64,000 nucleotides of DNA from Gemmatimonadaceae bacterium (GTDB lineage Bacteria; Gemmatimonadota; Gemmatimonadetes; Gemmatimonadales; Gemmatimonadaceae): the NCBI GenBank assembly GCA_030647905.1, contig JAUSJA010000026.1, positions 124,001 through 188,000 of the forward strand. The letters are read 5' to 3'. The notes under the pieces were generated by a model, which worked only from the letters and a program-made list of their open reading frames with translations, was not told the DNA's origin and ran no database searches. The first letter of the stretch is position 1. The number at the start of each line of letters is the position of its first letter. Shown one piece after another: positions 1 through 64,000 of this stretch. A program made the translations under genes and the position numbers.

Positions 1-1
1 C

Positions 2-361
2 GACTTCGCCCGTTCGATCGCCGCGCTCGTCACCGACCTCGGTGACGGGATGGACGATGTCCTGATTCTCACGATGTCGGAGTTCGGTCGGATGGCGCGA
101 GAGAATGGCAATCGCGGAACGGATCATGGACACGCCGGCGCGCTGTTCGTCATCGGCGGCGACGTCAAGGGCGGAAAGGTGCATGGCAAGTGGCCCGGCC
201 TCGCGCAGGAGCAACTCTACGAGGGCCGCGACCTTGCGCTGACGACCGATTTCAGATCCGTGTTCTCCGAAGTGACGTCGCGGCATCTCGGCGCGACGAA
301 GCTCGACAGGATCTTCCCCGGATTCGCTCCGCAGCCCGGAAGCTGGCTGGGATTAGTCTGA
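2..361 (+). CDS. DUF1501 family protein, C-terminal part (5' end outside window)
   Basis: Open frame entering from the left edge and ending at TGA 359-361. The visible 119 residues carry the DUF1501 signature: a SEFGR motif followed by ENGNRGTDHG and a hydrophobic GALFVIGG strand, then a C-terminal RVFPGF-like segment (here RIFPGF). DUF1501 proteins have a sulfatase/alkaline-phosphatase-like fold, are usually Tat-exported and are often encoded next to a DUF1800 protein. The N-terminus and any export signal lie outside the window, so export cannot be checked. The enzymatic role of the family is not established. It converges on the PBP gene with a gap of about 43 bp. Confidence 0.85.
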   Translation, partial: DFARSIAALVTDLGDGMDDVLILTMSEFGRMARENGNRGTDHGHAGALFVIGGDVKGGKVHGKWPGLAQEQLYEGRDLALTTDFRSVFSEVTSRHLGATKLDRIFPGFAPQPGSWLGLV

Positions 362-404
362 TCGGCGGGGTGTGCTGAGTCACGCCGCCCTGCCACCCCC
401 AGCC

Positions 405-2546
405 CTAGAACCTGAAGATTCTTCCGAGCGCTTTCTGGATCTTTTTCCCGAGACGGTCGGCCTGACGCTCGACTTTGCGACCGATCTCACCCGAGTCGGC
501 CCAGCCCGGCATTTCTTCGTCTGGTGGACCGTGCTCCATGCATTCCGTGTGCGGGCCGGTGCCGGGCTTGAAGTACTCGAGCTTGCGGGCGGGACACCAT
601 TCGTTGGCGATCCACCCCGTCGTCGGATCTATCATCACCGCTTCGCTCACCCCCGGCGGCGGCTGCCACGAACCCGGCGGTACTGCTTCGCGCCATCCCT
701 GCGTGTAGAACTCCGCCCAGGCGGGTGACGCAAGGCGACCGCCCGACGCGTCGTGACTGATCGCGTGCGGATCATCGTATCCGAACCAGAATGCGGCGAC
801 GAGATTGGGTGTATACCCGACGAACCAGACGTCGGTACCGTTGTTCGTCGTTCCGGTCTTGCCGGCGATCATTCCCTTCGCGCCGTAGTCGCGGATCGGG
901 CGTCCCGTGCCGTAGTCCACCACTGCGCGCAGCATGGATGTCAATTCGTACGCGTCGCGCGGATCGAGCACTTGCTCCGGTGCGATGGTCTCGCTGCTCC
1001 ACAGCACTTCACCGTCACGCGATTCGATGCGGCGGACGAGACGAGGCGTGATGCGAAAACCGCCGTTCGCGAAAGGCGAGTACGCGCGCACGAGCTCGAT
1101 CGGCGTCACGTCGGCGGCGCCGAGCGCGACGGCGGGGTAATTGGGAATGTCGCTGTCTATTCCCAGCCGGTGAGCCCCTTCGATGATCCGTGACAGTCCC
1201 ACTGACTGGCTGACGCGGACCGCGGCAGCATTCGACGAGCGCATCAGTGCGCGACGAAAGGTGATCAGCCCGAGATATGAATCGTTGTAGTTGGAGGGCG
1301 ACCACACGTTCCTGCCCTGCACCACTTCCACCGGCTCGTCGCGCACGTCCGAGGCGGGGGAATATCCCGCGGCGAGCGCGGCGACGTACACGAACGGCTT
1401 GAACGCCGACCCCGGCTGTCGTTTCGCTTTCAGCGCGCGATTGTAGTTGCCACGCTCGTAACGCCGGCCTCCCGTGAGAGCGCGGATGTCGCCGTTCCGC
1501 GGATCGATCGCGACGGCCGCGCCCTGTATCGAGTGACGCGTGCCGTTCCACCATCCGCTCGACTCGGACTGGATCGCCGATGCGCGGCGTGCCACCGCTC
1601 TGTCGGCGGCGATCTGTGCGCGCCGATCGAGGGTCGTATATACGGTGTAATCGGAGACGTCGTCGTCACGATCCTTCAATACCGAGTCGGTGAACGCGCG
1701 CACCGCATCGAGCGCATACGAGTCACCGCGCGTGTCCGGCCTCCACTCGTCGCGCGCGATCTGGAGACCCGTGGCCGCCAGGCCGCTGAGCCGGCCTTTC
1801 GACACGTAGCCCTCCTTCACCATCAGGCCGAGCACGAGATTGCGTCGCGCAAGGGCGCGCCGCGGGTTGCGCCGGGGCGTGTAGTACGACGGAGCTTTCG
1901 GCAGTGCGGCGAGCATTGCCGCCTCGGGCAGAGCGAGCCGGCTCACGCTCTTGCCGAACAGATCGCGGCTCGCCGCCTCGATTCCATAGACGCCGTTCCC
2001 CATGTAGATGGCGTTCAGGTAGAGCTGAAGGATCTGATCCTTCGTGAGCGACCTCTCCATCAGCCGCGCGACGCGCAGCTCGATCATCTTCTGCGGAAGC
2101 GAGCGATTCCTGTACTTCCGCACCACGAAGCTGTTGCGGGCGGCTTGCATGGTGATGGTGCTGAATCCCTGGCGGACGCCGCCCGCCTTCACGTTGCGGA
2201 ACGCGGCGCGGACGAAACCTCGCCAATCCACTCCTTTATGCTTGTAAAACCGGCGATCTTCGGTCGCGATGAACGCCTGTCTGACGAACACCGGAACCTG
2301 CGAGATGGGTACATTCAGGCGTCGGACGATCGCCAGGCGGCCCATCAGGGCGCCGTTGCGGTCGAAGATGCGTCCGCCCTCGTCGGGCTGGTATGCCTGG
2401 ATCTGACCGGGGGTCGGGCAGCTGTCGAACCCGCAGGTGGCAAGCCAGGCGTCGAGTGCGATGACGCCTAGAATGCTTATTGCGAGAGCGACCTTGAGCG
2501 CCACATCCCGGCGGATCTCTATTTTCCACTGTCTGAACTGCATCAT
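405..2546 (-). CDS. Class A penicillin-binding protein (PBP1A type; glycosyltransferase and transpeptidase)
   Basis: A bifunctional peptidoglycan synthase of 713 aa, a normal class A PBP length. It polymerises lipid II into glycan strands and crosslinks the stem peptides on the periplasmic face of the inner membrane. A single N-terminal membrane anchor lies at about residues 14-36. The GT51 domain shows the catalytic-Glu motif EDRRFYKHKGVD (E96) and STITMQAARN. The transpeptidase domain has all three penicillin-binding motifs: S380-A-F-K, S437-S-N and K563-T-G-T. The start is a tandem ATG-ATG at 2546/2543. Its start codon lies only 6 bp from that of the divergent deacetylase-like gene, so its promoter must lie inside that gene. 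Confidence 0.95.
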   Translation of the reverse strand: MMQFRQWKIEIRRDVALKVALAISILGVIALDAWLATCGFDSCPTPGQIQAYQPDEGGRIFDRNGALMGRLAIVRRLNVPISQVPVFVRQAFIATEDRRFYKHKGVDWRGFVRAAFRNVKAGGVRQGFSTITMQAARNSFVVRKYRNRSLPQKMIELRVARLMERSLTKDQILQLYLNAIYMGNGVYGIEAASRDLFGKSVSRLALPEAAMLAALPKAPSYYTPRRNPRRALARRNLVLGLMVKEGYVSKGRLSGLAATGLQIARDEWRPDTRGDSYALDAVRAFTDSVLKDRDDDVSDYTVYTTLDRRAQIAADRAVARRASAIQSESSGWWNGTRHSIQGAAVAIDPRNGDIRALTGGRRYERGNYNRALKAKRQPGSAFKPFVYVAALAAGYSPASDVRDEPVEVVQGRNVWSPSNYNDSYLGLITFRRALMRSSNAAAVRVSQSVGLSRIIEGAHRLGIDSDIPNYPAVALGAADVTPIELVRAYSPFANGGFRITPRLVRRIESRDGEVLWSSETIAPEQVLDPRDAYELTSMLRAVVDYGTGRPIRDYGAKGMIAGKTGTTNNGTDVWFVGYTPNLVAAFWFGYDDPHAISHDASGGRLASPAWAEFYTQGWREAVPPGSWQPPPGVSEAVMIDPTTGWIANEWCPARKLEYFKPGTGPHTECMEHGPPDEEMPGWADSGEIGRKVERQADRLGKKIQKALGRIFRF

Positions 2547-2552
2547 CAGTCC

Positions 2553-3611
2553 ATGTTCAATCGAATAGCAGCCGCAGTACTTCTCCTCGCTTCTGCCGCC
2601 TGCACGAAAGGCGACATCGCCCCCGCATCATCCACCGCGGGCACTCCCAGTGCCGCCACACCAGCTAATACACCGCCCGGACCGGCAAGCGCCAGCAATA
2701 CCACGGGAACTTCTGGTGGCACTACGGCCGTGGATTCCGCGCGGATTCCGAATGAGCTCGGCCGCATTCCCGTCGTCGAGTATCACCTGATAGACACCGC
2801 CGGTGGACGCTATGCCCGCGAGCGCGGCCGATTCGCCCGCGACCTCGAGCTCATTTACCAGAAAGGCTATCGGCCGGTCAGCATCTCGCAGCTTCTGGAC
2901 CGGAAAATCGATCTCCCTCGCGGACTGTCTCCCGTCGTTTTCGTCTTCGACGACGCATCACCCAGCCAGTTCAGGTACATCGAGAAGAACGGACAGCTCG
3001 AGATCGATCCCACGAGCGGAATCGGCATCTGGATGAAGTTCCGTGAGAAGCACCCCGACTGGACGAACAAGGCCGTTTTTTGCATGCTCTCCGGAGCCAC
3101 CGCCGGCAGGTCGTTCTTCGGCGATCGTGGAATCGAGGGCCAGAAGAGCGAGTGGCGCTTCAAGAAGGTGCAGTGGCTGAAGGACCAGGGTTTCGAGCTC
3201 TGCAACCACACGCTCTGGCACGCCAACCTCGGCAAGTATTCCGACACCGTAGTGCAGGAGCAGATTGCGCGCGGGCAGATGGCGATCGACTCGGCGCTTT
3301 CCGGCTACAAGGTCCGCACGTTTGCGCTGCCGCTTGGCGTATGGCCGAAGAACCGCGCGCTGGCGAAGTCCGGCTCATGGACGGACCCGAAGACGAAGCA
3401 GGTCGTGCGGTACGACAACGAGGCAGTCCTCGAAGTTTCCGGCGGCCCGACCGTGAGCCCGTACGACCCTGCGTTCAACCCCCTCAGCATCAAGCGCATC
3501 CAGATCTTCGACAACCAGCTCGAGCACGTTCTCGACCGACTGGACAAGAACGCGTCACGCTACGTCTCGGATGGTGATCCCGATACCGTGGCAAAGCCGA
3601 CAGGCAAGTAG
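2553..3611 (+). CDS. Secreted polysaccharide-deacetylase-like lipoprotein
   Basis: 352 aa. An N-terminal hydrophobic segment ends in ASAAC (residues about 13-17), a weak lipobox, followed by a Ser/Thr/Pro/Gly-rich linker to about residue 70. The rest fits the NodB/polysaccharide-deacetylase fold: PVVEYHLI at the first strand, FVFDDAS in place of the usual TFDDG (metal and base Asp pair), and NHTLWH as the H-x3-H metal motif. The family removes N- or O-acyl groups from cell-wall or exopolysaccharides. A role in envelope polysaccharide editing is inferred from the fold and from the divergent PBP neighbour. The insert between the FDDAS and HTLWH motifs is longer than in classical NodB proteins. 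The substrate is unknown. Confidence 0.8.
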   Translation: MFNRIAAAVLLLASAACTKGDIAPASSTAGTPSAATPANTPPGPASASNTTGTSGGTTAVDSARIPNELGRIPVVEYHLIDTAGGRYARERGRFARDLELIYQKGYRPVSISQLLDRKIDLPRGLSPVVFVFDDASPSQFRYIEKNGQLEIDPTSGIGIWMKFREKHPDWTNKAVFCMLSGATAGRSFFGDRGIEGQKSEWRFKKVQWLKDQGFELCNHTLWHANLGKYSDTVVQEQIARGQMAIDSALSGYKVRTFALPLGVWPKNRALAKSGSWTDPKTKQVVRYDNEAVLEVSGGPTVSPYDPAFNPLSIKRIQIFDNQLEHVLDRLDKNASRYVSDGDPDTVAKPTGK

Positions 3612-3624
3612 CTCCGGTGGTGGC

Positions 3625-4104
3625 TCAAAAGCGCCATCCTCTGAGGTTGCGGAGAGCGGAGTCGAGGGCTTCGCGCTGGTCCTTCTGCTCCGCCGTCTCG
3701 AGCAGCTGCTCGTAGGTCGCGATCGCGAGATCGAGCGCATCATAATCCTTTTCCGCGCCGGCGAGCGCGGCGGCGTTGTCGGCCACATTCGCGCGCGCCA
3801 GATCGTCCTTCGGGAAGCGGCCCGAGACCTGTTGCCATCTGCCGACGCGCTGTCTCGGATCCGACTCCGACAGCGCCCACAGGTGCCATGCAGCGCGGTT
3901 TTCGGGATCGGCGGCGATCGCTCGCGAAGCCAGCTCGCCGGTGGCTTCAGGACCGCGCCCGGTGAGCCAGTATGCATTTGCGAGAGCGACGAGCTTTTGC
4001 GCGTCGTTCGGGTCCTCTTCCACCGCCTTCTCCAGCGATGGCATCGGGTCGGTCTGATCGTCCAATTTCGTATCTCGGGGTTCGTGTCCGGTGTTGCGAA
4101 ACAT
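3625..4104 (-). CDS. Small TPR-repeat protein
   Basis: About 159 aa from the ATG at 4104. The frame stays open to a TTG at 4179, and another ATG at 4044 would remove a poorly conserved leader. Helical TPR-like repeats run through the protein: a PSLEKAVEEDPNDAQKLVALA segment, an AIAADPENRAAWHLWA segment and an AIATYEQLLETAE segment. There is no signal peptide or catalytic motif, so it is probably a cytosolic scaffold. It converges on the deacetylase gene with 13 bp between stops. No specific partner can be named. Confidence 0.7.
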   Translation of the reverse strand: MFRNTGHEPRDTKLDDQTDPMPSLEKAVEEDPNDAQKLVALANAYWLTGRGPEATGELASRAIAADPENRAAWHLWALSESDPRQRVGRWQQVSGRFPKDDLARANVADNAAALAGAEKDYDALDLAIATYEQLLETAEQKDQREALDSALRNLRGWRF

Positions 4105-4213
4105 ACCGCTGTTGCGTCGTTCATCCGGTGTCGCCAATGCGTGATTGTGATTGCCGGCGGCTTGTATCCGGCTGGACAATACCGCAACGAAGGACTACCA
4201 TTCGGAAGATTGC

Positions 4214-4242
4214 TGGACAACTCCGGCAGTCCGATGTACCAT
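4214..4242 (+). promoter_or_regulatory. Candidate sigma70-type promoter for rho
   Basis: TGGACA (4214-4219) and TACCAT (4237-4242) are separated by 17 bp. Transcription would begin near 4249 and leave a rho leader of about 120 nt. That leader contains a T7 run at about 4348-4354. The match is partial and was found by eye. Confidence 0.35.
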
Positions 4243-4371
4243 TCTGACGCTAGCGCAGCCCATCGAGGCGCGCCTACGAAGAAGATGAAGTTGCGGGACG
4301 CCGCGTGAGTACAGCCCGCGCCCGCCGCAGCAGCCAGTTGCGCTACTTTTTTTACGCCACACCACAATTTG

Positions 4372-5937
4372 ATGAACGAACGCCGACGTCCTTTTCGTCG
4401 CGGCCGGGGCCAACGCCCGTCCGGCCCTAGCGCCAACGAACCTTACGGGGATGCTGACCCGTATCGCGAATCAGTCGAATCAGCACCACAGGACACCGAG
4501 AGCTTCGATGCTCCCAGACCGCACATTGACATGAACGGTGACGCACAGGACGACGGATCACCTCCGATCTCGTCGTCAGTAGACACACCTCCTGCTCCCC
4601 CCGATTCAGGCGAGAGCATGGCTCCGCCTCAGTACTCCAACCAGAATCAGCAGCGCCGCGATTACGGCGGACCGCAGGGCGGCAACAGACAGCAGAATGA
4701 TCGCGGTGACAACCGCCGCGACGGACGGCGCAACCAGCGCAACCAGCGCGGACGCGGACGCAGCACCAACCGACCGCAGCGCGACCAGACGCCGCGCCAG
4801 CCGATGGCGCCGATCATTCCCGATGGCGAAACGACAGGATGGTACGAAGCCTCACGCGAAGGCGGCTTCATCCGCCGCGCCGCGAACAGCTACCTCGTCG
4901 ATCCATCTGACGCATATGTTCCACCAGACGTCGCGCGTCAGTTCAATCTCCGCCGCGCCGATGCAGTATTCGCCACGACGGGGCGCGATCAGCGCGGCCG
5001 CACCGTCGTCGCCGAGATCACGCAGATCAACGGCGCCGAGCCCGAAGCGGCACTTCGCCGACCCGATTTCGGCTCGCTCATCGCATCGTATCCCGAACGC
5101 AAGCTCAAGCTCGAAACGGGCCGTCCCGCCAAGGGCGGACCCGAGCTTACGCGCCGCGCGATCGACCTTATCGCTCCCATCGGCTACGGCCAGCGCGCGC
5201 TGATCGTCGCCCCGGCACGCGCCGGAAAAACGATGTTGCTCCAGGCGATCGTCGAAGGCGTCGCCCTCAATCATCCGGAAGCCACACTGCTCGTGTTGCT
5301 CGTGGATGAGCGGCCGGAAGAAGTCAGCGAGATGATCACGTGGGGTTACGGCGAAGTCGTCGCATCGAGCTTCGACATGCCCGCCGCACGACACACCGAC
5401 GTCACCGAAATGGTTCTCGAACGCGCGCGCCGTCTCGTCGAGCTGGGCAAGGATGTCGTCATCGTGCTCGACTCGATCACCCGCATGGCGCGCGCTTACA
5501 ACACAGTCGAGCGCGGAACGGGACGCACCCTGAGCGGCGGCCTCGACGCCACCGCGATGGCCAGGCCCAAGGCATTCTTCGGATCCGCACGGTCGGTAGC
5601 TCCGGAGCATGGCGGCGGATCGCTCACCATTATCGCCACCGCTCTCGTCGAGACGGGATCGCGGATGGACGACGTCATCTTCGAGGAGTTCAAGGGCACC
5701 GGCAACTGCGAGATCAAGCTCGACCGGTCGCTCGCGGAGAAGCGTATCTATCCCGCCATAGATGTGTCCACCAGCGGGACCCGGCGCGAAGACAAGCTCT
5801 TCCGCCCCGACCAGCTGGAGCACGTCTATACGCTGAGGCGGGGACTCCAGCAAATGCCGTCCTCATCCGCCATGGAATGGCTCATCAAGCGAATCGCCGC
5901 GACCCCGGGCAACGACGCCCTGCTGGAAGGGTTGTAA
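4372..5937 (+). CDS. rho: Transcription termination factor Rho with long disordered N-terminal region
   Basis: Hexameric RNA-dependent ATPase that terminates transcription. From the ATG at 4372 it is 521 aa, about 100 longer than E. coli Rho. Residues 1 to about 145 are low-complexity and rich in Arg, Asn, Gln, Gly, Asp and Pro (for example [20 protein letters not shown]). The cold-shock-type RNA-binding domain follows ([20 protein letters not shown]). The ATPase domain has a Walker A at about residue 280 (APARAGKT, where E. coli has APPKAGKT), a Walker [10 protein letters not shown], a Q-loop/R-loop region ([19 protein letters not shown]) and the [21 protein letters not shown] segment. An in-frame TTG directly precedes the ATG. 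tamA follows after 80 bp. Confidence 0.97.
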
Positions 5938-6017
5938 GAACGGGAGAACACAGAGGGACGACCCAACCACGAAAGGGGCTGGACGCGACGGGCCCGCGCC
6001 TTGCTCTCAGAGGCGCC

Positions 6018-8231
6018 ATGGAGTGGACCAAGAAAGGGTGGATTTCCGGTGCGGCGGCCGCCATGCTGCTGCTCCCGGGATCGCTCGCCTCGCAAGCCCC
6101 GGTCGGCATGCCCGCCCCCCCGCCCACGGAGGTGGTGACGCTCAACCTCAAGGGTGTCAAAGCCGTACGCAGGAACGAGCTCACGGCAAGCATCGCCACC
6201 GATGCTTCGCATTGCGTCAGCCTCATCCTCACTCCCCTCTGCTGGATCACCAAGGCGCACTACGTCTACATCCGGAAGTATCTGAACCGCAAGGAGCTCG
6301 CGCGCGACATCCTGCGCGCGCGGGTCTTCTACTGGAAGCGGGGATATCGCGACACGCAGGTTGACACGCTGGTAACGCCGAAGGGCAAGAACAAGGTCGC
6401 CGTCAGCTTCCTGGTCAACGAAGGACCGCCGACGATGGTCACCGATATCACGGTGACACAGTCGCAGCCGATCCTCCGCGACAGGGAAATCGCCCACCGC
6501 CTGGTGCTCGGTGAGAATTCGCCGCTCAATCTCATCCGCCTCGATTCCAGTCTCGTCTTTCTTCAGCAGAGCCTGTGGGACAAGGGCTACGCCGATGCCA
6601 TCGTCGATACCACGCTCCAGGTGGATACGGCGGCGAACACCGCTGTCGTCGCGATCAGAATCAATCCGCGCTGGAAGGCGACGGTCTCCGACATCGTCGT
6701 CGAAGGCAATCACAAGATCGCGACGAGAACGATCCTCAAGTCCCTCACCCTGGGCCCCGGCAAGCTCTTCAAGCGATCCGAGCTGCTGCGCAGTCAGCGC
6801 GCCCTCTACGAGTCCAACCTGTTCAAGCGCGCCGCCATCGAGATTCCGAGGCAGGGCGATTCGTCCAAGGTCCTCATCGTTACGGTGACCGAGGCGCCGC
6901 TCCGTGAGACGCGTCTCAGCGCCGGCTTCAACACGATCGACTTCTTTCAGGTCGAAGGGCGCTTCACGAATTACAACTTTTTCGGGCGTGCCCGCCGTCT
7001 CGAGGTTCAGGGAGCGGTCGGCAACCTTTTTGCCAGCACATTCAACGGAAAATTCATCTTCCGGGACGTGTTGAGCGACGTGCGTACCCAGCACTCGGGT
7101 TACCTGGCGCCGACATACAACGCCAGCCTCAACTTCCGCGAGCCCTGGTTCGGATCGCGGGCCAACGAGCTCGCACTCGGCGTGTTCGCCCATCGCCGCA
7201 GCGCACCGGGCATCTACGTGGACAGGGGATTCGGCACCAGCGTCACGTTCACGCGCGAGCTGGTGGAGCGCGCGCCGGCGAGCATCAACTATCGGTTCGA
7301 AATGAGCCGGGTGGATGCCGGGGACGTGTACTTCTGCGTCAACTACGGCATCTGCGACCAGCCGACGCTTGGCGCGTTGCATGCGCGGCAGCGGCTCTCC
7401 CCGCTGACGCTCACCGGCAACATCAACCGCTCCAACGACCCGTTCTCACCCAGTCGCGGATACCGCGGAACGATAAGCACCGAGCACGCTTCGGCATTCA
7501 CGCTGTCCAACTTCCGCTACAACAGGGCCGAAGGCGACGGCGCGATCTATCACCCTATGCGCAGCCGCGGAGCCCTCGCCGGACATCTCCACCTCGGGTG
7601 GGTGAACCCGCTGGCCAGCACGGCTTCGGCCGTCGGAGTCGAAGGCGACGGAGATGTGCTGCATCCGCGAAAGCGGTTCTACGCCGGCGGGTCCCGCTCG
7701 GTGCGCGGCTACGGTGAAAACCAGCTCGGCCCGCGCGTTCTCACCATCCCCGCGTCGAAGCTGCGCGAGCACGATCCGAATTGCGGTCCGGCGGCGGACA
7801 TCACCTCCTGCGACCCGAACGCGGAAGGACTCAAGCGGACTGATTTCGACCCGCGTCCGCTCGGCGGTAACGTCATCGTCGAAGGGAGCGCGGAGTTCCG
7901 TTTCCCCGTCTGGAATCAGCTCTTCGGCGCCGTGTTCGTCGATGCAGGATACGTCGCGCAGCGGACGAATCCCGGACTCCCGTTGAGCAAATCGGCGATT
8001 ACGCCCGGATTCGGCGGACGATATCGCTCGCCGGTAGGACCGATCCGCGTGGACATCGGAATCAATCCCGGGCTCGGCGACGAGCTGCCCGTCGTGACCG
8101 AAGGCGTGGTGGACGGCGAAACGAAGCTGGTGACCCTGGCCGAGCGGCGCCGATTCACTCCGGTTCGCGGCGGATTCAGGGGAGCGTTCGATCGCATGAC
8201 GCTTCACCTCTCGATCGGAGAAGCGTTCTGA
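6018..8231 (+). CDS. tamA: Outer-membrane assembly protein of the Omp85/TamA family
   Basis: 737 aa from the ATG at 6018. The frame is open further upstream, but that part overlaps rho in another frame, and the chosen start gives a signal peptide (hydrophobic AAAAMLLLPGSLASQA). POTRA-like repeats fill about residues 40-300 and a beta-barrel the rest. The Omp85 lid-lock motif is present (GGSRSVRGYGENQLGPR at about residue 560), and the last residue is a terminal Phe typical of outer-membrane barrels. The stop overlaps the tamB start (TGATG), so the pair is translationally coupled. This linkage favours TamA over BamA. The known role of the pair is outer-membrane protein insertion and/or lipid transport across the envelope. 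Confidence 0.9.
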   Translation: MEWTKKGWISGAAAAMLLLPGSLASQAPVGMPAPPPTEVVTLNLKGVKAVRRNELTASIATDASHCVSLILTPLCWITKAHYVYIRKYLNRKELARDILRARVFYWKRGYRDTQVDTLVTPKGKNKVAVSFLVNEGPPTMVTDITVTQSQPILRDREIAHRLVLGENSPLNLIRLDSSLVFLQQSLWDKGYADAIVDTTLQVDTAANTAVVAIRINPRWKATVSDIVVEGNHKIATRTILKSLTLGPGKLFKRSELLRSQRALYESNLFKRAAIEIPRQGDSSKVLIVTVTEAPLRETRLSAGFNTIDFFQVEGRFTNYNFFGRARRLEVQGAVGNLFASTFNGKFIFRDVLSDVRTQHSGYLAPTYNASLNFREPWFGSRANELALGVFAHRRSAPGIYVDRGFGTSVTFTRELVERAPASINYRFEMSRVDAGDVYFCVNYGICDQPTLGALHARQRLSPLTLTGNINRSNDPFSPSRGYRGTISTEHASAFTLSNFRYNRAEGDGAIYHPMRSRGALAGHLHLGWVNPLASTASAVGVEGDGDVLHPRKRFYAGGSRSVRGYGENQLGPRVLTIPASKLREHDPNCGPAADITSCDPNAEGLKRTDFDPRPLGGNVIVEGSAEFRFPVWNQLFGAVFVDAGYVAQRTNPGLPLSKSAITPGFGGRYRSPVGPIRVDIGINPGLGDELPVVTEGVVDGETKLVTLAERRRFTPVRGGFRGAFDRMTLHLSIGEAF

Positions 8232-11200
8232 TGCGACAAGGCCTCACCCGCTTCCTCGCGGCTGTCGCCATCGTCGCCGTCATTCTTCTGATCGCGATAT
8301 TCGCGCTCACCAACACCGACCGGGGCCGCGAACAGATTCGCAAGCGCGCGCTCGCCATGCTCGAGAACAGCTCTCACGGCATCATCAGGATCGGCCGCGT
8401 GACCGGGAATCTTCTGAACGGATTCACGCTGCACGATCTCGTGATCACGGACAGCGCCGGTGCTCCGTTCGTGACAGCCGACGAAGCGAGCGCGCGGTAC
8501 ACTTTGAGATCACTCACCTCGCAGCGTGTCGAGTTCGACGACGTGAAGCTCGTGCGCGCGATGATCGTGCTCGATCGGCAGCCCGGCGGACGGTGGAACT
8601 GGGACCGGATCTTCCCCCGCGACACGCTCACCCCGCGCGGCAGAAGAAAGACGGGATGGGGAACGTGGATCCGCTTCACGGATGTGAGTCTCGTGGACGT
8701 AGATCTGACCGTGCGCTCCCCGTGGGAGCCGAGAGTCCTCACTGGGGCCGAGAAATCCGACGTCGTGCGCGAGGCTCTCGGGCCGGAAGGCCGGCTCGTG
8801 CTCGTCGAGGTTCCGGGCGGCTACCAGAAGATCTCGAAGTTCCACCACATCAACGCAAAGCTGCCGCTGCTGCGTCTCGAGGATCCGGGATTCAGGACGC
8901 GTCGCGCCGATGTCGCGTCGCTCAGCATGCTGGCGGAGCCTTTCCGTCCGCCGACCGTGGAAGTGCGCTCGCTCGTCGGCGGCTTCGACTTTACCGGCGA
9001 TTCGGTCTGGTGGCAGAACGTCAACGCTACACTGCCCGGCAGCAAGCTCAGAGGCGGCGGCCTCTACAGGATAGACAACAACGACATGACGCTGCGCGCG
9101 CATGCCGACCCGGTCGCCGCCGCCGACATGCGCTGGGTATATCCGCGCCTCCCCGAGCGCGGGTCGGGCACACTCGATTTCGCGATGGACTGGGTGGGCG
9201 ATACGAGCATCTACATCGCGCGTAATGCCGACGTCCGCGTCGCCGATGCCCATCTCCTGGGCGATCTCGGAATGACGGTCGCCGAGGATTTTACGCTGCA
9301 CGATACCAACGTGCGGTTCACCGGTCTCGACACGCGCCTCATTCAGCAGATGTTCCCGCTCGTCAAGCCGTCTCGCTCGGGAATCCTCGCCGGTCGCGCG
9401 AAGCTCGACGGGAATCAGAAAAAACTCGCGGTGGACGGCGACGTCACGTTCGACGATCGTCGCGCCGGCCGCAATCGCGTCATCGCCGTCGGTGAGGTAG
9501 GGTTCGGCAACGGCGTGTTCAGGGCCGACAATCTTCGGCTGACGATGCGCCCCGTGCAGGTGGACCTGGCGCACGACTACGCACCCACGCTGCCGATCCA
9601 TGGAACGATCACCGGCACCGCGACGCTGAACGGCTCGACCGCCTCACGGATGACTGCCCGTGCCGACATCACTCATGTTGATCGCGGGGCGACATCGCGC
9701 ATTACCGGTACGGGCGCCATCCGCAGCTCGCCCGGCGCAAAGATGGCATCGAGCTGGTTCGATGTGGATGCACGTGTACATCCGCTGTCTCTCATCACCG
9801 CCGGACGATTTTTCCCGCAGGCCGGATTGCGAGGAGACGCTTCGGGACCAGTCCGGCTCACCGGCACCATGCGCGATCTCTCCGTTCGCACCGACCTCGG
9901 CCTTTCCGATGGCGGATCGGTCGGGCTCACCGGCAAGCTCGACCTCGCAAGCCGGGAAAAAGGCTACGACGTGGATCTGGTCGCCCGGCTGTTCAACGCC
10001 AACACCATCATGGCAAAGGCGCCGAGGACTTCGATCAACGCAACGGCATCGGCCGAGGGGCGTGGATTCGATCCGGCGACGATGCGCGCGACGCTCGTCG
10101 CCGACGCGCGATCTTCGACGTACGACACGCTCTCCCTGACCTCGGCCACCGTCCGGCTCGCGGCCGCCAACGGAATGGCGCGCGTGGACACGCTGGCGGT
10201 CGACCTTGGGCAGAGTGTCGCCGCGGCCAGCGGGACGTTCGGCCTCGCCCGCGGAATCAGTGGACAACTTCGCTATCACGTCGCGGTTGACTCACTCAAC
10301 CGCCTGGCGTCACTGCTTCCGCCTGTAGCGGAAGAAGCCGTTCAGCCGCGTCCTGGAATCCTCGCCGGCCGCATGGCCCGCGTGCGCTCCGATTCCACAA
10401 AGGAGGCAAAGGCGACGGAAGTCGAGCGTGCCGCACTGGGACGCGCTCCGCCCACGCTTGCTCCGGTTGACACTCCGCGCACGCTGAGCATAAGCGAGCT
10501 CTCCGGCTCGCTGCGGGCGGATGGCGTCGCCACCGGTAACATCCGCGACTTCGGGCTCAACGGCACCGCCAGCGGTGAGAACATCATCGCCCGCGGAAGC
10601 AGCATTCAGAGGTTCCGCGCGACGTACGACTGGACGAATGCACTGACGCCGCAGTCGCACGTTGACATAGATGCTTCGGCATCGAAGGTGCTGGCGAGCG
10701 GATTCGATCTCGACAGCGTCCAGACGCGCATCACCTACAGGAAGCCCCTGGGCACGGCGAAAGTCGTAGTCGTGCAGAACCAGACGCACGTATACAGTCT
10801 CGACGCCGACTATCTGCTCAACAAGGTGCGGAACGACCTCCGCCTGAACCGAATGGAGCTTCGGTTCGATACGACAGTGTGGGCATCGGTGCGCCCGTCA
10901 ACCGTGCACTGGGGGCAGGCGGGCGTGGACATAGACAAGCTCGAGATGCGCAACCAGAGCAACGGCAGAATCTACGTTGACGGTCTCATCCCGAAGGAGG
11001 GCCGCGCCAATGTCGAGGTCGCCGTGGACAACTTCGCCGTGCAGGATCTCATCGCGCTCACGCAGAGCGACATCAATGCGAGCGGCCTCGTCTCGTTCAA
11101 CGTAAAGGCAGCGGGAACCGCGGCCGACCCGATATTCAGCGGTTCGTTCGGCACCGAGCGCTTCTACTACAACGGCACGCTGATCCCGGAGGTACATGGG

Positions 11201-12802
11201 ATTGTCAGCTACGCCAATCAGACACTCACCGGACGCGCCGATGCCATGCGCGACGGCGAAGCGCCGATCCTCTTCGCGCACGGTACGATCCCGATCAACC
11301 TCGCGCTCACTGGAGTGACGGGATCGCGGCTGCCGAGAGACCGGCAGATCGATCTCGCTATCCGCGCGGACAGCCTGCCGCTCGATCTCTTGCCGCAGAT
11401 CAACACGATCGTCACCAACCTCAAGGGCCGCGCGGTCGCCGACTTCAAGGTGAACGGTACGCTGAATAGACCGGAGGTGACCGGCCGGTTCGATCTCGAC
11501 AGCGCCGAGGCGCGCTTCGTACCGCTTGGCCTGAATCTGAAGCGGATGGACGCATCGGTCCGGATGCTTCGCGACACCATCGTCGTGGACTCGCTCGTCG
11601 CCTGGAGTGGAGGGCGCATCGTACTGACCGGCGGTCTCGGCATCGGGTCGCTGCGCGCTCCTTCATTCGACCTGAAGCTCTTCGTCAACAACGCCACCGT
11701 GCTGGACAGCGACCAGGGAAAGCTCAGGGCGAACATGAACCTCGCCATGACCGGTCCTTTCTCCGACACTCATGTGGGCGGCACGGTGCGGATCCTGGAC
11801 GGCGTGCTGTATATCCCAAAGTCCGAGGGAAAGAAGATCATCGGAACGGATGACCCGGCGCTGTTCAGCGTTCTCGATACCGCGATCATGGCGAATCGCG
11901 AGATATTCCCGGCACAGTCGCCGCTGCTCGCGAATCTGCGGATGGACGTCGATCTCCTGGTGGATCGCGACGTGTTTGTCCGCTCGCCCGACTTCAACAT
12001 CGAGGTCTACAGCGACGGGGATCTCGCGGTGCACGTCAACCGCGCGAAGGAATCGCTCGTGCTCGACGGCGTTCTGCTCAGCGAGCGCGGCGAGTATCGC
12101 TTCCTGTCGAAGCGGTTCGACATCAACCGCGGATCGGCGACGTTTGTCAATCTGGACGAGATCAACCCGACGCTTCAGGTCACGGGCGGATACGAGGTGC
12201 GGCTCCCCGCGCGTGAGGCGATCAACATCAAGATCATCATCGGCGGGACGCTCCGTAATCCGCAGATCGCGCTCGAGAGCGACGCGCAGCCGCCGATTCC
12301 GCAGAGCGATCTCCTGAGCTATCTGGCGTTCGGACGCTCGTCTTCGTCGCTGCTTCAGCTCGAGGGAAGCGGGCTCGCCGCAAGCGACAATCTCGTTGGC
12401 GCCGGAGCCGCGCTGGCCAGTCGCCAGCTCGCCGCCGTCGCGCTCGGCGTATTCACCGATCAGCTCGCGGGAGAAGCGGCGCGGTCGCTCGGTGCCGACG
12501 TCTTCAACATTGCGCCCGCAGACGTCCAGACCGACATCGGAACCTTCCTGCGCGGCACCGAGATCGAGTTCGGCAAGTACATCAAGTCGCACACGTTCGT
12601 CGCGGCCCAGGTCCGGCCCGACCCTGCCGCCCTGAAGCGGCCCGGGCTTCTGCTCCAGCACCGCTTTGGCGGGCTCAGGGGGTACAGCATGGAGACAAGC
12701 TTCCAGCCGCGCTATCTGCTGAAGGAGCCGTCGCTCGATCCGCAGAATCCCACAACGACGAGCGTCTTCAGTCTCTTCCTTATCCGCAACTGGAGGTTCT
12801 AG
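8231..12802 (+). CDS. tamB: TamB / DUF490 translocation-assembly protein
   Basis: 1523 aa. An N-terminal signal anchor (about residues 8-28, FLAAVAIVAVILLIAIFAL) is followed by a very long beta-rich region with repeated short strands (GSGTLDFAMDW, GILAGRAKLDG, GTITGTATLNG, LKGRAVADFKVNGTLNRPEVTG). The conserved TamB (DUF490) domain occupies about the last 330 residues, with LVDRDVFVRSPDFNIEVYSDGD and LRNPQIALESDAQPPIPQSDLLSYLAFG. The C-terminus ends in Phe. It spans the periplasm and partners TamA. AsmA-like TamB proteins are thought to form a hydrophobic groove for lipid transfer. It overlaps tamA by 1 bp. Confidence 0.93.
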   Translation: MRQGLTRFLAAVAIVAVILLIAIFALTNTDRGREQIRKRALAMLENSSHGIIRIGRVTGNLLNGFTLHDLVITDSAGAPFVTADEASARYTLRSLTSQRVEFDDVKLVRAMIVLDRQPGGRWNWDRIFPRDTLTPRGRRKTGWGTWIRFTDVSLVDVDLTVRSPWEPRVLTGAEKSDVVREALGPEGRLVLVEVPGGYQKISKFHHINAKLPLLRLEDPGFRTRRADVASLSMLAEPFRPPTVEVRSLVGGFDFTGDSVWWQNVNATLPGSKLRGGGLYRIDNNDMTLRAHADPVAAADMRWVYPRLPERGSGTLDFAMDWVGDTSIYIARNADVRVADAHLLGDLGMTVAEDFTLHDTNVRFTGLDTRLIQQMFPLVKPSRSGILAGRAKLDGNQKKLAVDGDVTFDDRRAGRNRVIAVGEVGFGNGVFRADNLRLTMRPVQVDLAHDYAPTLPIHGTITGTATLNGSTASRMTARADITHVDRGATSRITGTGAIRSSPGAKMASSWFDVDARVHPLSLITAGRFFPQAGLRGDASGPVRLTGTMRDLSVRTDLGLSDGGSVGLTGKLDLASREKGYDVDLVARLFNANTIMAKAPRTSINATASAEGRGFDPATMRATLVADARSSTYDTLSLTSATVRLAAANGMARVDTLAVDLGQSVAAASGTFGLARGISGQLRYHVAVDSLNRLASLLPPVAEEAVQPRPGILAGRMARVRSDSTKEAKATEVERAALGRAPPTLAPVDTPRTLSISELSGSLRADGVATGNIRDFGLNGTASGENIIARGSSIQRFRATYDWTNALTPQSHVDIDASASKVLASGFDLDSVQTRITYRKPLGTAKVVVVQNQTHVYSLDADYLLNKVRNDLRLNRMELRFDTTVWASVRPSTVHWGQAGVDIDKLEMRNQSNGRIYVDGLIPKEGRANVEVAVDNFAVQDLIALTQSDINASGLVSFNVKAAGTAADPIFSGSFGTERFYYNGTLIPEVHGIVSYANQTLTGRADAMRDGEAPILFAHGTIPINLALTGVTGSRLPRDRQIDLAIRADSLPLDLLPQINTIVTNLKGRAVADFKVNGTLNRPEVTGRFDLDSAEARFVPLGLNLKRMDASVRMLRDTIVVDSLVAWSGGRIVLTGGLGIGSLRAPSFDLKLFVNNATVLDSDQGKLRANMNLAMTGPFSDTHVGGTVRILDGVLYIPKSEGKKIIGTDDPALFSVLDTAIMANREIFPAQSPLLANLRMDVDLLVDRDVFVRSPDFNIEVYSDGDLAVHVNRAKESLVLDGVLLSERGEYRFLSKRFDINRGSATFVNLDEINPTLQVTGGYEVRLPAREAINIKIIIGGTLRNPQIALESDAQPPIPQSDLLSYLAFGRSSSSLLQLEGSGLAASDNLVGAGAALASRQLAAVALGVFTDQLAGEAARSLGADVFNIAPADVQTDIGTFLRGTEIEFGKYIKSHTFVAAQVRPDPAALKRPGLLLQHRFGGLRGYSMETSFQPRYLLKEPSLDPQNPTTTSVFSLFLIRNWRF

Positions 12803-12838
12803 CGTCGGGGCGATGCCCGGTTGGTATCTCGGCCGCTA

Positions 12839-12887
12839 ACTTTGTATTATAAAGTACTTGACAACGCAGACCAGGGCCGGATATTCG
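12839..12887 (+). promoter_or_regulatory. Palindromic operator followed by sigma70-type promoter of the DUF4173 gene
   Basis: ACTTTGTATTATAAAGT at 12839-12855 is a near-perfect palindrome (arms ACTTT/AAAGT, inner TA/TA). Three bases later comes a perfect -35 TTGACA (12858-12863), then a 17-18 bp spacer to ATATTC/TATTCG (12881-12887). The site abuts the -35 box, so a dimeric repressor bound there would block the polymerase. The identity of the regulator is unknown. The AT-rich island stands out in GC-rich surroundings. Confidence 0.6.
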
Positions 12888-12901
12888 ACACTGAACCCCG
12901 A

Positions 12902-14437
12902 ATGGAACCCCCGATGAACTTTCCCGAACCCGCGCGCCGCTCGTGCGACACCACGATGCTCTGGGCCGTCTCGGCCGCGGTTGCCGGCCTGGGGACATGG
13001 GTGATGTACGCCGCACTGCCCGGGCTGAACTGGGTGATCTGGACGACAGCGGCGGCCGCCGGACTCCTTCTCTTCAGCCGATCGGCGAAAGTCGCATCGG
13101 GACCAGTCGTCGTTACCGGGGTTCTCGCGGCCATCATCGCTGGCGGTGTGGCCATGACCGCCGATCCGTTCATGCATGCCCTCATCTGCCTGGCGGTCAT
13201 TCAGCTTCTCGCACTTCAGATGCTGCTCGCGACCGACGGTTGGTGGACCCGGATTGCGCCGCTGTTCACCCTCGCCGCGCCTATCGTTGCGTTCGGCTGC
13301 GCCGTCATCGAGTCCGCGCGCCGCGCGCTCGAGGCATTGCACATCGTCCGGTCGCATCGCGCCATATCCGTCGTGCAGGGTCTGGCGATCACCGCTCCGG
13401 TGCTTCTCGTCTTCGCCCTGCTCCTTTCGTCCGCCGATCCTGTCTTCGCCCAGTGGCGTGCTGCGTTCGAGCACCTGCTGTCGAGCTGGGCATTTCTTCC
13501 GCGGACGGTTTTCTTTCTGGCGCTTCTCACCATCGTCCTCGGCGCCTACGGATTCGCGGCGAAAGGCGACGATGCACCGACCATCGCCGCCCTTGCACCT
13601 CCCGGCGATCGCGGCGGACGCTGGCTCGGCGCAACGGAGCGCCTCATCCTCCTCGGTGGCGTCGCTCTTCTCCTTTGGGTGTTTCTTCTCGTTCAGCTGA
13701 GCTACCTGTTCGGCAATCTCCCGATCGTCGCCGGGTCGGGGATGACCTTCGCCGAGTATGCGCGAAGAGGCTTCGCTGAGCTAACGGTGGTGGCATCGGC
13801 GAGTGTCCTGTTGATTCTTTTCGCCGAGCGATTCGGGCGCCGGGGCGAACGCGAAGTCCTGCTTCGTGCCGTGACGATCGCGCTGATCGTCGCCGTGCTT
13901 TGCCTGCTTGGCTCGGCGTTTCACCGCGTGTCGCTTTACGAAGAGGCGTATGGATTCACCACGTCGCGGCTCTATGCTCAGACCTACATGATCGTGGTCG
14001 CGATCAGCCTGGTGGCACTGGCCATCGAAGTGCGGGGCGAGATCCAGCCCCAAAGGGTATTCCGTCGCGCGGCGTCAGCGGCGGCGATCGCGTTCATCAC
14101 ATTGATCTACTGGAATCACGGGGCGTGGATCGCGAACCGGAACATTGATCGCTTCGCGACGACCGGGAAGCTGGATACCGTCTATCTCACGCGTGATCTC
14201 TCGCCAGACGCGGTTCCCGCCATCGCCGCGCGACTCACATCACTCCCCGAGCCCGCGCGGTCGGAGCTTCGCGCGGCGGTGAACCTGCGTTATCGCGGAC
14301 GGCACCGCCTTCTCGACCAGCGATGGTTCGAGTGGAATCGTGGCCGAGCCAATGCCCGGAATGCGCTGTTGCGACTGGGAATTCCGCTGCGTCTTCCACC
14401 GCGGCCAGCGGTTCAGCCGGAGGCCGCGCGGCCCTGA
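12902..14437 (+). CDS. DUF4173/DUF4153-like polytopic membrane protein
   Basis: 511 aa from the ATG at 12902 (a second ATG lies at 12914). An upstream in-frame TTG at 12821 is rejected because the promoter lies downstream of it. About ten or more hydrophobic segments fill residues 15-410 (for example WAVSAAVAGLGTWVMYAALP and SLVALAIEV). A soluble C-terminal tail follows, carrying the family-like NIDRFATTGKLDTVYLTRDL and SPDAVPAIAARL. The YGFTTSRLYAQTYMIVV segment is typical of DUF4173. The function of the family is not known. It is probably monocistronic: it has its own promoter and converges on the M20 gene with 3 bp between stops. Confidence 0.75.
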   Translation: MEPPMNFPEPARRSCDTTMLWAVSAAVAGLGTWVMYAALPGLNWVIWTTAAAAGLLLFSRSAKVASGPVVVTGVLAAIIAGGVAMTADPFMHALICLAVIQLLALQMLLATDGWWTRIAPLFTLAAPIVAFGCAVIESARRALEALHIVRSHRAISVVQGLAITAPVLLVFALLLSSADPVFAQWRAAFEHLLSSWAFLPRTVFFLALLTIVLGAYGFAAKGDDAPTIAALAPPGDRGGRWLGATERLILLGGVALLLWVFLLVQLSYLFGNLPIVAGSGMTFAEYARRGFAELTVVASASVLLILFAERFGRRGEREVLLRAVTIALIVAVLCLLGSAFHRVSLYEEAYGFTTSRLYAQTYMIVVAISLVALAIEVRGEIQPQRVFRRAASAAAIAFITLIYWNHGAWIANRNIDRFATTGKLDTVYLTRDLSPDAVPAIAARLTSLPEPARSELRAAVNLRYRGRHRLLDQRWFEWNRGRANARNALLRLGIPLRLPPRPAVQPEAARP

Positions 14438-14440
14438 GCG

Positions 14441-15841
14441 TCAGCTCTTCGTCGCGGCCGCGTACTCGTCCCAGAATACTGCCATCGCGCGCATCCCCAT
14501 CCGGAAGCTCTCCTCGCTCATCCACTCGTCCGGCGCGTGCGCGTTTTCGCCCGGCAGTCCGAACCCGACGAGAAGCACAGGTACGCCGAGCACCCGCTCG
14601 AAATCGCCGACGACGGGAATCGAGCCTCCCTCGCCGACGACGACCGGCTGCTTCTCAAATACCGTCGCCAGCGCTCGCTTCGCGGCGTCGAAGAGAGGCC
14701 CCTGGAGCTCGGCGCGCCACGGCTTTCCGCCGTGGAGATATGTCACTGTCGTCTTCACTCCCTTTGGAGCTACGCGCTCCACGTGCGCCGTCACCGCCTT
14801 GCCGATCTCAGCCGGATTCTGATCGGGAACCAGCCGGCAGCTCACTTTCGCCATCGCCTTGGAAGGCAGAACCGTCTTTGCGCCCTGGCCCGTGTATCCG
14901 CTGAGAAGGCCATTCACTTCGCAAGTAGGCCGGGACCAGAGGCGCTCGAGTACCGTGAATCCTTCTTCGCCCCCGAGCTCGGGGGCACCTGTCTCCTTGC
15001 GAAAAGTCTCCTCGTCGAATGGAAGACCGCGCATCTGCTGCCTGATTTTCGGCTCCCATTCACGCACCGAATCGTAGAACCCCTCGATCGCGATACGGCC
15101 GTTCGCGTCATGCATCGTGGCGAGAATTCTCGCCAGCGCCATCGCCGGATTGATGACAGCACCGCCGTACGCTCCCGAATGCAGATCCATGCCCGGCCCC
15201 TGCACGGTGATCTCGAAGTAAGCGAGCCCCCGCAGCGACGAGAGAATAGACGGCTGTCCCGGCGCGAACATGGTGGAGTCGGAGATGACGACTGCATCGC
15301 ACGCCAAAAGCTCCTTGTTGCCCTCCACGAAGTGCTCGAGGTTGTCGCTTCCAACTTCCTCTTCGCCTTCCGCGATGAGGACGACGTTCACGGGCAGCGT
15401 GCCGCGCGTGGAGAGATGCGCCTCCAGTGCCTTCACGTGGAGGAAAAGCTGACCCTTGTCGTCAACCGACCCGCGCGCGTAGATGTTGCCGTCCCGAATC
15501 GTCGGTTCGAACGGGGGCGACGTCCAGAGCTCGAGCGGCTCGGGGGGCTGCACGTCGTAGTGACCGTACACGAGCACAGTTGGCGCTCCGGGCGCACCGC
15601 GCCATTCTCCTGTCACGACAGGGTGGCCGGTTGTCGGATGGATCGTCGCCTTGAGGCCGGCCTGTTCCAGAGATCTCTTCAGCCATTCCGCAGCGCGCGC
15701 CACGTCGGCGTTATTCTCTGACTTTGCGCTGACACTCGGAATTCGCAGGAACTCGAAGAGCTCGTCGCGGATTCGCGTATCGTTGTCATCGAAAAACTTG
15801 TTCAGATCGGTATTGGCAATATTCGTCATTTCAGATTCCAT
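14441..15841 (-). CDS. M20-family metallo-dipeptidase
   Basis: 466 aa di-zinc peptidase of the M20/M25 dipeptidase (CNDP-like) group, probably cytosolic. Metal ligands and catalytic residues are visible: VYGHYDVQPP (His and catalytic Asp), RGSVDDKGQ (bridging Asp), AEGEEEVGS (general-base Glu and ligand), VISDSTMF (Asp ligand) and GENAHAPDEW near the C-terminus (His ligand). The lid/dimerisation domain lies between the two catalytic halves (about residues 210-370). The ATG at 15841 is used; a second ATG four codons in (15829) is equally possible. The role is peptide turnover. Confidence 0.92.
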   Translation of the reverse strand: MESEMTNIANTDLNKFFDDNDTRIRDELFEFLRIPSVSAKSENNADVARAAEWLKRSLEQAGLKATIHPTTGHPVVTGEWRGAPGAPTVLVYGHYDVQPPEPLELWTSPPFEPTIRDGNIYARGSVDDKGQLFLHVKALEAHLSTRGTLPVNVVLIAEGEEEVGSDNLEHFVEGNKELLACDAVVISDSTMFAPGQPSILSSLRGLAYFEITVQGPGMDLHSGAYGGAVINPAMALARILATMHDANGRIAIEGFYDSVREWEPKIRQQMRGLPFDEETFRKETGAPELGGEEGFTVLERLWSRPTCEVNGLLSGYTGQGAKTVLPSKAMAKVSCRLVPDQNPAEIGKAVTAHVERVAPKGVKTTVTYLHGGKPWRAELQGPLFDAAKRALATVFEKQPVVVGEGGSIPVVGDFERVLGVPVLLVGFGLPGENAHAPDEWMSEESFRMGMRAMAVFWDEYAAATKS

Positions 15842-16073
15842 TTTCGAGGATTGCGTTGAGTTTCTGTCGCGTCAGGCCGTCGCCACTTTAACACGCTTCC
15901 GGTCGCACCGCCGACGGCGATCCACAGTAGCATCGGGGGAAATTAACGCGTCCCCCAATTGGATGTGCCGATCCGGGCCCTGCTTGCCTTCCGGAGCGAA
16001 CGAAGCGTAGTTCAGAAGGCGTTTACGGATGGCCGGCATAGAGCCGGCCTCGTAGACGGCACCGAACGAGCGA
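15842..16073. other. Divergent intergenic region with two hairpins
   Basis: 232 bp between the M20 and YyaL start codons. It holds two perfect inverted repeats: GGGGGA/TCCCCC (15935-15956, 10-nt loop) and GGCCGGC/GCCGGCC (16031-16049, 5-nt loop). The second lies 24 bp upstream of the YyaL start. I found no convincing promoter pair in either direction and no gene. Confidence 0.5.
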
Positions 16074-18131
16074 ATGGCCAATCGACTGGCGGAGGAGACG
16101 AGCCCCTACCTGCTCCAGCACGCGGACAATCCCGTGGACTGGTATCCGTGGGGCAAGGACGCGCTGGAGCGCGCGCGCATCGAGGACAAGCCCATCCTCC
16201 TCAGCATCGGATACGCAGCATGCCACTGGTGCCACGTGATGGCCCACGAATCGTTCGAGAACGAAGCCACGGCGCAACTGATGAACGAAAAGTTCATCAA
16301 CATCAAGGTGGACCGCGAAGAGCGTCCTGACCTCGATGGGATCTACATGCAGGCCGTGCAGGCGCTCACCGGTCACGGCGGCTGGCCGATGACGGTATTC
16401 CTCACGCCAGTTGGTGAGCCGTTCTACGGCGGTACTTACTATCCGCCCGAAGAGCGCCACGGAATGCCGTCGTTCGCCCGGGTGCTCAACGCAGTCTCGG
16501 ATACGTGGAAGAATCGCCCGGACACCGTCGCCCAGACGACGCGCCAGGTAAAGAACATCTACGATTCCGCGAAGATGCAGGCGCGGAGTGAGGGGGCGCT
16601 CACTTCGCACGCTCTCGATCTGGCATATCGTGGCATCGCCCAGAAGTACGACGTGCGACATGGAGGTTTCGAGGGCGCGCCCAAGTTCCCTCCGACGATG
16701 TCGCTCGACTTCCTGCTTCGATACTGGCGGCGGACCGGAACCGGCTACGCCCTCGAGATGGTGACGGACTCGTTCCGGAAGATGGCCCGCGGCGGGATCT
16801 ACGATCAGGTCGGAGGTGGATTCCACCGCTATACGGTGGACGCGATCTGGCTGGTACCCCACTTCGAGAAGATGCTGTACGACAATGCGCTGCTGGTGCG
16901 GTTTGGCGCGCATCTCTGGCAGGCGACGCACGATGATGAATTCAGGCGCGTGACGGAGGAGACGATTCGGTGGGTGGAACGCGAGATGACGTCGCCCGAT
17001 GGAGGATTCTACTCGTCGCTCGACGCCGACAGCGAGGGCGAAGAAGGGCGGTTCTACGTCTGGTCGCAGGCCGAGCTCGATGCGCTGCTTGGCTCGGATG
17101 CCCAGCTCGTGAGGACCTATTACGGTGTCAGCGCAGTGGGGAACTTCGAAGGCGAGAACATTCTGCACGTTCGTTCCGATTTTTCTCTCGCCGCGGCAAG
17201 AGCGGGCATCTCACCGAAGCTCGCTGAGCAGATAATCGCCGATGCCAAAACGACGTTATACGAGGCACGGACAAAGCGGGTGTGGCCCGGCCGGGACGAG
17301 AAGATTCTCGCGGCATGGAACGGACTCATGCTGCGCGGTCTCGCTACCGCCGCGCGCGCGTTCGAGAGCGACGACCTCCGGCGGCTTGCCGTCCGAAACG
17401 GCGAGTTCCTGAGCCGGGAGATGATCCGCGACGGGCGCATCATGCGATCGCACACCCGAGGCACGAGCCGCATCAACGGTTTTCTCGAGGACTACGCCGC
17501 GGTCGGGCTGGGATTCCTCGCGCTGTACGAGCTCACGTTCGACGTCTCGTGGGTGATACGCGCCACCGAGCTCGCGAACTCGATGGTCACCTGGTTCTGG
17601 GACGAGCAGCTCGGCTCGTTCTTCGACGCGCCGAGCGACGGCGAAGAGCTGATCGCGCGACCTCGCGACGCCGGCGACAACGCGATGCCGTCGGGCACGT
17701 CGCTCGCCGTGGATCTCCTTCTTGGTCTCTCCGAGCTCACACACGACGCGGACATGCGGCGCCAAGCGACGTTCGTACTCGAGACGCTGGCGACGCCGCT
17801 GATCCGCTACCCCGGCTCGTTCGGACACCTGCTCACCGCGGCGGACATGGCGGTCAATGGTGCGGTCGAGGTCGCGATATCCGGAAAGCCCGGTGACACC
17901 GGGTTCCGCGCGCTGCAGCATGAAGTTGCCATTCACTACGTCCCGTCGCTGGCGCTTGCCGGCGGCAGCGACGATTCAAACGGGAGTATTGCGCTGATGG
18001 ACGGACGTCTAGCCCAGGACGGCAAAGCGACCGCCTATGTGTGCAGATCCTACGCGTGCGAGGAGCCGGCGATGACGCCCGCAGTGCTCGCAACGCAGCT
18101 CGAGACAGCCGGCCGTCTGTCCCAGTCGTGA
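16074..18131 (+). CDS. YyaL/DUF255 thioredoxin-like protein (SPATA20 family)
   Basis: 685 aa, full length. The N-terminal DUF255 thioredoxin-like domain (residues 1-165) opens with the near-invariant [21 protein letters not shown] and carries CHWCHVM in the redox position, then [14 protein letters not shown] and [11 protein letters not shown]. The rest is an (alpha/alpha)6 barrel resembling N-acylglucosamine 2-epimerase/cellulase folds (for example [44 protein letters not shown]). The family is widely conserved, but its reaction is not established; a redox or sugar-related role is commonly guessed. It converges on nadC (18 bp). Confidence 0.9.
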
Positions 18132-18149
18132 CCGAGATCAGGCCATCGT

Positions 18150-19064
18150 TCACCCGCGGTGGAAATCCAGCGCCAGGTCCAGGGCCTTCGCGGAATGGGT
18201 CACTGCTCCGACGGAGATCCAGTCCACTCCGGTCTCGGCGATCGCACGAACCGAGTCGAGGCTGACGCCGCCGGATGCTTCGCTCACGGCGCGGCCGTCT
18301 ATCAGCTCCACCGACTCGCGGAGCTGCGGCAGCGTCATGTTGTCCAGCATGATTATGTCAGCACCCGCAGCCACCGCCGCTTCGACCTGCCTGACATTGT
18401 CACACTCGATCTCGATCGGAGTGCCGGCCGGTGCCACCTCGCGCGCGCGGTTCACCGCCATCACCACGTCGCCGCCGATGGCCGCGATGTGATTGTCCTT
18501 GATCAGCACCGCCGCACCGAGGTCCATGCGGTGGTTCATTCCTCCACCCGCACGGACGGCATACTTCTCCAGCCGGCGCCAGCCGGGCGTCGTCTTTCGC
18601 GTGTCGAGAATCTTCGCCTTCGTGCCCTCGATCGCGTCCACGAACTGCCGCGTCAGCGTCGCCACTCCCGACAATCGCTGCATGTAGTTGAGCGCCACAC
18701 GCTCCGCCGACAGCAGTCCGCGCCCATGCCCCGTGATGAACATCACCGGTGTCCCCGCCGCTACCTTCTGCCCGTCCTTCACCACATTTCTCACCGCGGC
18801 ATTCGGATCCCTCTGCCTGAACGCTTCGCGCGCGAGCGGAATCCCTGCGATCACCCCGGCCTGGCGCGCCACGAGCGTGCACCGCTCGCGCCGGTCCGAC
18901 AGAATCGTCGCAATGCTGGTGATGTCGTTGTCCGCCGTGTCTTCGGCGAGCGCCTCACGTACGAGTGAGGTCGTCATCAGTCGGGCGTAAGGAAAGCGCA
19001 GCGGGCCCGCCGGCGCGAAGCCTCGCTCCGCAAGAACGGTGATCCGCCGCGGCCGGCGTGTCAT
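18150..19064 (-). CDS. nadC: Nicotinate-nucleotide pyrophosphorylase (quinolinate phosphoribosyltransferase)
   Basis: Converts quinolinate and PRPP to nicotinate mononucleotide, the third step of de novo NAD synthesis. 304 aa. Family motifs: ERVALNYMQRLSGVAT, LDTRKTTPGWRRLEKYAVRAGG (substrate-binding Arg/Lys), NHRMDLGAAVLIKDNH, EIECDNVRQVEAAVAAGAD, IMLDNM and EASGGVSLDSVRAIAETGVDWISVG. The N-terminal 30 residues are extra relative to short homologues. Its ATG overlaps the nadA stop by 4 bp (ATGA), placing it last in a nadB-nadA-nadC operon. Confidence 0.96.
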   Translation of the reverse strand: MTRRPRRITVLAERGFAPAGPLRFPYARLMTTSLVREALAEDTADNDITSIATILSDRRERCTLVARQAGVIAGIPLAREAFRQRDPNAAVRNVVKDGQKVAAGTPVMFITGHGRGLLSAERVALNYMQRLSGVATLTRQFVDAIEGTKAKILDTRKTTPGWRRLEKYAVRAGGGMNHRMDLGAAVLIKDNHIAAIGGDVVMAVNRAREVAPAGTPIEIECDNVRQVEAAVAAGADIIMLDNMTLPQLRESVELIDGRAVSEASGGVSLDSVRAIAETGVDWISVGAVTHSAKALDLALDFHRG

Positions 19065-20080
19065 TCCCCGGGATCCTCGGTCGTCTCGGGCTTCAGCGAT
19101 AGCGGGCGCTGCCCGCCAATCGCAATCATCCGCTCGATCGCCGTGCGCGCACGGTCGGCGATTGCCGGATCAACAGTGATGTGATGCTCCAGCCGCTCCA
19201 GCGATCGCAGCACCTTCGGCAGAGTCGTCACCTTCATGAACGCGCACACCGCCAGCTCGCTCGCCGGATAGAATTTCCTCGTGGGGTTCTCGCGCCGCAG
19301 GCGATGCAGGATGCCTACCTCGGTGGCGACGATGTATTCCTCCGCATCCGAGATGCGCGGACGATTGATCATCCCCTCGGTCGAGAGGATCTGCACGTCC
19401 TCCGGATCCACGTCACCTGCTGACACCGCCTCCACTACGCTCGTCGCGCATCCACACTCCGGATGGATCAGGAACTCGGCCCCGGGGTGCTCCGCGCGCT
19501 TGCGTTTGATGTGCTCGGGATCGATCCCAGCATGCACGTGACACTCACCCATCCACACATGCATGTTCTCACGCCCCGTGACGCGGCGTACGTGCGCCCC
19601 GAGGAACATGTCGGGGAGAAAGAGTATCTCCTTGTCGAGGGGAATCGAGTTCACGATCTCGACGGCGTTTCCCGACGTGCAGCAATAGTCGCTCTCCGCC
19701 TTCACGTCGGCCGTCGTGTTCACGTACGAAATGACCACTGCGCCTGGATGCTCCGCCTTCCAGTCGCGGAGCTGATCCCCGTCAATCGTCGCGGCAAGCG
19801 AGCATCCTGCCGCAAGATCGGGCAGCAGTACTTTTTTTTTCGGCGACAGCACGGCAGCCGTCTCCGCCATGAAATGCACGCCGCAGAACACGATGATGTC
19901 CGCGTCGGTGTGCGCTGCTTCACGGCTCAGACCCAGTGAGTCGCCGACGAAATCGGCCACGTCCTGCACTTCCGGCCGCTCATAGTTATGCGCCAGGATC
20001 ACCACGTTTCTGTGCTTCGCCAGCCGCTTTATCTCCAGCTGCAACGCGCTGAGGTCTCTTCCGATTGCCTGTGCCGTCAT
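19061..20080 (-). CDS. nadA: Quinolinate synthase, [4Fe-4S] enzyme
   Basis: Condenses iminoaspartate with dihydroxyacetone phosphate to quinolinate. 339 aa from the ATG at 20080, one base after the nadB TAA; a longer frame to 20122 overlaps nadB and is not needed. The three cluster cysteines are recognisable in FCGVHFMAETA, SDYCCTSGNA and HPECGCATS. Other family segments are VILAHNYERPEVQDVADFVGDS, STEGMINRP and a C-terminal MKVTTLPKVLRSLE. An A9 run in the coding strand (19832-19840 on the plus strand as T9) encodes Lys-Lys-Lys after SP. Confidence 0.96.
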   Translation of the reverse strand: MTAQAIGRDLSALQLEIKRLAKHRNVVILAHNYERPEVQDVADFVGDSLGLSREAAHTDADIIVFCGVHFMAETAAVLSPKKKVLLPDLAAGCSLAATIDGDQLRDWKAEHPGAVVISYVNTTADVKAESDYCCTSGNAVEIVNSIPLDKEILFLPDMFLGAHVRRVTGRENMHVWMGECHVHAGIDPEHIKRKRAEHPGAEFLIHPECGCATSVVEAVSAGDVDPEDVQILSTEGMINRPRISDAEEYIVATEVGILHRLRRENPTRKFYPASELAVCAFMKVTTLPKVLRSLERLEHHITVDPAIADRARTAIERMIAIGGQRPLSLKPETTEDPGE

Positions 20081-20081
20081 C

Positions 20082-21593
20082 TTACCATTCGATGTGCCTG
20101 CCGCGCCACTTCCGCACGGCATGAGGAAAGTCGCTTCTGAAGTGCCCGCCTCTCGATTCCTTGCGCAACAATGCGGCCTCCGCGATGAGCCGCGCCGTCT
20201 CCACCATGTTCGCTTCCTCGGTCGCCCCGACGGGAAGACGCGTCTCTATGTCGCCCAACATCTCGAGCCCTTTTCTCAGGCCCTTTGCGGTACGATGGAT
20301 TCCGGCGTGATCCCACATCACGCTGCGCACATCGTCGGCCGCGACCTGAGCGGCGCCCCGATCCTCGAGCGGCGGCACGTCCCACGCCTTCTTTCGCGGA
20401 GTGCCGGTCATTCCCGGCAGAGCGATCATGTCCCGCGCCACGCGCTCGGCGAACACCAGTCCTTCCAACAGCGAATTCGACGCCAGCCGGTTGGCTCCGT
20501 GCACGCCGGTTCGCGAGACCTCGCCGCACGCGTACAGGCGGGCGAGGCTCGAGCGTCCCACGAGGTCGGTCACGATCCCGCCCATCATGTAGTGAGCCGC
20601 GGGAATCACCGGGATGAGGTCCTTTGACGGATCGATTCCGCGCGCCTTGCACAACGCGAAGATTCCCGGGAAGCGGTTCCGGAACGATTTGCCGAGCTTC
20701 CGCGCGTCGAGATAGACACGGCTGCCACGAGCCCGCTCCCGGAATATCTCGCGCGCCACGACATCGCGCGGCGCGAGCTCCGCCAACCTGTGCTTCTTCG
20801 TCATGAAGCGGACACCGGCGTCGTTCACCAGGATGGCGCCTTCACCTCGCACCGCTTCGGAGATGAGCGCCAGAGGATTCTCCGGCGTCTCCAGCGCGGT
20901 AGGATGGAACTGCACGAACTCCATGTCGGCCAGCTTCACACCGGCGCGGTGGGCGATCGCATATCCATCGCCAGTGGCAACCTGGGGATTCGTCGTGTAG
21001 CGATATACCTGCCCGCACCCGCCCGTCGCGAGAACGGTCGAGTCGGCTACGATCTCGACCGGCTTGCCCGCCATCGTTGCCCGGATCCCATGACAGACGC
21101 CTTCGCTCACGATCAGATCGAGAACGCGCGTCTTCTCCAGCACCTGGATATTCCGGCTCTCGCGCACTCGCTCGATCAGCGTGCGGGCGACCTCTGCCCC
21201 CGTCTGATCTCCGTGCGCATGGACGATGCGCCGTCGCGAGTGCGCGGCCTCCTTGCCGAGCTTAAACCCCCCTCCCGGCTCTAGATCGAAATCGGCCCCC
21301 GCCGTGTGAAGCTCGCGAACGCGCGCCGGCCCCTCCTCCACGAGAATCTCGACCGCCCTGGCATCGCAAAGCGCCGCACCCGCGGCAAGCGTGTCCTTTC
21401 GGTGCAGCTCAGGCGAATCCCCTGCCCCGAGAGCTGCCGCGATTCCACCCTGCGCGTACGCCGTGGCGCTGTCGAAAAGCGAGCGCTTCGTGAGCACCAT
21501 CACGTCCCCTTCCGTGGACGCCCGCCAAGCCGTGTGAAGGCCGGCGATACCGCTTCCCACAACCAGAAAGCGTGTTCTGATCCGCTCTGCCAT
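20082..21593 (-). CDS. nadB: L-aspartate oxidase
   Basis: FAD enzyme that oxidises L-aspartate to iminoaspartate, the first step of de novo NAD synthesis. 503 aa from the ATG at 21593 (a TTG at 21605 is also in frame). The Rossmann FAD motif VVGSGIAGLHTAWRA is at the N-terminus, with AYAQGGIAAALGAGDSPELH, HAHGDQTGAEVARTL, VQFHPTAL, AAHYMMGGIVTDLVGRSS, ACGEVSRTGVHGANRLASNS and a C-terminal helical domain ending ESRGGHFRSDFP. First gene of nadBAC. The 86-bp gap to the divergent BMP gene includes TATAAG on the minus strand (about 21619-21624), a possible -10 box. Confidence 0.96.
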   Translation of the reverse strand: MAERIRTRFLVVGSGIAGLHTAWRASTEGDVMVLTKRSLFDSATAYAQGGIAAALGAGDSPELHRKDTLAAGAALCDARAVEILVEEGPARVRELHTAGADFDLEPGGGFKLGKEAAHSRRRIVHAHGDQTGAEVARTLIERVRESRNIQVLEKTRVLDLIVSEGVCHGIRATMAGKPVEIVADSTVLATGGCGQVYRYTTNPQVATGDGYAIAHRAGVKLADMEFVQFHPTALETPENPLALISEAVRGEGAILVNDAGVRFMTKKHRLAELAPRDVVAREIFRERARGSRVYLDARKLGKSFRNRFPGIFALCKARGIDPSKDLIPVIPAAHYMMGGIVTDLVGRSSLARLYACGEVSRTGVHGANRLASNSLLEGLVFAERVARDMIALPGMTGTPRKKAWDVPPLEDRGAAQVAADDVRSVMWDHAGIHRTAKGLRKGLEMLGDIETRLPVGATEEANMVETARLIAEAALLRKESRGGHFRSDFPHAVRKWRGRHIEW

Positions 21594-21679
21594 AGGGGAA
21601 ATCAACGGGGATTCAATACTTATAGAAAGGGGGGATACCGCCTTGCAGGCGAGCGCTCCGTGGGCGAATATCCTCCTGA

Positions 21680-22717
21680 ATGCGGAAACTCCTCCTCGTA
21701 GCCGCCGGCCTCCTCGTCGTGCATGCCGCGCTTCTCTTTGCCGGCGGCCGTGGAGTGACGGATTCCAGCAGACCGGGCGCGACTGATGTCGGCATTGTCC
21801 TCGATGTCGGCGGTCGTGGCGACAAGTCGTTCAACGACGGCGCTTTTGCGGGCGCGGACAGCGCTGAGAAAATCCTCCACCCAAACGTTCGCTTCATCGA
21901 GCCGGGCGAGGGGTCGGACCGGGAAGCAGGTCTCCGCCTGCTGGCCGCCGAGAACATGGATCTCGTCATTGGAGTCGGTTTCATTTTCTCCGACGACATC
22001 ACCAAGCTTGCCAGGGAATATCCCGGCGTCTCGTTCGCCTGCGTTGACTACGCGCTCGCAGTGGACGACAAGGGAAACGTCATCCCGCCGCCGCCGAATG
22101 TCGCGGCCCTCAAGTTCCGTGAAGAGGAAGGCTCATTCCTCGTCGGCGCTCTCGCCGCCCTCGTCGGCAACTCCAGAAAAATCGGATTCATCGGCGGAAT
22201 GGACATTCCTCTCATTCACAAGTTCGAGGCGGGCTATCGCGCCGGGGTGAAGCACGTCTGCCCGGATTGCACGGTGATCGCGCAATACGCTGGCGTCACT
22301 CCCGATGCGTTCAAGAATCCGGGCAAGGGCAAGGAGCTCGCGCTCAGCCAGTACCAATCAGGGGTCAACGTGATCTTCCACGCGTCCGGCTCCACCGGGC
22401 AGGGTGTCTTCGAGGCGGCCCGCGTGATGGACAAGCTCGCCATCGGCGTAGACGCCGATCAGTACGACGAAGCACCGGGCCACGTTCTCACATCCATGGT
22501 GAAAGGCGTCAACGCCGCTGTGTTCGACGCCATCCAGCGTGTGCAGAACAAGACGTTCAAGGGCGGCATCTATTCGTTCGGCCTCGCCGAGGGCGGGGTT
22601 GGATACGTGTACGACGACCGGAACAAGCCCCTTATACCAGATAGCGTGCACACCCGTATCGAACAGCTGAAGCAGGAGATCATCACCGGCAGGATCAAGG
22701 TACCCAGCACGCGATGA
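21680..22717 (+). CDS. BMP-family substrate-binding protein of a nucleoside-type ABC importer
   Basis: 345 aa. An N-terminal hydrophobic signal (residues 1-22, with no lipobox Cys) is followed by the BMP/Med domain: DVGIVLDVGGRGDKSFNDGA, DLVIGVGFIFSDDI, FACVDYAL, REEEGSFLVGALAAL, GFIGGMDIPLIHKFEAGYRAG, NVIFHASGSTGQGV and HVLTSMVKGVNAAV. Family members such as BmpA, PnrA and NupN bind purine or other nucleosides. The ATG at 21680 has no obvious Shine-Dalgarno. Its stop overlaps the next ATG (ATGA). Confidence 0.92.
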   Translation: MRKLLLVAAGLLVVHAALLFAGGRGVTDSSRPGATDVGIVLDVGGRGDKSFNDGAFAGADSAEKILHPNVRFIEPGEGSDREAGLRLLAAENMDLVIGVGFIFSDDITKLAREYPGVSFACVDYALAVDDKGNVIPPPPNVAALKFREEEGSFLVGALAALVGNSRKIGFIGGMDIPLIHKFEAGYRAGVKHVCPDCTVIAQYAGVTPDAFKNPGKGKELALSQYQSGVNVIFHASGSTGQGVFEAARVMDKLAIGVDADQYDEAPGHVLTSMVKGVNAAVFDAIQRVQNKTFKGGIYSFGLAEGGVGYVYDDRNKPLIPDSVHTRIEQLKQEIITGRIKVPSTR

Positions 22718-24312
22718 CAGGATCTGGCACCGCGATGGGCAGTCGCGCCGATCACGCGATTCGCATGCAGGGGATAGACAAAGCGTTCGGCGTTGTCCGC
22801 GCCAACCGTGGCGCTTCTATCGACGTGCTGCAGGGCGAGATCCACGCACTCGTCGGCGAGAATGGAGCCGGCAAATCCACCCTCATGAAGATCCTCGGCG
22901 GGCTTCTCAGGCCCGACGCGGGCAGGATGGAAGTGAACGGCCGCGACGTCACGGGCTGGTCCACCAGCGACGCCATCGCCGCCGGGATCGGTGTCGTCCA
23001 CCAGCACTTCATGCTCGTGCCGACGCTCACCGTGGCCGAAAATATCGTGCTCGGCAGCGAGCCGGTGAAAGGAATACGGTTCGATTATGCGAAGGCCGTT
23101 GCCGATGTCGAGAAGCTGAGCAGGGAGACCGGCCTCGAGGTCTCGGCGGACCGGAAGGTGTCGGACCTGTCGGTGGGCGAGGCGCAGCGCGTGGAGATTC
23201 TCAAGACGCTCTTTCGCGGAGCGCGTATCCTCGTTCTGGACGAGCCGACGGCCGTGCTTTCACCACCCGAAGTACGCGAGCTCTGGACCGTGCTTCGCAA
23301 GCTCCGCGACGGTGGCGGGACGATCGTCCTGATCACGCATCGCCTCGACGAAGTGATCGAAATTTCCGATGTGATCACCGTGATGCGGGCCGGCCAGACC
23401 GTGGATCGCCTCACGACCGAGGGAACCACACCAGCCCAGATTGCGCGGGCGATGGTTGGCCGCGAAGTAGCTCTGACGTCACGCGACGAAGCCAGCGCGC
23501 TCGGCACGCGCACCGAGAGTGACGAACATCCGGCTTTCAATCCATCGAACGACATGACGTCCGCGATCCGGGTCACCGACCTGGTCGTGCTCGGCTCACG
23601 AAAGACCCGTGCAGTTGACAGCGTCACTTTCTCGATCAGGCCCGGCGAGATTCTCGGAATCGCTGGGGTCGAGGGAAACGGCCAGACCGAGCTCATCGAA
23701 GCACTGGCAGGTCTCCGGCCGATCGAATCAGGCCTGATTCGGATCAATGGCCACGACGTCACCAGGGAGAATGTGGCCGAGCGGCGCGATGCGGGAGTGT
23801 CACACATTCCGGAGGACCGCAATCGCCGCGGGCTGATTCTCGACTATTCTATCTCCGACAATCTGGTGCTCGGGCTGCAGGGCGAATTCGCCAACCGTGG
23901 CGTTCTCGACGGCGAGCGCATTGCGAAGAACGCGCAGCAGCAGATCGAGGCCTTCGATATCCGGCCTCCCGATGCCAGCCTGCCTGCACGGGCTCTGTCC
24001 GGAGGCAATCAGCAGAAGGTCGTCATTGCCCGCGAGATGGGCCGTCGTTTCGGCGTATTGCTCGCGTCGCAGCCGACGCGCGGCGTGGATGTCGGCGCCA
24101 TCGAGTTCATTCATGCGCAGCTCCGTGAGGCCCGCGCGGCCGGCAAAGCGATTCTTCTCGTGTCTGCAGAGCTCAAGGAAGTGCTGGCACTTTCCGACAG
24201 AGTCGCCGTGATGTATCGCGGCAAGTTCAGCAAGGTCATGCCCGCCGCGGAAGCGAGCGAGCAGTCGCTCGGCGAATACATGATCGGCACCAGGAAGGAG
24301 TCCGCGGCGTGA
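22714..24312 (+). CDS. Nucleoside-type ABC importer ATPase with two nucleotide-binding domains
   Basis: 532 aa with two tandem ABC domains, as in NupO/YufO and sugar importers of the RbsA type. NBD1 (about 10-245): Walker A GENGAGKST, signature DLSVGEAQRVEILK, Walker B ILVLDEPTAVL, H-loop ITHRLDE. NBD2 (about 290-525): GVEGNGQTE in place of a canonical Walker A and signature LSGGNQQKVVIARE. The Walker B region there reads VLLASQPTRGVD, with Gln instead of the catalytic Glu region's Asp-Glu. The degenerate second site is normal for this family. Downstream alternative starts (MGSRADHAIRM or MQGIDKAFG) are possible. The stop overlaps the next gene (GTGA). Confidence 0.94.
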   Translation: MTGSGTAMGSRADHAIRMQGIDKAFGVVRANRGASIDVLQGEIHALVGENGAGKSTLMKILGGLLRPDAGRMEVNGRDVTGWSTSDAIAAGIGVVHQHFMLVPTLTVAENIVLGSEPVKGIRFDYAKAVADVEKLSRETGLEVSADRKVSDLSVGEAQRVEILKTLFRGARILVLDEPTAVLSPPEVRELWTVLRKLRDGGGTIVLITHRLDEVIEISDVITVMRAGQTVDRLTTEGTTPAQIARAMVGREVALTSRDEASALGTRTESDEHPAFNPSNDMTSAIRVTDLVVLGSRKTRAVDSVTFSIRPGEILGIAGVEGNGQTELIEALAGLRPIESGLIRINGHDVTRENVAERRDAGVSHIPEDRNRRGLILDYSISDNLVLGLQGEFANRGVLDGERIAKNAQQQIEAFDIRPPDASLPARALSGGNQQKVVIAREMGRRFGVLLASQPTRGVDVGAIEFIHAQLREARAAGKAILLVSAELKEVLALSDRVAVMYRGKFSKVMPAAEASEQSLGEYMIGTRKESAA

Positions 24313-25373
24313 CCACTCGGTTCAGGGAACAGCTCGAGGAAGCGCTTTTTCCGCCGGTTATCGCGCTGCTCGTCGCGCTCATCTGCGGCGACCTGCTCAT
24401 CATGAGTTACGGCCAGTCGCCCGCCACTGTGTACCGGTTGCTGCTCGAAGGCACCTGGGGCAACGCATACGGGTTCGGCCAGGTGTTGTACAAAGCGACG
24501 ACTCTCACGTTCACCGGGCTCGCCGTCTCGCTCGGAATACGCGCCGGATTGTTCAATGTCGGCGCGGAGAGCCAGCTCGCAACGGGTGGGTTCGCCGCCG
24601 CGCTTATCGGTCTCTGGCTTTCGCCGGCCATGCCGGGGCTGATCGCAGTACCGATCTGTCTCATTGCGGCGGCAGCGGGGGGTGGAGTGATCGGCGCCAT
24701 ACCAGGCTGGCTCAAGGTGAGATTCGGCGCGCATGAAGTGATCGTGACGATCATGCTCAACTTCATCGTGCTCGCTTTCCTGAACTGGATCGTCGCCGGA
24801 CACCTTCACGTGGCGGAGACCCTTCACACTCCTGAGATTCGCACCGGCGTCGTTCCCCGCTTCGATTCGTTCATCGGCGCGTTCCACGGATCTGCCGCCA
24901 ACCTCACCATCATCATCGCCCTTCTCGCCGCCGCCGCAGGCTGGTTTTACCTCTTCAGGAGTCGTCGCGGATTCGAGCTGAGGGCCGTGGGGCTGCAGCC
25001 GGACGCGGCGGAATACGGCGGCGTGAGCGTCGGTGGAGTCTGGATTCGCGCCATGACCCTGTCCGGCATGATAGCCGGCATCGGCGGCGTGAATTATGTG
25101 CTCGGCTACAAGCACTACTACGAGGAAGGGTTCGCCGGCGGGTCCGGATTCCTCGGTATCGCGGTGGCGCTCGTGGGACGCAACCATCCCGTCGGCGTCG
25201 TGTTCGCGGCTCTCTTCTTCGCGACGCTGTCGCAGGGCGGGCTCGCGATCCACGCCTTCGTACCGAAGCAGATGGTCGAGGTGCTACAGGGCGTCGTGAT
25301 TCTCGCTGTGGCGATGTCGGTGCCTGAAGTGCGCGCGGCGCTTCGCCAGGCGCGCAAGCCGGCGGCCGCATGA
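24309..25373 (+). CDS. Nucleoside-type ABC importer permease, first subunit
   Basis: 354 aa polytopic protein of the BPD_transp_2 family, NupP/YufP-like. The GTG start at 24309 overlaps the ATPase stop (GTGA). Visible family features: TLTFTGLAVSLGIRAGLFNVGAESQL, GAIPGWLKVRFGAHEVIVTIMLNFI, VGLQPDAAEYGGVSVGGVW and GSGFLGIAVALVGRNHPVGVV. It forms the membrane channel with the following permease. Its stop overlaps the next ATG (ATGA). Confidence 0.92.
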   Translation: MTTRFREQLEEALFPPVIALLVALICGDLLIMSYGQSPATVYRLLLEGTWGNAYGFGQVLYKATTLTFTGLAVSLGIRAGLFNVGAESQLATGGFAAALIGLWLSPAMPGLIAVPICLIAAAAGGGVIGAIPGWLKVRFGAHEVIVTIMLNFIVLAFLNWIVAGHLHVAETLHTPEIRTGVVPRFDSFIGAFHGSAANLTIIIALLAAAAGWFYLFRSRRGFELRAVGLQPDAAEYGGVSVGGVWIRAMTLSGMIAGIGGVNYVLGYKHYYEEGFAGGSGFLGIAVALVGRNHPVGVVFAALFFATLSQGGLAIHAFVPKQMVEVLQGVVILAVAMSVPEVRAALRQARKPAAA

Positions 25374-26239
25374 ATCCGATCTCCTTTCTGACGCAGACGC
25401 TGCGTATCGCGGTGCCGTATCTGTTCGCGGCAAGCGGTGGCGTGATCGCCGAACGCGCCGGCATCATCAGTCTCGAACTCGAAGGGCTCATGCTGACCGG
25501 CGCCTTCTCGGCGACGCTCGGCGCGCACTATTCCGGAAGCCCGTTGATCGGACTTCTCTCCGGAATCCTCGGCGGCCTCGTGTTCGGCTTGATTCACGCC
25601 GTCGCCACGATCCGGTATCGCGCAAACCAGGTCGTCGTCGGCATCGCCATCAACCTTCTGGCAATCGGAGTCACGCGATTCTTCCTCAAGCTCGCGTTCG
25701 CCAGCTCCTCCAATTCTCCTCGCGTGAACGGATTCGGAGGAAACCAGGCGGCACACGGATTCGACAATCCGCTCCTCTGGATGGGTCTGCTCGTCGCGCC
25801 GATTCTGGCTTTCTTCCTCTACAGAACTCCGTTTGGGCTGCGTGTGCGGGCGGTCGGCGAGCACCCTGATGCCGCCGCCAGCGTCGGCATCAGGGTTCGG
25901 CGTGTGCAGTACATCGCCGTCGCGATCTCCGGAATGCTGGCCGCGCTTGGCGGAGTCTTCCTCGCGCTTGACCAGCATCAGTTCACGGACCAGATGACGG
26001 CCGGTCGCGGATTCATAGCCGTCGCCGCCGTCATCTTCGGGCGATGGGATCCGGTGCGCGCGGCTCTCGCGTGTCTCCTCTTCGCGGCAGCCGAGACGCT
26101 GCAGATCCAGCTTCAGGGAAATCAGCTCATTCCGTCGCAGTTCGTCGAGATGATTCCCTATGCCCTCACCATCATCGCTCTCGCGGGAGTTGTTGGCCGG
26201 GCGGTTCCGCCGGCCGCGTTGGGCAAGACGGCAGAGTAG
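25370..26239 (+). CDS. Nucleoside-type ABC importer permease, second subunit
   Basis: 289 aa, NupQ/YufQ-like, shorter than its partner as is usual. Motifs: YLFAASGGVIAERAGIISLELEG, LIHAVATIRYRANQVVVGIAINLLA, LRVRAVGEHPDAAASVGIRVRRVQY, AALGGVFLALDQHQFTDQMTAGRG and IAVAAVIFGRWDP. It pairs with the upstream permease to make the transmembrane channel. The MFS gene begins 3 bp after its stop, so the two are probably cotranscribed. Confidence 0.92.
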   Translation: MNPISFLTQTLRIAVPYLFAASGGVIAERAGIISLELEGLMLTGAFSATLGAHYSGSPLIGLLSGILGGLVFGLIHAVATIRYRANQVVVGIAINLLAIGVTRFFLKLAFASSSNSPRVNGFGGNQAAHGFDNPLLWMGLLVAPILAFFLYRTPFGLRVRAVGEHPDAAASVGIRVRRVQYIAVAISGMLAALGGVFLALDQHQFTDQMTAGRGFIAVAAVIFGRWDPVRAALACLLFAAAETLQIQLQGNQLIPSQFVEMIPYALTIIALAGVVGRAVPPAALGKTAE

Positions 26240-26242
26240 CTG

Positions 26243-27448
26243 ATGTTCAGGAAGCTCTTCATTCTCATCATCACTGCGTTCGTGGACATGGTGGGGCTCC
26301 TCATGGTGCTCCCGCTCATGCCGTTCTACGCGCGCACTCTCGGCGCTGGCTCGATGATGGTGACGGTGATGGTGGTGTCGTTCACCGCTGCGCAGCTTCT
26401 CAGCGCCCCACTCTGGGGACGCTTCTCGGACCGGTACGGACGCAGGCCCGCTCTTCTCGTTGGCCTTGGCGCGGCGGCGATCGCCTACGTCGTCTTCGCC
26501 CTCGCGAACTCGCTGTGGCTGCTGCTTCTCTCGCGCGTCGTGCAGGGCGCGGGCGGTGGAACGGTAGGCGTCATTCAGGCGTATGTCGCCGATTCGACGG
26601 AGCCGCAGAACCGGGCGAAGGCGCTGGGGTGGCTCTCCGCCGCTACCAATGTCGGTGTCGCGCTCGGGCCGCCCCTCGGCTCGTTCGCGCTGCTGTTCGG
26701 ACACGGCGGGCCCGGCTATATGGCGGCCGCGCTCTGTCTCGTCAACATGACTTTCGCGTGGAAGTTCCTCCACGAATCGCGCGACATGGAGGACGCTCGC
26801 ACGTCTGTGAAGAAGCGCGGCGCATCGCGTGCAGCGATCCTCCGCGTAATCTCGCACGCTAAGGAGCCGGGACCGCGACTCATCTGGATCTACGCCATCG
26901 CAATGGGTTCGTTCTCGGCAGTGACCGCGATCCTGCCGCTGTTTCTCGCCGACCAGTTCGGTATCGGCGAGCACACGATCTGGATCTTTTTCACATACAT
27001 CGGGATCATCTCCGTCATTACTCGCGCTGGGATCCTCGGGTCGGCGGTCGAGAGATTTGGTGAGGCGCGGTTATCGCGAATCGGGCTGGTGTTGCTTGCG
27101 ACCGGCCTGGCCGGGATGCCTTTCGCGCGCGGCTATGTACTGCTCGGAATCACGATCGCTTTCATCCCGCTCGGAACGGCTTTTACGTTCCCGTGCGTGA
27201 CATCGCTCTTGTCCCGTGTGATCTCGAGCAGCGAGCGCGGCCTCTACATGGGCGTGCAGCAGACGTTCGGTGGATTGTCGCGCGTGATCATTCCGCTGTG
27301 GGCAGGATTTTCATACGATCACTTCGGCCGCCAGATTCCGTTTCTCACCTCGGCGACGTTCGTGATGCTCACGCTGCTGCTCGGACTCAGCGTGGACGAC
27401 GGCCGCCGAGTGCAGGCGCCACCCGTTCCAGATGGAGTCGCGGTCTAG
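26243..27448 (+). CDS. MFS transporter (drug/metabolite efflux type)
   Basis: 401 aa with 12 predicted hydrophobic segments. The first half has the MFS motif A region GRFSDRYGRRPALLVG and a motif C-like GPPLGSFALLFGHGGPGYMAAAL. The N-terminal FVDMVGLLMVLPLMPFYARTLGA segment is typical of TetA/multidrug-like members. It is distally attached to the nucleoside importer operon (3-bp gap). The substrate is unknown; efflux of a nucleoside analogue or product is only an inference from context. Confidence 0.85.
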   Translation: MFRKLFILIITAFVDMVGLLMVLPLMPFYARTLGAGSMMVTVMVVSFTAAQLLSAPLWGRFSDRYGRRPALLVGLGAAAIAYVVFALANSLWLLLLSRVVQGAGGGTVGVIQAYVADSTEPQNRAKALGWLSAATNVGVALGPPLGSFALLFGHGGPGYMAAALCLVNMTFAWKFLHESRDMEDARTSVKKRGASRAAILRVISHAKEPGPRLIWIYAIAMGSFSAVTAILPLFLADQFGIGEHTIWIFFTYIGIISVITRAGILGSAVERFGEARLSRIGLVLLATGLAGMPFARGYVLLGITIAFIPLGTAFTFPCVTSLLSRVISSSERGLYMGVQQTFGGLSRVIIPLWAGFSYDHFGRQIPFLTSATFVMLTLLLGLSVDDGRRVQAPPVPDGVAV

Positions 27449-27451
27449 AAA

Positions 27452-29107
27452 TCAGGCCATCCGGTCTTCGAGACCGCGCGCAGTCAGCGTCATGATCAGC
27501 ACGAGCACGATCAGCAGCACGCTATACGCTGCCGCGGTACCGAAGGCCAGTGCACGGAGCTGGGCGAGAATCTCGATGGATATCGGACGGTTGGCGTGCG
27601 TGTACAGGACCACGCTGGCCACGAACTCACCGACAGCGGTTACGGCCGCGAGTAGCGCACCGGCGATGAGTCCCGGCCGTGCCGCCGGCAGGATGACACG
27701 CCGCATCGTCAGCCACCACGAGGCGCCGAGTCCGCGAGCCGCGTCCTCGAGCGATGGGTCGAGCTGTCTGAGCGAGCTCTCCACCGCGGTTGATACGAGC
27801 GGTACACCACGCACGAAGTAGGCGAGGGGAAGAATCCAGAAGGTGCCGACGAGCAGCACACGTCCGGCGAGCGGATCGTTCCGATTGAATGTTGCGGCGA
27901 GACCGAGCGCGATCGCCGTCGCCGGTATCGCCCACGGCAATGCCACCAGGATCTCGAGCATCCGGCGCCCCGCGAACCGGCGCAGCACGATCAGGTACGC
28001 CGCGACGAAGCACACGAGCACGTTTGCCGCTGTCGCGATAAGTGCCATCGAAACGCTGTTAATGATCGGCTTCCAGAGCTGTGCCTCGGTAACCAGGTGA
28101 CGGTAATTATCGAGCGTGTACGCCGGTGGCAGCACCTGCGTAGTCCATGCGCCGTCAACAGCGAACGACACGAGCACGACCATCAGATGCGGAAGGACCA
28201 GGATGACCACAGTCGCGACCGACAGGATCACGACGGCTATCTGCGCCTTTCGGGAAGTGATTGCCCGTCGCGTAGCCGATCCCTTTCCCGACGACGTGTA
28301 CTTGCGCTTGCCCTCGAACCACCGGAACAGCAACAGTCCGGCGACAGCGCTTAGCGCGAGCACGGTCGTCTCGACATATGCGAGACCCATGGATCCATTC
28401 AGCTTCGACGACACTATCTGAGTGGACAGCACCCTGATCCCGCCGCCGAATATGTACGGAGCGGAGAACGACCCGAGCGACATCATGAACACCAGCAGCA
28501 TGGAGCCCGCCAGTGCCGGGGTGAGCAAGGGCAGCGTCACGCGTCGAAGCCGCTGCCACGAGCTTGCACCGAGCCCCGATGCCGCCTCTTCGAGCGTCGT
28601 GTCCAATCGCTGCAGTCCGGCGGACACGAACAGGAACACGTACACGTACATCGTGTAGGCGTGGACGAAGATGATCGCCCACACTCCGGTAAGCCGCCAG
28701 GGCGCCTCGGTCATTCCCAGGAGACGCTGCACACCACGCGTCACCAGCCCGCTTTCCCCGTAGAGAAAGAGAAACGCGATCACCCCTACGAGCGGCGGAA
28801 GCGCCGCCGGCAGAGTCGCCACCGCGCGCAGAATCTTTCTGCCGGGAAATTCGAACCTGCTCAGCAGGAACGCGAGCGGCACACCGATCAGCAGCGATGC
28901 AACCACCGACGCGAGCGAGATGACTATGCTCGTCGTCAGCGCTTCGCGATCCGCCGGGCTGGCCATGAATTCGCGCCAATGGCCAAGACCATTCTCGAAG
29001 CTGCCGAGTATTACGGCGACGTTGGGAAAGACGACCGTCCACAGCAGCAGGACGAAGACGGGCGCCGCGAGCGCCCAGCTTCTGCGCCTGTCCGCCGGCA
29101 TCTTCAT
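27452..29107 (-). CDS. Fe(III)/thiamine-type ABC importer permease, fused two-domain form
   Basis: 551 aa with two BPD_transp_1 halves (about residues 60-265 and 330-545), as in FbpB/ThiP. Each half carries the EAA-type loop: LEEAASGLGASSWQRLRRVTLPLLTP and LEDAARGLGASWWLTMRRVILPAARPGL. The ATG at 29107 (or 29101) lies 25 bp after the ATPase stop. Last gene of the leftward operon; it converges on the MFS gene (3 bp). The family imports Fe(III), thiamine, spermidine or 2-aminoethylphosphonate. The sequence alone does not choose among them. Confidence 0.9.
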   Translation of the reverse strand: MKMPADRRRSWALAAPVFVLLLWTVVFPNVAVILGSFENGLGHWREFMASPADREALTTSIVISLASVVASLLIGVPLAFLLSRFEFPGRKILRAVATLPAALPPLVGVIAFLFLYGESGLVTRGVQRLLGMTEAPWRLTGVWAIIFVHAYTMYVYVFLFVSAGLQRLDTTLEEAASGLGASSWQRLRRVTLPLLTPALAGSMLLVFMMSLGSFSAPYIFGGGIRVLSTQIVSSKLNGSMGLAYVETTVLALSAVAGLLLFRWFEGKRKYTSSGKGSATRRAITSRKAQIAVVILSVATVVILVLPHLMVVLVSFAVDGAWTTQVLPPAYTLDNYRHLVTEAQLWKPIINSVSMALIATAANVLVCFVAAYLIVLRRFAGRRMLEILVALPWAIPATAIALGLAATFNRNDPLAGRVLLVGTFWILPLAYFVRGVPLVSTAVESSLRQLDPSLEDAARGLGASWWLTMRRVILPAARPGLIAGALLAAVTAVGEFVASVVLYTHANRPISIEILAQLRALAFGTAAAYSVLLIVLVLIMTLTARGLEDRMA

Positions 29108-29132
29108 CCGCGCACCAGCTCCGCGCTAGCGC

Positions 29133-30191
29133 TCATTCTCCACTGACTATCGGCACTGGCTCGCGCGCCACGCGAACTCCCGTCGCTTCTCCCTCGCGAA
29201 GTCCCATCTCGGATGACGCCACCTCGAGCACTACGCCGTCGGACGCCCTCACGCGATACACCGCCGTACCGCCCGTGAAGCGGCGATTGACCACCTCGCC
29301 GCGCCACACTCCCTGCGTCTCCGGCGAGATCTCGAGCGCATCCGGCCGCAGCACGACACGTGGCGACACAAGCCGGCTGTTGCTTCCCGCGGGACGCGTC
29401 GCAGCGAGCTCGCGCCGCACGCCTCCGATCGTCACCGCTACTCGGTCGCCCAGATCCTCCGCAGGCACGATCGTCGCCCGGCCGATGAAGCTCGCCACAT
29501 CGAGCGATACAGGACGATCGTAAAGATCCTCGGGCGTTCCAACCTGCAGCAGCTTCCCCTTCCTGATCAGCGCAATTCGGTCGGCGATCGCGAACGCATC
29601 CTCCTGGTCGTGCGTCACGAACAACGCCGGAACTCCGACGCGGTGCAGCATGGACCGCAGCTCGTCGCGGGTCGTCTGCCGCAACGTCGGATCCAGGTTG
29701 GAGAGCGGCTCGTCCATCAGCAGGACCTTGGGCTCGATCACCAGCGCCCGCGCGAGCGCGACCCGCTGCTGCTCGCCTCCCGATAACGACTGGATACTGC
29801 GATGTCCGGCTCCTCCGAGTCCGACGGAGTCGAGCGCGCCGCGCGCCTTGTCTATGCGCAACGATCGCAAAACACCCCGCGCCTCGAGCCCGAAAGCCAC
29901 GTTCTCCTCGACCGACATGTGCGGAAAGAGAGCGTAATGCTGGAAGACCATCCCGAAGCCGCGCTCCTGCGGCGGAAGCGCGGTGATATCGCGCCCCTCG
30001 AGGAGCACTCGTCCGCTGTCCGGGATCTCATAACCGGCCGCGATGCGAAGCGTCGTCGTCTTTCCCGACCCCGACGCTCCTACCAGCGCGAGCAGCTCTC
30101 CCGCCGGTACGTCGAGCGATATGTCGTTGACCGCGACGTGCTCACCGAAGCGACGTGTGATCCGCTCCAGTCCGAGCGATCCCGCGCTCAC
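29133..30191 (-). CDS. Fe(III)/spermidine/phosphonate-type ABC importer ATPase
   Basis: 352 aa: one ABC domain (about 5-240) plus a C-terminal TOBE-like domain. Walker A GASGSGKTT, Q-loop VFQHYALFPHMSVEENVAFGL, signature LSGGEQQRVALARAL, Walker B VLLMDEPLSNLDP, H-loop VTHDQEDAF. The GKLLQVGTPEDLYDRPVS segment is typical of the PotA/FbpC group. The ATG overlaps the stop of the substrate-binding-protein gene (ATGA). Confidence 0.94.
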   Translation of the reverse strand: MSAGSLGLERITRRFGEHVAVNDISLDVPAGELLALVGASGSGKTTTLRIAAGYEIPDSGRVLLEGRDITALPPQERGFGMVFQHYALFPHMSVEENVAFGLEARGVLRSLRIDKARGALDSVGLGGAGHRSIQSLSGGEQQRVALARALVIEPKVLLMDEPLSNLDPTLRQTTRDELRSMLHRVGVPALFVTHDQEDAFAIADRIALIRKGKLLQVGTPEDLYDRPVSLDVASFIGRATIVPAEDLGDRVAVTIGGVRRELAATRPAGSNSRLVSPRVVLRPDALEISPETQGVWRGEVVNRRFTGGTAVYRVRASDGVVLEVASSEMGLREGEATGVRVAREPVPIVSGE

Positions 30192-31228
30192 TTATTTCGC
30201 TCGCTGTTCCTGATGCTCGCGTCCCAGTACTTCATCCACTCGTTCAGATGCTCGGCCATCATCTTCCTGTCCACCGGCATCGGCTTGATCTTCGCGTTGG
30301 CGTCCTGGATCCACTGCGGCAGCTCCGCCTGCGGAATGTCCGTCCGCGCCGGAATGCGAAGGAACTGCCCGGCCGCCGCCTTCAAGGCTTCGGGAGTGGT
30401 GACGAACTCGTAGTAGAGCTTCGCCTCCTTCGGATGCTTCGTCCCCTTCACGATCGCGATGCCGTCCACCAGCAGCGGCGTGCCGCTCGCCGGAATTATG
30501 TAATCCACCGGGATCTTCAGTCGCTGCCGTAAGGTAGCGATGTCGGGCATGTCCCACAGCGTGATCACACCTTCCTGTCGCCCCAGCTTCTGGTAGAGGA
30601 TGGTCGGATTCAGCACGTAATCACGCGTGTTGGCGTCAAGCTTTCGCAGCCATTCGTATCCTGATTCGGGCGATCCGGTCTTCGCCACTGACCGCGCCAC
30701 GATCGCGCCGAAAATCGCCCGCATCGTTCCCGACGCGATCGGATCGCGGATCAGCACCTTGCCCTTCCACTTCGGGTCGAGCACGTCGTCCCAGTCCTTC
30801 GGCGCCTCCTCGCGTGTCACCGCGTCGGTGTTGTAAGCGATGACTTCGGGGGTCAGATACGTTCCGTACCAGTGGTCCCCCGAGTCGCGCCCGTCGACGG
30901 CCACCGCGTTCGACCACGTCGGGATATAGGGCTGGAGCAGATTCTCCTTCGTCGCCCTGTCGAACGCCTCGGCCGGCGCGCCGAACCATACGTCGGCCTG
31001 CGGATTCGCCGCTTCCGCGCGCACGCGGTCGAGCACCTCCTGCGACCCCATGTCCACCCACTGAACGTCAATGTCCGGGTGCGCCTTCTCGAACCCCTGC
31101 TCGAGATACCCGAGCAGATCCTTTCCGTGCGGCGAATAGACCGTGAGCACGGTTCTTTTGTCGCTCGAGCACGAGAGCGCCGCAAGCGCCGCAAGCGCCG
31201 CCGCAACGAGCGTCAGGCGTCTCATCAT
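30188..31228 (-). CDS. Fe(III)/aminoethylphosphonate-type extracellular solute-binding protein
   Basis: 346 aa. A signal sequence with a lipobox-like LAALSC (Cys about 20) is followed by a family-1 type binding fold: LTVYSPHGKDLLGYLEQGFEKA, DVQWVDMGSQEVLDRV, ADVWFGAPAEAF, WYGTYLTPEVIAYN, VLIRDPIASGTMRAIF and PLLVDGIAIVKGTKHPKEAKLYYEFV. It resembles Fe(III)- and 2-aminoethylphosphonate-binding proteins. I cannot confirm the paired Tyr that bind Fe in FbpA-type proteins, so iron is not assured. Its start overlaps the PIG-L gene stop (ATGA). Confidence 0.88.
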   Translation of the reverse strand: MMRRLTLVAAALAALAALSCSSDKRTVLTVYSPHGKDLLGYLEQGFEKAHPDIDVQWVDMGSQEVLDRVRAEAANPQADVWFGAPAEAFDRATKENLLQPYIPTWSNAVAVDGRDSGDHWYGTYLTPEVIAYNTDAVTREEAPKDWDDVLDPKWKGKVLIRDPIASGTMRAIFGAIVARSVAKTGSPESGYEWLRKLDANTRDYVLNPTILYQKLGRQEGVITLWDMPDIATLRQRLKIPVDYIIPASGTPLLVDGIAIVKGTKHPKEAKLYYEFVTTPEALKAAAGQFLRIPARTDIPQAELPQWIQDANAKIKPMPVDRKMMAEHLNEWMKYWDASIRNSERNK

Positions 31229-33636
31229 CGGCCCATGCCAGACCCGGCCCTCGCTTCCCGCTCTGCGCCGTTCATCGCCAGAAGGTTGACGAACAGCCGG
31301 GTTGCCCCACTCACTCCCGCCGGCAACTGCCTGAAGAACGCCAGCGTCGTGTACACGTAGAGGCCCCTGCCGTACGGAGTGACGATGATCCCGCCCCGAT
31401 TGGCCGGCTCGCCCGGATCGTTGAGCGCGACGATCGGATGATACCTCTCGTCGAACGTGCGCGGCATATACAGCGCACGCTCCTGGATCCAGCCGGCGAA
31501 GTCGGCGCTCGTAATGACGTTCGGGCGCCTGACAGCGGCTGACGCAGCATCGATGATGGTTATCGGCGCGTTCTCTTCAGTCACGCGGTCGTGCGGCCTG
31601 GCAATCGAGATGGAGTACGGCATCATTCCGGGCTGGGTCATCTCATACTGTCCGTACTGTACGACCAGAGTTCCGCCGTTTCTCGCGTACGCGAGCAGAT
31701 ACGGATTGTTGTCCACCAGCTCGTGGCTCGCCTGGTACGCCCTCGGACCCACCACCACAGTGCTGAACTTCAACAGATCGACGGTCGGGATCGCGCGCGG
31801 CTCGATCACGGTCACAGGAATGTCGAGCTGCTCGAGCGCCGGCTCGACATTGTCACCGACACCGTGGATGTAACCGATGCGCACGGTGGCGGGGATTTTC
31901 ACGTCCACTGAATGGAGCGCCACGACAGCCGGCCTATAGAAACGCTCCGGACTGATATGGTCGTGGTCAATGGGGATGAAGCCGCTGTCGTACGTGATTC
32001 CATTCGCCGACGCACGCGCTTTCACCTCGTGCTGTCCCGGTGCGAGCCGCCCATGCACTCTGAACGTGATTGCACGGGTCCCGGCGGAGTCGAGCGTCAC
32101 CGTGCGCGTCGCCGAATCCGCAGTGAGCCCAGCCGGGAGAGTCAGTGTCACGCTCACGGACTGCGGCTTCATGATCGCAGACCGCAAGGTCACGGTGAAA
32201 AACCTCTCGAGCGGCGTATTCGCCCGCGCCAGCTCGTTTGCCCGGTCGAGCGTGACGCTCAACGCCGGCATGACTGCAAGCGGCCGCTGAACGTCACCGC
32301 GAACTGGATCGGCATAGCGATACACGATGGGCGCAGTGTGCTCCACCAGAACCTCTCCTCCCGGCAGACGGACGAGCGCAATCGCCCCACCACGCTTCGC
32401 ACGCTGATCCTCGGCGGTTGCGCGAAAATCTCCATTCCCGATCATCTCCGGAGTCGCCGCCGGAATTGGCGGCGAGAACAAGTCTCCGTTTCTCGGCGTC
32501 GCGAGCCACCACGGCTGTGTGATCTCGCTCCCGCGCACGCGGAAGGTCCACGAGTAGGCACTATCGGCAGGCACACGCACCGCGTCGCCAAGGACTCCGC
32601 CGCCGATCTGCGGCCTCACTTCCGCTTCACTCCGGCTCCGGTTGTACAGCGTCGCCGTAACACGCGCGCTGTCGCCAAGCGCGACGTACTGTCTGTCGGC
32701 GACTGCTTCGAGCGCTATCGCGCTCTGGGTCGAGTCGTGCCACGCAGGCACGTCAATCTCGCCCGGTGCAGGCGCAGTGATTCCATCGAACATGGATTGC
32801 TCGGACTTCGCGTCCGTACTTTCGTTGACCCTGCTCGATTCGCGTCTCAGCAGGTCCCAGACGACGCCCTTTCTCTGAAGAGTCCCGAATCCCTGCGACT
32901 TGTGCTGCGAGCGGCTCTCCCCTGCGATCTCGGCGTATGATTTCCCGAGCGCCGGATTGAACTCGCCTACGTTGAAACGGATCGTCGCTCCCTCGGGCGC
33001 GAATCGGGCGAACCGATAGATCTTGAGTGGCGTCCAGGCTGGACCGAATATGCGCACGGGATACCTCACCGTGTCGGCCGCCGCGCTCTCGTACGCTTCC
33101 TTCGCCAGAATCGCCGACACCTGGTGCTGCCCGTGGCCGTCGCGCGGGGTTCCCGAGAATACCGCCATGATCACGTGCGGCCTGAACGCGCGCACGACCT
33201 TCACGACGTCATTCAGCAGCGAGTCCTTCGGCCAGTGCGTGAAAGTTTCGGCCGCGCTCTTCGAGAAGCCGAAATCGTAGGCACGTGTGAAAAACTGATG
33301 CGCTCCATCCACTCGCCGCGCCGCGAGAAGTTCCTCGGTGCGGATGATTCCGAGCGCCTCTCCGAGCTCGTTACCGATGAGATTCTGACCCCCGTCACCG
33401 CGAGTCAGCGAGAGATAGGCCGTCTCCGCCCGGCCGCTTCGCTGCAGCCATGCGATGAGCTGCGTATCCTCGTCATCGGGATGCGCACCGATGACCAGCA
33501 CGCGCCGCCAGTCGCTGGGCGCGCAGTGATAGCACTGCAAAGACACAGCGCCGCTTCCCTGTCCCGATAGAAATCGCGGCGCTCCAACCATCATCACTGC
33601 CACAAGAGCAAGTACGGCTCGCTTCATGAACTCCAT
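31225..33636 (-). CDS. Secreted PIG-L (LmbE) family deacetylase with large C-terminal region
   Basis: 803 aa. Signal peptide at residues 1-25. The PIG-L domain (about 44-260) carries the zinc motif GAHPDDEDTQL, LTRGDGGQNLIG, RTEELLAARRVDGA and the late metal-site GHGQHQVSAI. The rest is a beta-rich region: a CARDB/NEW3-like stretch (about 330-560; RVTATLYNRS and VSVTLTLPAGL) and a C-terminal Rossmann-like segment with TVVVGPRAY, NGGTLVVQYGQYEM and GLYVYTTLAFFRQLPAGV. PIG-L enzymes deacetylate N-acetylglucosamine-type groups. It lies 25 bp downstream of sucA and overlaps the binding-protein gene by 4 bp, linking it tightly to the importer. Confidence 0.85.
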   Translation of the reverse strand: MEFMKRAVLALVAVMMVGAPRFLSGQGSGAVSLQCYHCAPSDWRRVLVIGAHPDDEDTQLIAWLQRSGRAETAYLSLTRGDGGQNLIGNELGEALGIIRTEELLAARRVDGAHQFFTRAYDFGFSKSAAETFTHWPKDSLLNDVVKVVRAFRPHVIMAVFSGTPRDGHGQHQVSAILAKEAYESAAADTVRYPVRIFGPAWTPLKIYRFARFAPEGATIRFNVGEFNPALGKSYAEIAGESRSQHKSQGFGTLQRKGVVWDLLRRESSRVNESTDAKSEQSMFDGITAPAPGEIDVPAWHDSTQSAIALEAVADRQYVALGDSARVTATLYNRSRSEAEVRPQIGGGVLGDAVRVPADSAYSWTFRVRGSEITQPWWLATPRNGDLFSPPIPAATPEMIGNGDFRATAEDQRAKRGGAIALVRLPGGEVLVEHTAPIVYRYADPVRGDVQRPLAVMPALSVTLDRANELARANTPLERFFTVTLRSAIMKPQSVSVTLTLPAGLTADSATRTVTLDSAGTRAITFRVHGRLAPGQHEVKARASANGITYDSGFIPIDHDHISPERFYRPAVVALHSVDVKIPATVRIGYIHGVGDNVEPALEQLDIPVTVIEPRAIPTVDLLKFSTVVVGPRAYQASHELVDNNPYLLAYARNGGTLVVQYGQYEMTQPGMMPYSISIARPHDRVTEENAPITIIDAASAAVRRPNVITSADFAGWIQERALYMPRTFDERYHPIVALNDPGEPANRGGIIVTPYGRGLYVYTTLAFFRQLPAGVSGATRLFVNLLAMNGAEREARAGSGMGR

Positions 33637-33661
33637 CTGGTTTGGGGATTACTGCCGGCTG

Positions 33662-36442
33662 CTAACGGCTCGCGATTGCACTCCGGCGCCTCCCGCCAGC
33701 TGGTGCCTCCATCGGAGCAACCACTTCGGACACGATCCGCTCCTGCTCCGCCTTGTGCGCCAAGGAGTATCCCTCCGCCGGGCTCGCGCGCTCGGGTCGC
33801 CCGATGTAGCGCACGATCACCGCGTTGCCCGTGGATACGCGAAGACGCGGCGATACGTACGTCCAGGCGCCCATGTTCTTCGGCTCCTCCTGCGCCCACA
33901 CCACTTCCGCTGCGGCGGGATACAGATCCACGATCTTCGCCACCTCGTCGTGCGGCCATGGATAGAGCTGCTCCACCCGAACGAGCGCGACGTGAGGAGC
34001 ACGCTTCACAACCAGGTCGTAGTAGATCTTTCCCGTGCAGAACACGAGACGTTTCACCTGCTCGCGATGACCCGACACGGCCGCATCATCGATCACCGTC
34101 TGGAAACCGCCGTCGGCCAGATCGCCCAGTCGCGATGCCGCTTCGGGCAGCCGCAGCAGACTCTTCGGCTGCATCAGCACGAGCGGACGACGCCGGCTCT
34201 CCGACATCTGCCTCCGCAGAATGTGATAGTACTGCGCCGGAGTGGACGGATACGCGACGAACATGTTGTTCTCGGCGCACAACTGCAGGAACCGCTCGAG
34301 ACGTGCGCTCGAGTGCTCCGGACCCTGCCCCTCGTAACCGTGCGGCAGCAGCAGCACCAGCGACGAATCCTGTCCCCACTTGGCCCGATCGGACACAATG
34401 AACTGGTCAATGATCGGCTGCGCCACGTTCACGAAGTCGCCGAATTGCGCTTCCCACAGTACCAGCGCGTTCCGCGTCGCCATGCTAAACCCGTACTCGA
34501 AGCCCAGCACCGCCGTCTCCGACAACGGGCTGTTGTAGATCTCGAACCGGCCGCGCGCCTCGGGCAGATGCTGAAGCGGCGTATAGGTCTCGCCCGTCTC
34601 GGCATCATGCAGAACTGCCTGCCGGTGCGAGAACGTTCCGCGCTCCACATCCTGACCCGACATGCGCACAGAAGTGCCTTGGACGAGCAGCGACGCGAAC
34701 GCCAGCGCTTCCGCGTGCCCCCAGTCTATTCCACCTGCTTCGCCAACGGCGTCACGCCGCCGCCGAAGCGTCTTCGCGAGCTTGCTGTTCGGCTTGAATG
34801 TCTGTGGCCATATGAGAAGCTGCTCGTTCATCGCCACGAGCTGCTCGCTGCGCAGGGCGGTCTTCGCACCTTCGGCGGCATCGGCCGGCTTCACTACCTC
34901 GCCCGGCAACGTGATCTCGCCATCGCCCGCCGACGCACCCCTCTGAATCTTCTCGAACGACGCTGCGATCTCGGCATCGAGAGACTTCACCTCAGCGGCC
35001 GTGACGAGCCCTTCCTCGACCAGCTTCTGTCCCCACACTTCGCGCGGCGAAGGATGCGACTTGATCTGCGCGTACATCGCCGGCTGAGTGAACGCCGGCT
35101 CGTCCGTCTCGTTGTGCCCGTGACGGCGATAGCCGACGAGATCCACGAGGAAGTCCTTGCCGAACTTCGCGCGATACTCGACGCCAAGCTGCATCACGCG
35201 CACGCACGTGTTCGCATCCTCAGCGTTCACATGCACGATCGGCACCTCAAATCCCTTCGCCAGATCGCTGGCGTAGTACGTCGAGCGCGCGTCTATCGGA
35301 TCGGTCGTGAACCCCACCTGGTTGTTCGTGATGATGTGCAGCGTGCCGCCCACGCGATACCCGCGCAGCCGCGACATGTTGAACGTTTCGGCGACCACTC
35401 CTTCGCCCGGGAACGCGGTGTCGCCGTGAATCATCACCGGCACTGCCGAGGACTCATCACGCTCGCCATCTGACGCAAGCAGTGTCTGCCGCGCGCGCGC
35501 CACGCCCTGGAGCACCGGGTTGGCGAACTCGAGGTGACTCGGATTCGGGGCCAGAGAGATAGTCACTTCCCCATCACCCACCTTCCGCTTCGCCGTGAAG
35601 CCGAGGTGGTATTTGACGTCGCCCGTCTCACTCTCCGCATTTGTCGCGGCGTGCCTCCCCTCGAACTCTCCGAAAATCGTCTTGTATGGCTTCTGAAGAA
35701 CGTGCGCGAGAACGTTGATGCGGCCGCGATGCGCCATCGCGATGCCAACCTCGCTCGCACCAGCGGCTGCCGCCGACTCGATCGCCGTATCGAGCATCGG
35801 CACGAGCATGTCCGTGCCTTCAATCGAGAACCGTTTGTAGCCCTGATAAACCCTGCCGAGGAACCGCTCGAGACCATCTACTTCGGTGAGGCGGCGAAGA
35901 ATCGCTTTCTTCTCGTCGGCGCTCAGCGGCTGGTGCAGCCGACCGCTCTCGATCTGCTCTCTCAGCCATTCCCGCTCGCCGGCTTCACCAAGGTGATCGA
36001 ACTCGAATCCGATATCGCCCGAGTAGAGCGATCTCAGGCGATTCACGAAATCCGCGGCCGTCGGCTCGCTCGCCCGCAGCGCCTCGCCAGGAATCGTCTG
36101 CAGATCGGCCTCGGTGAGACCGTGGAATTCCGGCGTCAGCTCAGGGGTACCGCGGGGCCTGTCGCCCAGTGGATCTATCTGCGCAGCAAGATGACCGTAG
36201 GCCCGGATGGAGTCGGTGAGCGATGCGGCTCCCGCAACCTTCCTGAGTAGATCGCCGTCAACTTTGACGGCAGCCGCTCCCGGCGCGCCTCCCGCTGCCG
36301 AAGTCGCTCCACCAAGCTGCTCGGCGAAACGGAAGAACTGGCGCCACGACTCTTCGACCGAAGACGGATCGCGCTGATAGGACTCGTAGGTCTCGGCGAT
36401 GTAGCCGTCGTTGAAGACGCTCGTGATCGGATCGCTCGACAT
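33662..36442 (-). CDS. sucA: 2-oxoglutarate dehydrogenase E1 component
   Basis: 926 aa from the ATG at 36442 (a GTG immediately precedes it); AGGG lies just upstream. Thiamine-diphosphate enzyme of the TCA cycle that decarboxylates 2-oxoglutarate for transfer to SucB. N-terminal FNDGYIAETYESYQRDP (E2-interaction region), MAHRGRINVLAHVLQKPY, VMIHGDTAFPGEGVV, LHIITNNQVGFTTDP, DLVGYRRHGHNETDEPAFTQP and the C-terminal transketolase half with LLLPHGYEGQGPEHSSARLERFL. sucB and lpd are not next to it. PIG-L and ABC genes follow at close spacing, so they may share its transcript. Confidence 0.97.
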   Translation of the reverse strand: MSSDPITSVFNDGYIAETYESYQRDPSSVEESWRQFFRFAEQLGGATSAAGGAPGAAAVKVDGDLLRKVAGAASLTDSIRAYGHLAAQIDPLGDRPRGTPELTPEFHGLTEADLQTIPGEALRASEPTAADFVNRLRSLYSGDIGFEFDHLGEAGEREWLREQIESGRLHQPLSADEKKAILRRLTEVDGLERFLGRVYQGYKRFSIEGTDMLVPMLDTAIESAAAAGASEVGIAMAHRGRINVLAHVLQKPYKTIFGEFEGRHAATNAESETGDVKYHLGFTAKRKVGDGEVTISLAPNPSHLEFANPVLQGVARARQTLLASDGERDESSAVPVMIHGDTAFPGEGVVAETFNMSRLRGYRVGGTLHIITNNQVGFTTDPIDARSTYYASDLAKGFEVPIVHVNAEDANTCVRVMQLGVEYRAKFGKDFLVDLVGYRRHGHNETDEPAFTQPAMYAQIKSHPSPREVWGQKLVEEGLVTAAEVKSLDAEIAASFEKIQRGASAGDGEITLPGEVVKPADAAEGAKTALRSEQLVAMNEQLLIWPQTFKPNSKLAKTLRRRRDAVGEAGGIDWGHAEALAFASLLVQGTSVRMSGQDVERGTFSHRQAVLHDAETGETYTPLQHLPEARGRFEIYNSPLSETAVLGFEYGFSMATRNALVLWEAQFGDFVNVAQPIIDQFIVSDRAKWGQDSSLVLLLPHGYEGQGPEHSSARLERFLQLCAENNMFVAYPSTPAQYYHILRRQMSESRRRPLVLMQPKSLLRLPEAASRLGDLADGGFQTVIDDAAVSGHREQVKRLVFCTGKIYYDLVVKRAPHVALVRVEQLYPWPHDEVAKIVDLYPAAAEVVWAQEEPKNMGAWTYVSPRLRVSTGNAVIVRYIGRPERASPAEGYSLAHKAEQERIVSEVVAPMEAPAGGRRRSAIASR

Positions 36443-36570
36443 CACCCTAATTTAACGCCCCACCACAGAGGGGCGAGAAGCTGGTTTCCGGGCGCTCAGG
36501 CATGCGCTGCGCGTGTACCGGAAGGCGAGATCTTACGGCGCCTCGAGATCAACTCGTCGCGCTCCCACGC

Positions 36571-36640
36571 GGGTAACGGGTAACGGGTAACGGGTAACGG
36601 GTAACGGGTAACGGGTAACGGGTAGCGGGTAACGGGTAAG
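36571..36640 (+). repeat. Tandem heptamer array, 10 units of GGGTAAC
   Basis: Ten contiguous 7-bp units: seven GGGTAAC, one GGGTAGC, one GGGTAAC, one GGGTAAG. The GGG-N4-GGG spacing fits the intramolecular G-quadruplex pattern on the plus strand. For the leftward sucA transcript the G-rich strand is the template. A related array lies at 52605-52673. Confidence 0.97.
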
Positions 36641-36748
36641 CGCGTCCCGCTGTGTGGACGATTCTCCGGGACAGCTGGACACCCTCTGAACCGCCTTTTC
36701 TAGCTGGCAAATATTTGTGATAAACAATTGACTGCCGGATTGGCGGGC

Positions 36749-36782
36749 AAAAGAAAACCCCCGCACAGAAAGGTACGGGGGT
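36749..36782 (-). terminator. Rho-independent terminator of the Gly-zipper lipoprotein gene
   Basis: Read on the minus strand: ACCCCCG (36782-36776), a 12-nt loop, CGGGGGT (36763-36757), then TTTCTTTT. It begins 22 bp after the TAA of the Gly-zipper gene, so transcription from the signalling operon probably ends here, before the sucA promoter region. Confidence 0.8.
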
Positions 36783-36804
36783 CTCCCACTGCTGGATTCC
36801 GGTC

Positions 36805-37293
36805 TTAGCGCTTCGTGATGTCCACGTTGTTGCCGATCACGCCGCCGAGCACCGCGCCCGCGACGCCGCCGACCACGGCACCCTTGAGCTTGTCCCGGCT
36901 CGTCACCGCGCCGATCGCCGCACCAGTCACCGCACCAATGGCCGCGTCACGCTGGGTGTGCTTTATACGGGTCGTCCTACGCGCCGTGGAAGAGGTCCCC
37001 GAGCTCGTCGAACTGCGGTAAACCGGGCGATCGCGGTACACTACCCGCTCACGAACCGGCTGGCTGTAGACAGGCGAGCCGTTGGGCGCATAACCCACCG
37101 GGGCCAGACCCTGCGCCGCATAAGCCCGCTCCATCGCCGAGATGCTGTCCATTGCCGTATACGGCCGCGCCTGTGCAGCCAGCGTGAGGTCAGCATTCAG
37201 GGCGTCATCCACCTTCCTGCTATCGTCAGGCCGACAAGCCGTTACCGCCAGAATGGCCGCCGGGACCAGTATCAGCGCTTTGAGATGCTTCAT
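36805..37293 (-). CDS. Gly-zipper (YMGG-like) lipoprotein
   Basis: 162 aa. The signal peptide ends in a lipobox (LAVTAC, Cys 20). A Tyr/Arg/Ser-rich linker (about 85-115) precedes a C-terminal glycine zipper: AAIGAVTGAAIGAVTSRD and GAVVGGVAGAVLGGVIGNN, where small residues recur every third or fourth position. This is the pattern of two short membrane-inserting helices in outer-membrane-associated lipoproteins. A strong GGGAGG Shine-Dalgarno lies 6 bases before the ATG. It sits 58 bp after the receiver-kinase gene and ends in its own terminator. The function is unknown; envelope association is inferred. Confidence 0.8.
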   Translation of the reverse strand: MKHLKALILVPAAILAVTACRPDDSRKVDDALNADLTLAAQARPYTAMDSISAMERAYAAQGLAPVGYAPNGSPVYSQPVRERVVYRDRPVYRSSTSSGTSSTARRTTRIKHTQRDAAIGAVTGAAIGAVTSRDKLKGAVVGGVAGAVLGGVIGNNVDITKR

Positions 37294-37351
37294 TTATTTC
37301 CTCCCGAATGACGGCCGCACCACGCGACCAGATACCATCATAAGGCAGGGT

Positions 37352-38716
37352 CTATGCCACCCTGACCCCTTCGGAGGACTTGCCCCCGGATCCGTTTGGG
37401 GCGTCATTTTCCGGCCCTTTGACCCGCATCTCCTGGCCCGCCGGTGGCCCGCCGAATTCGTCCGAATCGTACACCAAGGGCTGGCTTTCTGCCGGAAGCA
37501 GCAGAGTGAACACGCTTCCCACCCTCGGGGTCGATTCGACATCGAGCGATCCATCGAGCAGCGTCGCCAACCGGCGCGAGATCGGAAGTCCGAGCCCGGT
37601 TCCAAGCTGTTGCGTCAGCGACACCTGCACGAACTCCTCGAAGATGCGAGACTGATCCCCTTTCGAAATCCCCTCACCGTGATCTGTGACGGCGATGCAC
37701 ACGCCTCCGTCCTCGGTGCGATTGCAGCTCACCTTGATCGGCTTCTGCATCCCGAACTTGATCGCGTTGGACAGGAGATTCAGGAGTATCTGCCGCACGC
37801 GCCGTGGATCCGTCACCACCGTCAACGGCTCGTTCGGGTTCTCGAACGACAGTCTCGTGCCATGCTCGTCGGCCAGCGGGCGCACAGTCACGAACAGATC
37901 CTCTATGAGATTGGGGATGTTCACCTGCTGCAGCGACAACTCGATCTTCCCTGCCTCGATCTTCGACAGGTCGAGAACGTCGTTGACGAGCTCGAGCAGA
38001 TGGCGGGCGGCACGCAGCGTTCGCTCGAGCCCCTCACGCTGCTTCACGTTCAGCGGTCCGTAGATGTTGTCGATCATCAGCGTGCTGTAGCCGATGACCG
38101 CGTTGATCGGCGTGCGAAGCTCGTGGCTCATTGACGCGTAGAAGCGATTCCTCACTCCCATTGCCTGCTCCAGCTCCGCCTGGCGCTCGGTGAGCTGTAT
38201 GTTGAGCTCGGTGAGCTGCGCGGCTGACTTCGCCTCCGCCTCGAACAGCTCTGCCCTGTGCTCCAGCTCCATCTCCCGGCGCTGGCTTTCCGCGAGCATC
38301 TCCGACTGCTCCTTGATCTGCTGCTGCTTGAGGTACAGATCCACGAACACGGCCACCTTCGACCGCAGCACGTCCGGATTGAAAGGCTTGAACACGTAGT
38401 CCACCGCGCCCATGGAATAGCCTTTGAAGACGTACGAGTCTTCCTTGTTGATCGCGCTGAGGAAGATGATCGGGATGTAGCGCGATTTCTCGCGCGACTT
38501 GATGATCTGCGCCGCGTCGAATCCGTTCATGTCGGGCATCTGCACGTCGAGCAGGATGGCGGCGAAATCATGCTGCAGGACGCACTTGAGCGCTTCTTCG
38601 CCGGAGTATGCCGAGATCAGCTTCTGACCAAGCGGCTCGAGTATCGCCTCGAGTGCGAGGAGATTCTCCGGCCGGTCGTCCACCAGCAGCAGTTTGACGC
38701 GACGATCCTCGGTCAT
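37352..38716 (-). CDS. Receiver-histidine kinase (REC-coiled coil-HisKA-HATPase)
   Basis: 454 aa, cytosolic, no membrane segment. N-terminal receiver (about 6-122) with VDD acidic pair, phosphoacceptor D57 (ILLDVQMPDMNG) and Lys in VFKPF. Coiled coil at about 125-188. HisKA with H198 ([16 protein letters not shown]). HATPase with N-box QILLNLLSNAIKFG, G1 TDHGEGIS and G2 GTGLGLPISRRL. A low-complexity tail follows. Such proteins autophosphorylate H198 and are modulated by phosphorylation of their own receiver from another kinase. The likely donor is the adjacent poly-HAMP kinase, by inference. Its ATG overlaps the cheB stop (ATGA). Confidence 0.93.
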   Translation of the reverse strand: MTEDRRVKLLLVDDRPENLLALEAILEPLGQKLISAYSGEEALKCVLQHDFAAILLDVQMPDMNGFDAAQIIKSREKSRYIPIIFLSAINKEDSYVFKGYSMGAVDYVFKPFNPDVLRSKVAVFVDLYLKQQQIKEQSEMLAESQRREMELEHRAELFEAEAKSAAQLTELNIQLTERQAELEQAMGVRNRFYASMSHELRTPINAVIGYSTLMIDNIYGPLNVKQREGLERTLRAARHLLELVNDVLDLSKIEAGKIELSLQQVNIPNLIEDLFVTVRPLADEHGTRLSFENPNEPLTVVTDPRRVRQILLNLLSNAIKFGMQKPIKVSCNRTEDGGVCIAVTDHGEGISKGDQSRIFEEFVQVSLTQQLGTGLGLPISRRLATLLDGSLDVESTPRVGSVFTLLLPAESQPLVYDSDEFGGPPAGQEMRVKGPENDAPNGSGGKSSEGVRVA

Positions 38717-39312
38717 CCCTTCACCTTCCTTTCCCCGCGCGATGACGCCGAAGCCGTGATCGAGACGAGATGTGCTGCTATCTCGTTCAGCGGCAGGACG
38801 TCCGCCTCGGGCACCAACAGCAGCGCCGCCGAGGGCATCGCCTTGCCCTCGGCCGTCGCCGGATCCTGTACCACCGCTCTACCCCCACGATCCACGATAT
38901 GCCTCAGACCCCGCGCACCGTCGTCGTTCGCGCCCGTCAGCACGACACCGACTGTCGCGCCCGGGTATGCGTCGCCGGCCGAGACGAACGTCACGTCGAT
39001 GGACGGGCGGCTGAACCGCACCATCGGATCAGTCGTGAGCGAGAGATAACCGTCATCCACCATCATATGGTAATTCGCCGGCGCGATGTAAATACTGCGC
39101 GGCTCGAGTGGCTCCTTGTCTTCGACGTCCACAACACGCAGCGGAGTCAGATCCTGCAGCAGGGAGGCCAGCAGATTGTCGGCGTGCCAGCTCCGGTGCT
39201 GCACCACAGCCAGCGGAACCGCGAAGTCGCCCGGGAGCCCCGCAACGAGCTGGCTCAGCGCCGTCAGTCCGCCCCACGACGCACCCACGACGACCAGCGA
39301 GATCTCGCTCAC
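38713..39312 (-). CDS. cheB: CheB-type methylesterase without receiver domain
   Basis: 199 aa from the GTG at 39312, which overlaps the cheR stop (GTGA). The frame extends upstream inside cheR but homology starts here. It is only the catalytic domain: VVGASWGGLTAL (nucleophile S12), VVQHRS (H39) and LTGANDDGARGL (Asp 130/131) form the triad. IYIAPANYHMMV is also typical. It hydrolyses glutamyl methyl esters or deamidates Gln in chemoreceptors. The missing N-terminal receiver means it is not controlled by CheA phosphorylation in the usual way. It overlaps the downstream kinase gene by 4 bp. Confidence 0.92.
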   Translation of the reverse strand: MSEISLVVVGASWGGLTALSQLVAGLPGDFAVPLAVVQHRSWHADNLLASLLQDLTPLRVVDVEDKEPLEPRSIYIAPANYHMMVDDGYLSLTTDPMVRFSRPSIDVTFVSAGDAYPGATVGVVLTGANDDGARGLRHIVDRGGRAVVQDPATAEGKAMPSAALLLVPEADVLPLNEIAAHLVSITASASSRGERKVKG

Positions 39313-40168
39313 CGTGCCTTCCGGAAAATCTTCTCCGGCCCGTTGAACTGCTCGTAGCATTCCACCTTTGGCGAGAAGCGCAGGGATTCCTTGCTTCCAA
39401 GAACGAGAATGCCAAACATCGCCAGGCTGTCGTAGAAGAGACCATGCACCTTCGCCTGGAGCGTCTTGTCGAAATAGATGAGAACGTTCCGGCACAGGAT
39501 GACGTTGAACTCCGCGAACGATCTGTCAGTTACCAGGTTGTGCAGCGAGAACACGACGTTCTTCGTCAGCGACGGGCTGAACAGCACGCCACCGTACTTG
39601 GCCACATAATAGTCCGAGAACGCCCGCTTCCCGCCAGCCGCGATGTAATTCTCCGTGTACTCCTGCATGCGGTCGAGAGGGAAAATCCCTTCCTTCGCCG
39701 TCTGCAGCACGACCTCGTTGATGTCCGTCGCGTAGATCCTGCACCGCTCGTACAGCCCTTCCTCCTGAAGCAGGATCGCCATCGAGTAGACTTCCTCGCC
39801 GGTCGCGCACCCCGCGTGCCACAGGCGTATGAACGGATAGGTTCGGAGGATGGGAATGACCCGCTCGCGGAACGCCCGGTAGAACGACGGGTCCCGGAAC
39901 ATCGCCGTCACGTTGATCGAGAGATCGAGCAGGAGGCGCTCCATTATCTGCGGCTCGTGCAGCACTCTCGCCTGCAGCTCGCTCACGTCATGCAGCCCTT
40001 CGGCCTCGATCCGCTTCCACAACCGCCGCCTGATCGAGGCGTAGGCATAGGAGCGGAAATCAAAGCCGTAGCTCCGGTAGATCCCCTCCAGCAGCAGCTC
40101 GATCTCAATGCGCTCGAGCTCGGGATCGTACCGCGACACAGCGGCCGCCGCGGACGGGACCGCGTCGT

Positions 40169-40184
<16 letters not shown>
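39309..40184 (-). CDS. cheR: CheR-type SAM-dependent protein-glutamate methyltransferase
   Basis: 291 aa from a GTG at 40184, inside the last 16 bp of the poly-HAMP kinase gene. An N-terminal helical domain (about 20-90, with [20 protein letters not shown]) precedes the SAM domain: [54 protein letters not shown] and [13 protein letters not shown]. There is no TPR extension or pentapeptide-tether site visible. CheR methylates receptor glutamates. No classical chemoreceptor is in the window, so its substrate is uncertain; the adjacent poly-HAMP protein is a candidate by inference. Confidence 0.94.
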
Positions 40185-45592
<5,408 letters not shown>

Positions 45593-45691
45593 GCCCTGCT
45601 CCTGAACTAAAGATGTACGATCTGCCCATCGCCGTATGAGTGCGCGCGACCGGCCTGGCGCGTAAGGGGCGCCGGACGGGTTGGATTGCAC

Positions 45692-45800
45692 TTACCTATT
45701 CAAGAGTGGGACCGCTTTTCGCGGGTCCCTTACGATAGAAGGGACTCCAGCCACCCTTTTGCCTTCATCCCTGACGGCGTCAGGGTGACCTGGGGTCACC
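45692..45800 (-). promoter_or_regulatory. Hairpin-rich candidate leader RNA of the poly-HAMP kinase operon
   Basis: Four inverted repeats lie in 93 bp: GGTGACC/GGTCACC (45784-45800, 3-nt loop), CCCTGAC/GTCAGGG (45769-45785, 3-nt loop), GTCCCTT/AAGGGAC (45725-45745, 7-nt loop) and GGGACCGC/GCGGGTCCC (45708-45729, ttttc loop, one bulge). The last two share 45725-45729, so only one can form at a time. The segment ends just before the possible kinase starts. It carries no U-run and matches no riboswitch that I recognise. Confidence 0.5.
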
Positions 45801-46057
45801 AGATCCCAGTCGAGTCCGGATATGGTGAGATTCTCGCCAGTCGTCCCGGTCCCGATCGGATGACCTTCCTCCTGCAGGGCACGGATCCGCTCCACCGAGA
45901 ATATGCATACCGCGCGGTCCGGCCCGCCGTGGTGCCTGGTGTCGGCCTGGCTGTCGCCGAACAACCCGTAAGTCGTGACGAGAGCTTCGGGCATCGGAAG
46001 CTTGGGAACTCCGCCCGCCGAGCAGTTGATCGAGAAAAGCAGTCCGCTTTCCGTCAC
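45692..46057 (-). pseudogene. MOSC-domain protein, C-terminally truncated
   Basis: 121 aa from a GTG at 46057 that overlaps the methyltransferase stop (GTGA). The first 90 residues match the start of small MOSC proteins: LLFSINCSAGGVPKLP, GLFGDSQADTRHHGGPDRAVC and GTGTTGENLTISGLDWDLVTPG. MOSC domains carry sulfur for molybdenum-cofactor enzymes and their catalytic Cys lies in the C-terminal half. After LVTPG the frame runs into the hairpin-rich DNA and ends after 31 unrelated, basic residues. The family's distal strands and Cys are missing and were not found in other frames nearby. It may be a broken gene or a reduced paralogue. Confidence 0.65.
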
Positions 46058-47211
46058 CCGTCTCCTGCCATCATCAGTCGCACCGGTATGCCGCCGTTGG
46101 TGGTCCTGAACACCTCTCGTAACTCGACCCTCAGCTGTGCGTCGAGCAATTTGTCCGCAGAAAGTAGCGCCATCCGGTATCCGTGCGCACGATTCCGCAG
46201 AATTTTGCCGAGCTGGGAGTAGAGATTCCTCAGCGGGCCCGATTCGCCGACCCGAAGGCCGTACGGAGGATTGGTGACGATCCATCCGGGCTGGTCCGGG
46301 ATCTCCGCCGCAGACACCGCGTGTTTGCCGATCTCGATGTCCCCTTCCACACCGGCCCGTGCGGCGTTCGCCTTCGCCGCCTCCACTGCACCGGCATCCC
46401 GGTCTGACGCAATGATCGGCCCCGGCGCCTTCGACAGCTGTGACTCCCTCGCCGCGGCAATCGAATCCTCCCACGCGTCCGCGTCGTGATTCGGCCAGTT
46501 TTCGAACGCGAATCTCCGCCCGATACCCGGTGCCATTTGCCGCGCCATCATCGCGCCCTCTATGGCGATCGTCCCCGAGCCGCACATCGGGTCCACCAGC
46601 GGGCTGACGCGATCCCATTCGCTCCCCGCGAGCATCGCCGCGGCGATCGTCTCGCGAAGGGGTGCTTTCGCCACCGCCTGTCTGTATCCGCGCCGATGCA
46701 GCAGCGCACCCGAGCTGTCAGCGCTCACCGTGCAGACGTCGTGAGCGATGCGAACGATGAAGAGCTGTCCGGCGGCGTCTCCACCGTCGTCAACATCGTC
46801 ACCGGTCTCGTCCTCCACTTTCTTCGCCCCCAACTGGCGCTCCGCGGCCTTCGCCAGTCGCTCCGCCACAGCGTCGGAGTGGTACAGCCGCGACTTCTTG
46901 CAGGTGACGCGAAACCGCACCTGCTCACCCGCGGAGACAAAGCGCGCCCAGTCCATTCGCTTGGCGCGGCGCTCCAGCTCGTGAAAGCTGCTGGCGTGAA
47001 ATTCGTCCATGCGAACGATCACGCGGTTCGCGATGCGCGACCAGAGATTGACCCGCCTCACATCGGCCACCGTGCCGGTGAACGACACTCCCCCCGGAGT
47101 TGTCGTTCCACGAGGGAGATTCAGCTGGCGCAGCTCCTCCGCCAGAAGTCCTTCCAGTCCAGGCGCAGTCATCGCGAACAGTTGCAGCGAACCCTTCGAT
47201 TTCGATTTCAC
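46054..47211 (-). CDS. THUMP-domain RNA guanine-N2 methyltransferase (RlmL N-terminal type)
   Basis: 385 aa. The N-terminal ferredoxin-like/THUMP region (about 10-175) begins LQLFAMTAPGLEGLLAEEL, typical of RlmL/Trm14 proteins. The SAM domain follows, with DPMCGSGTIAIEGA (motif I), IIASDRDAGAVEAAKANA and the catalytic NPPYG of N2-guanine methyltransferases. It corresponds to the N-terminal half of E. coli RlmL (23S rRNA m2G2445) and lacks the RlmK half, as is common outside Gammaproteobacteria. The start is a GTG at 47211; position uncertain. The exact RNA site is inferred. Divergent from recQ. Confidence 0.88.
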   Translation of the reverse strand: MKSKSKGSLQLFAMTAPGLEGLLAEELRQLNLPRGTTTPGGVSFTGTVADVRRVNLWSRIANRVIVRMDEFHASSFHELERRAKRMDWARFVSAGEQVRFRVTCKKSRLYHSDAVAERLAKAAERQLGAKKVEDETGDDVDDGGDAAGQLFIVRIAHDVCTVSADSSGALLHRRGYRQAVAKAPLRETIAAAMLAGSEWDRVSPLVDPMCGSGTIAIEGAMMARQMAPGIGRRFAFENWPNHDADAWEDSIAAARESQLSKAPGPIIASDRDAGAVEAAKANAARAGVEGDIEIGKHAVSAAEIPDQPGWIVTNPPYGLRVGESGPLRNLYSQLGKILRNRAHGYRMALLSADKLLDAQLRVELREVFRTTNGGIPVRLMMAGDG

Positions 47212-47259
47212 CTCACAAAGCTACCGAACCGCTCCGTTCGATGAACATGACCCAGCGGA

Positions 47260-48768
47260 ATGCTTCATGCGAATGCCGGATACGTGATGATGAAGGCAAA
47301 CAAGGCCGAGGCCCGTGCTCTGCTGCGCGAGCGCTTTGGCCATGATGATTTTCGCAGAGGCCAGTGGGAGCCGATCAAAGCCGTGCTCGATGGCCGCGAC
47401 GCACTCGTCGTGATGCCAACGGGCAGCGGCAAGTCGGTCATCTACCAGCTTGCGGCGCTCGCCCAGCCCGGCCTCACCGTTGTCGTTAGTCCGCTGATCG
47501 CGCTGATGAAGGATCAACAGGACAAGCTGTCGGCACAGGGTGTTGATGCTGTCGCGATGCATTCGCATCTTTCGACCGGCGAGGCGCGTGAGGCGCACCG
47601 GCAGATCGAGGCTGGCGAAGGCGAGCTGCTCTACCTCACGCCAGAGCGATTCAAGGATCGCGATTTCTTCGAGCGGCTGATGTCGCGCCACGTCGGACTC
47701 TTCGTGATAGATGAAGCGCACTGCGTGAGCCAGTGGGGACACGACTTCCGTCCCGATTACCTCAGTCTCGGCTCCATCGCCAAGCGGCTGGGAAGGCCGC
47801 CGATAGTGGCACTCACGGCGACCGCGACGCAGGAAGTGCAGGACGACATCGTCCGCCAGCTCGGGATGCAGGATCCGCACGTCACGATTACCGGCTTCGC
47901 GCGCCCGAATCTGCGATTCGAAGTCCGGCGCACAGTCAACGACGGGATCAAGGACACGATCGTCGAGCAGATCCTCACCGAGAGCGAGGGCTCGGGCGTG
48001 ATCTACGTGGCGACCGTCAGGGAAGCGGAGCGTCTCTACAAGCAGTTCTCCGAACGCCACAGCGTCGGCCTGTATCATGGCAGGCGTCCCGCCGCCGACC
48101 GCAAACAGGTGCAGGATGCGTTCATGAACGGCGACATCAAGGCCATAATCGCCACCAACGCGTTCGGGCTCGGCATAGATAAGCAGGGCATCCGCTTCGT
48201 CGTGCATTACCACTTCCCCGGCTCGATCGAGTCTTACTACCAGGAAGCCGGCCGCGCGGGACGTGATGGCCTCCCCGCGACGTGCACAGTTCTCTACAGG
48301 GTGGAGGACCGCCGCATCCAGTCCTACTTTCTGGGCGGCAAATACCCGGAGGTCGAGGAAGCCGCCAAGGTCGCGCTCGCGCTCGAGAAGTACCCGCTCG
48401 ACACACCGGTGCTGCTCAGCGACATCACCGACATCACCGAAGTCCCTCAGCGCAAGGCGAAGATCGTGTTCGCACTCCTCAAGCGCCACGGACTGGTGCG
48501 CGAGCACCGCGGCGGCCGCTGGCAACGTCTCCAGGACAACCTCACGTCATGCGACCTGAGCAATGACCTCACCGACTACGAGGAGCGCCGCGCCAACGAT
48601 CAGAAGAAGCTTCGCACAATCATAGACTTCTGCCAGACCACCGGCTGCCGCACGCGATTCATCCTGGAGCACTTCGGAGAAGATGTCTCGAGCGACTGGT
48701 CGTGCGGCAACTGCGATGCGTGCGACGCACGGGCCATCTGGAATTCGGGAGAGATGCGTATCGCCTGA
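47260..48768 (+). CDS. RecQ-family ATP-dependent DNA helicase
   Basis: 502 aa (ATG 47260; tandem ATGs at 47287/47290 are equally plausible). Unwinds DNA 3'-5' in repair and recombination. Helicase motifs: FGHDDFRRGQWEPIKAVL (motif 0), MPTGSGKSVIYQ (I), SPLIALMKDQ (Ia), VIDEAHCVSQWGHDFRPDY (II and aromatic loop), ALTATATQEVQ (III), ATNAFGLGIDK and YYQEAGRAGRDG (V-VI). The C-terminal RecQ zinc domain has CxxxxGCRTRFIL and SCGNCDAC. A short winged-helix-like segment precedes it, and no HRDC domain is present, so it is shorter than E. coli RecQ. Confidence 0.93.
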   Translation: MLHANAGYVMMKANKAEARALLRERFGHDDFRRGQWEPIKAVLDGRDALVVMPTGSGKSVIYQLAALAQPGLTVVVSPLIALMKDQQDKLSAQGVDAVAMHSHLSTGEAREAHRQIEAGEGELLYLTPERFKDRDFFERLMSRHVGLFVIDEAHCVSQWGHDFRPDYLSLGSIAKRLGRPPIVALTATATQEVQDDIVRQLGMQDPHVTITGFARPNLRFEVRRTVNDGIKDTIVEQILTESEGSGVIYVATVREAERLYKQFSERHSVGLYHGRRPAADRKQVQDAFMNGDIKAIIATNAFGLGIDKQGIRFVVHYHFPGSIESYYQEAGRAGRDGLPATCTVLYRVEDRRIQSYFLGGKYPEVEEAAKVALALEKYPLDTPVLLSDITDITEVPQRKAKIVFALLKRHGLVREHRGGRWQRLQDNLTSCDLSNDLTDYEERRANDQKKLRTIIDFCQTTGCRTRFILEHFGEDVSSDWSCGNCDACDARAIWNSGEMRIA

Positions 48769-48771
48769 CCA

Positions 48772-48815
48772 GGCGCCCGAGGTTGCCCGGATTTCGGCCC
48801 TTTGCCTCAGGCGCC
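48772..48815. terminator. Hairpin between convergent recQ and osmC
   Basis: GGCGCCCGAGG (48772-48782) pairs with CCTCAGGCGCC (48805-48815), an 11-bp stem with one mismatch and a 22-nt loop, overlapping the osmC stop codon. There is no T-run on either side, so intrinsic termination is doubtful. It may stabilise 3' ends or act with Rho. Confidence 0.35.
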
Positions 48816-49241
48816 AACCAGACTCGCGTTCAATGTCAGCTCGACGTTTCCATGAAACGCCTTCGATACCGGACACCCGGTGAGCATTGCGTTGGCAATC
48901 TCCTGGAACTTAGCCTGGTCAACACCGGGAACCGTCGCCTTCACGTCGAGGTGAATCTTCGATATGCGGAACCCGCCATCGGCGGCTTCAACCGTGCACG
49001 CGGCTTCCGTCTCGACGCTTGCCGGCGGTGTGCCGTTCTTCTCCAGCCCTCCGCTCAGCGCCATGCTGTAGCACGCGGCCTCAGCGGCGGCTAAGAGTTC
49101 CTCCGGGTTCGAGCCAACTCCGCTCTCGAAGCGCGAGCTGAAGTTGTACTGCCCGCCGATCGATCCGCTCTCACCCTTGAAGCTTCCTTTTCCACCCTTG
49201 AGGCCACCTTCCCACCTTGCACTCGATTTCCGCGTTGGCAT
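48807..49241 (-). CDS. OsmC-family peroxiredoxin
   Basis: 144 aa, the full length of an OsmC/Ohr-type protein. N-terminal ARWEGGLKGGKGSFKG strand region, GSNPEELLAAAEAACYSMAL (first redox Cys in the long helix) and LTGCPVSKAF (second redox Cys). These proteins reduce organic hydroperoxides with a Cys pair in a dimeric fold. The AAEAACYSM form and the YNFSSRFESGVGSNP segment match the OsmC subgroup rather than Ohr. It lies 25 bp downstream of the ABC-2 permease gene and may be the last gene of that operon. Confidence 0.92.
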   Translation of the reverse strand: MPTRKSSARWEGGLKGGKGSFKGESGSIGGQYNFSSRFESGVGSNPEELLAAAEAACYSMALSGGLEKNGTPPASVETEAACTVEAADGGFRISKIHLDVKATVPGVDQAKFQEIANAMLTGCPVSKAFHGNVELTLNASLVGA

Positions 49242-49266
49242 TCTGGATTACCCAGTTTCAATGTCG

Positions 49267-50397
49267 CTACTGCACCGTCTTCGAGAACCTGATCACACTG
49301 AACGTGATCAGCGCGACGGCGAACACGGAAAGCACGAGAGTTTCGTGCCACAGGTGGCTGAACCCGATGCCCCGCAGGAGAATGCCCCGCAGAATTTCGA
49401 GGTAGTACGTGAGCGGAAGGGCGAGCCCCAGCCACTGGGCAGCTACCGGCATCGCATCCCTCGGAAACATGAATCCCGAGAGCAGGATGTTCGGCATCAG
49501 AAAGAACACGCTGAGCTGCATCGCCTGGATCTGCGTCTTCACCATGGTCGATATGAGAAGCCCGATCGCCAGGTTCGCGACGATGAAAGTGGCGCTCAAC
49601 ACGTACAACAGCAGAAGGCTTCCTCTTACCGGCACGTTGAACATCAGCTTGCCGATTATCAGCACGCTCGTCATCTGCACGTACGCCACGATGACGAACG
49701 GAACCAGCTTCCCGAGGATGATGCTCGTCTTGCTGATCGGCGTCACTACGAGCTGCTCGAAGGTGCCCCGCTCGCGCTCGCGCACCACCGCGATCGCCGT
49801 GATCATCAACAGGGTCAGACTGAGCAGCACGCCGATCAGGCCGGGCACGATGTACACCTCGCTTCGCAGAGCCGGATTGTACCACGGCCGCACTCGCACC
49901 TCGAGCGGCAGCGGCCTGCTCGCCGCGGCGGGATTCAGCGCCATCGCCCGCACCGATGCCGCGAGCGACGCACCGCCGATCGCCGCAGATGATGCCAGCG
50001 GATCGGCTGCGTCCACGATCACCTGCGCCTGCGCCGTACGGCCACGCTTGATGTCCTTCTGGAAATCCGGTGGGATCACGATCGCCGCTCGCGCGCGCCC
50101 CGACTCGATCGCACCCTTCACCTCATCGTAGCTCGAAACGGACCCGATAACGCGAAAGTTCTGCGTCTGCTCCATGACCGCTACGAGCGCACGGCTCTCC
50201 AGGGAATGCGAATAGTCCAGCACCACCATCGGCAGATGACGCACCTCCATCCGAATGGCATACCCGAACATCAGCAGCTGAATCACAGGAAGCACGAACA
50301 TCAGCGCGAACGTCAGCCGGTCGCGCCGCATCTGGATGAACTCCTTTCGCAGCATCGGCCAGATGGTGCTTCCGCGCAGTGTATCCCGCGGCGTCAA
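49267..50397 (-). CDS. ABC-2 type exporter permease (YhhJ/YbhR-like)
   Basis: 376 aa. An N-terminal membrane segment (about 22-42) is followed by a large periplasmic domain (about 50-175) and five more hydrophobic segments. Family features: RKEFIQMRRDRLTFALMFVLP, VVREREERGTFEQLVVTP-like text (here AVVRERERGTFEQLVVTPI), MLPNILLSGFMFPRDAMP-like (MPNILLSGFMFPRDAM) and LPLTYYLEILRGILLRG. It transports an unknown substrate with the ATPase encoded upstream; start and stop overlap by 4 bp. Only one permease is present, so a homodimer is likely. Confidence 0.9.
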   Translation of the reverse strand: MTPRDTLRGSTIWPMLRKEFIQMRRDRLTFALMFVLPVIQLLMFGYAIRMEVRHLPMVVLDYSHSLESRALVAVMEQTQNFRVIGSVSSYDEVKGAIESGRARAAIVIPPDFQKDIKRGRTAQAQVIVDAADPLASSAAIGGASLAASVRAMALNPAAASRPLPLEVRVRPWYNPALRSEVYIVPGLIGVLLSLTLLMITAIAVVRERERGTFEQLVVTPISKTSIILGKLVPFVIVAYVQMTSVLIIGKLMFNVPVRGSLLLLYVLSATFIVANLAIGLLISTMVKTQIQAMQLSVFFLMPNILLSGFMFPRDAMPVAAQWLGLALPLTYYLEILRGILLRGIGFSHLWHETLVLSVFAVALITFSVIRFSKTVQ

Positions 50398-51176
50398 ACG
50401 CCCACCCCCTCGTCACGCCGCTGAAGCTCGATGAACACGTCCTCGATGCTCTTCTGCCCGAACTGCCGCGTCACTTCATCGGTCGTCCCCAGCGCGATGA
50501 GATGACCCCTCGAAAGAAATGCGACACGCTGGCATTTCTCCGCCTCATCCATGTAATGAGTGGTGACGAGAATCGTCGTCCCGTTCTTCGCCAGGCCGTA
50601 GATGATGTCCCAGAACCTCCGCCGCGCCGCGGGATCCACTCCCGCCGTCGGCTCGTCGAGGAAGAGAACCACCGGCTTGTGAGCGATCGCGCACGCCAGC
50701 GCCAGGCGCTGCTTGAACCCGCCGCTGAGCGCGGACACCATCTGGTCCTTTCGCTCCACCAGATCCAACTCCGATAAGAGCCCGGCGATTCTGTCCTTCC
50801 TTGCCTTCCCCTTGAGTCCGTACACGGCCGCGTAGAAATCCAGGTTCTCGAGAGCAGTCATGTCGTCGTATAAACCGAACTTCTGCGACATGTAGCCGAT
50901 GTTCCTGCGGATCTCCTCCGATTGTGTGCGCACGTCGAACCCGGCGACTGTCGCCGACCCCGACGTTGGCTCGAGCAGCCCGCACAGCATCCGGATCGTC
51001 GTCGTCTTGCCAGACCCGTTCGGGCCGAGCATTCCGACCACCTCGCCCTTCGTGACTGTCAGCGTGAGATCTTCCACCGCGACGAGCGACCCGAATTCCC
51101 GGCGGAGGTGATCGAGCTTGATAGCGGGTGCGGAATCGGCTGTCCCACGGTCGGCTTTTCCGGCAGGGGAAGTCAC
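50394..51176 (-). CDS. ABC-2 type exporter ATPase
   Basis: 260 aa from the GTG at 51176, which overlaps the adaptor-gene stop (GTGA). The frame is open another 91 codons, but that part lies inside the adaptor gene and looks non-coding. Walker A GPNGSGKTT, Q-loop region GYMSQKFGLYDDMTALENLDF, signature LSGGFKQRLALACAI, Walker B VVLFLDEPTAGVDP, H-loop VTTHYMDEAE. Close to the ATP-binding half of YbhF/YhiH-type drug exporters. Middle gene of the adaptor-ATPase-permease operon. Confidence 0.94.
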   Translation of the reverse strand: MTSPAGKADRGTADSAPAIKLDHLRREFGSLVAVEDLTLTVTKGEVVGMLGPNGSGKTTTIRMLCGLLEPTSGSATVAGFDVRTQSEEIRRNIGYMSQKFGLYDDMTALENLDFYAAVYGLKGKARKDRIAGLLSELDLVERKDQMVSALSGGFKQRLALACAIAHKPVVLFLDEPTAGVDPAARRRFWDIIYGLAKNGTTILVTTHYMDEAEKCQRVAFLSRGHLIALGTTDEVTRQFGQKSIEDVFIELQRRDEGVGV

Positions 51177-52138
51177 GTCCGGGGACTGCTCCTCGGTATC
51201 GTCACCGTCACGGGGAGTCCGGGCCTGAGCGCACCTGACGCATCCTCGAATTCCACCTTCACGCCGAAGGTCATGTCCGCACGCTCTTCTTCCGTCAGCG
51301 CAACACGCGGAGTGAACTCCGCTTTCCTGTTGATCGCGACGACTCGTCCATTGAACGAGCGGCCCGGCAGTCCGTCCAGGACTGCGTGCGCCGGACTGCC
51401 CACTTTCACATTCGGCACGTCGAGCGCGTTGACATAGACTCGCACCCACGGCCGCTTCACATCGCCGAGCGTCACCGCCGACTGTCCTTGCGTCACTGTT
51501 TCGCCCGGCTCGACGTTCCGGCTCATCACGACTCCATTTACCGGCGCGAGCAGCGTCAGCGCATCCACCGACGCGCGTCCCGCGGAAAGATTCGCCTGCG
51601 CGCCGGCAACTTCCGCCCGCGCGGCCTCAACCCGCTCGCGCGTGGCGCCTTGCCGGAGCAGAATCACCGACTGCCTCGCCGCATCGCGCCGCGCCGCCGA
51701 CCCGCGCGACCCCGTGACCGCCGCCTCCATCTGCTGCTGCGAGATCGCGCCGGCTGCGTAGAGCCGCCTCGCCCGCGTCGCGTCATCTGACAACCTCTTC
51801 GCTTCCGCCTCGAGCCCCTGCAGCTCCGCCTCAGCGCGGGCGATTTCCGGCGCTCGCGCACCTCGCTCCACCTCGCCGAGGCCCGCTGTGGATTCCGCTA
51901 CACGCGCCGCTCGCTGCTGAATGTCCGCGGCCGACGTTGGTTGGCTGAGCACGACCAGCGTGTCGCCCGCGCGAACCGAGTCACCGTCCTGCACAAGCAC
52001 GCGGTCCACCCGCGCGGTCATGAGCGGCGCGATGTCCATCTCCACGATCTCGAGCGTACCGTTCGCAACGATCGAGTCGGAGCCTGCACGACTGCAGCCA
52101 GCAAGGGCTACGGCGACCAGCCAGAAAACGCGCTTCAT
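51173..52138 (-). CDS. Periplasmic adaptor (HlyD/YbhG-like) lipoprotein of an ABC exporter
   Basis: 321 aa. The lipobox VALAGC gives a lipid-anchored adaptor. Biotinyl-lipoyl halves flank a long helical hairpin (about 75-190; GLEAEAKRLSDDATRARRLYAAGAIS and ARAEVAGAQANLSAG). The beta-barrel follows (LLAPVNGVVMSRNVEPGETVTQG, PWVRVYVNALDVPNVKVG, RVALTEEERADMTFGVKVEF). In YbhG-type systems the adaptor links the ABC-2 pump to an outer-membrane channel; none is encoded here. First gene of the operon. Its start is only 17 bp from the divergent sufE start. Confidence 0.9.
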   Translation of the reverse strand: MKRVFWLVAVALAGCSRAGSDSIVANGTLEIVEMDIAPLMTARVDRVLVQDGDSVRAGDTLVVLSQPTSAADIQQRAARVAESTAGLGEVERGARAPEIARAEAELQGLEAEAKRLSDDATRARRLYAAGAISQQQMEAAVTGSRGSAARRDAARQSVILLRQGATRERVEAARAEVAGAQANLSAGRASVDALTLLAPVNGVVMSRNVEPGETVTQGQSAVTLGDVKRPWVRVYVNALDVPNVKVGSPAHAVLDGLPGRSFNGRVVAINRKAEFTPRVALTEEERADMTFGVKVEFEDASGALRPGLPVTVTIPRSSPRT

Positions 52139-52155
52139 CGGTTAGATTCCACTCC

Positions 52156-52617
52156 ATGCAGGATGCGACTGCAGGCGCCATCCCACCTTCGATCGATCGC
52201 GTGCTACGACTCTTCCGCTCGATGGGACGCGAGGAGAAGATGCAGGCGCTCGTGCAATATTCCAAGAAGCTCGAGCCCCTTCCCGCGCGATTGCGCGATC
52301 TCGATCGCGCGGCATTCACGGTTCCCGAGTGCCAGACAAGGGTGGACATCATCCCTGAAGTGGTGGATGGAAAGATGCATTTCCACGCCGACCTCAACGC
52401 CCGCCAGTCGCCGACGATCGCCGCGGTCCTCGCCATCGTCTTCGCCGCGGTGAATGGGCAGCCGCCTTCCGCCACGCTCGCCATTCCTCCCGATTTCGTG
52501 CGCACGCTCATGGAAAGCATCGGACTGGGCGCACGGGAGGCCGGCCTCAACGCGATGATTGGCCGCCTCAAGCGCTACGCCGCCGAGGCCGCTGCCCTCC
52601 CCGCGGGCAACGGGTAA
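52156..52617 (+). CDS. sufE: SufE-family sulfur-acceptor protein
   Basis: 153 aa. SufE accepts sulfane sulfur from SufS cysteine desulfurase for Fe-S cluster assembly. Visible: FRSMGREEKMQALVQYSKKLEPLP at the N-terminal helices and VPECQTRVDI with the acceptor Cys (usual form VPGCQSQVW, so here Glu replaces Gly and Asp replaces Trp). Also ARQSPTIAAVLAIVFAAVNGQPP and a C-terminal RTLMESIGLGAREAGLNAMI. SufS is not nearby. The last residues (PAGNG) and the stop codon are made by the heptamer array at 52605. Confidence 0.88.
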   Translation: MQDATAGAIPPSIDRVLRLFRSMGREEKMQALVQYSKKLEPLPARLRDLDRAAFTVPECQTRVDIIPEVVDGKMHFHADLNARQSPTIAAVLAIVFAAVNGQPPSATLAIPPDFVRTLMESIGLGAREAGLNAMIGRLKRYAAEAAALPAGNG

Positions 52618-52673
52618 CGGGCAACGGGCAACGGGTAACGGGCAACGGGCAACGGGTAGCGGGTAGCGGTAAC
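52605..52673 (+). repeat. Tandem heptamer array, GGGYAAC units, overlapping the sufE stop
   Basis: Nine full units and one partial: GGGCAAC, GGGTAAC, GGGCAAC twice, GGGTAAC, GGGCAAC twice, GGGTAGC twice, then GGTAAC. The second unit supplies the TAA of sufE. Nine GGG tracts with 4-nt loops fit the G-quadruplex pattern on the sense strand, so sufE mRNA could fold one. The array ends 27 bp before the DUF6526 start codon. Confidence 0.97.
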
Positions 52674-52700
52674 TTCAAGCAACTCCAATCAGGGGAATAC

Positions 52701-53138
52701 ATGGCCCGCACGGCCCAGACCTACGCCAACCACCGCCGGCTCCTGCCACCGGTGCACTTCTTCGTCATTCCTGTCCTCCTCATCAACGTTGGCGTCGAGA
52801 TAGCGCGTCTCAACAAGTACCGCACACCCTATCACGTGTGGATGGTCGTCGTCACTCTGGCACTCCTTGTCCTTGGATTCACCGCGCGCAGCATGGCGCT
52901 GGCTGCGCAGGACCGCACCATCCGGCTCGAGGAACGATTGCGGCTCGCAGCTCTCCTGCCCGCGGACCAGCGCGCCCGCATCAATGACCTGACCCCGCAC
53001 CAGCTCATTGGCATTCGGTTCGCCTCAGACGAAGAGGTACCCGCGCTCGTGCAGCGTTGCCTGGCCGGCGAGCTTCGCTCCACGGACGATGTGAAGAAAG
53101 TCGTGAAGAGCTGGCGTCCCGACTATTTGAGGGTGTAG
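52701..53138 (+). CDS. DUF6526-family small membrane protein
   Basis: 145 aa. It opens AQTYANHRRLLPPVHFFVIP, like other DUF6526 members, with two transmembrane segments (about 18-38 and 46-68). A cytosolic tail (RTIRLEERLRLAALLP, LTPHQLIGIRFASDEEVPAL, DVKKVVKSWRPDYLRV) follows. The AGGGG in front of the ATG at 52701 is a good ribosome-binding site. The function is unknown. It follows sufE across the heptamer array. Confidence 0.75.
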   Translation: MARTAQTYANHRRLLPPVHFFVIPVLLINVGVEIARLNKYRTPYHVWMVVVTLALLVLGFTARSMALAAQDRTIRLEERLRLAALLPADQRARINDLTPHQLIGIRFASDEEVPALVQRCLAGELRSTDDVKKVVKSWRPDYLRV

Positions 53139-53177
53139 CTACTCCCCGGAGTGTGTGTCTTCATCGATTGATGAGAT

Positions 53178-53669
53178 CTACGCCATCAGCGACGCATGCC
53201 ATGAGTCCGCCGCGCGCGACCTGAACCGGGCGCGCCATTCGCCGAGCGTGATGACGGAGACATCGTAGACCTCGGTGTCGTCGTCTATTTCTTTGCGCGA
53301 AGCCAGCAGCGCGAATTCCTCCCGCGTCACCGCGTGGATCGCTCCATCACGCCCGCGATAGTACACGAGCCCGCTCGTCACCACTCGTGCCCCGATCTCC
53401 GGCTCCAGCGCCTTGAGACTCCGGAACAGCCCGTCAATCGAGCACCCCGACGCCCCTTCCCGCTCCTGGTCCACCGCGATAGTCAGAAATCGCCCGTCCT
53501 CCCACCGCCGCGCCGACGACAACGGTGCGCCGTGCGCCTTCCATTGGGCCAGAAACTGGTCCACCGCACCAAGCAGCTTCTTCTGCCCTTCGGCGCCAAT
53601 CTCCCGATCCGCCCCATAAACCCATACGCGCGCCGAATCCGGCAGCGCGTCAAAATTCACGACAGGCAT
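53178..53669 (-). CDS. Conserved protein of the family often labelled ABC transporter ATPase (no ATPase motifs)
   Basis: 163 aa from the ATG at 53669 (a GTG lies two codons earlier). It starts VVNFDALPDSARVWVYGADREI and contains QWKAHGAPLSSARRWEDGRFLTIAVDQ, EGASGCSIDGLFRSLKALE and DDDTEVYDVSVITLGEWRARF. I recognise this as a small family common in Bacteroidetes that databases label ABC transporter ATPase, yet no Walker A, signature or Walker B is present, so that label is unsupported. The single conserved-looking Cys in GCSID is a candidate functional residue. The function is unknown. Confidence 0.7.
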   Translation of the reverse strand: MPVVNFDALPDSARVWVYGADREIGAEGQKKLLGAVDQFLAQWKAHGAPLSSARRWEDGRFLTIAVDQEREGASGCSIDGLFRSLKALEPEIGARVVTSGLVYYRGRDGAIHAVTREEFALLASRKEIDDDTEVYDVSVITLGEWRARFRSRAADSWHASLMA

Positions 53670-53707
53670 TGTCACTCAGCTTGTAGAAGTTTTTCCCTGG
53701 CAGAAAC

Positions 53708-54325
53708 TTACACCTCCAGCACTCTCCACATGTACCACGATGCGACTGTGCGGTACGGCGCCCACTTCGCCCCGCGCGTTAGCACCTGCTTCGGCGTTGG
53801 CAGCTTGCGCATCCGGTATGCTTTCTGGATTCCCTTCTGTACGCCGAGGTCGAGCTCGGGGAGAACGTCAGGCCGTCCCAGCCGGAACATGAGGAACATC
53901 TGCGCGCTCCACCGGCCGATCCCTTTCACCTGCGTCAGCGCGGTTACGATCTCGTCGTCGCTCAGCTCGTGCAGCGATTCCACGGGGAGCGACCCGTCCA
54001 GTACGTGCTCCGCCAGGTTCCTGACGTAGTTCGCTTTCGCATTGGACAAGCCCGCTTCGCGTAGCGCGTCATGCGACGTGGCGACAATTCTCCCCGGTGC
54101 TTCGGCGCCGTCGCCGATCAGTGTCAGGACACGTCTGTGAATCGTCGCCGCTGCCTTGCCGGAGAGTTGCTGATAGACGATGGACCGCACGACAGCATCG
54201 AAGTGTGTCCATTCGGTGCGCGGGACGAGCGTGCATCGCCCGACCTTGTCTATCACGTCCGACATGACGGGATCCACGCGGCGCAGGTGCGCGAGCGCCT
54301 TGCGATGAGGTGAGGCCGGGCTCAA
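53708..54325 (-). CDS. AlkA-like DNA-3-methyladenine glycosylase
   Basis: 205 aa HhH-GPD base-excision-repair glycosylase that removes alkylated purines. Visible: VVRSIVYQQLSGKAAATIHRR (helical core), LREAGLSNAKANYVRNLAEHV, the hairpin-helix-hairpin VKGIGRWSAQMFLMF and the catalytic Asp in DVLPELDLGVQKGI. The TTG start at 54325 directly follows the upstream TAG; homologues need the AHLRRVDPVMSDVI segment, so the later ATG (54265) is less likely. It lacks the N-terminal TBP-like domain of E. coli AlkA, as other short members do. Confidence 0.9.
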   Translation of the reverse strand: MSPASPHRKALAHLRRVDPVMSDVIDKVGRCTLVPRTEWTHFDAVVRSIVYQQLSGKAAATIHRRVLTLIGDGAEAPGRIVATSHDALREAGLSNAKANYVRNLAEHVLDGSLPVESLHELSDDEIVTALTQVKGIGRWSAQMFLMFRLGRPDVLPELDLGVQKGIQKAYRMRKLPTPKQVLTRGAKWAPYRTVASWYMWRVLEV

Positions 54326-54772
54326 CTACTTGCCAGCGCCCGAACTGCGCACAAAGGTGATGGTGTCATAGCTCGTGTTGACGGCGAAGATTCCGCGCAT
54401 CCTGTCCGGCTCGACGAGCGCACCCTCAAACTTCCCCGCGCCGAGGAGCTCGAGCTCAACCTGCGCGATCGTGTTGCGCCCGATGAGGTTGCCAAACGCG
54501 TCGCAGGGGATGTCCGGATAGCAGCCGCCTCCCCCGCCATCACCTCGAGCCGACCACTTCCCGCTCACGATTCCCTGCGGCTCCTGAATCAGCTCCAGGC
54601 GGAAGTTGGACAGCGTGTAGAGGTGCGCATTGGCCGTCCACACACCCGCCAGATTGGAGGTCGCCGGTGTCGTCGGCTCAGGCGCGCACGCCACGGCTAG
54701 CGGCAGTGCGATCGCGGTTAATGCGATTGCAGCGCGTCTGAAATTGTGTCTTCTGCAAATCTTCACACCCAA
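54326..54772 (-). CDS. Small putative lipoprotein, unknown function
   Basis: 148 aa. N-terminal signal with Cys after LPLAVA (about residue 29), then a Thr/Pro linker (PEPTTPATS) and a beta-rich domain (NLAGVWTANAHLYTLSNFRLE, IVSGKWSARGDGGGGGCYPDIPCD, TIAQVELELLGAGKFEGALVEPDR). The two Cys in GGCYPDIPC may form a disulfide. The pattern resembles small secreted lipocalin-like proteins, but I do not recognise a family. Its stop is immediately followed by the glycosylase start, so the two are coupled. Confidence 0.65.
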   Translation of the reverse strand: MGVKICRRHNFRRAAIALTAIALPLAVACAPEPTTPATSNLAGVWTANAHLYTLSNFRLELIQEPQGIVSGKWSARGDGGGGGCYPDIPCDAFGNLIGRNTIAQVELELLGAGKFEGALVEPDRMRGIFAVNTSYDTITFVRSSGAGK

Positions 54773-54791
54773 TTATCGCCGGTAGCGCGCG

Positions 54792-56159
54792 TCAGAACCA
54801 GCACACCTGATTCCTTCCGGACAGCGGCAGCGGCTCCCGGTTGAGCCGCAGCTCCACCAGCGTCGTCGTGAACGGAAAGAAGAACTTGGTCCCTTTGTCG
54901 TCCACCAGTGATGATATGTCGAGCTCCGCATCCCACTTCCCGTCGTCCGATGCATCCGCCGGCCCATCGCTCGCGTCGCTCCCGTATCCCTGGTATCCCA
55001 CCAGCTGCGACCCCGATGACGCCATTACCCGTATCCACAGGTTTTCCAGACGATCCGGGTTCACCTTCGACAGGTTCACGTGAAAGCATCGGAGACTGCT
55101 GTCCCCCCTGTACGTGTGTACGTCCACGTCGAACGGCCGAACCTCGCTCGCCCTCCCCTTCGCCGTCCGCGTGAACAGCTGCACGTTGTAGTCGGTGATC
55201 GCGTCGCCTCTCTCGTCAATGGCGCGGATCACGAATTGCTGCCACGCGTCCATCTTTTTCACCGCGGACGCGGTCCGCTTCGCCGCCTGCTCGTACCAGT
55301 CGGAATACGTTGCGGCGCTGTTGACCGCGAGTGCTGCCTCCACGAAATCGGCGAGGTCCTCTCCCGGATCGCTCAGAATGGTCGAGTGGTTCCTTCCTTC
55401 CACAGGCACCAGCGGGGCGTCCACATTCTTCCAGGGCGCCACCGATACGCGTTTCTCCGCGCCTGGCCTCGCCGGATCCTGCGTCAGATCCAGCACGATC
55501 TTCCGGGTGTTGAGCGCGCATCCCGACCAACGCACCGTTCCATCGGTCGCCGGCTCCTGCACCAATTTCCTGATTCCCGAGTACGAGCCGTTCCCGCAAA
55601 AGATGAACACGTATGGAGTGCGCTTCGTCGGACCGTAGAACGTGTCCTCTCCCAGCATGTCCTCGTGCGCCAGGTCCCACGTGAATCGCCCGGCAAGCTC
55701 GAGCCCGTCGAGAATCCTGTCGCCCGCCTCGAGAAAATCGGGCCCGAGCTGCCGGTTGCCCTTGAACAGCGCGCCGAGCCAGCTCCTTCCCTTGTGCGCG
55801 AGTGGAGACCCGAATGTCGCCGGCGCCAGTCCGATCAGATGCTTCAGACGCTCGCGACGCCCCGCGTATGCGGAGAGCCATGCGCGAATCACGAGCATCC
55901 CCGTCGAATGCACGATCACATCGAATGGCTCGTCGGCATCGAGCCCCGCCCGCATTCTCAGCGCTCGATCGAACCCCTCGGCGATGTCGCGAATCGTCAC
56001 CTCGTTCGTGAGCGATCTGTAGTTGCAGGCGTGGATGGAGGTGACGTCGAATCCGCGCGATTCGAGCACCGTTTTCCACGGATCGAACGCCGCGGCGGCA
56101 TCGGAGTATCCATGCACCAGCACGACGGGGGTTTTCGGCACGCGTTGGGCTCCCGGCAA
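54792..56159 (-). CDS. Alpha/beta-hydrolase (lipase-like) with C-terminal beta domain
   Basis: 455 aa. The N-terminal alpha/beta-hydrolase core opens TPVVLVHGYSDAAAAFDPWK (oxyanion-hole HG). The nucleophile elbow is VIVHSTGMLVIRAWL, i.e. HSTG in place of the usual GxSxG. An acidic DLTQDP and a VEGRNHSTIL His segment near residue 265 complete a plausible triad. From about residue 315 a second, beta-rich domain follows (DYNVQLFTRTAKG, FFFPFTTTLVELRLNREPLP). No signal peptide is seen. It resembles PHB-depolymerase/phospholipase-like hydrolases, but the substrate is unknown. Divergent from the TPR gene. Confidence 0.75.
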   Translation of the reverse strand: MPGAQRVPKTPVVLVHGYSDAAAAFDPWKTVLESRGFDVTSIHACNYRSLTNEVTIRDIAEGFDRALRMRAGLDADEPFDVIVHSTGMLVIRAWLSAYAGRRERLKHLIGLAPATFGSPLAHKGRSWLGALFKGNRQLGPDFLEAGDRILDGLELAGRFTWDLAHEDMLGEDTFYGPTKRTPYVFIFCGNGSYSGIRKLVQEPATDGTVRWSGCALNTRKIVLDLTQDPARPGAEKRVSVAPWKNVDAPLVPVEGRNHSTILSDPGEDLADFVEAALAVNSAATYSDWYEQAAKRTASAVKKMDAWQQFVIRAIDERGDAITDYNVQLFTRTAKGRASEVRPFDVDVHTYRGDSSLRCFHVNLSKVNPDRLENLWIRVMASSGSQLVGYQGYGSDASDGPADASDDGKWDAELDISSLVDDKGTKFFFPFTTTLVELRLNREPLPLSGRNQVCWF

Positions 56160-56309
56160 AGGCCTGGCTACAGATGTTCAGCTTTCTGGAACGATCTCCC
56201 GGCGCGGGTATATTACTACCGACACGCGAGTCACCACCACGTAATTCAGTCTGCCCGTCCACGCGACAGGTTGGCTGTTTCTGTGCCTTTCACCCGCAGG
56301 AGCAAGTTG

Positions 56310-57818
56310 ATGAAAGCTTTTTATTGGAGCCTCTTTGCAGCCGCTACTATAGTAAGCGCGGCGCCCGCGTTCGCGCAGACGCCTCCGGCCGCACCGACAG
56401 GCCCGCAATGCGAGATCGAGCAGGGCAAGCCGCAGTCGATTGCCCGCGCCATGCTCTCCCTCACGCGCGCCAATGCCCTGATGAAGGGTGGCGATCCCAC
56501 GAAAGACCTGAAGAGCATTATCTCGACGCTCAATGCGCCGAACTTCAAGAACGAGAACCCGGTCGGACGCGCTTTCATGCTCGCTTCGGCTTACGTGTTA
56601 CTCCTCGAGCAGCCCGGCATCCAGGCCGTCTCGCCCCGCGGAGCCATTGGGCTCGCCACTGATCCGTCCGGCACGATTGACATCTTCGCCGCAGCTGACT
56701 CCGCCATCACGATTGTCGAGCAGAGCTCGCCCGCGTGCGCGGCCTACATGGCGCCGTTCCGCCAGCAGAAGGCGTGGCTCAACGTCACCAACGCCGCCAT
56801 CAACGCGCTCAACGCCAACCAGCTCGACTCGGCCGAGATCTTCGCCAGGCGCTCGCTGACGCTCGACCGCAAGTCGCCTTACGCGTACACCGTCCTCGCC
56901 AGCATCGCCAGGAACCACAAGAACTATCCGGCGATGATGGAATACTCCAAGCAGGTGATCGCCGCCGCCGGTACCGACACCACCTATGCCGATGTGAGAG
57001 AGCGCGCACTGTACGACCTTGCGACCACGACCACCGAGCGCGCGAACGCCGCAACCGGCGCCGGGAAGAAGACCCTCGCCCGTGAGACAATCGCCTTGTG
57101 GACCGAGCTCGCCGGCTCGAAGGACAACGTCCAGGGCACTATCGCGATCAGCAACCTTCAAAAGATGTACATCGCGGCCGGCGACAGCGCGCAGATTGGA
57201 AAGATCTACGCGCCGCTCATCGCCGAGCCGGCAAAGTACTCGGAGGGCGCGTTCCTCCAGGCCGGAGTCGTCGCGTCGCAGTTCAAGCGCGCCGATGACG
57301 CTGCGCTTCTTTTCGAGCACGTCATCGCCAGGAACCCGTACTCGCGCGATGGACTGAACAACGTCGCCGCCAGCTACCTCCAGGTTGGTGAGACGGACAA
57401 GGTGACGCCGATCATTGACCGCCTCGTCGCGCTCGATCCGAACAACCCCGACAACTACATGCTCTACGCCTACACATATGTCGGCAAGTTGAAGAAGAAG
57501 TCCGACGCGAAGACGACCAGGATGTACAACGATTCGCTCGTCTTCTGGAACTCGAAGGCCGAGAAAATGCCCGTGAAGGTCGCGTTCACCGAGTTCTCCC
57601 GTAACAGCGAGGGCACCACTCTCGCCGGCACAATCGAGAACCTCGGCGCCGCGGCGAAGACCTACACGCTGGTCGTGGATTTCCTCGACGTGAAGGGCAC
57701 GGTGCTCTTCACCGAGACCGCCACTGTGGGCCCCGTCGCTCCGAAGGCCACGAAGGATTTCCGCATCAGGAACGCGAAGACGGGCGTGGCTGCCTACCGG
57801 TACAAGTCGGTCATCTGA
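56310..57818 (+). CDS. Secreted TPR protein with C-terminal FxLyD-like domain
   Basis: 502 aa from the ATG at 56310, preceded by AGGAG with 7-nt spacing; the longer frame upstream lies antisense to the hydrolase gene and is rejected. Signal peptide (FAAATIVSAAPAFAQT). TPR-like helices fill about 40-390 (IFARRSLTLDRKSPYAYTVLASIA, YSEGAFLQAGVVASQFKRADDA, DRLVALDPNNPDNYMLYAYTYVG). The C-terminus (about 415-500) is a beta-sandwich of the FxLyD type (GTIENLGAAAKTYTLVVDF, TVGPVAPKATKDFRI). Probably a periplasmic scaffold. A TATATT at 56209-56214 may be its -10 box. Confidence 0.8.
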   Translation: MKAFYWSLFAAATIVSAAPAFAQTPPAAPTGPQCEIEQGKPQSIARAMLSLTRANALMKGGDPTKDLKSIISTLNAPNFKNENPVGRAFMLASAYVLLLEQPGIQAVSPRGAIGLATDPSGTIDIFAAADSAITIVEQSSPACAAYMAPFRQQKAWLNVTNAAINALNANQLDSAEIFARRSLTLDRKSPYAYTVLASIARNHKNYPAMMEYSKQVIAAAGTDTTYADVRERALYDLATTTTERANAATGAGKKTLARETIALWTELAGSKDNVQGTIAISNLQKMYIAAGDSAQIGKIYAPLIAEPAKYSEGAFLQAGVVASQFKRADDAALLFEHVIARNPYSRDGLNNVAASYLQVGETDKVTPIIDRLVALDPNNPDNYMLYAYTYVGKLKKKSDAKTTRMYNDSLVFWNSKAEKMPVKVAFTEFSRNSEGTTLAGTIENLGAAAKTYTLVVDFLDVKGTVLFTETATVGPVAPKATKDFRIRNAKTGVAAYRYKSVI

Positions 57819-59211
57819 TCGCCGCTCTCGGCAGTGTCCCCGGCATGTCCGCGACGACGTACGCCGTCACCGCCATCAACGCCACGACTTCCGCCATCTC
57901 GCGCGGACTCAGCTTGTCCATCGTGTCCGCGCTGCTGTGATGGTACCAGAAGTACTTCGTGCCATCCACCGTCGGTGACATCGCCGGAACTCCGAGCGCG
58001 TTGAGCGGCGCAGTATCAGCATCGGACCCGCCATTGCTCGCAGCCGTTGCACCGAATGACGAGAATAGCGACGCGATGTCGGTCGCCATTCCGAGCCCGC
58101 CCTCGCCGGCGGATATGCCGAGGCCGAGCGGCTTGAAGGCACCGTTGTCCGATTCCATCGCCATCACGTGCTTGTCCAGCTCGGACTTGTGAGCGTCGCG
58201 ATACCCGGTTCCACCGCGGCTTCCGTTCTCCTCGTTGGTCCAAAGCACCACGCGAACCGTGCGTCTGGGCTTGAGACCCAATCGCTTGATGAGCTTCACC
58301 GCTTCCCACGCGGCCACACTCCCGCTACCGTCGTCCATCGCGCCCTGGCCCACATCCCACGAATCGATGTGTCCGCCGAGCACGACGACTTCATCGGGCT
58401 TCTCCGACCCAACGACCTCAGCGACGACGTTGCGCGACAACGCATCAGGCAGAGTCTGCGCCGACATGCGCAGCGTCACCACGACCTTCTCGCCGCGGTC
58501 CACCATCCGGTGCACCATCATCGCGTCCTCGACGCTCAGGGCAGCAGCCGGAATCTTCACGACCGTCGAGTCATAGCCCATCGCGCCAGTGTGCGGGTTC
58601 TGCATCGAGAACGACGACACGCTCCGGATTAGCGCCGCCACTGCTCCGGCCTTCGCCGCCGCCACCGCCGCGCCTCCACGATATCGCACGGTCTGTCCAT
58701 AGTTCGTGAAGGGCACGTCGAACAGCACGATCTTCCCCTTCGCCTCAGTCGCCCGCCTCGTCAGCTCGTCGAAGTCGTTCACGACCATCACCTGCGCGGT
58801 GATTCCCTTTGTCGGAGTCCGGACGCTGCGGCCGAGCCCGATCATGTGCAACCGCGCCGCGCGCGGGCCCATCAGCTCCGCGGACTCCTCGCCGCGCACC
58901 CACTTCGGAACCATTACCGGCTCGCCGCGCACATTCTGCAGCCCGTCGCTTTTCATCTGGGCAAGAATCCAGTCTATCGCCGCCTCAAGACTCTCCGATC
59001 CGCTGAGACGCGGGCCGAACTTGTCGGTAAGCAGCGCCAGCCGGTTCCATGCCGAGCTGTCGGCAAGCGCGGCCGCGATCATCCTGTCGGCGGTCGCGCG
59101 GTACGCGTTCGCCAGCGGCGTCGCCGTGGGCTGCTGCGCAGGCGCGGATTGCGCAACCAGAAACGTCAGCACCGAAATACCGCTGACGCACACGAACATG
59201 CGGTTCTTCAT
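57811..59211 (-). CDS. M28-family metallopeptidase with PA domain (PGCP-like carboxypeptidase)
   Basis: 466 aa from the ATG at 59211; the frame runs further but homology and a signal peptide (VSGISVLTFLVAQSAPAQQ) start here. A PA-like insert (about 130-270; GKIVLFDVPFTNYGQTVRYR) precedes the M28 catalytic domain. Metal and catalytic residues: GGHIDSWDVGQGAMDDGSG (His, Asp), WTNEENGSRGG (Glu base and ligand), MESDNGAF (Asp) and YHHSSADTMDKL (His). Di-zinc exopeptidase of the periplasm or cell surface. Its end overlaps the convergent TPR gene by 8 bp. Confidence 0.92.
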   Translation of the reverse strand: MKNRMFVCVSGISVLTFLVAQSAPAQQPTATPLANAYRATADRMIAAALADSSAWNRLALLTDKFGPRLSGSESLEAAIDWILAQMKSDGLQNVRGEPVMVPKWVRGEESAELMGPRAARLHMIGLGRSVRTPTKGITAQVMVVNDFDELTRRATEAKGKIVLFDVPFTNYGQTVRYRGGAAVAAAKAGAVAALIRSVSSFSMQNPHTGAMGYDSTVVKIPAAALSVEDAMMVHRMVDRGEKVVVTLRMSAQTLPDALSRNVVAEVVGSEKPDEVVVLGGHIDSWDVGQGAMDDGSGSVAAWEAVKLIKRLGLKPRRTVRVVLWTNEENGSRGGTGYRDAHKSELDKHVMAMESDNGAFKPLGLGISAGEGGLGMATDIASLFSSFGATAASNGGSDADTAPLNALGVPAMSPTVDGTKYFWYHHSSADTMDKLSPREMAEVVALMAVTAYVVADMPGTLPRAAIR

Positions 59212-59245
59212 CCGTCTTCTCTTTGAATGGGTTATGACGTGCAGA

Positions 59246-60982
59246 TCATCCGGCACGCAGATGCATGACACGCTCCGGCAGCGCCACGATGTGCGGTGCC
59301 TTGGTTGGAAGGGTGACGGTGAATATCGTGCCTCCACCCGGCGTGCTCATTACCGTTATGTCGCCGCCAAGGAGATTGGCGAGCCGCCGGGTTACCGTGA
59401 GCCCGAGCCCGGTGCCTGTCGCGCGGCGAGTGGCCTTCTGCTCCACCTGCCAGAAAGGATCGAATATCCGGTGGACGTGCTCCTGATTGATGCCGATCCC
59501 GGTGTCACTCACCGTCAGCCGGAGCTCCTTCCCGGTAACTGCGCCCGCAACGGTGACCGACCCGGTATCCGTAAACTTCACCGCGTTGGAGAGAAGATTC
59601 ACGAGAATCTGTCGCACCTTCGTGGAATCGCTCTCCACCGTCACTCCCGGACCCGGCGACTCGACGCGCAGCTCCAGATCCTTCGCCTTCGCGAGCGGCT
59701 CCACGATCTCGGCGACGTCGTTCAACATCTCCTCCACATCCATCGGCTCCGGCGTCACCGTCTCACGCCCCGCGTCGAGACGCGTGAACGTCAGGATCTC
59801 ATCAATCAGCGACAGTAGATGCCTGGCGCTCACCTTGATCCTGCCCAGCTGCTGCCCCTGCGCTTCGGTGACAGGACCGGTTATCCCGTCGGCGAGCAGC
59901 TCCTGGTATCCCATGATCGCCGCTAAAGGCGTGCGCAGCTCATGCGACATGACAGCGAGGAAATCGCTCTTCGCTCCGTTCGCGCTTTCGGCCTCCGCCC
60001 GTGCTGCTTCCGCCTGCGTCATCGCCGCTTCGGCCTCGGCCCGCGCCTTCTCCGCCGCGTCCTTCGCCTCGCGCTCGGCCACGAACAGCTCGCCGCGTTT
60101 CCTGTCAGTCTCACGCAGCACGCGCGCACTCCACGCGATAAGAAGCAGGAATGCCACCATGTCGGCCACGGAGACGAGCGAAGCGCCGAGCCGCTGCCCG
60201 AACATGGCGTGCTTCTCGGCCGCGAATCTCAGTGTGGACAGAATGAATGGCACCAGCACCGCGCCGGGCAGCAGCCGTCGTGCCACGAATCCCGCCGCTC
60301 CATCGTCAACGATCAGCGCCGGCACTCCGCGCTCCAGCTGGGAAAAGAGCAGTCCCGAACCCAGCAGCAGGAACGTCACCGCGCAGGAGATCGCCATCCC
60401 TGAGAGTACCTGGAAGCTGTAGAAGTCGCGCACGCCGAACAGGTGTCCCACCAGCGCGATGAACGCGATGATGATCGTAAGCGTGGCGAAGATCTGCGAT
60501 CTGAGACCGCGCGACTTCCTGTCGCCGTCGAGTAACAGTATTCCCTGTCCGAACATCACGAACGCGATCGCGACGTTGATCGCCATTCTCTGGGACGCAT
60601 CGAGCGTCCCCGCCGGAGACTTGGCCCGGAACCAGAGCATGTCTATGTTCGATCGCCAGTCAAGCGCGTACTCGAAGACCACGAACAGCGTGACGAGCGC
60701 GACCACCCCGGCCAGAATCCGTGAGACATAGGTCGCCGCTCTCGAATCGCGCCGCTGCGCTACGACCAGGCTCAGTCCCGACAAGACGAAGCACGCCGCC
60801 ACGAGCGGCACCATGACGACACTGCCGGTGGCGCCGACACCAAACTCTCCCCATCCCATTCCCAACGCGCCGAGCGATGCCGCGCCGATCAGGGCCGTGA
60901 TTGCCCCCAGCACGCCGGGCATCAGCGTGAAGAAGCGGAGTATCCGTCGGAGATCCACGCGCGCGATCGCGGGCAGAAGCAT
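59246..60982 (-). CDS. Membrane-bound sensor histidine kinase
   Basis: 578 aa. About eight hydrophobic segments in residues 14-285 form the sensor region (with RSNIDMLWFRAKSPAGTLDASQRMAINVAIAF, reminiscent of MASE-like or CHASE-adjacent membrane sensors). A strongly Ala/Glu-rich coiled coil (about 290-335) precedes HisKA ([20 protein letters not shown]) and HATPase (VRQILVNLLSNAVKF, SDTGIGI, GTGLGLTVTRRLANLLGG). No receiver is present and no response regulator is adjacent. The stimulus is unknown. It lies 34 bp upstream of the M28 gene and may be cotranscribed with it. Confidence 0.9.
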   Translation of the reverse strand: MLLPAIARVDLRRILRFFTLMPGVLGAITALIGAASLGALGMGWGEFGVGATGSVVMVPLVAACFVLSGLSLVVAQRRDSRAATYVSRILAGVVALVTLFVVFEYALDWRSNIDMLWFRAKSPAGTLDASQRMAINVAIAFVMFGQGILLLDGDRKSRGLRSQIFATLTIIIAFIALVGHLFGVRDFYSFQVLSGMAISCAVTFLLLGSGLLFSQLERGVPALIVDDGAAGFVARRLLPGAVLVPFILSTLRFAAEKHAMFGQRLGASLVSVADMVAFLLLIAWSARVLRETDRKRGELFVAEREAKDAAEKARAEAEAAMTQAEAARAEAESANGAKSDFLAVMSHELRTPLAAIMGYQELLADGITGPVTEAQGQQLGRIKVSARHLLSLIDEILTFTRLDAGRETVTPEPMDVEEMLNDVAEIVEPLAKAKDLELRVESPGPGVTVESDSTKVRQILVNLLSNAVKFTDTGSVTVAGAVTGKELRLTVSDTGIGINQEHVHRIFDPFWQVEQKATRRATGTGLGLTVTRRLANLLGGDITVMSTPGGGTIFTVTLPTKAPHIVALPERVMHLRAG

Positions 60983-60992
60983 GCTTATGGTC

Positions 60993-61145
60993 TCACCAGC
61001 CCTTTCGCGTCCTTAGATCGGTGATCTGGCCCACGTGGTGTGCGCCGTGGTCGCTGTAGATGTCGAGGTCTGCCCCGGCCTTCGGAGCATTTTTCAGACC
61101 CGAAATAATACCTTCCCCGCGCGCCGTGTAATAGAGCCGGAGGCC
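60993..61145 (-). pseudogene. Remnant of a DinB-like protein (C-terminal end)
   Basis: A 50-codon open segment with no start codon, bounded upstream by TGA and ending TGA at 60993-60995. Its last 25 residues (DIYSDHGAHHVGQITDLRTRKG) resemble the C-terminal metal-binding helix of DinB/YfiT proteins, where HxxxHxxQ-type residues sit. The upstream three-quarters of such a protein (about 150 aa) is not found. The match is short and was judged by eye. Confidence 0.35.
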
Positions 61146-61182
61146 TCATTTCGGCAAGCAGAAATTTTGCTCCATTTCCTGA

Positions 61183-61542
61183 GACCTGATCGGAGTAGCC
61201 ATGATTCCGCGCGGCGAAGTCGGGCTCGTCTTCGCGCGAATGGGGCTCGCCACCGGCGCGTTGACCGCACATCTCTACAGCGCCGTGACGATGATGGTCC
61301 TCGTAACAACATTCATGATGCCACCGCTGCTCGCCAGAATGGCGAAGGGAGCCAGACCGCCTGCCCACCCGGGAGACCGTCGCGGCGACGGAGGCATTGA
61401 CGATCTCGTTTCCGGCGCGGACCGCGACAAGGTACTTCCCGGAATCACCCACCCACTTGAGCGCGCGCCTCATCAGATCCCTCCAGGGGAAGCCCGGTCA
61501 GTCGAGCGCTCTGACGTAGATATGTGTTTACCGATCGGCTAG
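61183..61542 (+). pseudogene. Remnant of a cation:proton antiporter (C-terminal end)
   Basis: Open frame after TGA 61180-61182. It reads LIGVAMIPRGEVGLVFARMG and then LYSAVTMMVLVTTFMMPPLLARM, which is the final transmembrane pair of KefB/NhaP-type Na+(K+)/H+ antiporters including the hallmark IPRGEVGL. The tail contains GGIDDLVSGA, also seen at antiporter C-termini. The preceding 300 or more residues with the other helices are absent. An ATG at 61201 exists, but a 113-aa product could not be a working antiporter. Confidence 0.7.
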
Positions 61543-61567
61543 CGCGAAACGTGCTATTCTCTCCGTC

Positions 61568-62584
61568 ATGCGATACAGACAGCTCGGAAGCAGCGATCTA
61601 CAGGTATCCGAGATCTCGCTCGGATCGTGGCTCACCTACGGCGTGGGTGTGGACGACTCCAACGCGCGCGCATGTGTCGACCGCGCATTCGACCTCGGCA
61701 TCAATCTCATAGACACCGCCAACATCTATGGGAAGGGCGCCGCCGAGTCGTTCCTCGGGAGGGCGCTGAAGGGTCGCGATCGATCGAGCTACGTGCTTGC
61801 AACCAAGCTGTACTTCCCGATGACAGAGACCGACCGGGGCCTTTCCGCCGCGCAGATCTGCAAGCAGATAGGCGCTTCGCTCCAGCGGCTGAACACCGAT
61901 TACGTGGATCTGTATCAGTGTCATCGCTATGACGTGCACACTCCGCTCGACGAGACCATGCACGCTCTGACGGACATCGTCCGCCAGGGGAAGGCGCGTT
62001 ATATCGGATTCAGCGAATGGAACGCCGAGCAGATCGCGGCCGCGCTGGCGATGCCTGGGGTGGAGAAATTCGTGAGCAGCCAGCCGCAGTACTCGATGCT
62101 GTGGCGCCAGCCGGAGGAAGAAGTGATTCCTCTCTGCGCGGCGAACGGCATCGGCCAGATCGTGTGGTCCCCGCTGGCGCAGGGAGTGCTGACCGGAAAG
62201 TATCTCCCCGGCCAGCCGCCCCCGCCCGATTCGCGCGCGGCGAGCCCCGAGATGAACACGTTCTGGGGCGACGATCTCAAGAGCGACACGACTCTCACTG
62301 TCGTGCAGGAGCTGCGTCCCATCGCCTCGCGGCTGGGCATCACCATGGCGCAGCTCGCGCTGGCGTGGGTCTTGAGGGAGCCGAATGTGTCGAGCGCGAT
62401 CGTCGGCGCGAGCCGTCCTCAGCAGGTGGACGACAACGTCGCCGCGTCGGGGGTGATCATCCCGCAGGACGAGCTGGACGAGATCGACAGAATTCTCGAG
62501 CCGGTTCTCGCCACATTCCGGGGGACACAGCCGCCACCCCGCAGGGAGGCGGGCCCGCTAAATCGGAAAGACGCGATTACCTGA
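61568..62584 (+). CDS. Aldo/keto reductase (Kv-beta/YghZ-like)
   Basis: 338 aa NADPH-dependent oxidoreductase with a TIM barrel. Catalytic tetrad recognisable: Asp and Tyr in LIDTANIYGKGAAE, Lys in LATKLYF and His in YQCHRYD. Cofactor-binding C-terminus: WSPLAQGVLTGKY and SSAIVGASRPQQVDDNV. LTYGVGVDDSNARACVDRAFDLG at the start matches the voltage-gated K+ channel beta-subunit/YghZ subgroup. The substrate is unknown. It follows the antiporter remnant. Transcription start not evident. Confidence 0.93.
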   Translation: MRYRQLGSSDLQVSEISLGSWLTYGVGVDDSNARACVDRAFDLGINLIDTANIYGKGAAESFLGRALKGRDRSSYVLATKLYFPMTETDRGLSAAQICKQIGASLQRLNTDYVDLYQCHRYDVHTPLDETMHALTDIVRQGKARYIGFSEWNAEQIAAALAMPGVEKFVSSQPQYSMLWRQPEEEVIPLCAANGIGQIVWSPLAQGVLTGKYLPGQPPPPDSRAASPEMNTFWGDDLKSDTTLTVVQELRPIASRLGITMAQLALAWVLREPNVSSAIVGASRPQQVDDNVAASGVIIPQDELDEIDRILEPVLATFRGTQPPPRREAGPLNRKDAIT

Positions 62585-62685
62585 TGAGCCAAGCCTCCGC
62601 GAGCTGTATCATTCTCCCGTCACCTTCGCCGTACCCGGTTATCCCTTCTGCCGGTGCGCCGCCCTGTTGTTGTCGAAACACGCCG

Positions 62686-64000
62686 TCACGCCGGCGTGAA
62701 AATCGACGGTGTTCCCGCGCTTTGCCCCGCGTCGAGAAGTCCGCGAATCCTCAGCAGCAGCGCGTCATTCGTGAACGGCTTCCTGATAATTGCGCCCGCT
62801 GATCCTTCCCCGGTGACATCGACTTCGTCTTCCGAATAGCCCGACATGAAGAGGATGGGGATCGCGGCGTTGCGGCGCCTCACCTGAGTCGCCAACTCCT
62901 TCCCGCTCATTCCCGGCATTGACATGTCGGTCAGGATGATATCCATCCGCTCCGGCGTTGCGTCGAAAATGGAGATTGCTTCGACGCCATTGAAAGCCTC
63001 GATGACATGGTAGCCGACTCCGCTGAGCATCCGGCTCACCACGGTCCGTACTGCATCCTGGTCCTCGACAAGCAGGATCGTCTCGCTGCCTCCACGGGCG
63101 CCCGGAAGGGGTACCGCCGCCGGGTCCTGTTCCAGTTCGCTCTCTACCTCCGGCAGATAGACCTTGAATGTCGTCCCACGGCCGAGCTCGCTTTCCGCCT
63201 CGATGTGTCCGCCGCTTTCCCGAACTATTCCGTACACGATCGAGAGGCCGAGGCCGGTACCCTTCCCCTGCTCTTTCGTCGTGAAGAACGGCTCGAAGAT
63301 CCGCGCCTGTGTTTCACGGGTCATTCCATGTCCCGTGTCGCTCACCGACAGCATCGCGTACCTGCCTTCCGGCTGACCCCAGGAAGTCGCGACGTCAGGA
63401 CCGAGAACGGCGTTCGCCGTCTCGATCCGCAACATTCCTCCGCCGGGCATCGCGTCGCACGCGTTGACGACGAGGTTCATCAGCACCTGCTCGATCTGTC
63501 CGGGGTCCGCGCGCACGTACCAGATATCCTTCTCGAGCCGGGTACGGATCTCGATGTTGTCGCCGACCAGACGATTGACCATCAGCTTGAGACTTTCGAC
63601 GCTCGCGTTGAGATCGACTGTCTGGAGCTCCGCTTCCTGCCGCCTGCTGAATACGAGCAGCTGCCTGGTGAGGGATGCCGCCTTCTCGGCGGCTCTTTTG
63701 ATCTCCTCGACGTCGGCACGGTCGGAGGCGCGGTCGGAGGCGCCGTCGGTGAAACTCTTGAGTAGAAACTCGCTGTACGTCGTGATGACAGTCAGGATGT
63801 TGTTGAAGTCATGGGCGATCCCGCCGGCGAGTCTTCCCAGCGCTTCCATCTTCTGCGCCTGGCGGAGCTGCCCGGTGAGGGTGTTCCATTCGGTGATGTC
63901 CTGCACGCTGCCCATCATTCGCGTCGCGCACCCGGCATTATCGAGAATCACCCGCCCGATACCGTGAAGAACCCGCGTTCCGCCGCTGCCGTCGCTGATG
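62686..64000 (-). CDS. Hybrid histidine kinase (PAS-HisKA-HATPase-REC), 5' end outside window
   Basis: Frame enters from the right edge; 437 codons visible. It begins inside a PAS domain C-terminus (GTRVLHGIGRVILDNAG, then MMGSVQDITEW). HisKA of the HATPase_c-associated type follows (RLAGGIAHDFNNILTVI, phospho-His in AHDFNN), then HATPase ([36 protein letters not shown]) and a C-terminal receiver with VEDQD and DIILTDMSMPGMSG (phosphoacceptor Asp). The GTG at 63951 is an internal codon, since PAS homology continues upstream of it. Possibly a multi-PAS sensor. It converges on the aldo/keto reductase gene (101 bp). Confidence 0.9.
   Translation of the reverse strand, partial: ISDGSGGTRVLHGIGRVILDNAGCATRMMGSVQDITEWNTLTGQLRQAQKMEALGRLAGGIAHDFNNILTVITTYSEFLLKSFTDGASDRASDRADVEEIKRAAEKAASLTRQLLVFSRRQEAELQTVDLNASVESLKLMVNRLVGDNIEIRTRLEKDIWYVRADPGQIEQVLMNLVVNACDAMPGGGMLRIETANAVLGPDVATSWGQPEGRYAMLSVSDTGHGMTRETQARIFEPFFTTKEQGKGTGLGLSIVYGIVRESGGHIEAESELGRGTTFKVYLPEVESELEQDPAAVPLPGARGGSETILLVEDQDAVRTVVSRMLSGVGYHVIEAFNGVEAISIFDATPERMDIILTDMSMPGMSGKELATQVRRRNAAIPILFMSGYSEDEVDVTGEGSAGAIIRKPFTNDALLLRIRGLLDAGQSAGTPSIFTPA

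Follow-up and report, generated by a model that had tools for sequence, protein, structure and literature searches.

Tandem heptamer arrays have been described for years in several bacterial groups, and we know of no carrier for them. Rehm et al. (2015) reported dispersed heptamers in Xanthomonas (GGGAATC) and in Nostoc (GGGGAYT), both of which form quadruplexes in CD assays; in Xanthomonas, 83% of the repeat positions are common to sister species, and no link to a mobile element was found (PMC4692102). In the Beggiatoaceae, TAACTGA forms intergenic direct repeats, for which MacGregor (2015) raised the possibility of a mobile element or of a protein that binds the repeats (PMC4679880). The 23S IVS of Coxiella is a selfish element of ~430 nt that contains a PF05635-type ORF and terminal inverted repeats, with tandem GACAGAT heptamers located upstream of its S23 ORF, and the inverted ends of the IVS form an RNA stem that is cut by RNase III (PMC4990558). 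Here we analyze a heptamer array at the 3′ end of sufE in a Gemmatimonadota genome and propose, with a probability of roughly 70%, that it is a solo-arm relic of a selfish element of the IVP/S23 ("23S rRNA intervening sequence protein") type that now provides the sufE stop codon.

The window analyzed is a 64,000-nt stretch of contig JAUSJA010000026.1 (positions 124,001 to 188,000, forward strand) from a Gemmatimonadaceae bacterium. The features that bear on the array are as follows:

52156..52617, plus strand: sufE (PF02657, E = 9.6e-18), with its last codons, GGC AAC GGG and TAA, in units 1 and 2 of the array
52605..52673, plus strand: the heptamer array (from the sequence and TRF), a putative solo arm from an element of the IVP/S23 type
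52701..53138, plus strand: the downstream DUF6526 gene (PF20136, E = 5.7e-37)
36571..36640, plus strand: a second, 10-unit solo array of the GGGYARC family, flanked by two minus-strand genes

An earlier, sequence-only reading of this locus described nine and a half GGGYAAC units with C and T alternating at position 4. The array is real and contains nine units (52605–52667) followed by a degenerate GGTAAC (52668–52673), but because units 8 and 9 read GGGTAGC, the unit is properly GGGYARC. With C, T, and t denoting GGGCAAC, GGGTAAC, and GGGTAGC, respectively, the units run C T C C T C C t t, which is not an alternation but a higher-order repeat of 21 bp, or three units (CTC-CTC-CTT; TRF period 21, 97% matches). 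The two-unit pattern has 18 matches in the window, compared with 0.93 expected, a number far beyond chance. As had been claimed, the G-rich strand is the sense strand and 27 bp separate the end of the array from the next start codon, the DUF6526 ATG at 52701, which is preceded by a Shine-Dalgarno-like AGGGGA at 52691–52696. The second solo array is located 128 bp upstream of a 2-oxoglutarate dehydrogenase E1-like gene. The window also contains, at 43129–45055, a 276-bp repeat in seven tandem copies (78% matches), which probably represents repeated domains in a coding region.

The SufE protein ends in ALPA-GNG-stop, and the GNG residues and the TAA are supplied by array units 1 and 2 (GCG GGC AAC GGG TAA), which bears out the claim that the array encodes the last residues and stop codon of sufE. 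Because the array has a period of 21 bp, the TAAs of all its T units share one frame, and another frame is open across the entire array and on into DUF6526. This frame layout means that changes 5′ of unit 2 can lengthen SufE or fuse it to its neighbor. Indeed, frame computation shows that loss or gain of units at the 5′ end of the array results in SufE proteins of 153, 160, 167, or 174 aa, and that other unit changes at this end produce an in-frame SufE–DUF6526 fusion of 322–329 aa; 3′ of unit 2, the sole effect of such changes is on the distance between sufE and DUF6526. Hence, the suggestion that unit number leaves the sufE stop unaltered holds 3′ of unit 2 and fails at the 5′ end, and what insulates the stop is its position in unit 2, rather than the fact that 7 cannot be divided evenly by 3.

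The genome that harbors this locus (G000) is a Gemmatimonadota MAG of 3.1 Mb in 37 contigs and is 98.6% complete; judged by the named relatives of its DUF6526 protein, it falls near the Gemmatimonadales. The sequence-only reading had held that arrays found by chance only here and at 36571 would speak against it; a genome-wide search instead revealed 52 arrays of at least three units (3–24 units each) at about 35 loci, and the two seemingly local arrays are members of a genome-wide repeat family. Nearly all of the loci are intergenic, located beside unrelated genes and in both orientations. In 15 of 15 inverted pairs, the C-rich arm precedes the G-rich one, an order that is independent of strand. 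Several of these hairpins have a common loop close to GAAGCTCWCAGCAAC, and five genomic sites match the shared loop sequence within 3 mismatches. Some pairs span the gap between convergent genes, with ends 5–10 bp from both stop codons, giving them a terminator-like appearance. Other loci, including both window arrays, are solo arms. According to simple gene calls, where a single array overlaps a stop codon, the G-rich strand is sense in five of six cases, and single arrays between co-directional genes are divided between about six sense and five antisense. In one hairpin (L073, C17:141876–141940), the spacer carries a second small tandem array, GATTGTCT, whose unit is 8 nt long, which gives the impression of a separate expansion at the inner end. 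Arrays also lie at or near contig ends (C17:153373–153540 and C27:187240–187323); long arrays are thus probable break points of the assembly, and the arrays would in truth be more numerous and longer than reported here.

One array locus in this genome contains an intact gene between two arms. The region C20:9177–9887 comprises 24 C-rich (GTTRCCC-type) units, a 121-aa ORF, and 19 G-rich (GGGYARC) units. The ORF (C20:9421–9738) belongs to TIGR02436/PF05635, the four-helix-bundle "23S rRNA intervening sequence protein" or S23 family. Its 3′ end lies within its own G-rich arm and reads GGC AAC GGG TAA, the same in-frame stop as that of sufE. This is the one armed IVP element found in G000, such that an intact IVP gene is present at 1 of ~35 array loci. 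The sole solved relative of the C20 protein by sequence is XCC0516 from Xanthomonas campestris (2GSC). The S23/IVP four-helix-bundle protein is a relative of the DGR protein Avd, and for S23/IVP proteins, despite the solved structure of XCC0516 (2GSC), we know of no function. The hairpin loop was considered as a possible remnant of the IVP 3′ end, but comparison of the two gave a match of 7 nt only (AAGCTCA). The flanks of the 52605–52673 array contain no IVP ORF or remnant, no partner arm, and no loop, and we therefore infer its own descent from its unit; the array would be a solo-arm derivative and is not itself a member of the IVP/S23 elements.

The arrangement at C20 is found at many PF05635 genes. 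In a set of 90 PF05635 loci from G000 and its relatives, tandem arrays of 6–9 nt flank both sides of the gene in 39, and the flanking units match in inverted orientation in 35, while neither feature was observed in any of 68 controls. With a plain inverted-repeat score, the flanking inverted repeat exceeds the best of the 68 controls in 66 of 86 PF05635 genes. Seven is the best tandem period on both sides for 38 of 86 Gemmatimonadota genes, 8 of 12 plasmid genes (from 12 non-redundant records, mostly cyanobacterial), and 20 of 25 viral-contig genes, compared with 1 of 136 controls. Arms of octamers (8 nt) are present at the IVP elements L108, L115, L121, L129, L131, L176, and L179, and the element L187 has an apparent 9-nt unit.

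The arm units vary between IVP elements, even inside one genome. Those in G022 are GAGAGTT, TGCAGAG, CGAGGTC, and ATCGTGA, and those in G037 are GGAGTCT, GGGCCTG, and GGGACGG. Among the cyanobacteria, the unit is GGGAGTA on the Nostoc edaphicum plasmid, where the element is located between nrdB and nrdA, GGTGACA on the Anabaena 90 plasmid, where it lies between cas6 and cas4, and GGGAACA in Nostoc C052. Armed IVP/S23 genes on the plasmids of N. edaphicum, Pseudanabaena galeata, Anabaena sp. 90, and Picosynechococcus PCC 7003 (L193, L194, L195, and L198) occupy operon gaps, namely nrdB–nrdA, cas6–cas4 (twice), and cas10–cmr3. On plasmid AZO_p2 of Azospirillum lipoferum 4B, an IVP ORF with 7-nt arms (14392–14754; L197) sits within an apparent 23S rRNA gene, at a place where the plasmid table has no annotated feature. 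Across elements, arm-unit similarity follows IVP protein identity (Mantel r = 0.26, with 0 of 1000 permutations as high).

If the dispersed arrays are relic arms, the unit in the IVP arms of a genome should equal its dispersed unit. In G000, the arm unit of the C20 IVP is that of the dispersed arrays, and G054 and G045, whose IVP arms consist of GGATGCG, both contain many GGATGCG arrays. The unit GGGACTC, fixed beforehand and belonging to the IVP at G033:C2:2342635, has 599 matches in G033, a 100% complete genome of 7.5 Mb in a handful of large contigs, whereas the count does not exceed 9 in any of 60 other genomes. The arm order of the hairpins is that of the IVP element in four of four genomes (G000, G054, G045, and G033), with the hairpins running G-rich then C-rich in G054 (6/6), G045 (7/7), and G033 (17/17); as hairpins within a genome are copies, the effective sample in this test is four genomes, not 45 events. 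Exceptions are G017 and G027, described below, and G018, in which the IVP arm unit, GGGTATC, was found only at its IVP, and not every arm unit has spread. Collectively, these data show inverted heptamer arms at PF05635 genes, unit identity in four genomes, and a conserved arm order. For the broader proposal, that dispersed heptamer (and some octamer) arrays in several phyla, including those of Xanthomonas, Nostoc, and Beggiatoa, are IVP/S23 arms or their relics, with a unit predictable from the IVP arms, we regard the odds as evenly balanced.

The alternative that survives best, though we consider it unlikely, is that the hairpins constitute an independent MITE-like family into whose loops IVP genes preferentially insert, making the window array a MITE relic. 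Most array loci are indeed without an IVP gene, an inserted gene would leave the arm order trivially intact, and there is a parallel in the IVSs, which sit in 23S rRNA hairpins. In addition, GGATGC arrays abound in G017 and G027, although this unit is absent from the IVPs examined there (four of five in G017 and both in G027). On viral contigs, no PF05635 gene was found within 500 bp of 140 array loci with the units GGGAATC, GGGGAYT, TAACTGA, or GGGYAAC; at one TAACTGA locus an IVP gene lies 1267 bp from the array. However, the IVP genes of one genome can differ in unit, as in G022 and G037, and the arms thus seem to travel with the gene. That the arm unit tracks protein identity, and that the IVP within the Azospirillum 23S rRNA gene also has 7-nt arms, likewise argues against independent hairpins.

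The viral contigs also contain same-orientation pairs of TAACTGA arrays placed 432 or 439 bp apart (L313, L326, L340, L371, and L378). This spacing is close to the size of an IVP element; no PF05635 gene was detected at these pairs.

The sufE–DUF6526 pair is present without the array in 19 of 19 relatives, with an intergenic gap of −4 to 115 bp, and the most similar SufE among relatives is 78% identical. Genome-wide, the three-unit pattern has 199 overlapping matches in G000, between 0 and 15 per genome in 18 congeners, and close to none across 42 more distant genomes. Absence from relatives, which the sequence-only reading had named as a finding that would count against it, is therefore what is seen at the sufE locus (0 of 19) and very nearly what is seen across genomes. 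The empty sites thus indicate a dispersed, lineage-specific repeat as opposed to conserved regulation, and the window array is, as judged from sequence comparison, a young, lineage-specific insertion or expansion. Among 17 array loci checked in congeners and relatives, one likely shares a neighboring gene with the G000 arrays. The likely shared neighbor is that of L080 (C25:29750 in G000) and L238 (G003 C26), and its product is 70% identical between the two genomes.

These comparisons bear on the suggestion, made from the sequence at the outset, that the mRNA could fold a quadruplex across the sufE stop. Folding itself is plausible, as the array has nine G-tracts with 4-nt loops and the energy predicted for the RNA of the array alone changes from −12.2 to −19.9 kcal/mol once quadruplexes are allowed. 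A regulatory role, in which an RNA or DNA quadruplex across the stop codon tunes translation of DUF6526, is unsupported by the 19 empty sites and by arrays that occur beside unrelated genes in both orientations. Moreover, units can lose their G-tracts, and no clear expression effect was seen by Rehm et al. (PMC4692102). Because there is neither conservation nor a preferred strand, we give regulation at sufE a low probability, below that of the MITE-like family. Conserved regulation of the sufE–DUF6526 pair was ruled out by the 19 empty sites.

Still less probable is that pure replication slippage, starting from a chance GGGTAAC seed and involving no mobile element, generated the array. The G000 arrays do contain higher-order patterns of 21 bp (CTC CTC) and 14 bp (CtCtCt), which are signs that slippage or unequal exchange expanded the arrays locally. 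However, the GGGYARC unit is found at ~35 loci of one genome and almost never in its congeners, and the one-way inverted pairs and shared loop need copying between sites. Local slippage as the sole cause was ruled out by this dispersal, the one-way pairs, and the loop common to the hairpins, which is non-repeat sequence adjoining the arrays and shared between them. Least credible of all is an origin as palindromes of the REP/BIME type, mobilized by a RAYT (Y1) transposase, or as reverse-transcriptase copies, since, despite the hairpin shape, intergenic location, and dispersed copies, searches with PF01797 (Y1) gave no match in G000 (98.6% complete), G017, or G027, and those with PF00078 (RT) gave none in the five array-rich genomes searched, including G000.

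Under our preferred reading, that the window array is a solo-arm relic, the core of the parent element would be a ~120-aa four-helix-bundle protein (PF05635/TIGR02436), with inverted tandem arrays of heptamers forming its ends. Internal deletion may convert full arm–IVP–arm elements to hairpins (arm–short loop–arm) and subsequently to solo arms, with the number of units in an arm rising and falling by slippage, as the 21- and 14-bp patterns suggest. The arms, as hairpins of DNA or RNA, may be the substrate on which the IVP protein works in concert with host enzymes, and we suspect that the four-helix-bundle protein recognizes them. At sufE, an arm would have landed at or near the original stop, an insertion that could be tolerated because the T units carry TAA or TAG and thereby bring their own stop codon. 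Unit 2 would then have become the terminator codon of sufE, leaving the remaining units untranslated between sufE and DUF6526. The sufE case would illustrate how an arm that provides a stop codon can be incorporated into a host gene.

If correct, this proposal would place the S23/IVP protein in a mobile element whose ends are heptamer arrays. It would join arrays that lack a carrier with a protein that lacks a function and provide a hypothesis on both, and it would give a class of bacterial repeats in several phyla a common origin. It also implies that the sequence flanking the IVP genes should foretell which heptamer is repeated across a genome, as it did in the one test fixed beforehand, with GGGACTC in G033. 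What is new here is the link between dispersed heptamer repeats and IVP/S23 elements, of which no statement was found in a literature search whose reach excluded most subscription journals.

Comparison with the described systems reveals both shared and distinct features. Like REP/BIME sequences, the G000 repeats are dispersed extragenic palindromes, but unlike the REP/BIME–RAYT systems they have tandem heptamer arms, and G000 contains no Y1 transposase. They resemble the Beggiatoaceae TAACTGA repeats in being dispersed intergenic heptamer arrays, and the TAACTGA unit brings stops in all frames; the unit is different, and in the Beggiatoaceae no carrier has been identified. The repeats of Rehm et al. 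are similar in more respects, as both consist of heptameric G-tract units in arrays of at least four, present in many copies, mostly intergenic, and capable of forming quadruplexes (here by prediction). Both also show a sense-strand bias near or overlapping stop codons and paired inverted arrays, though the window array itself is solo. In contrast, our repeats have another unit, occur in another phylum, and are linked in this analysis to IVP elements. They also differ from the Xanthomonas repeats in that position is not conserved, the sufE site being empty in 19 of 19 relatives; position conservation, however, describes the Xanthomonas repeats and is not strictly defining of the Rehm type. Finally, compared with the Coxiella IVS, the window array lacks an ORF and lies outside rRNA, and the Gemmatimonadota elements are intergenic and carry longer heptamer arms, on both sides of the gene.
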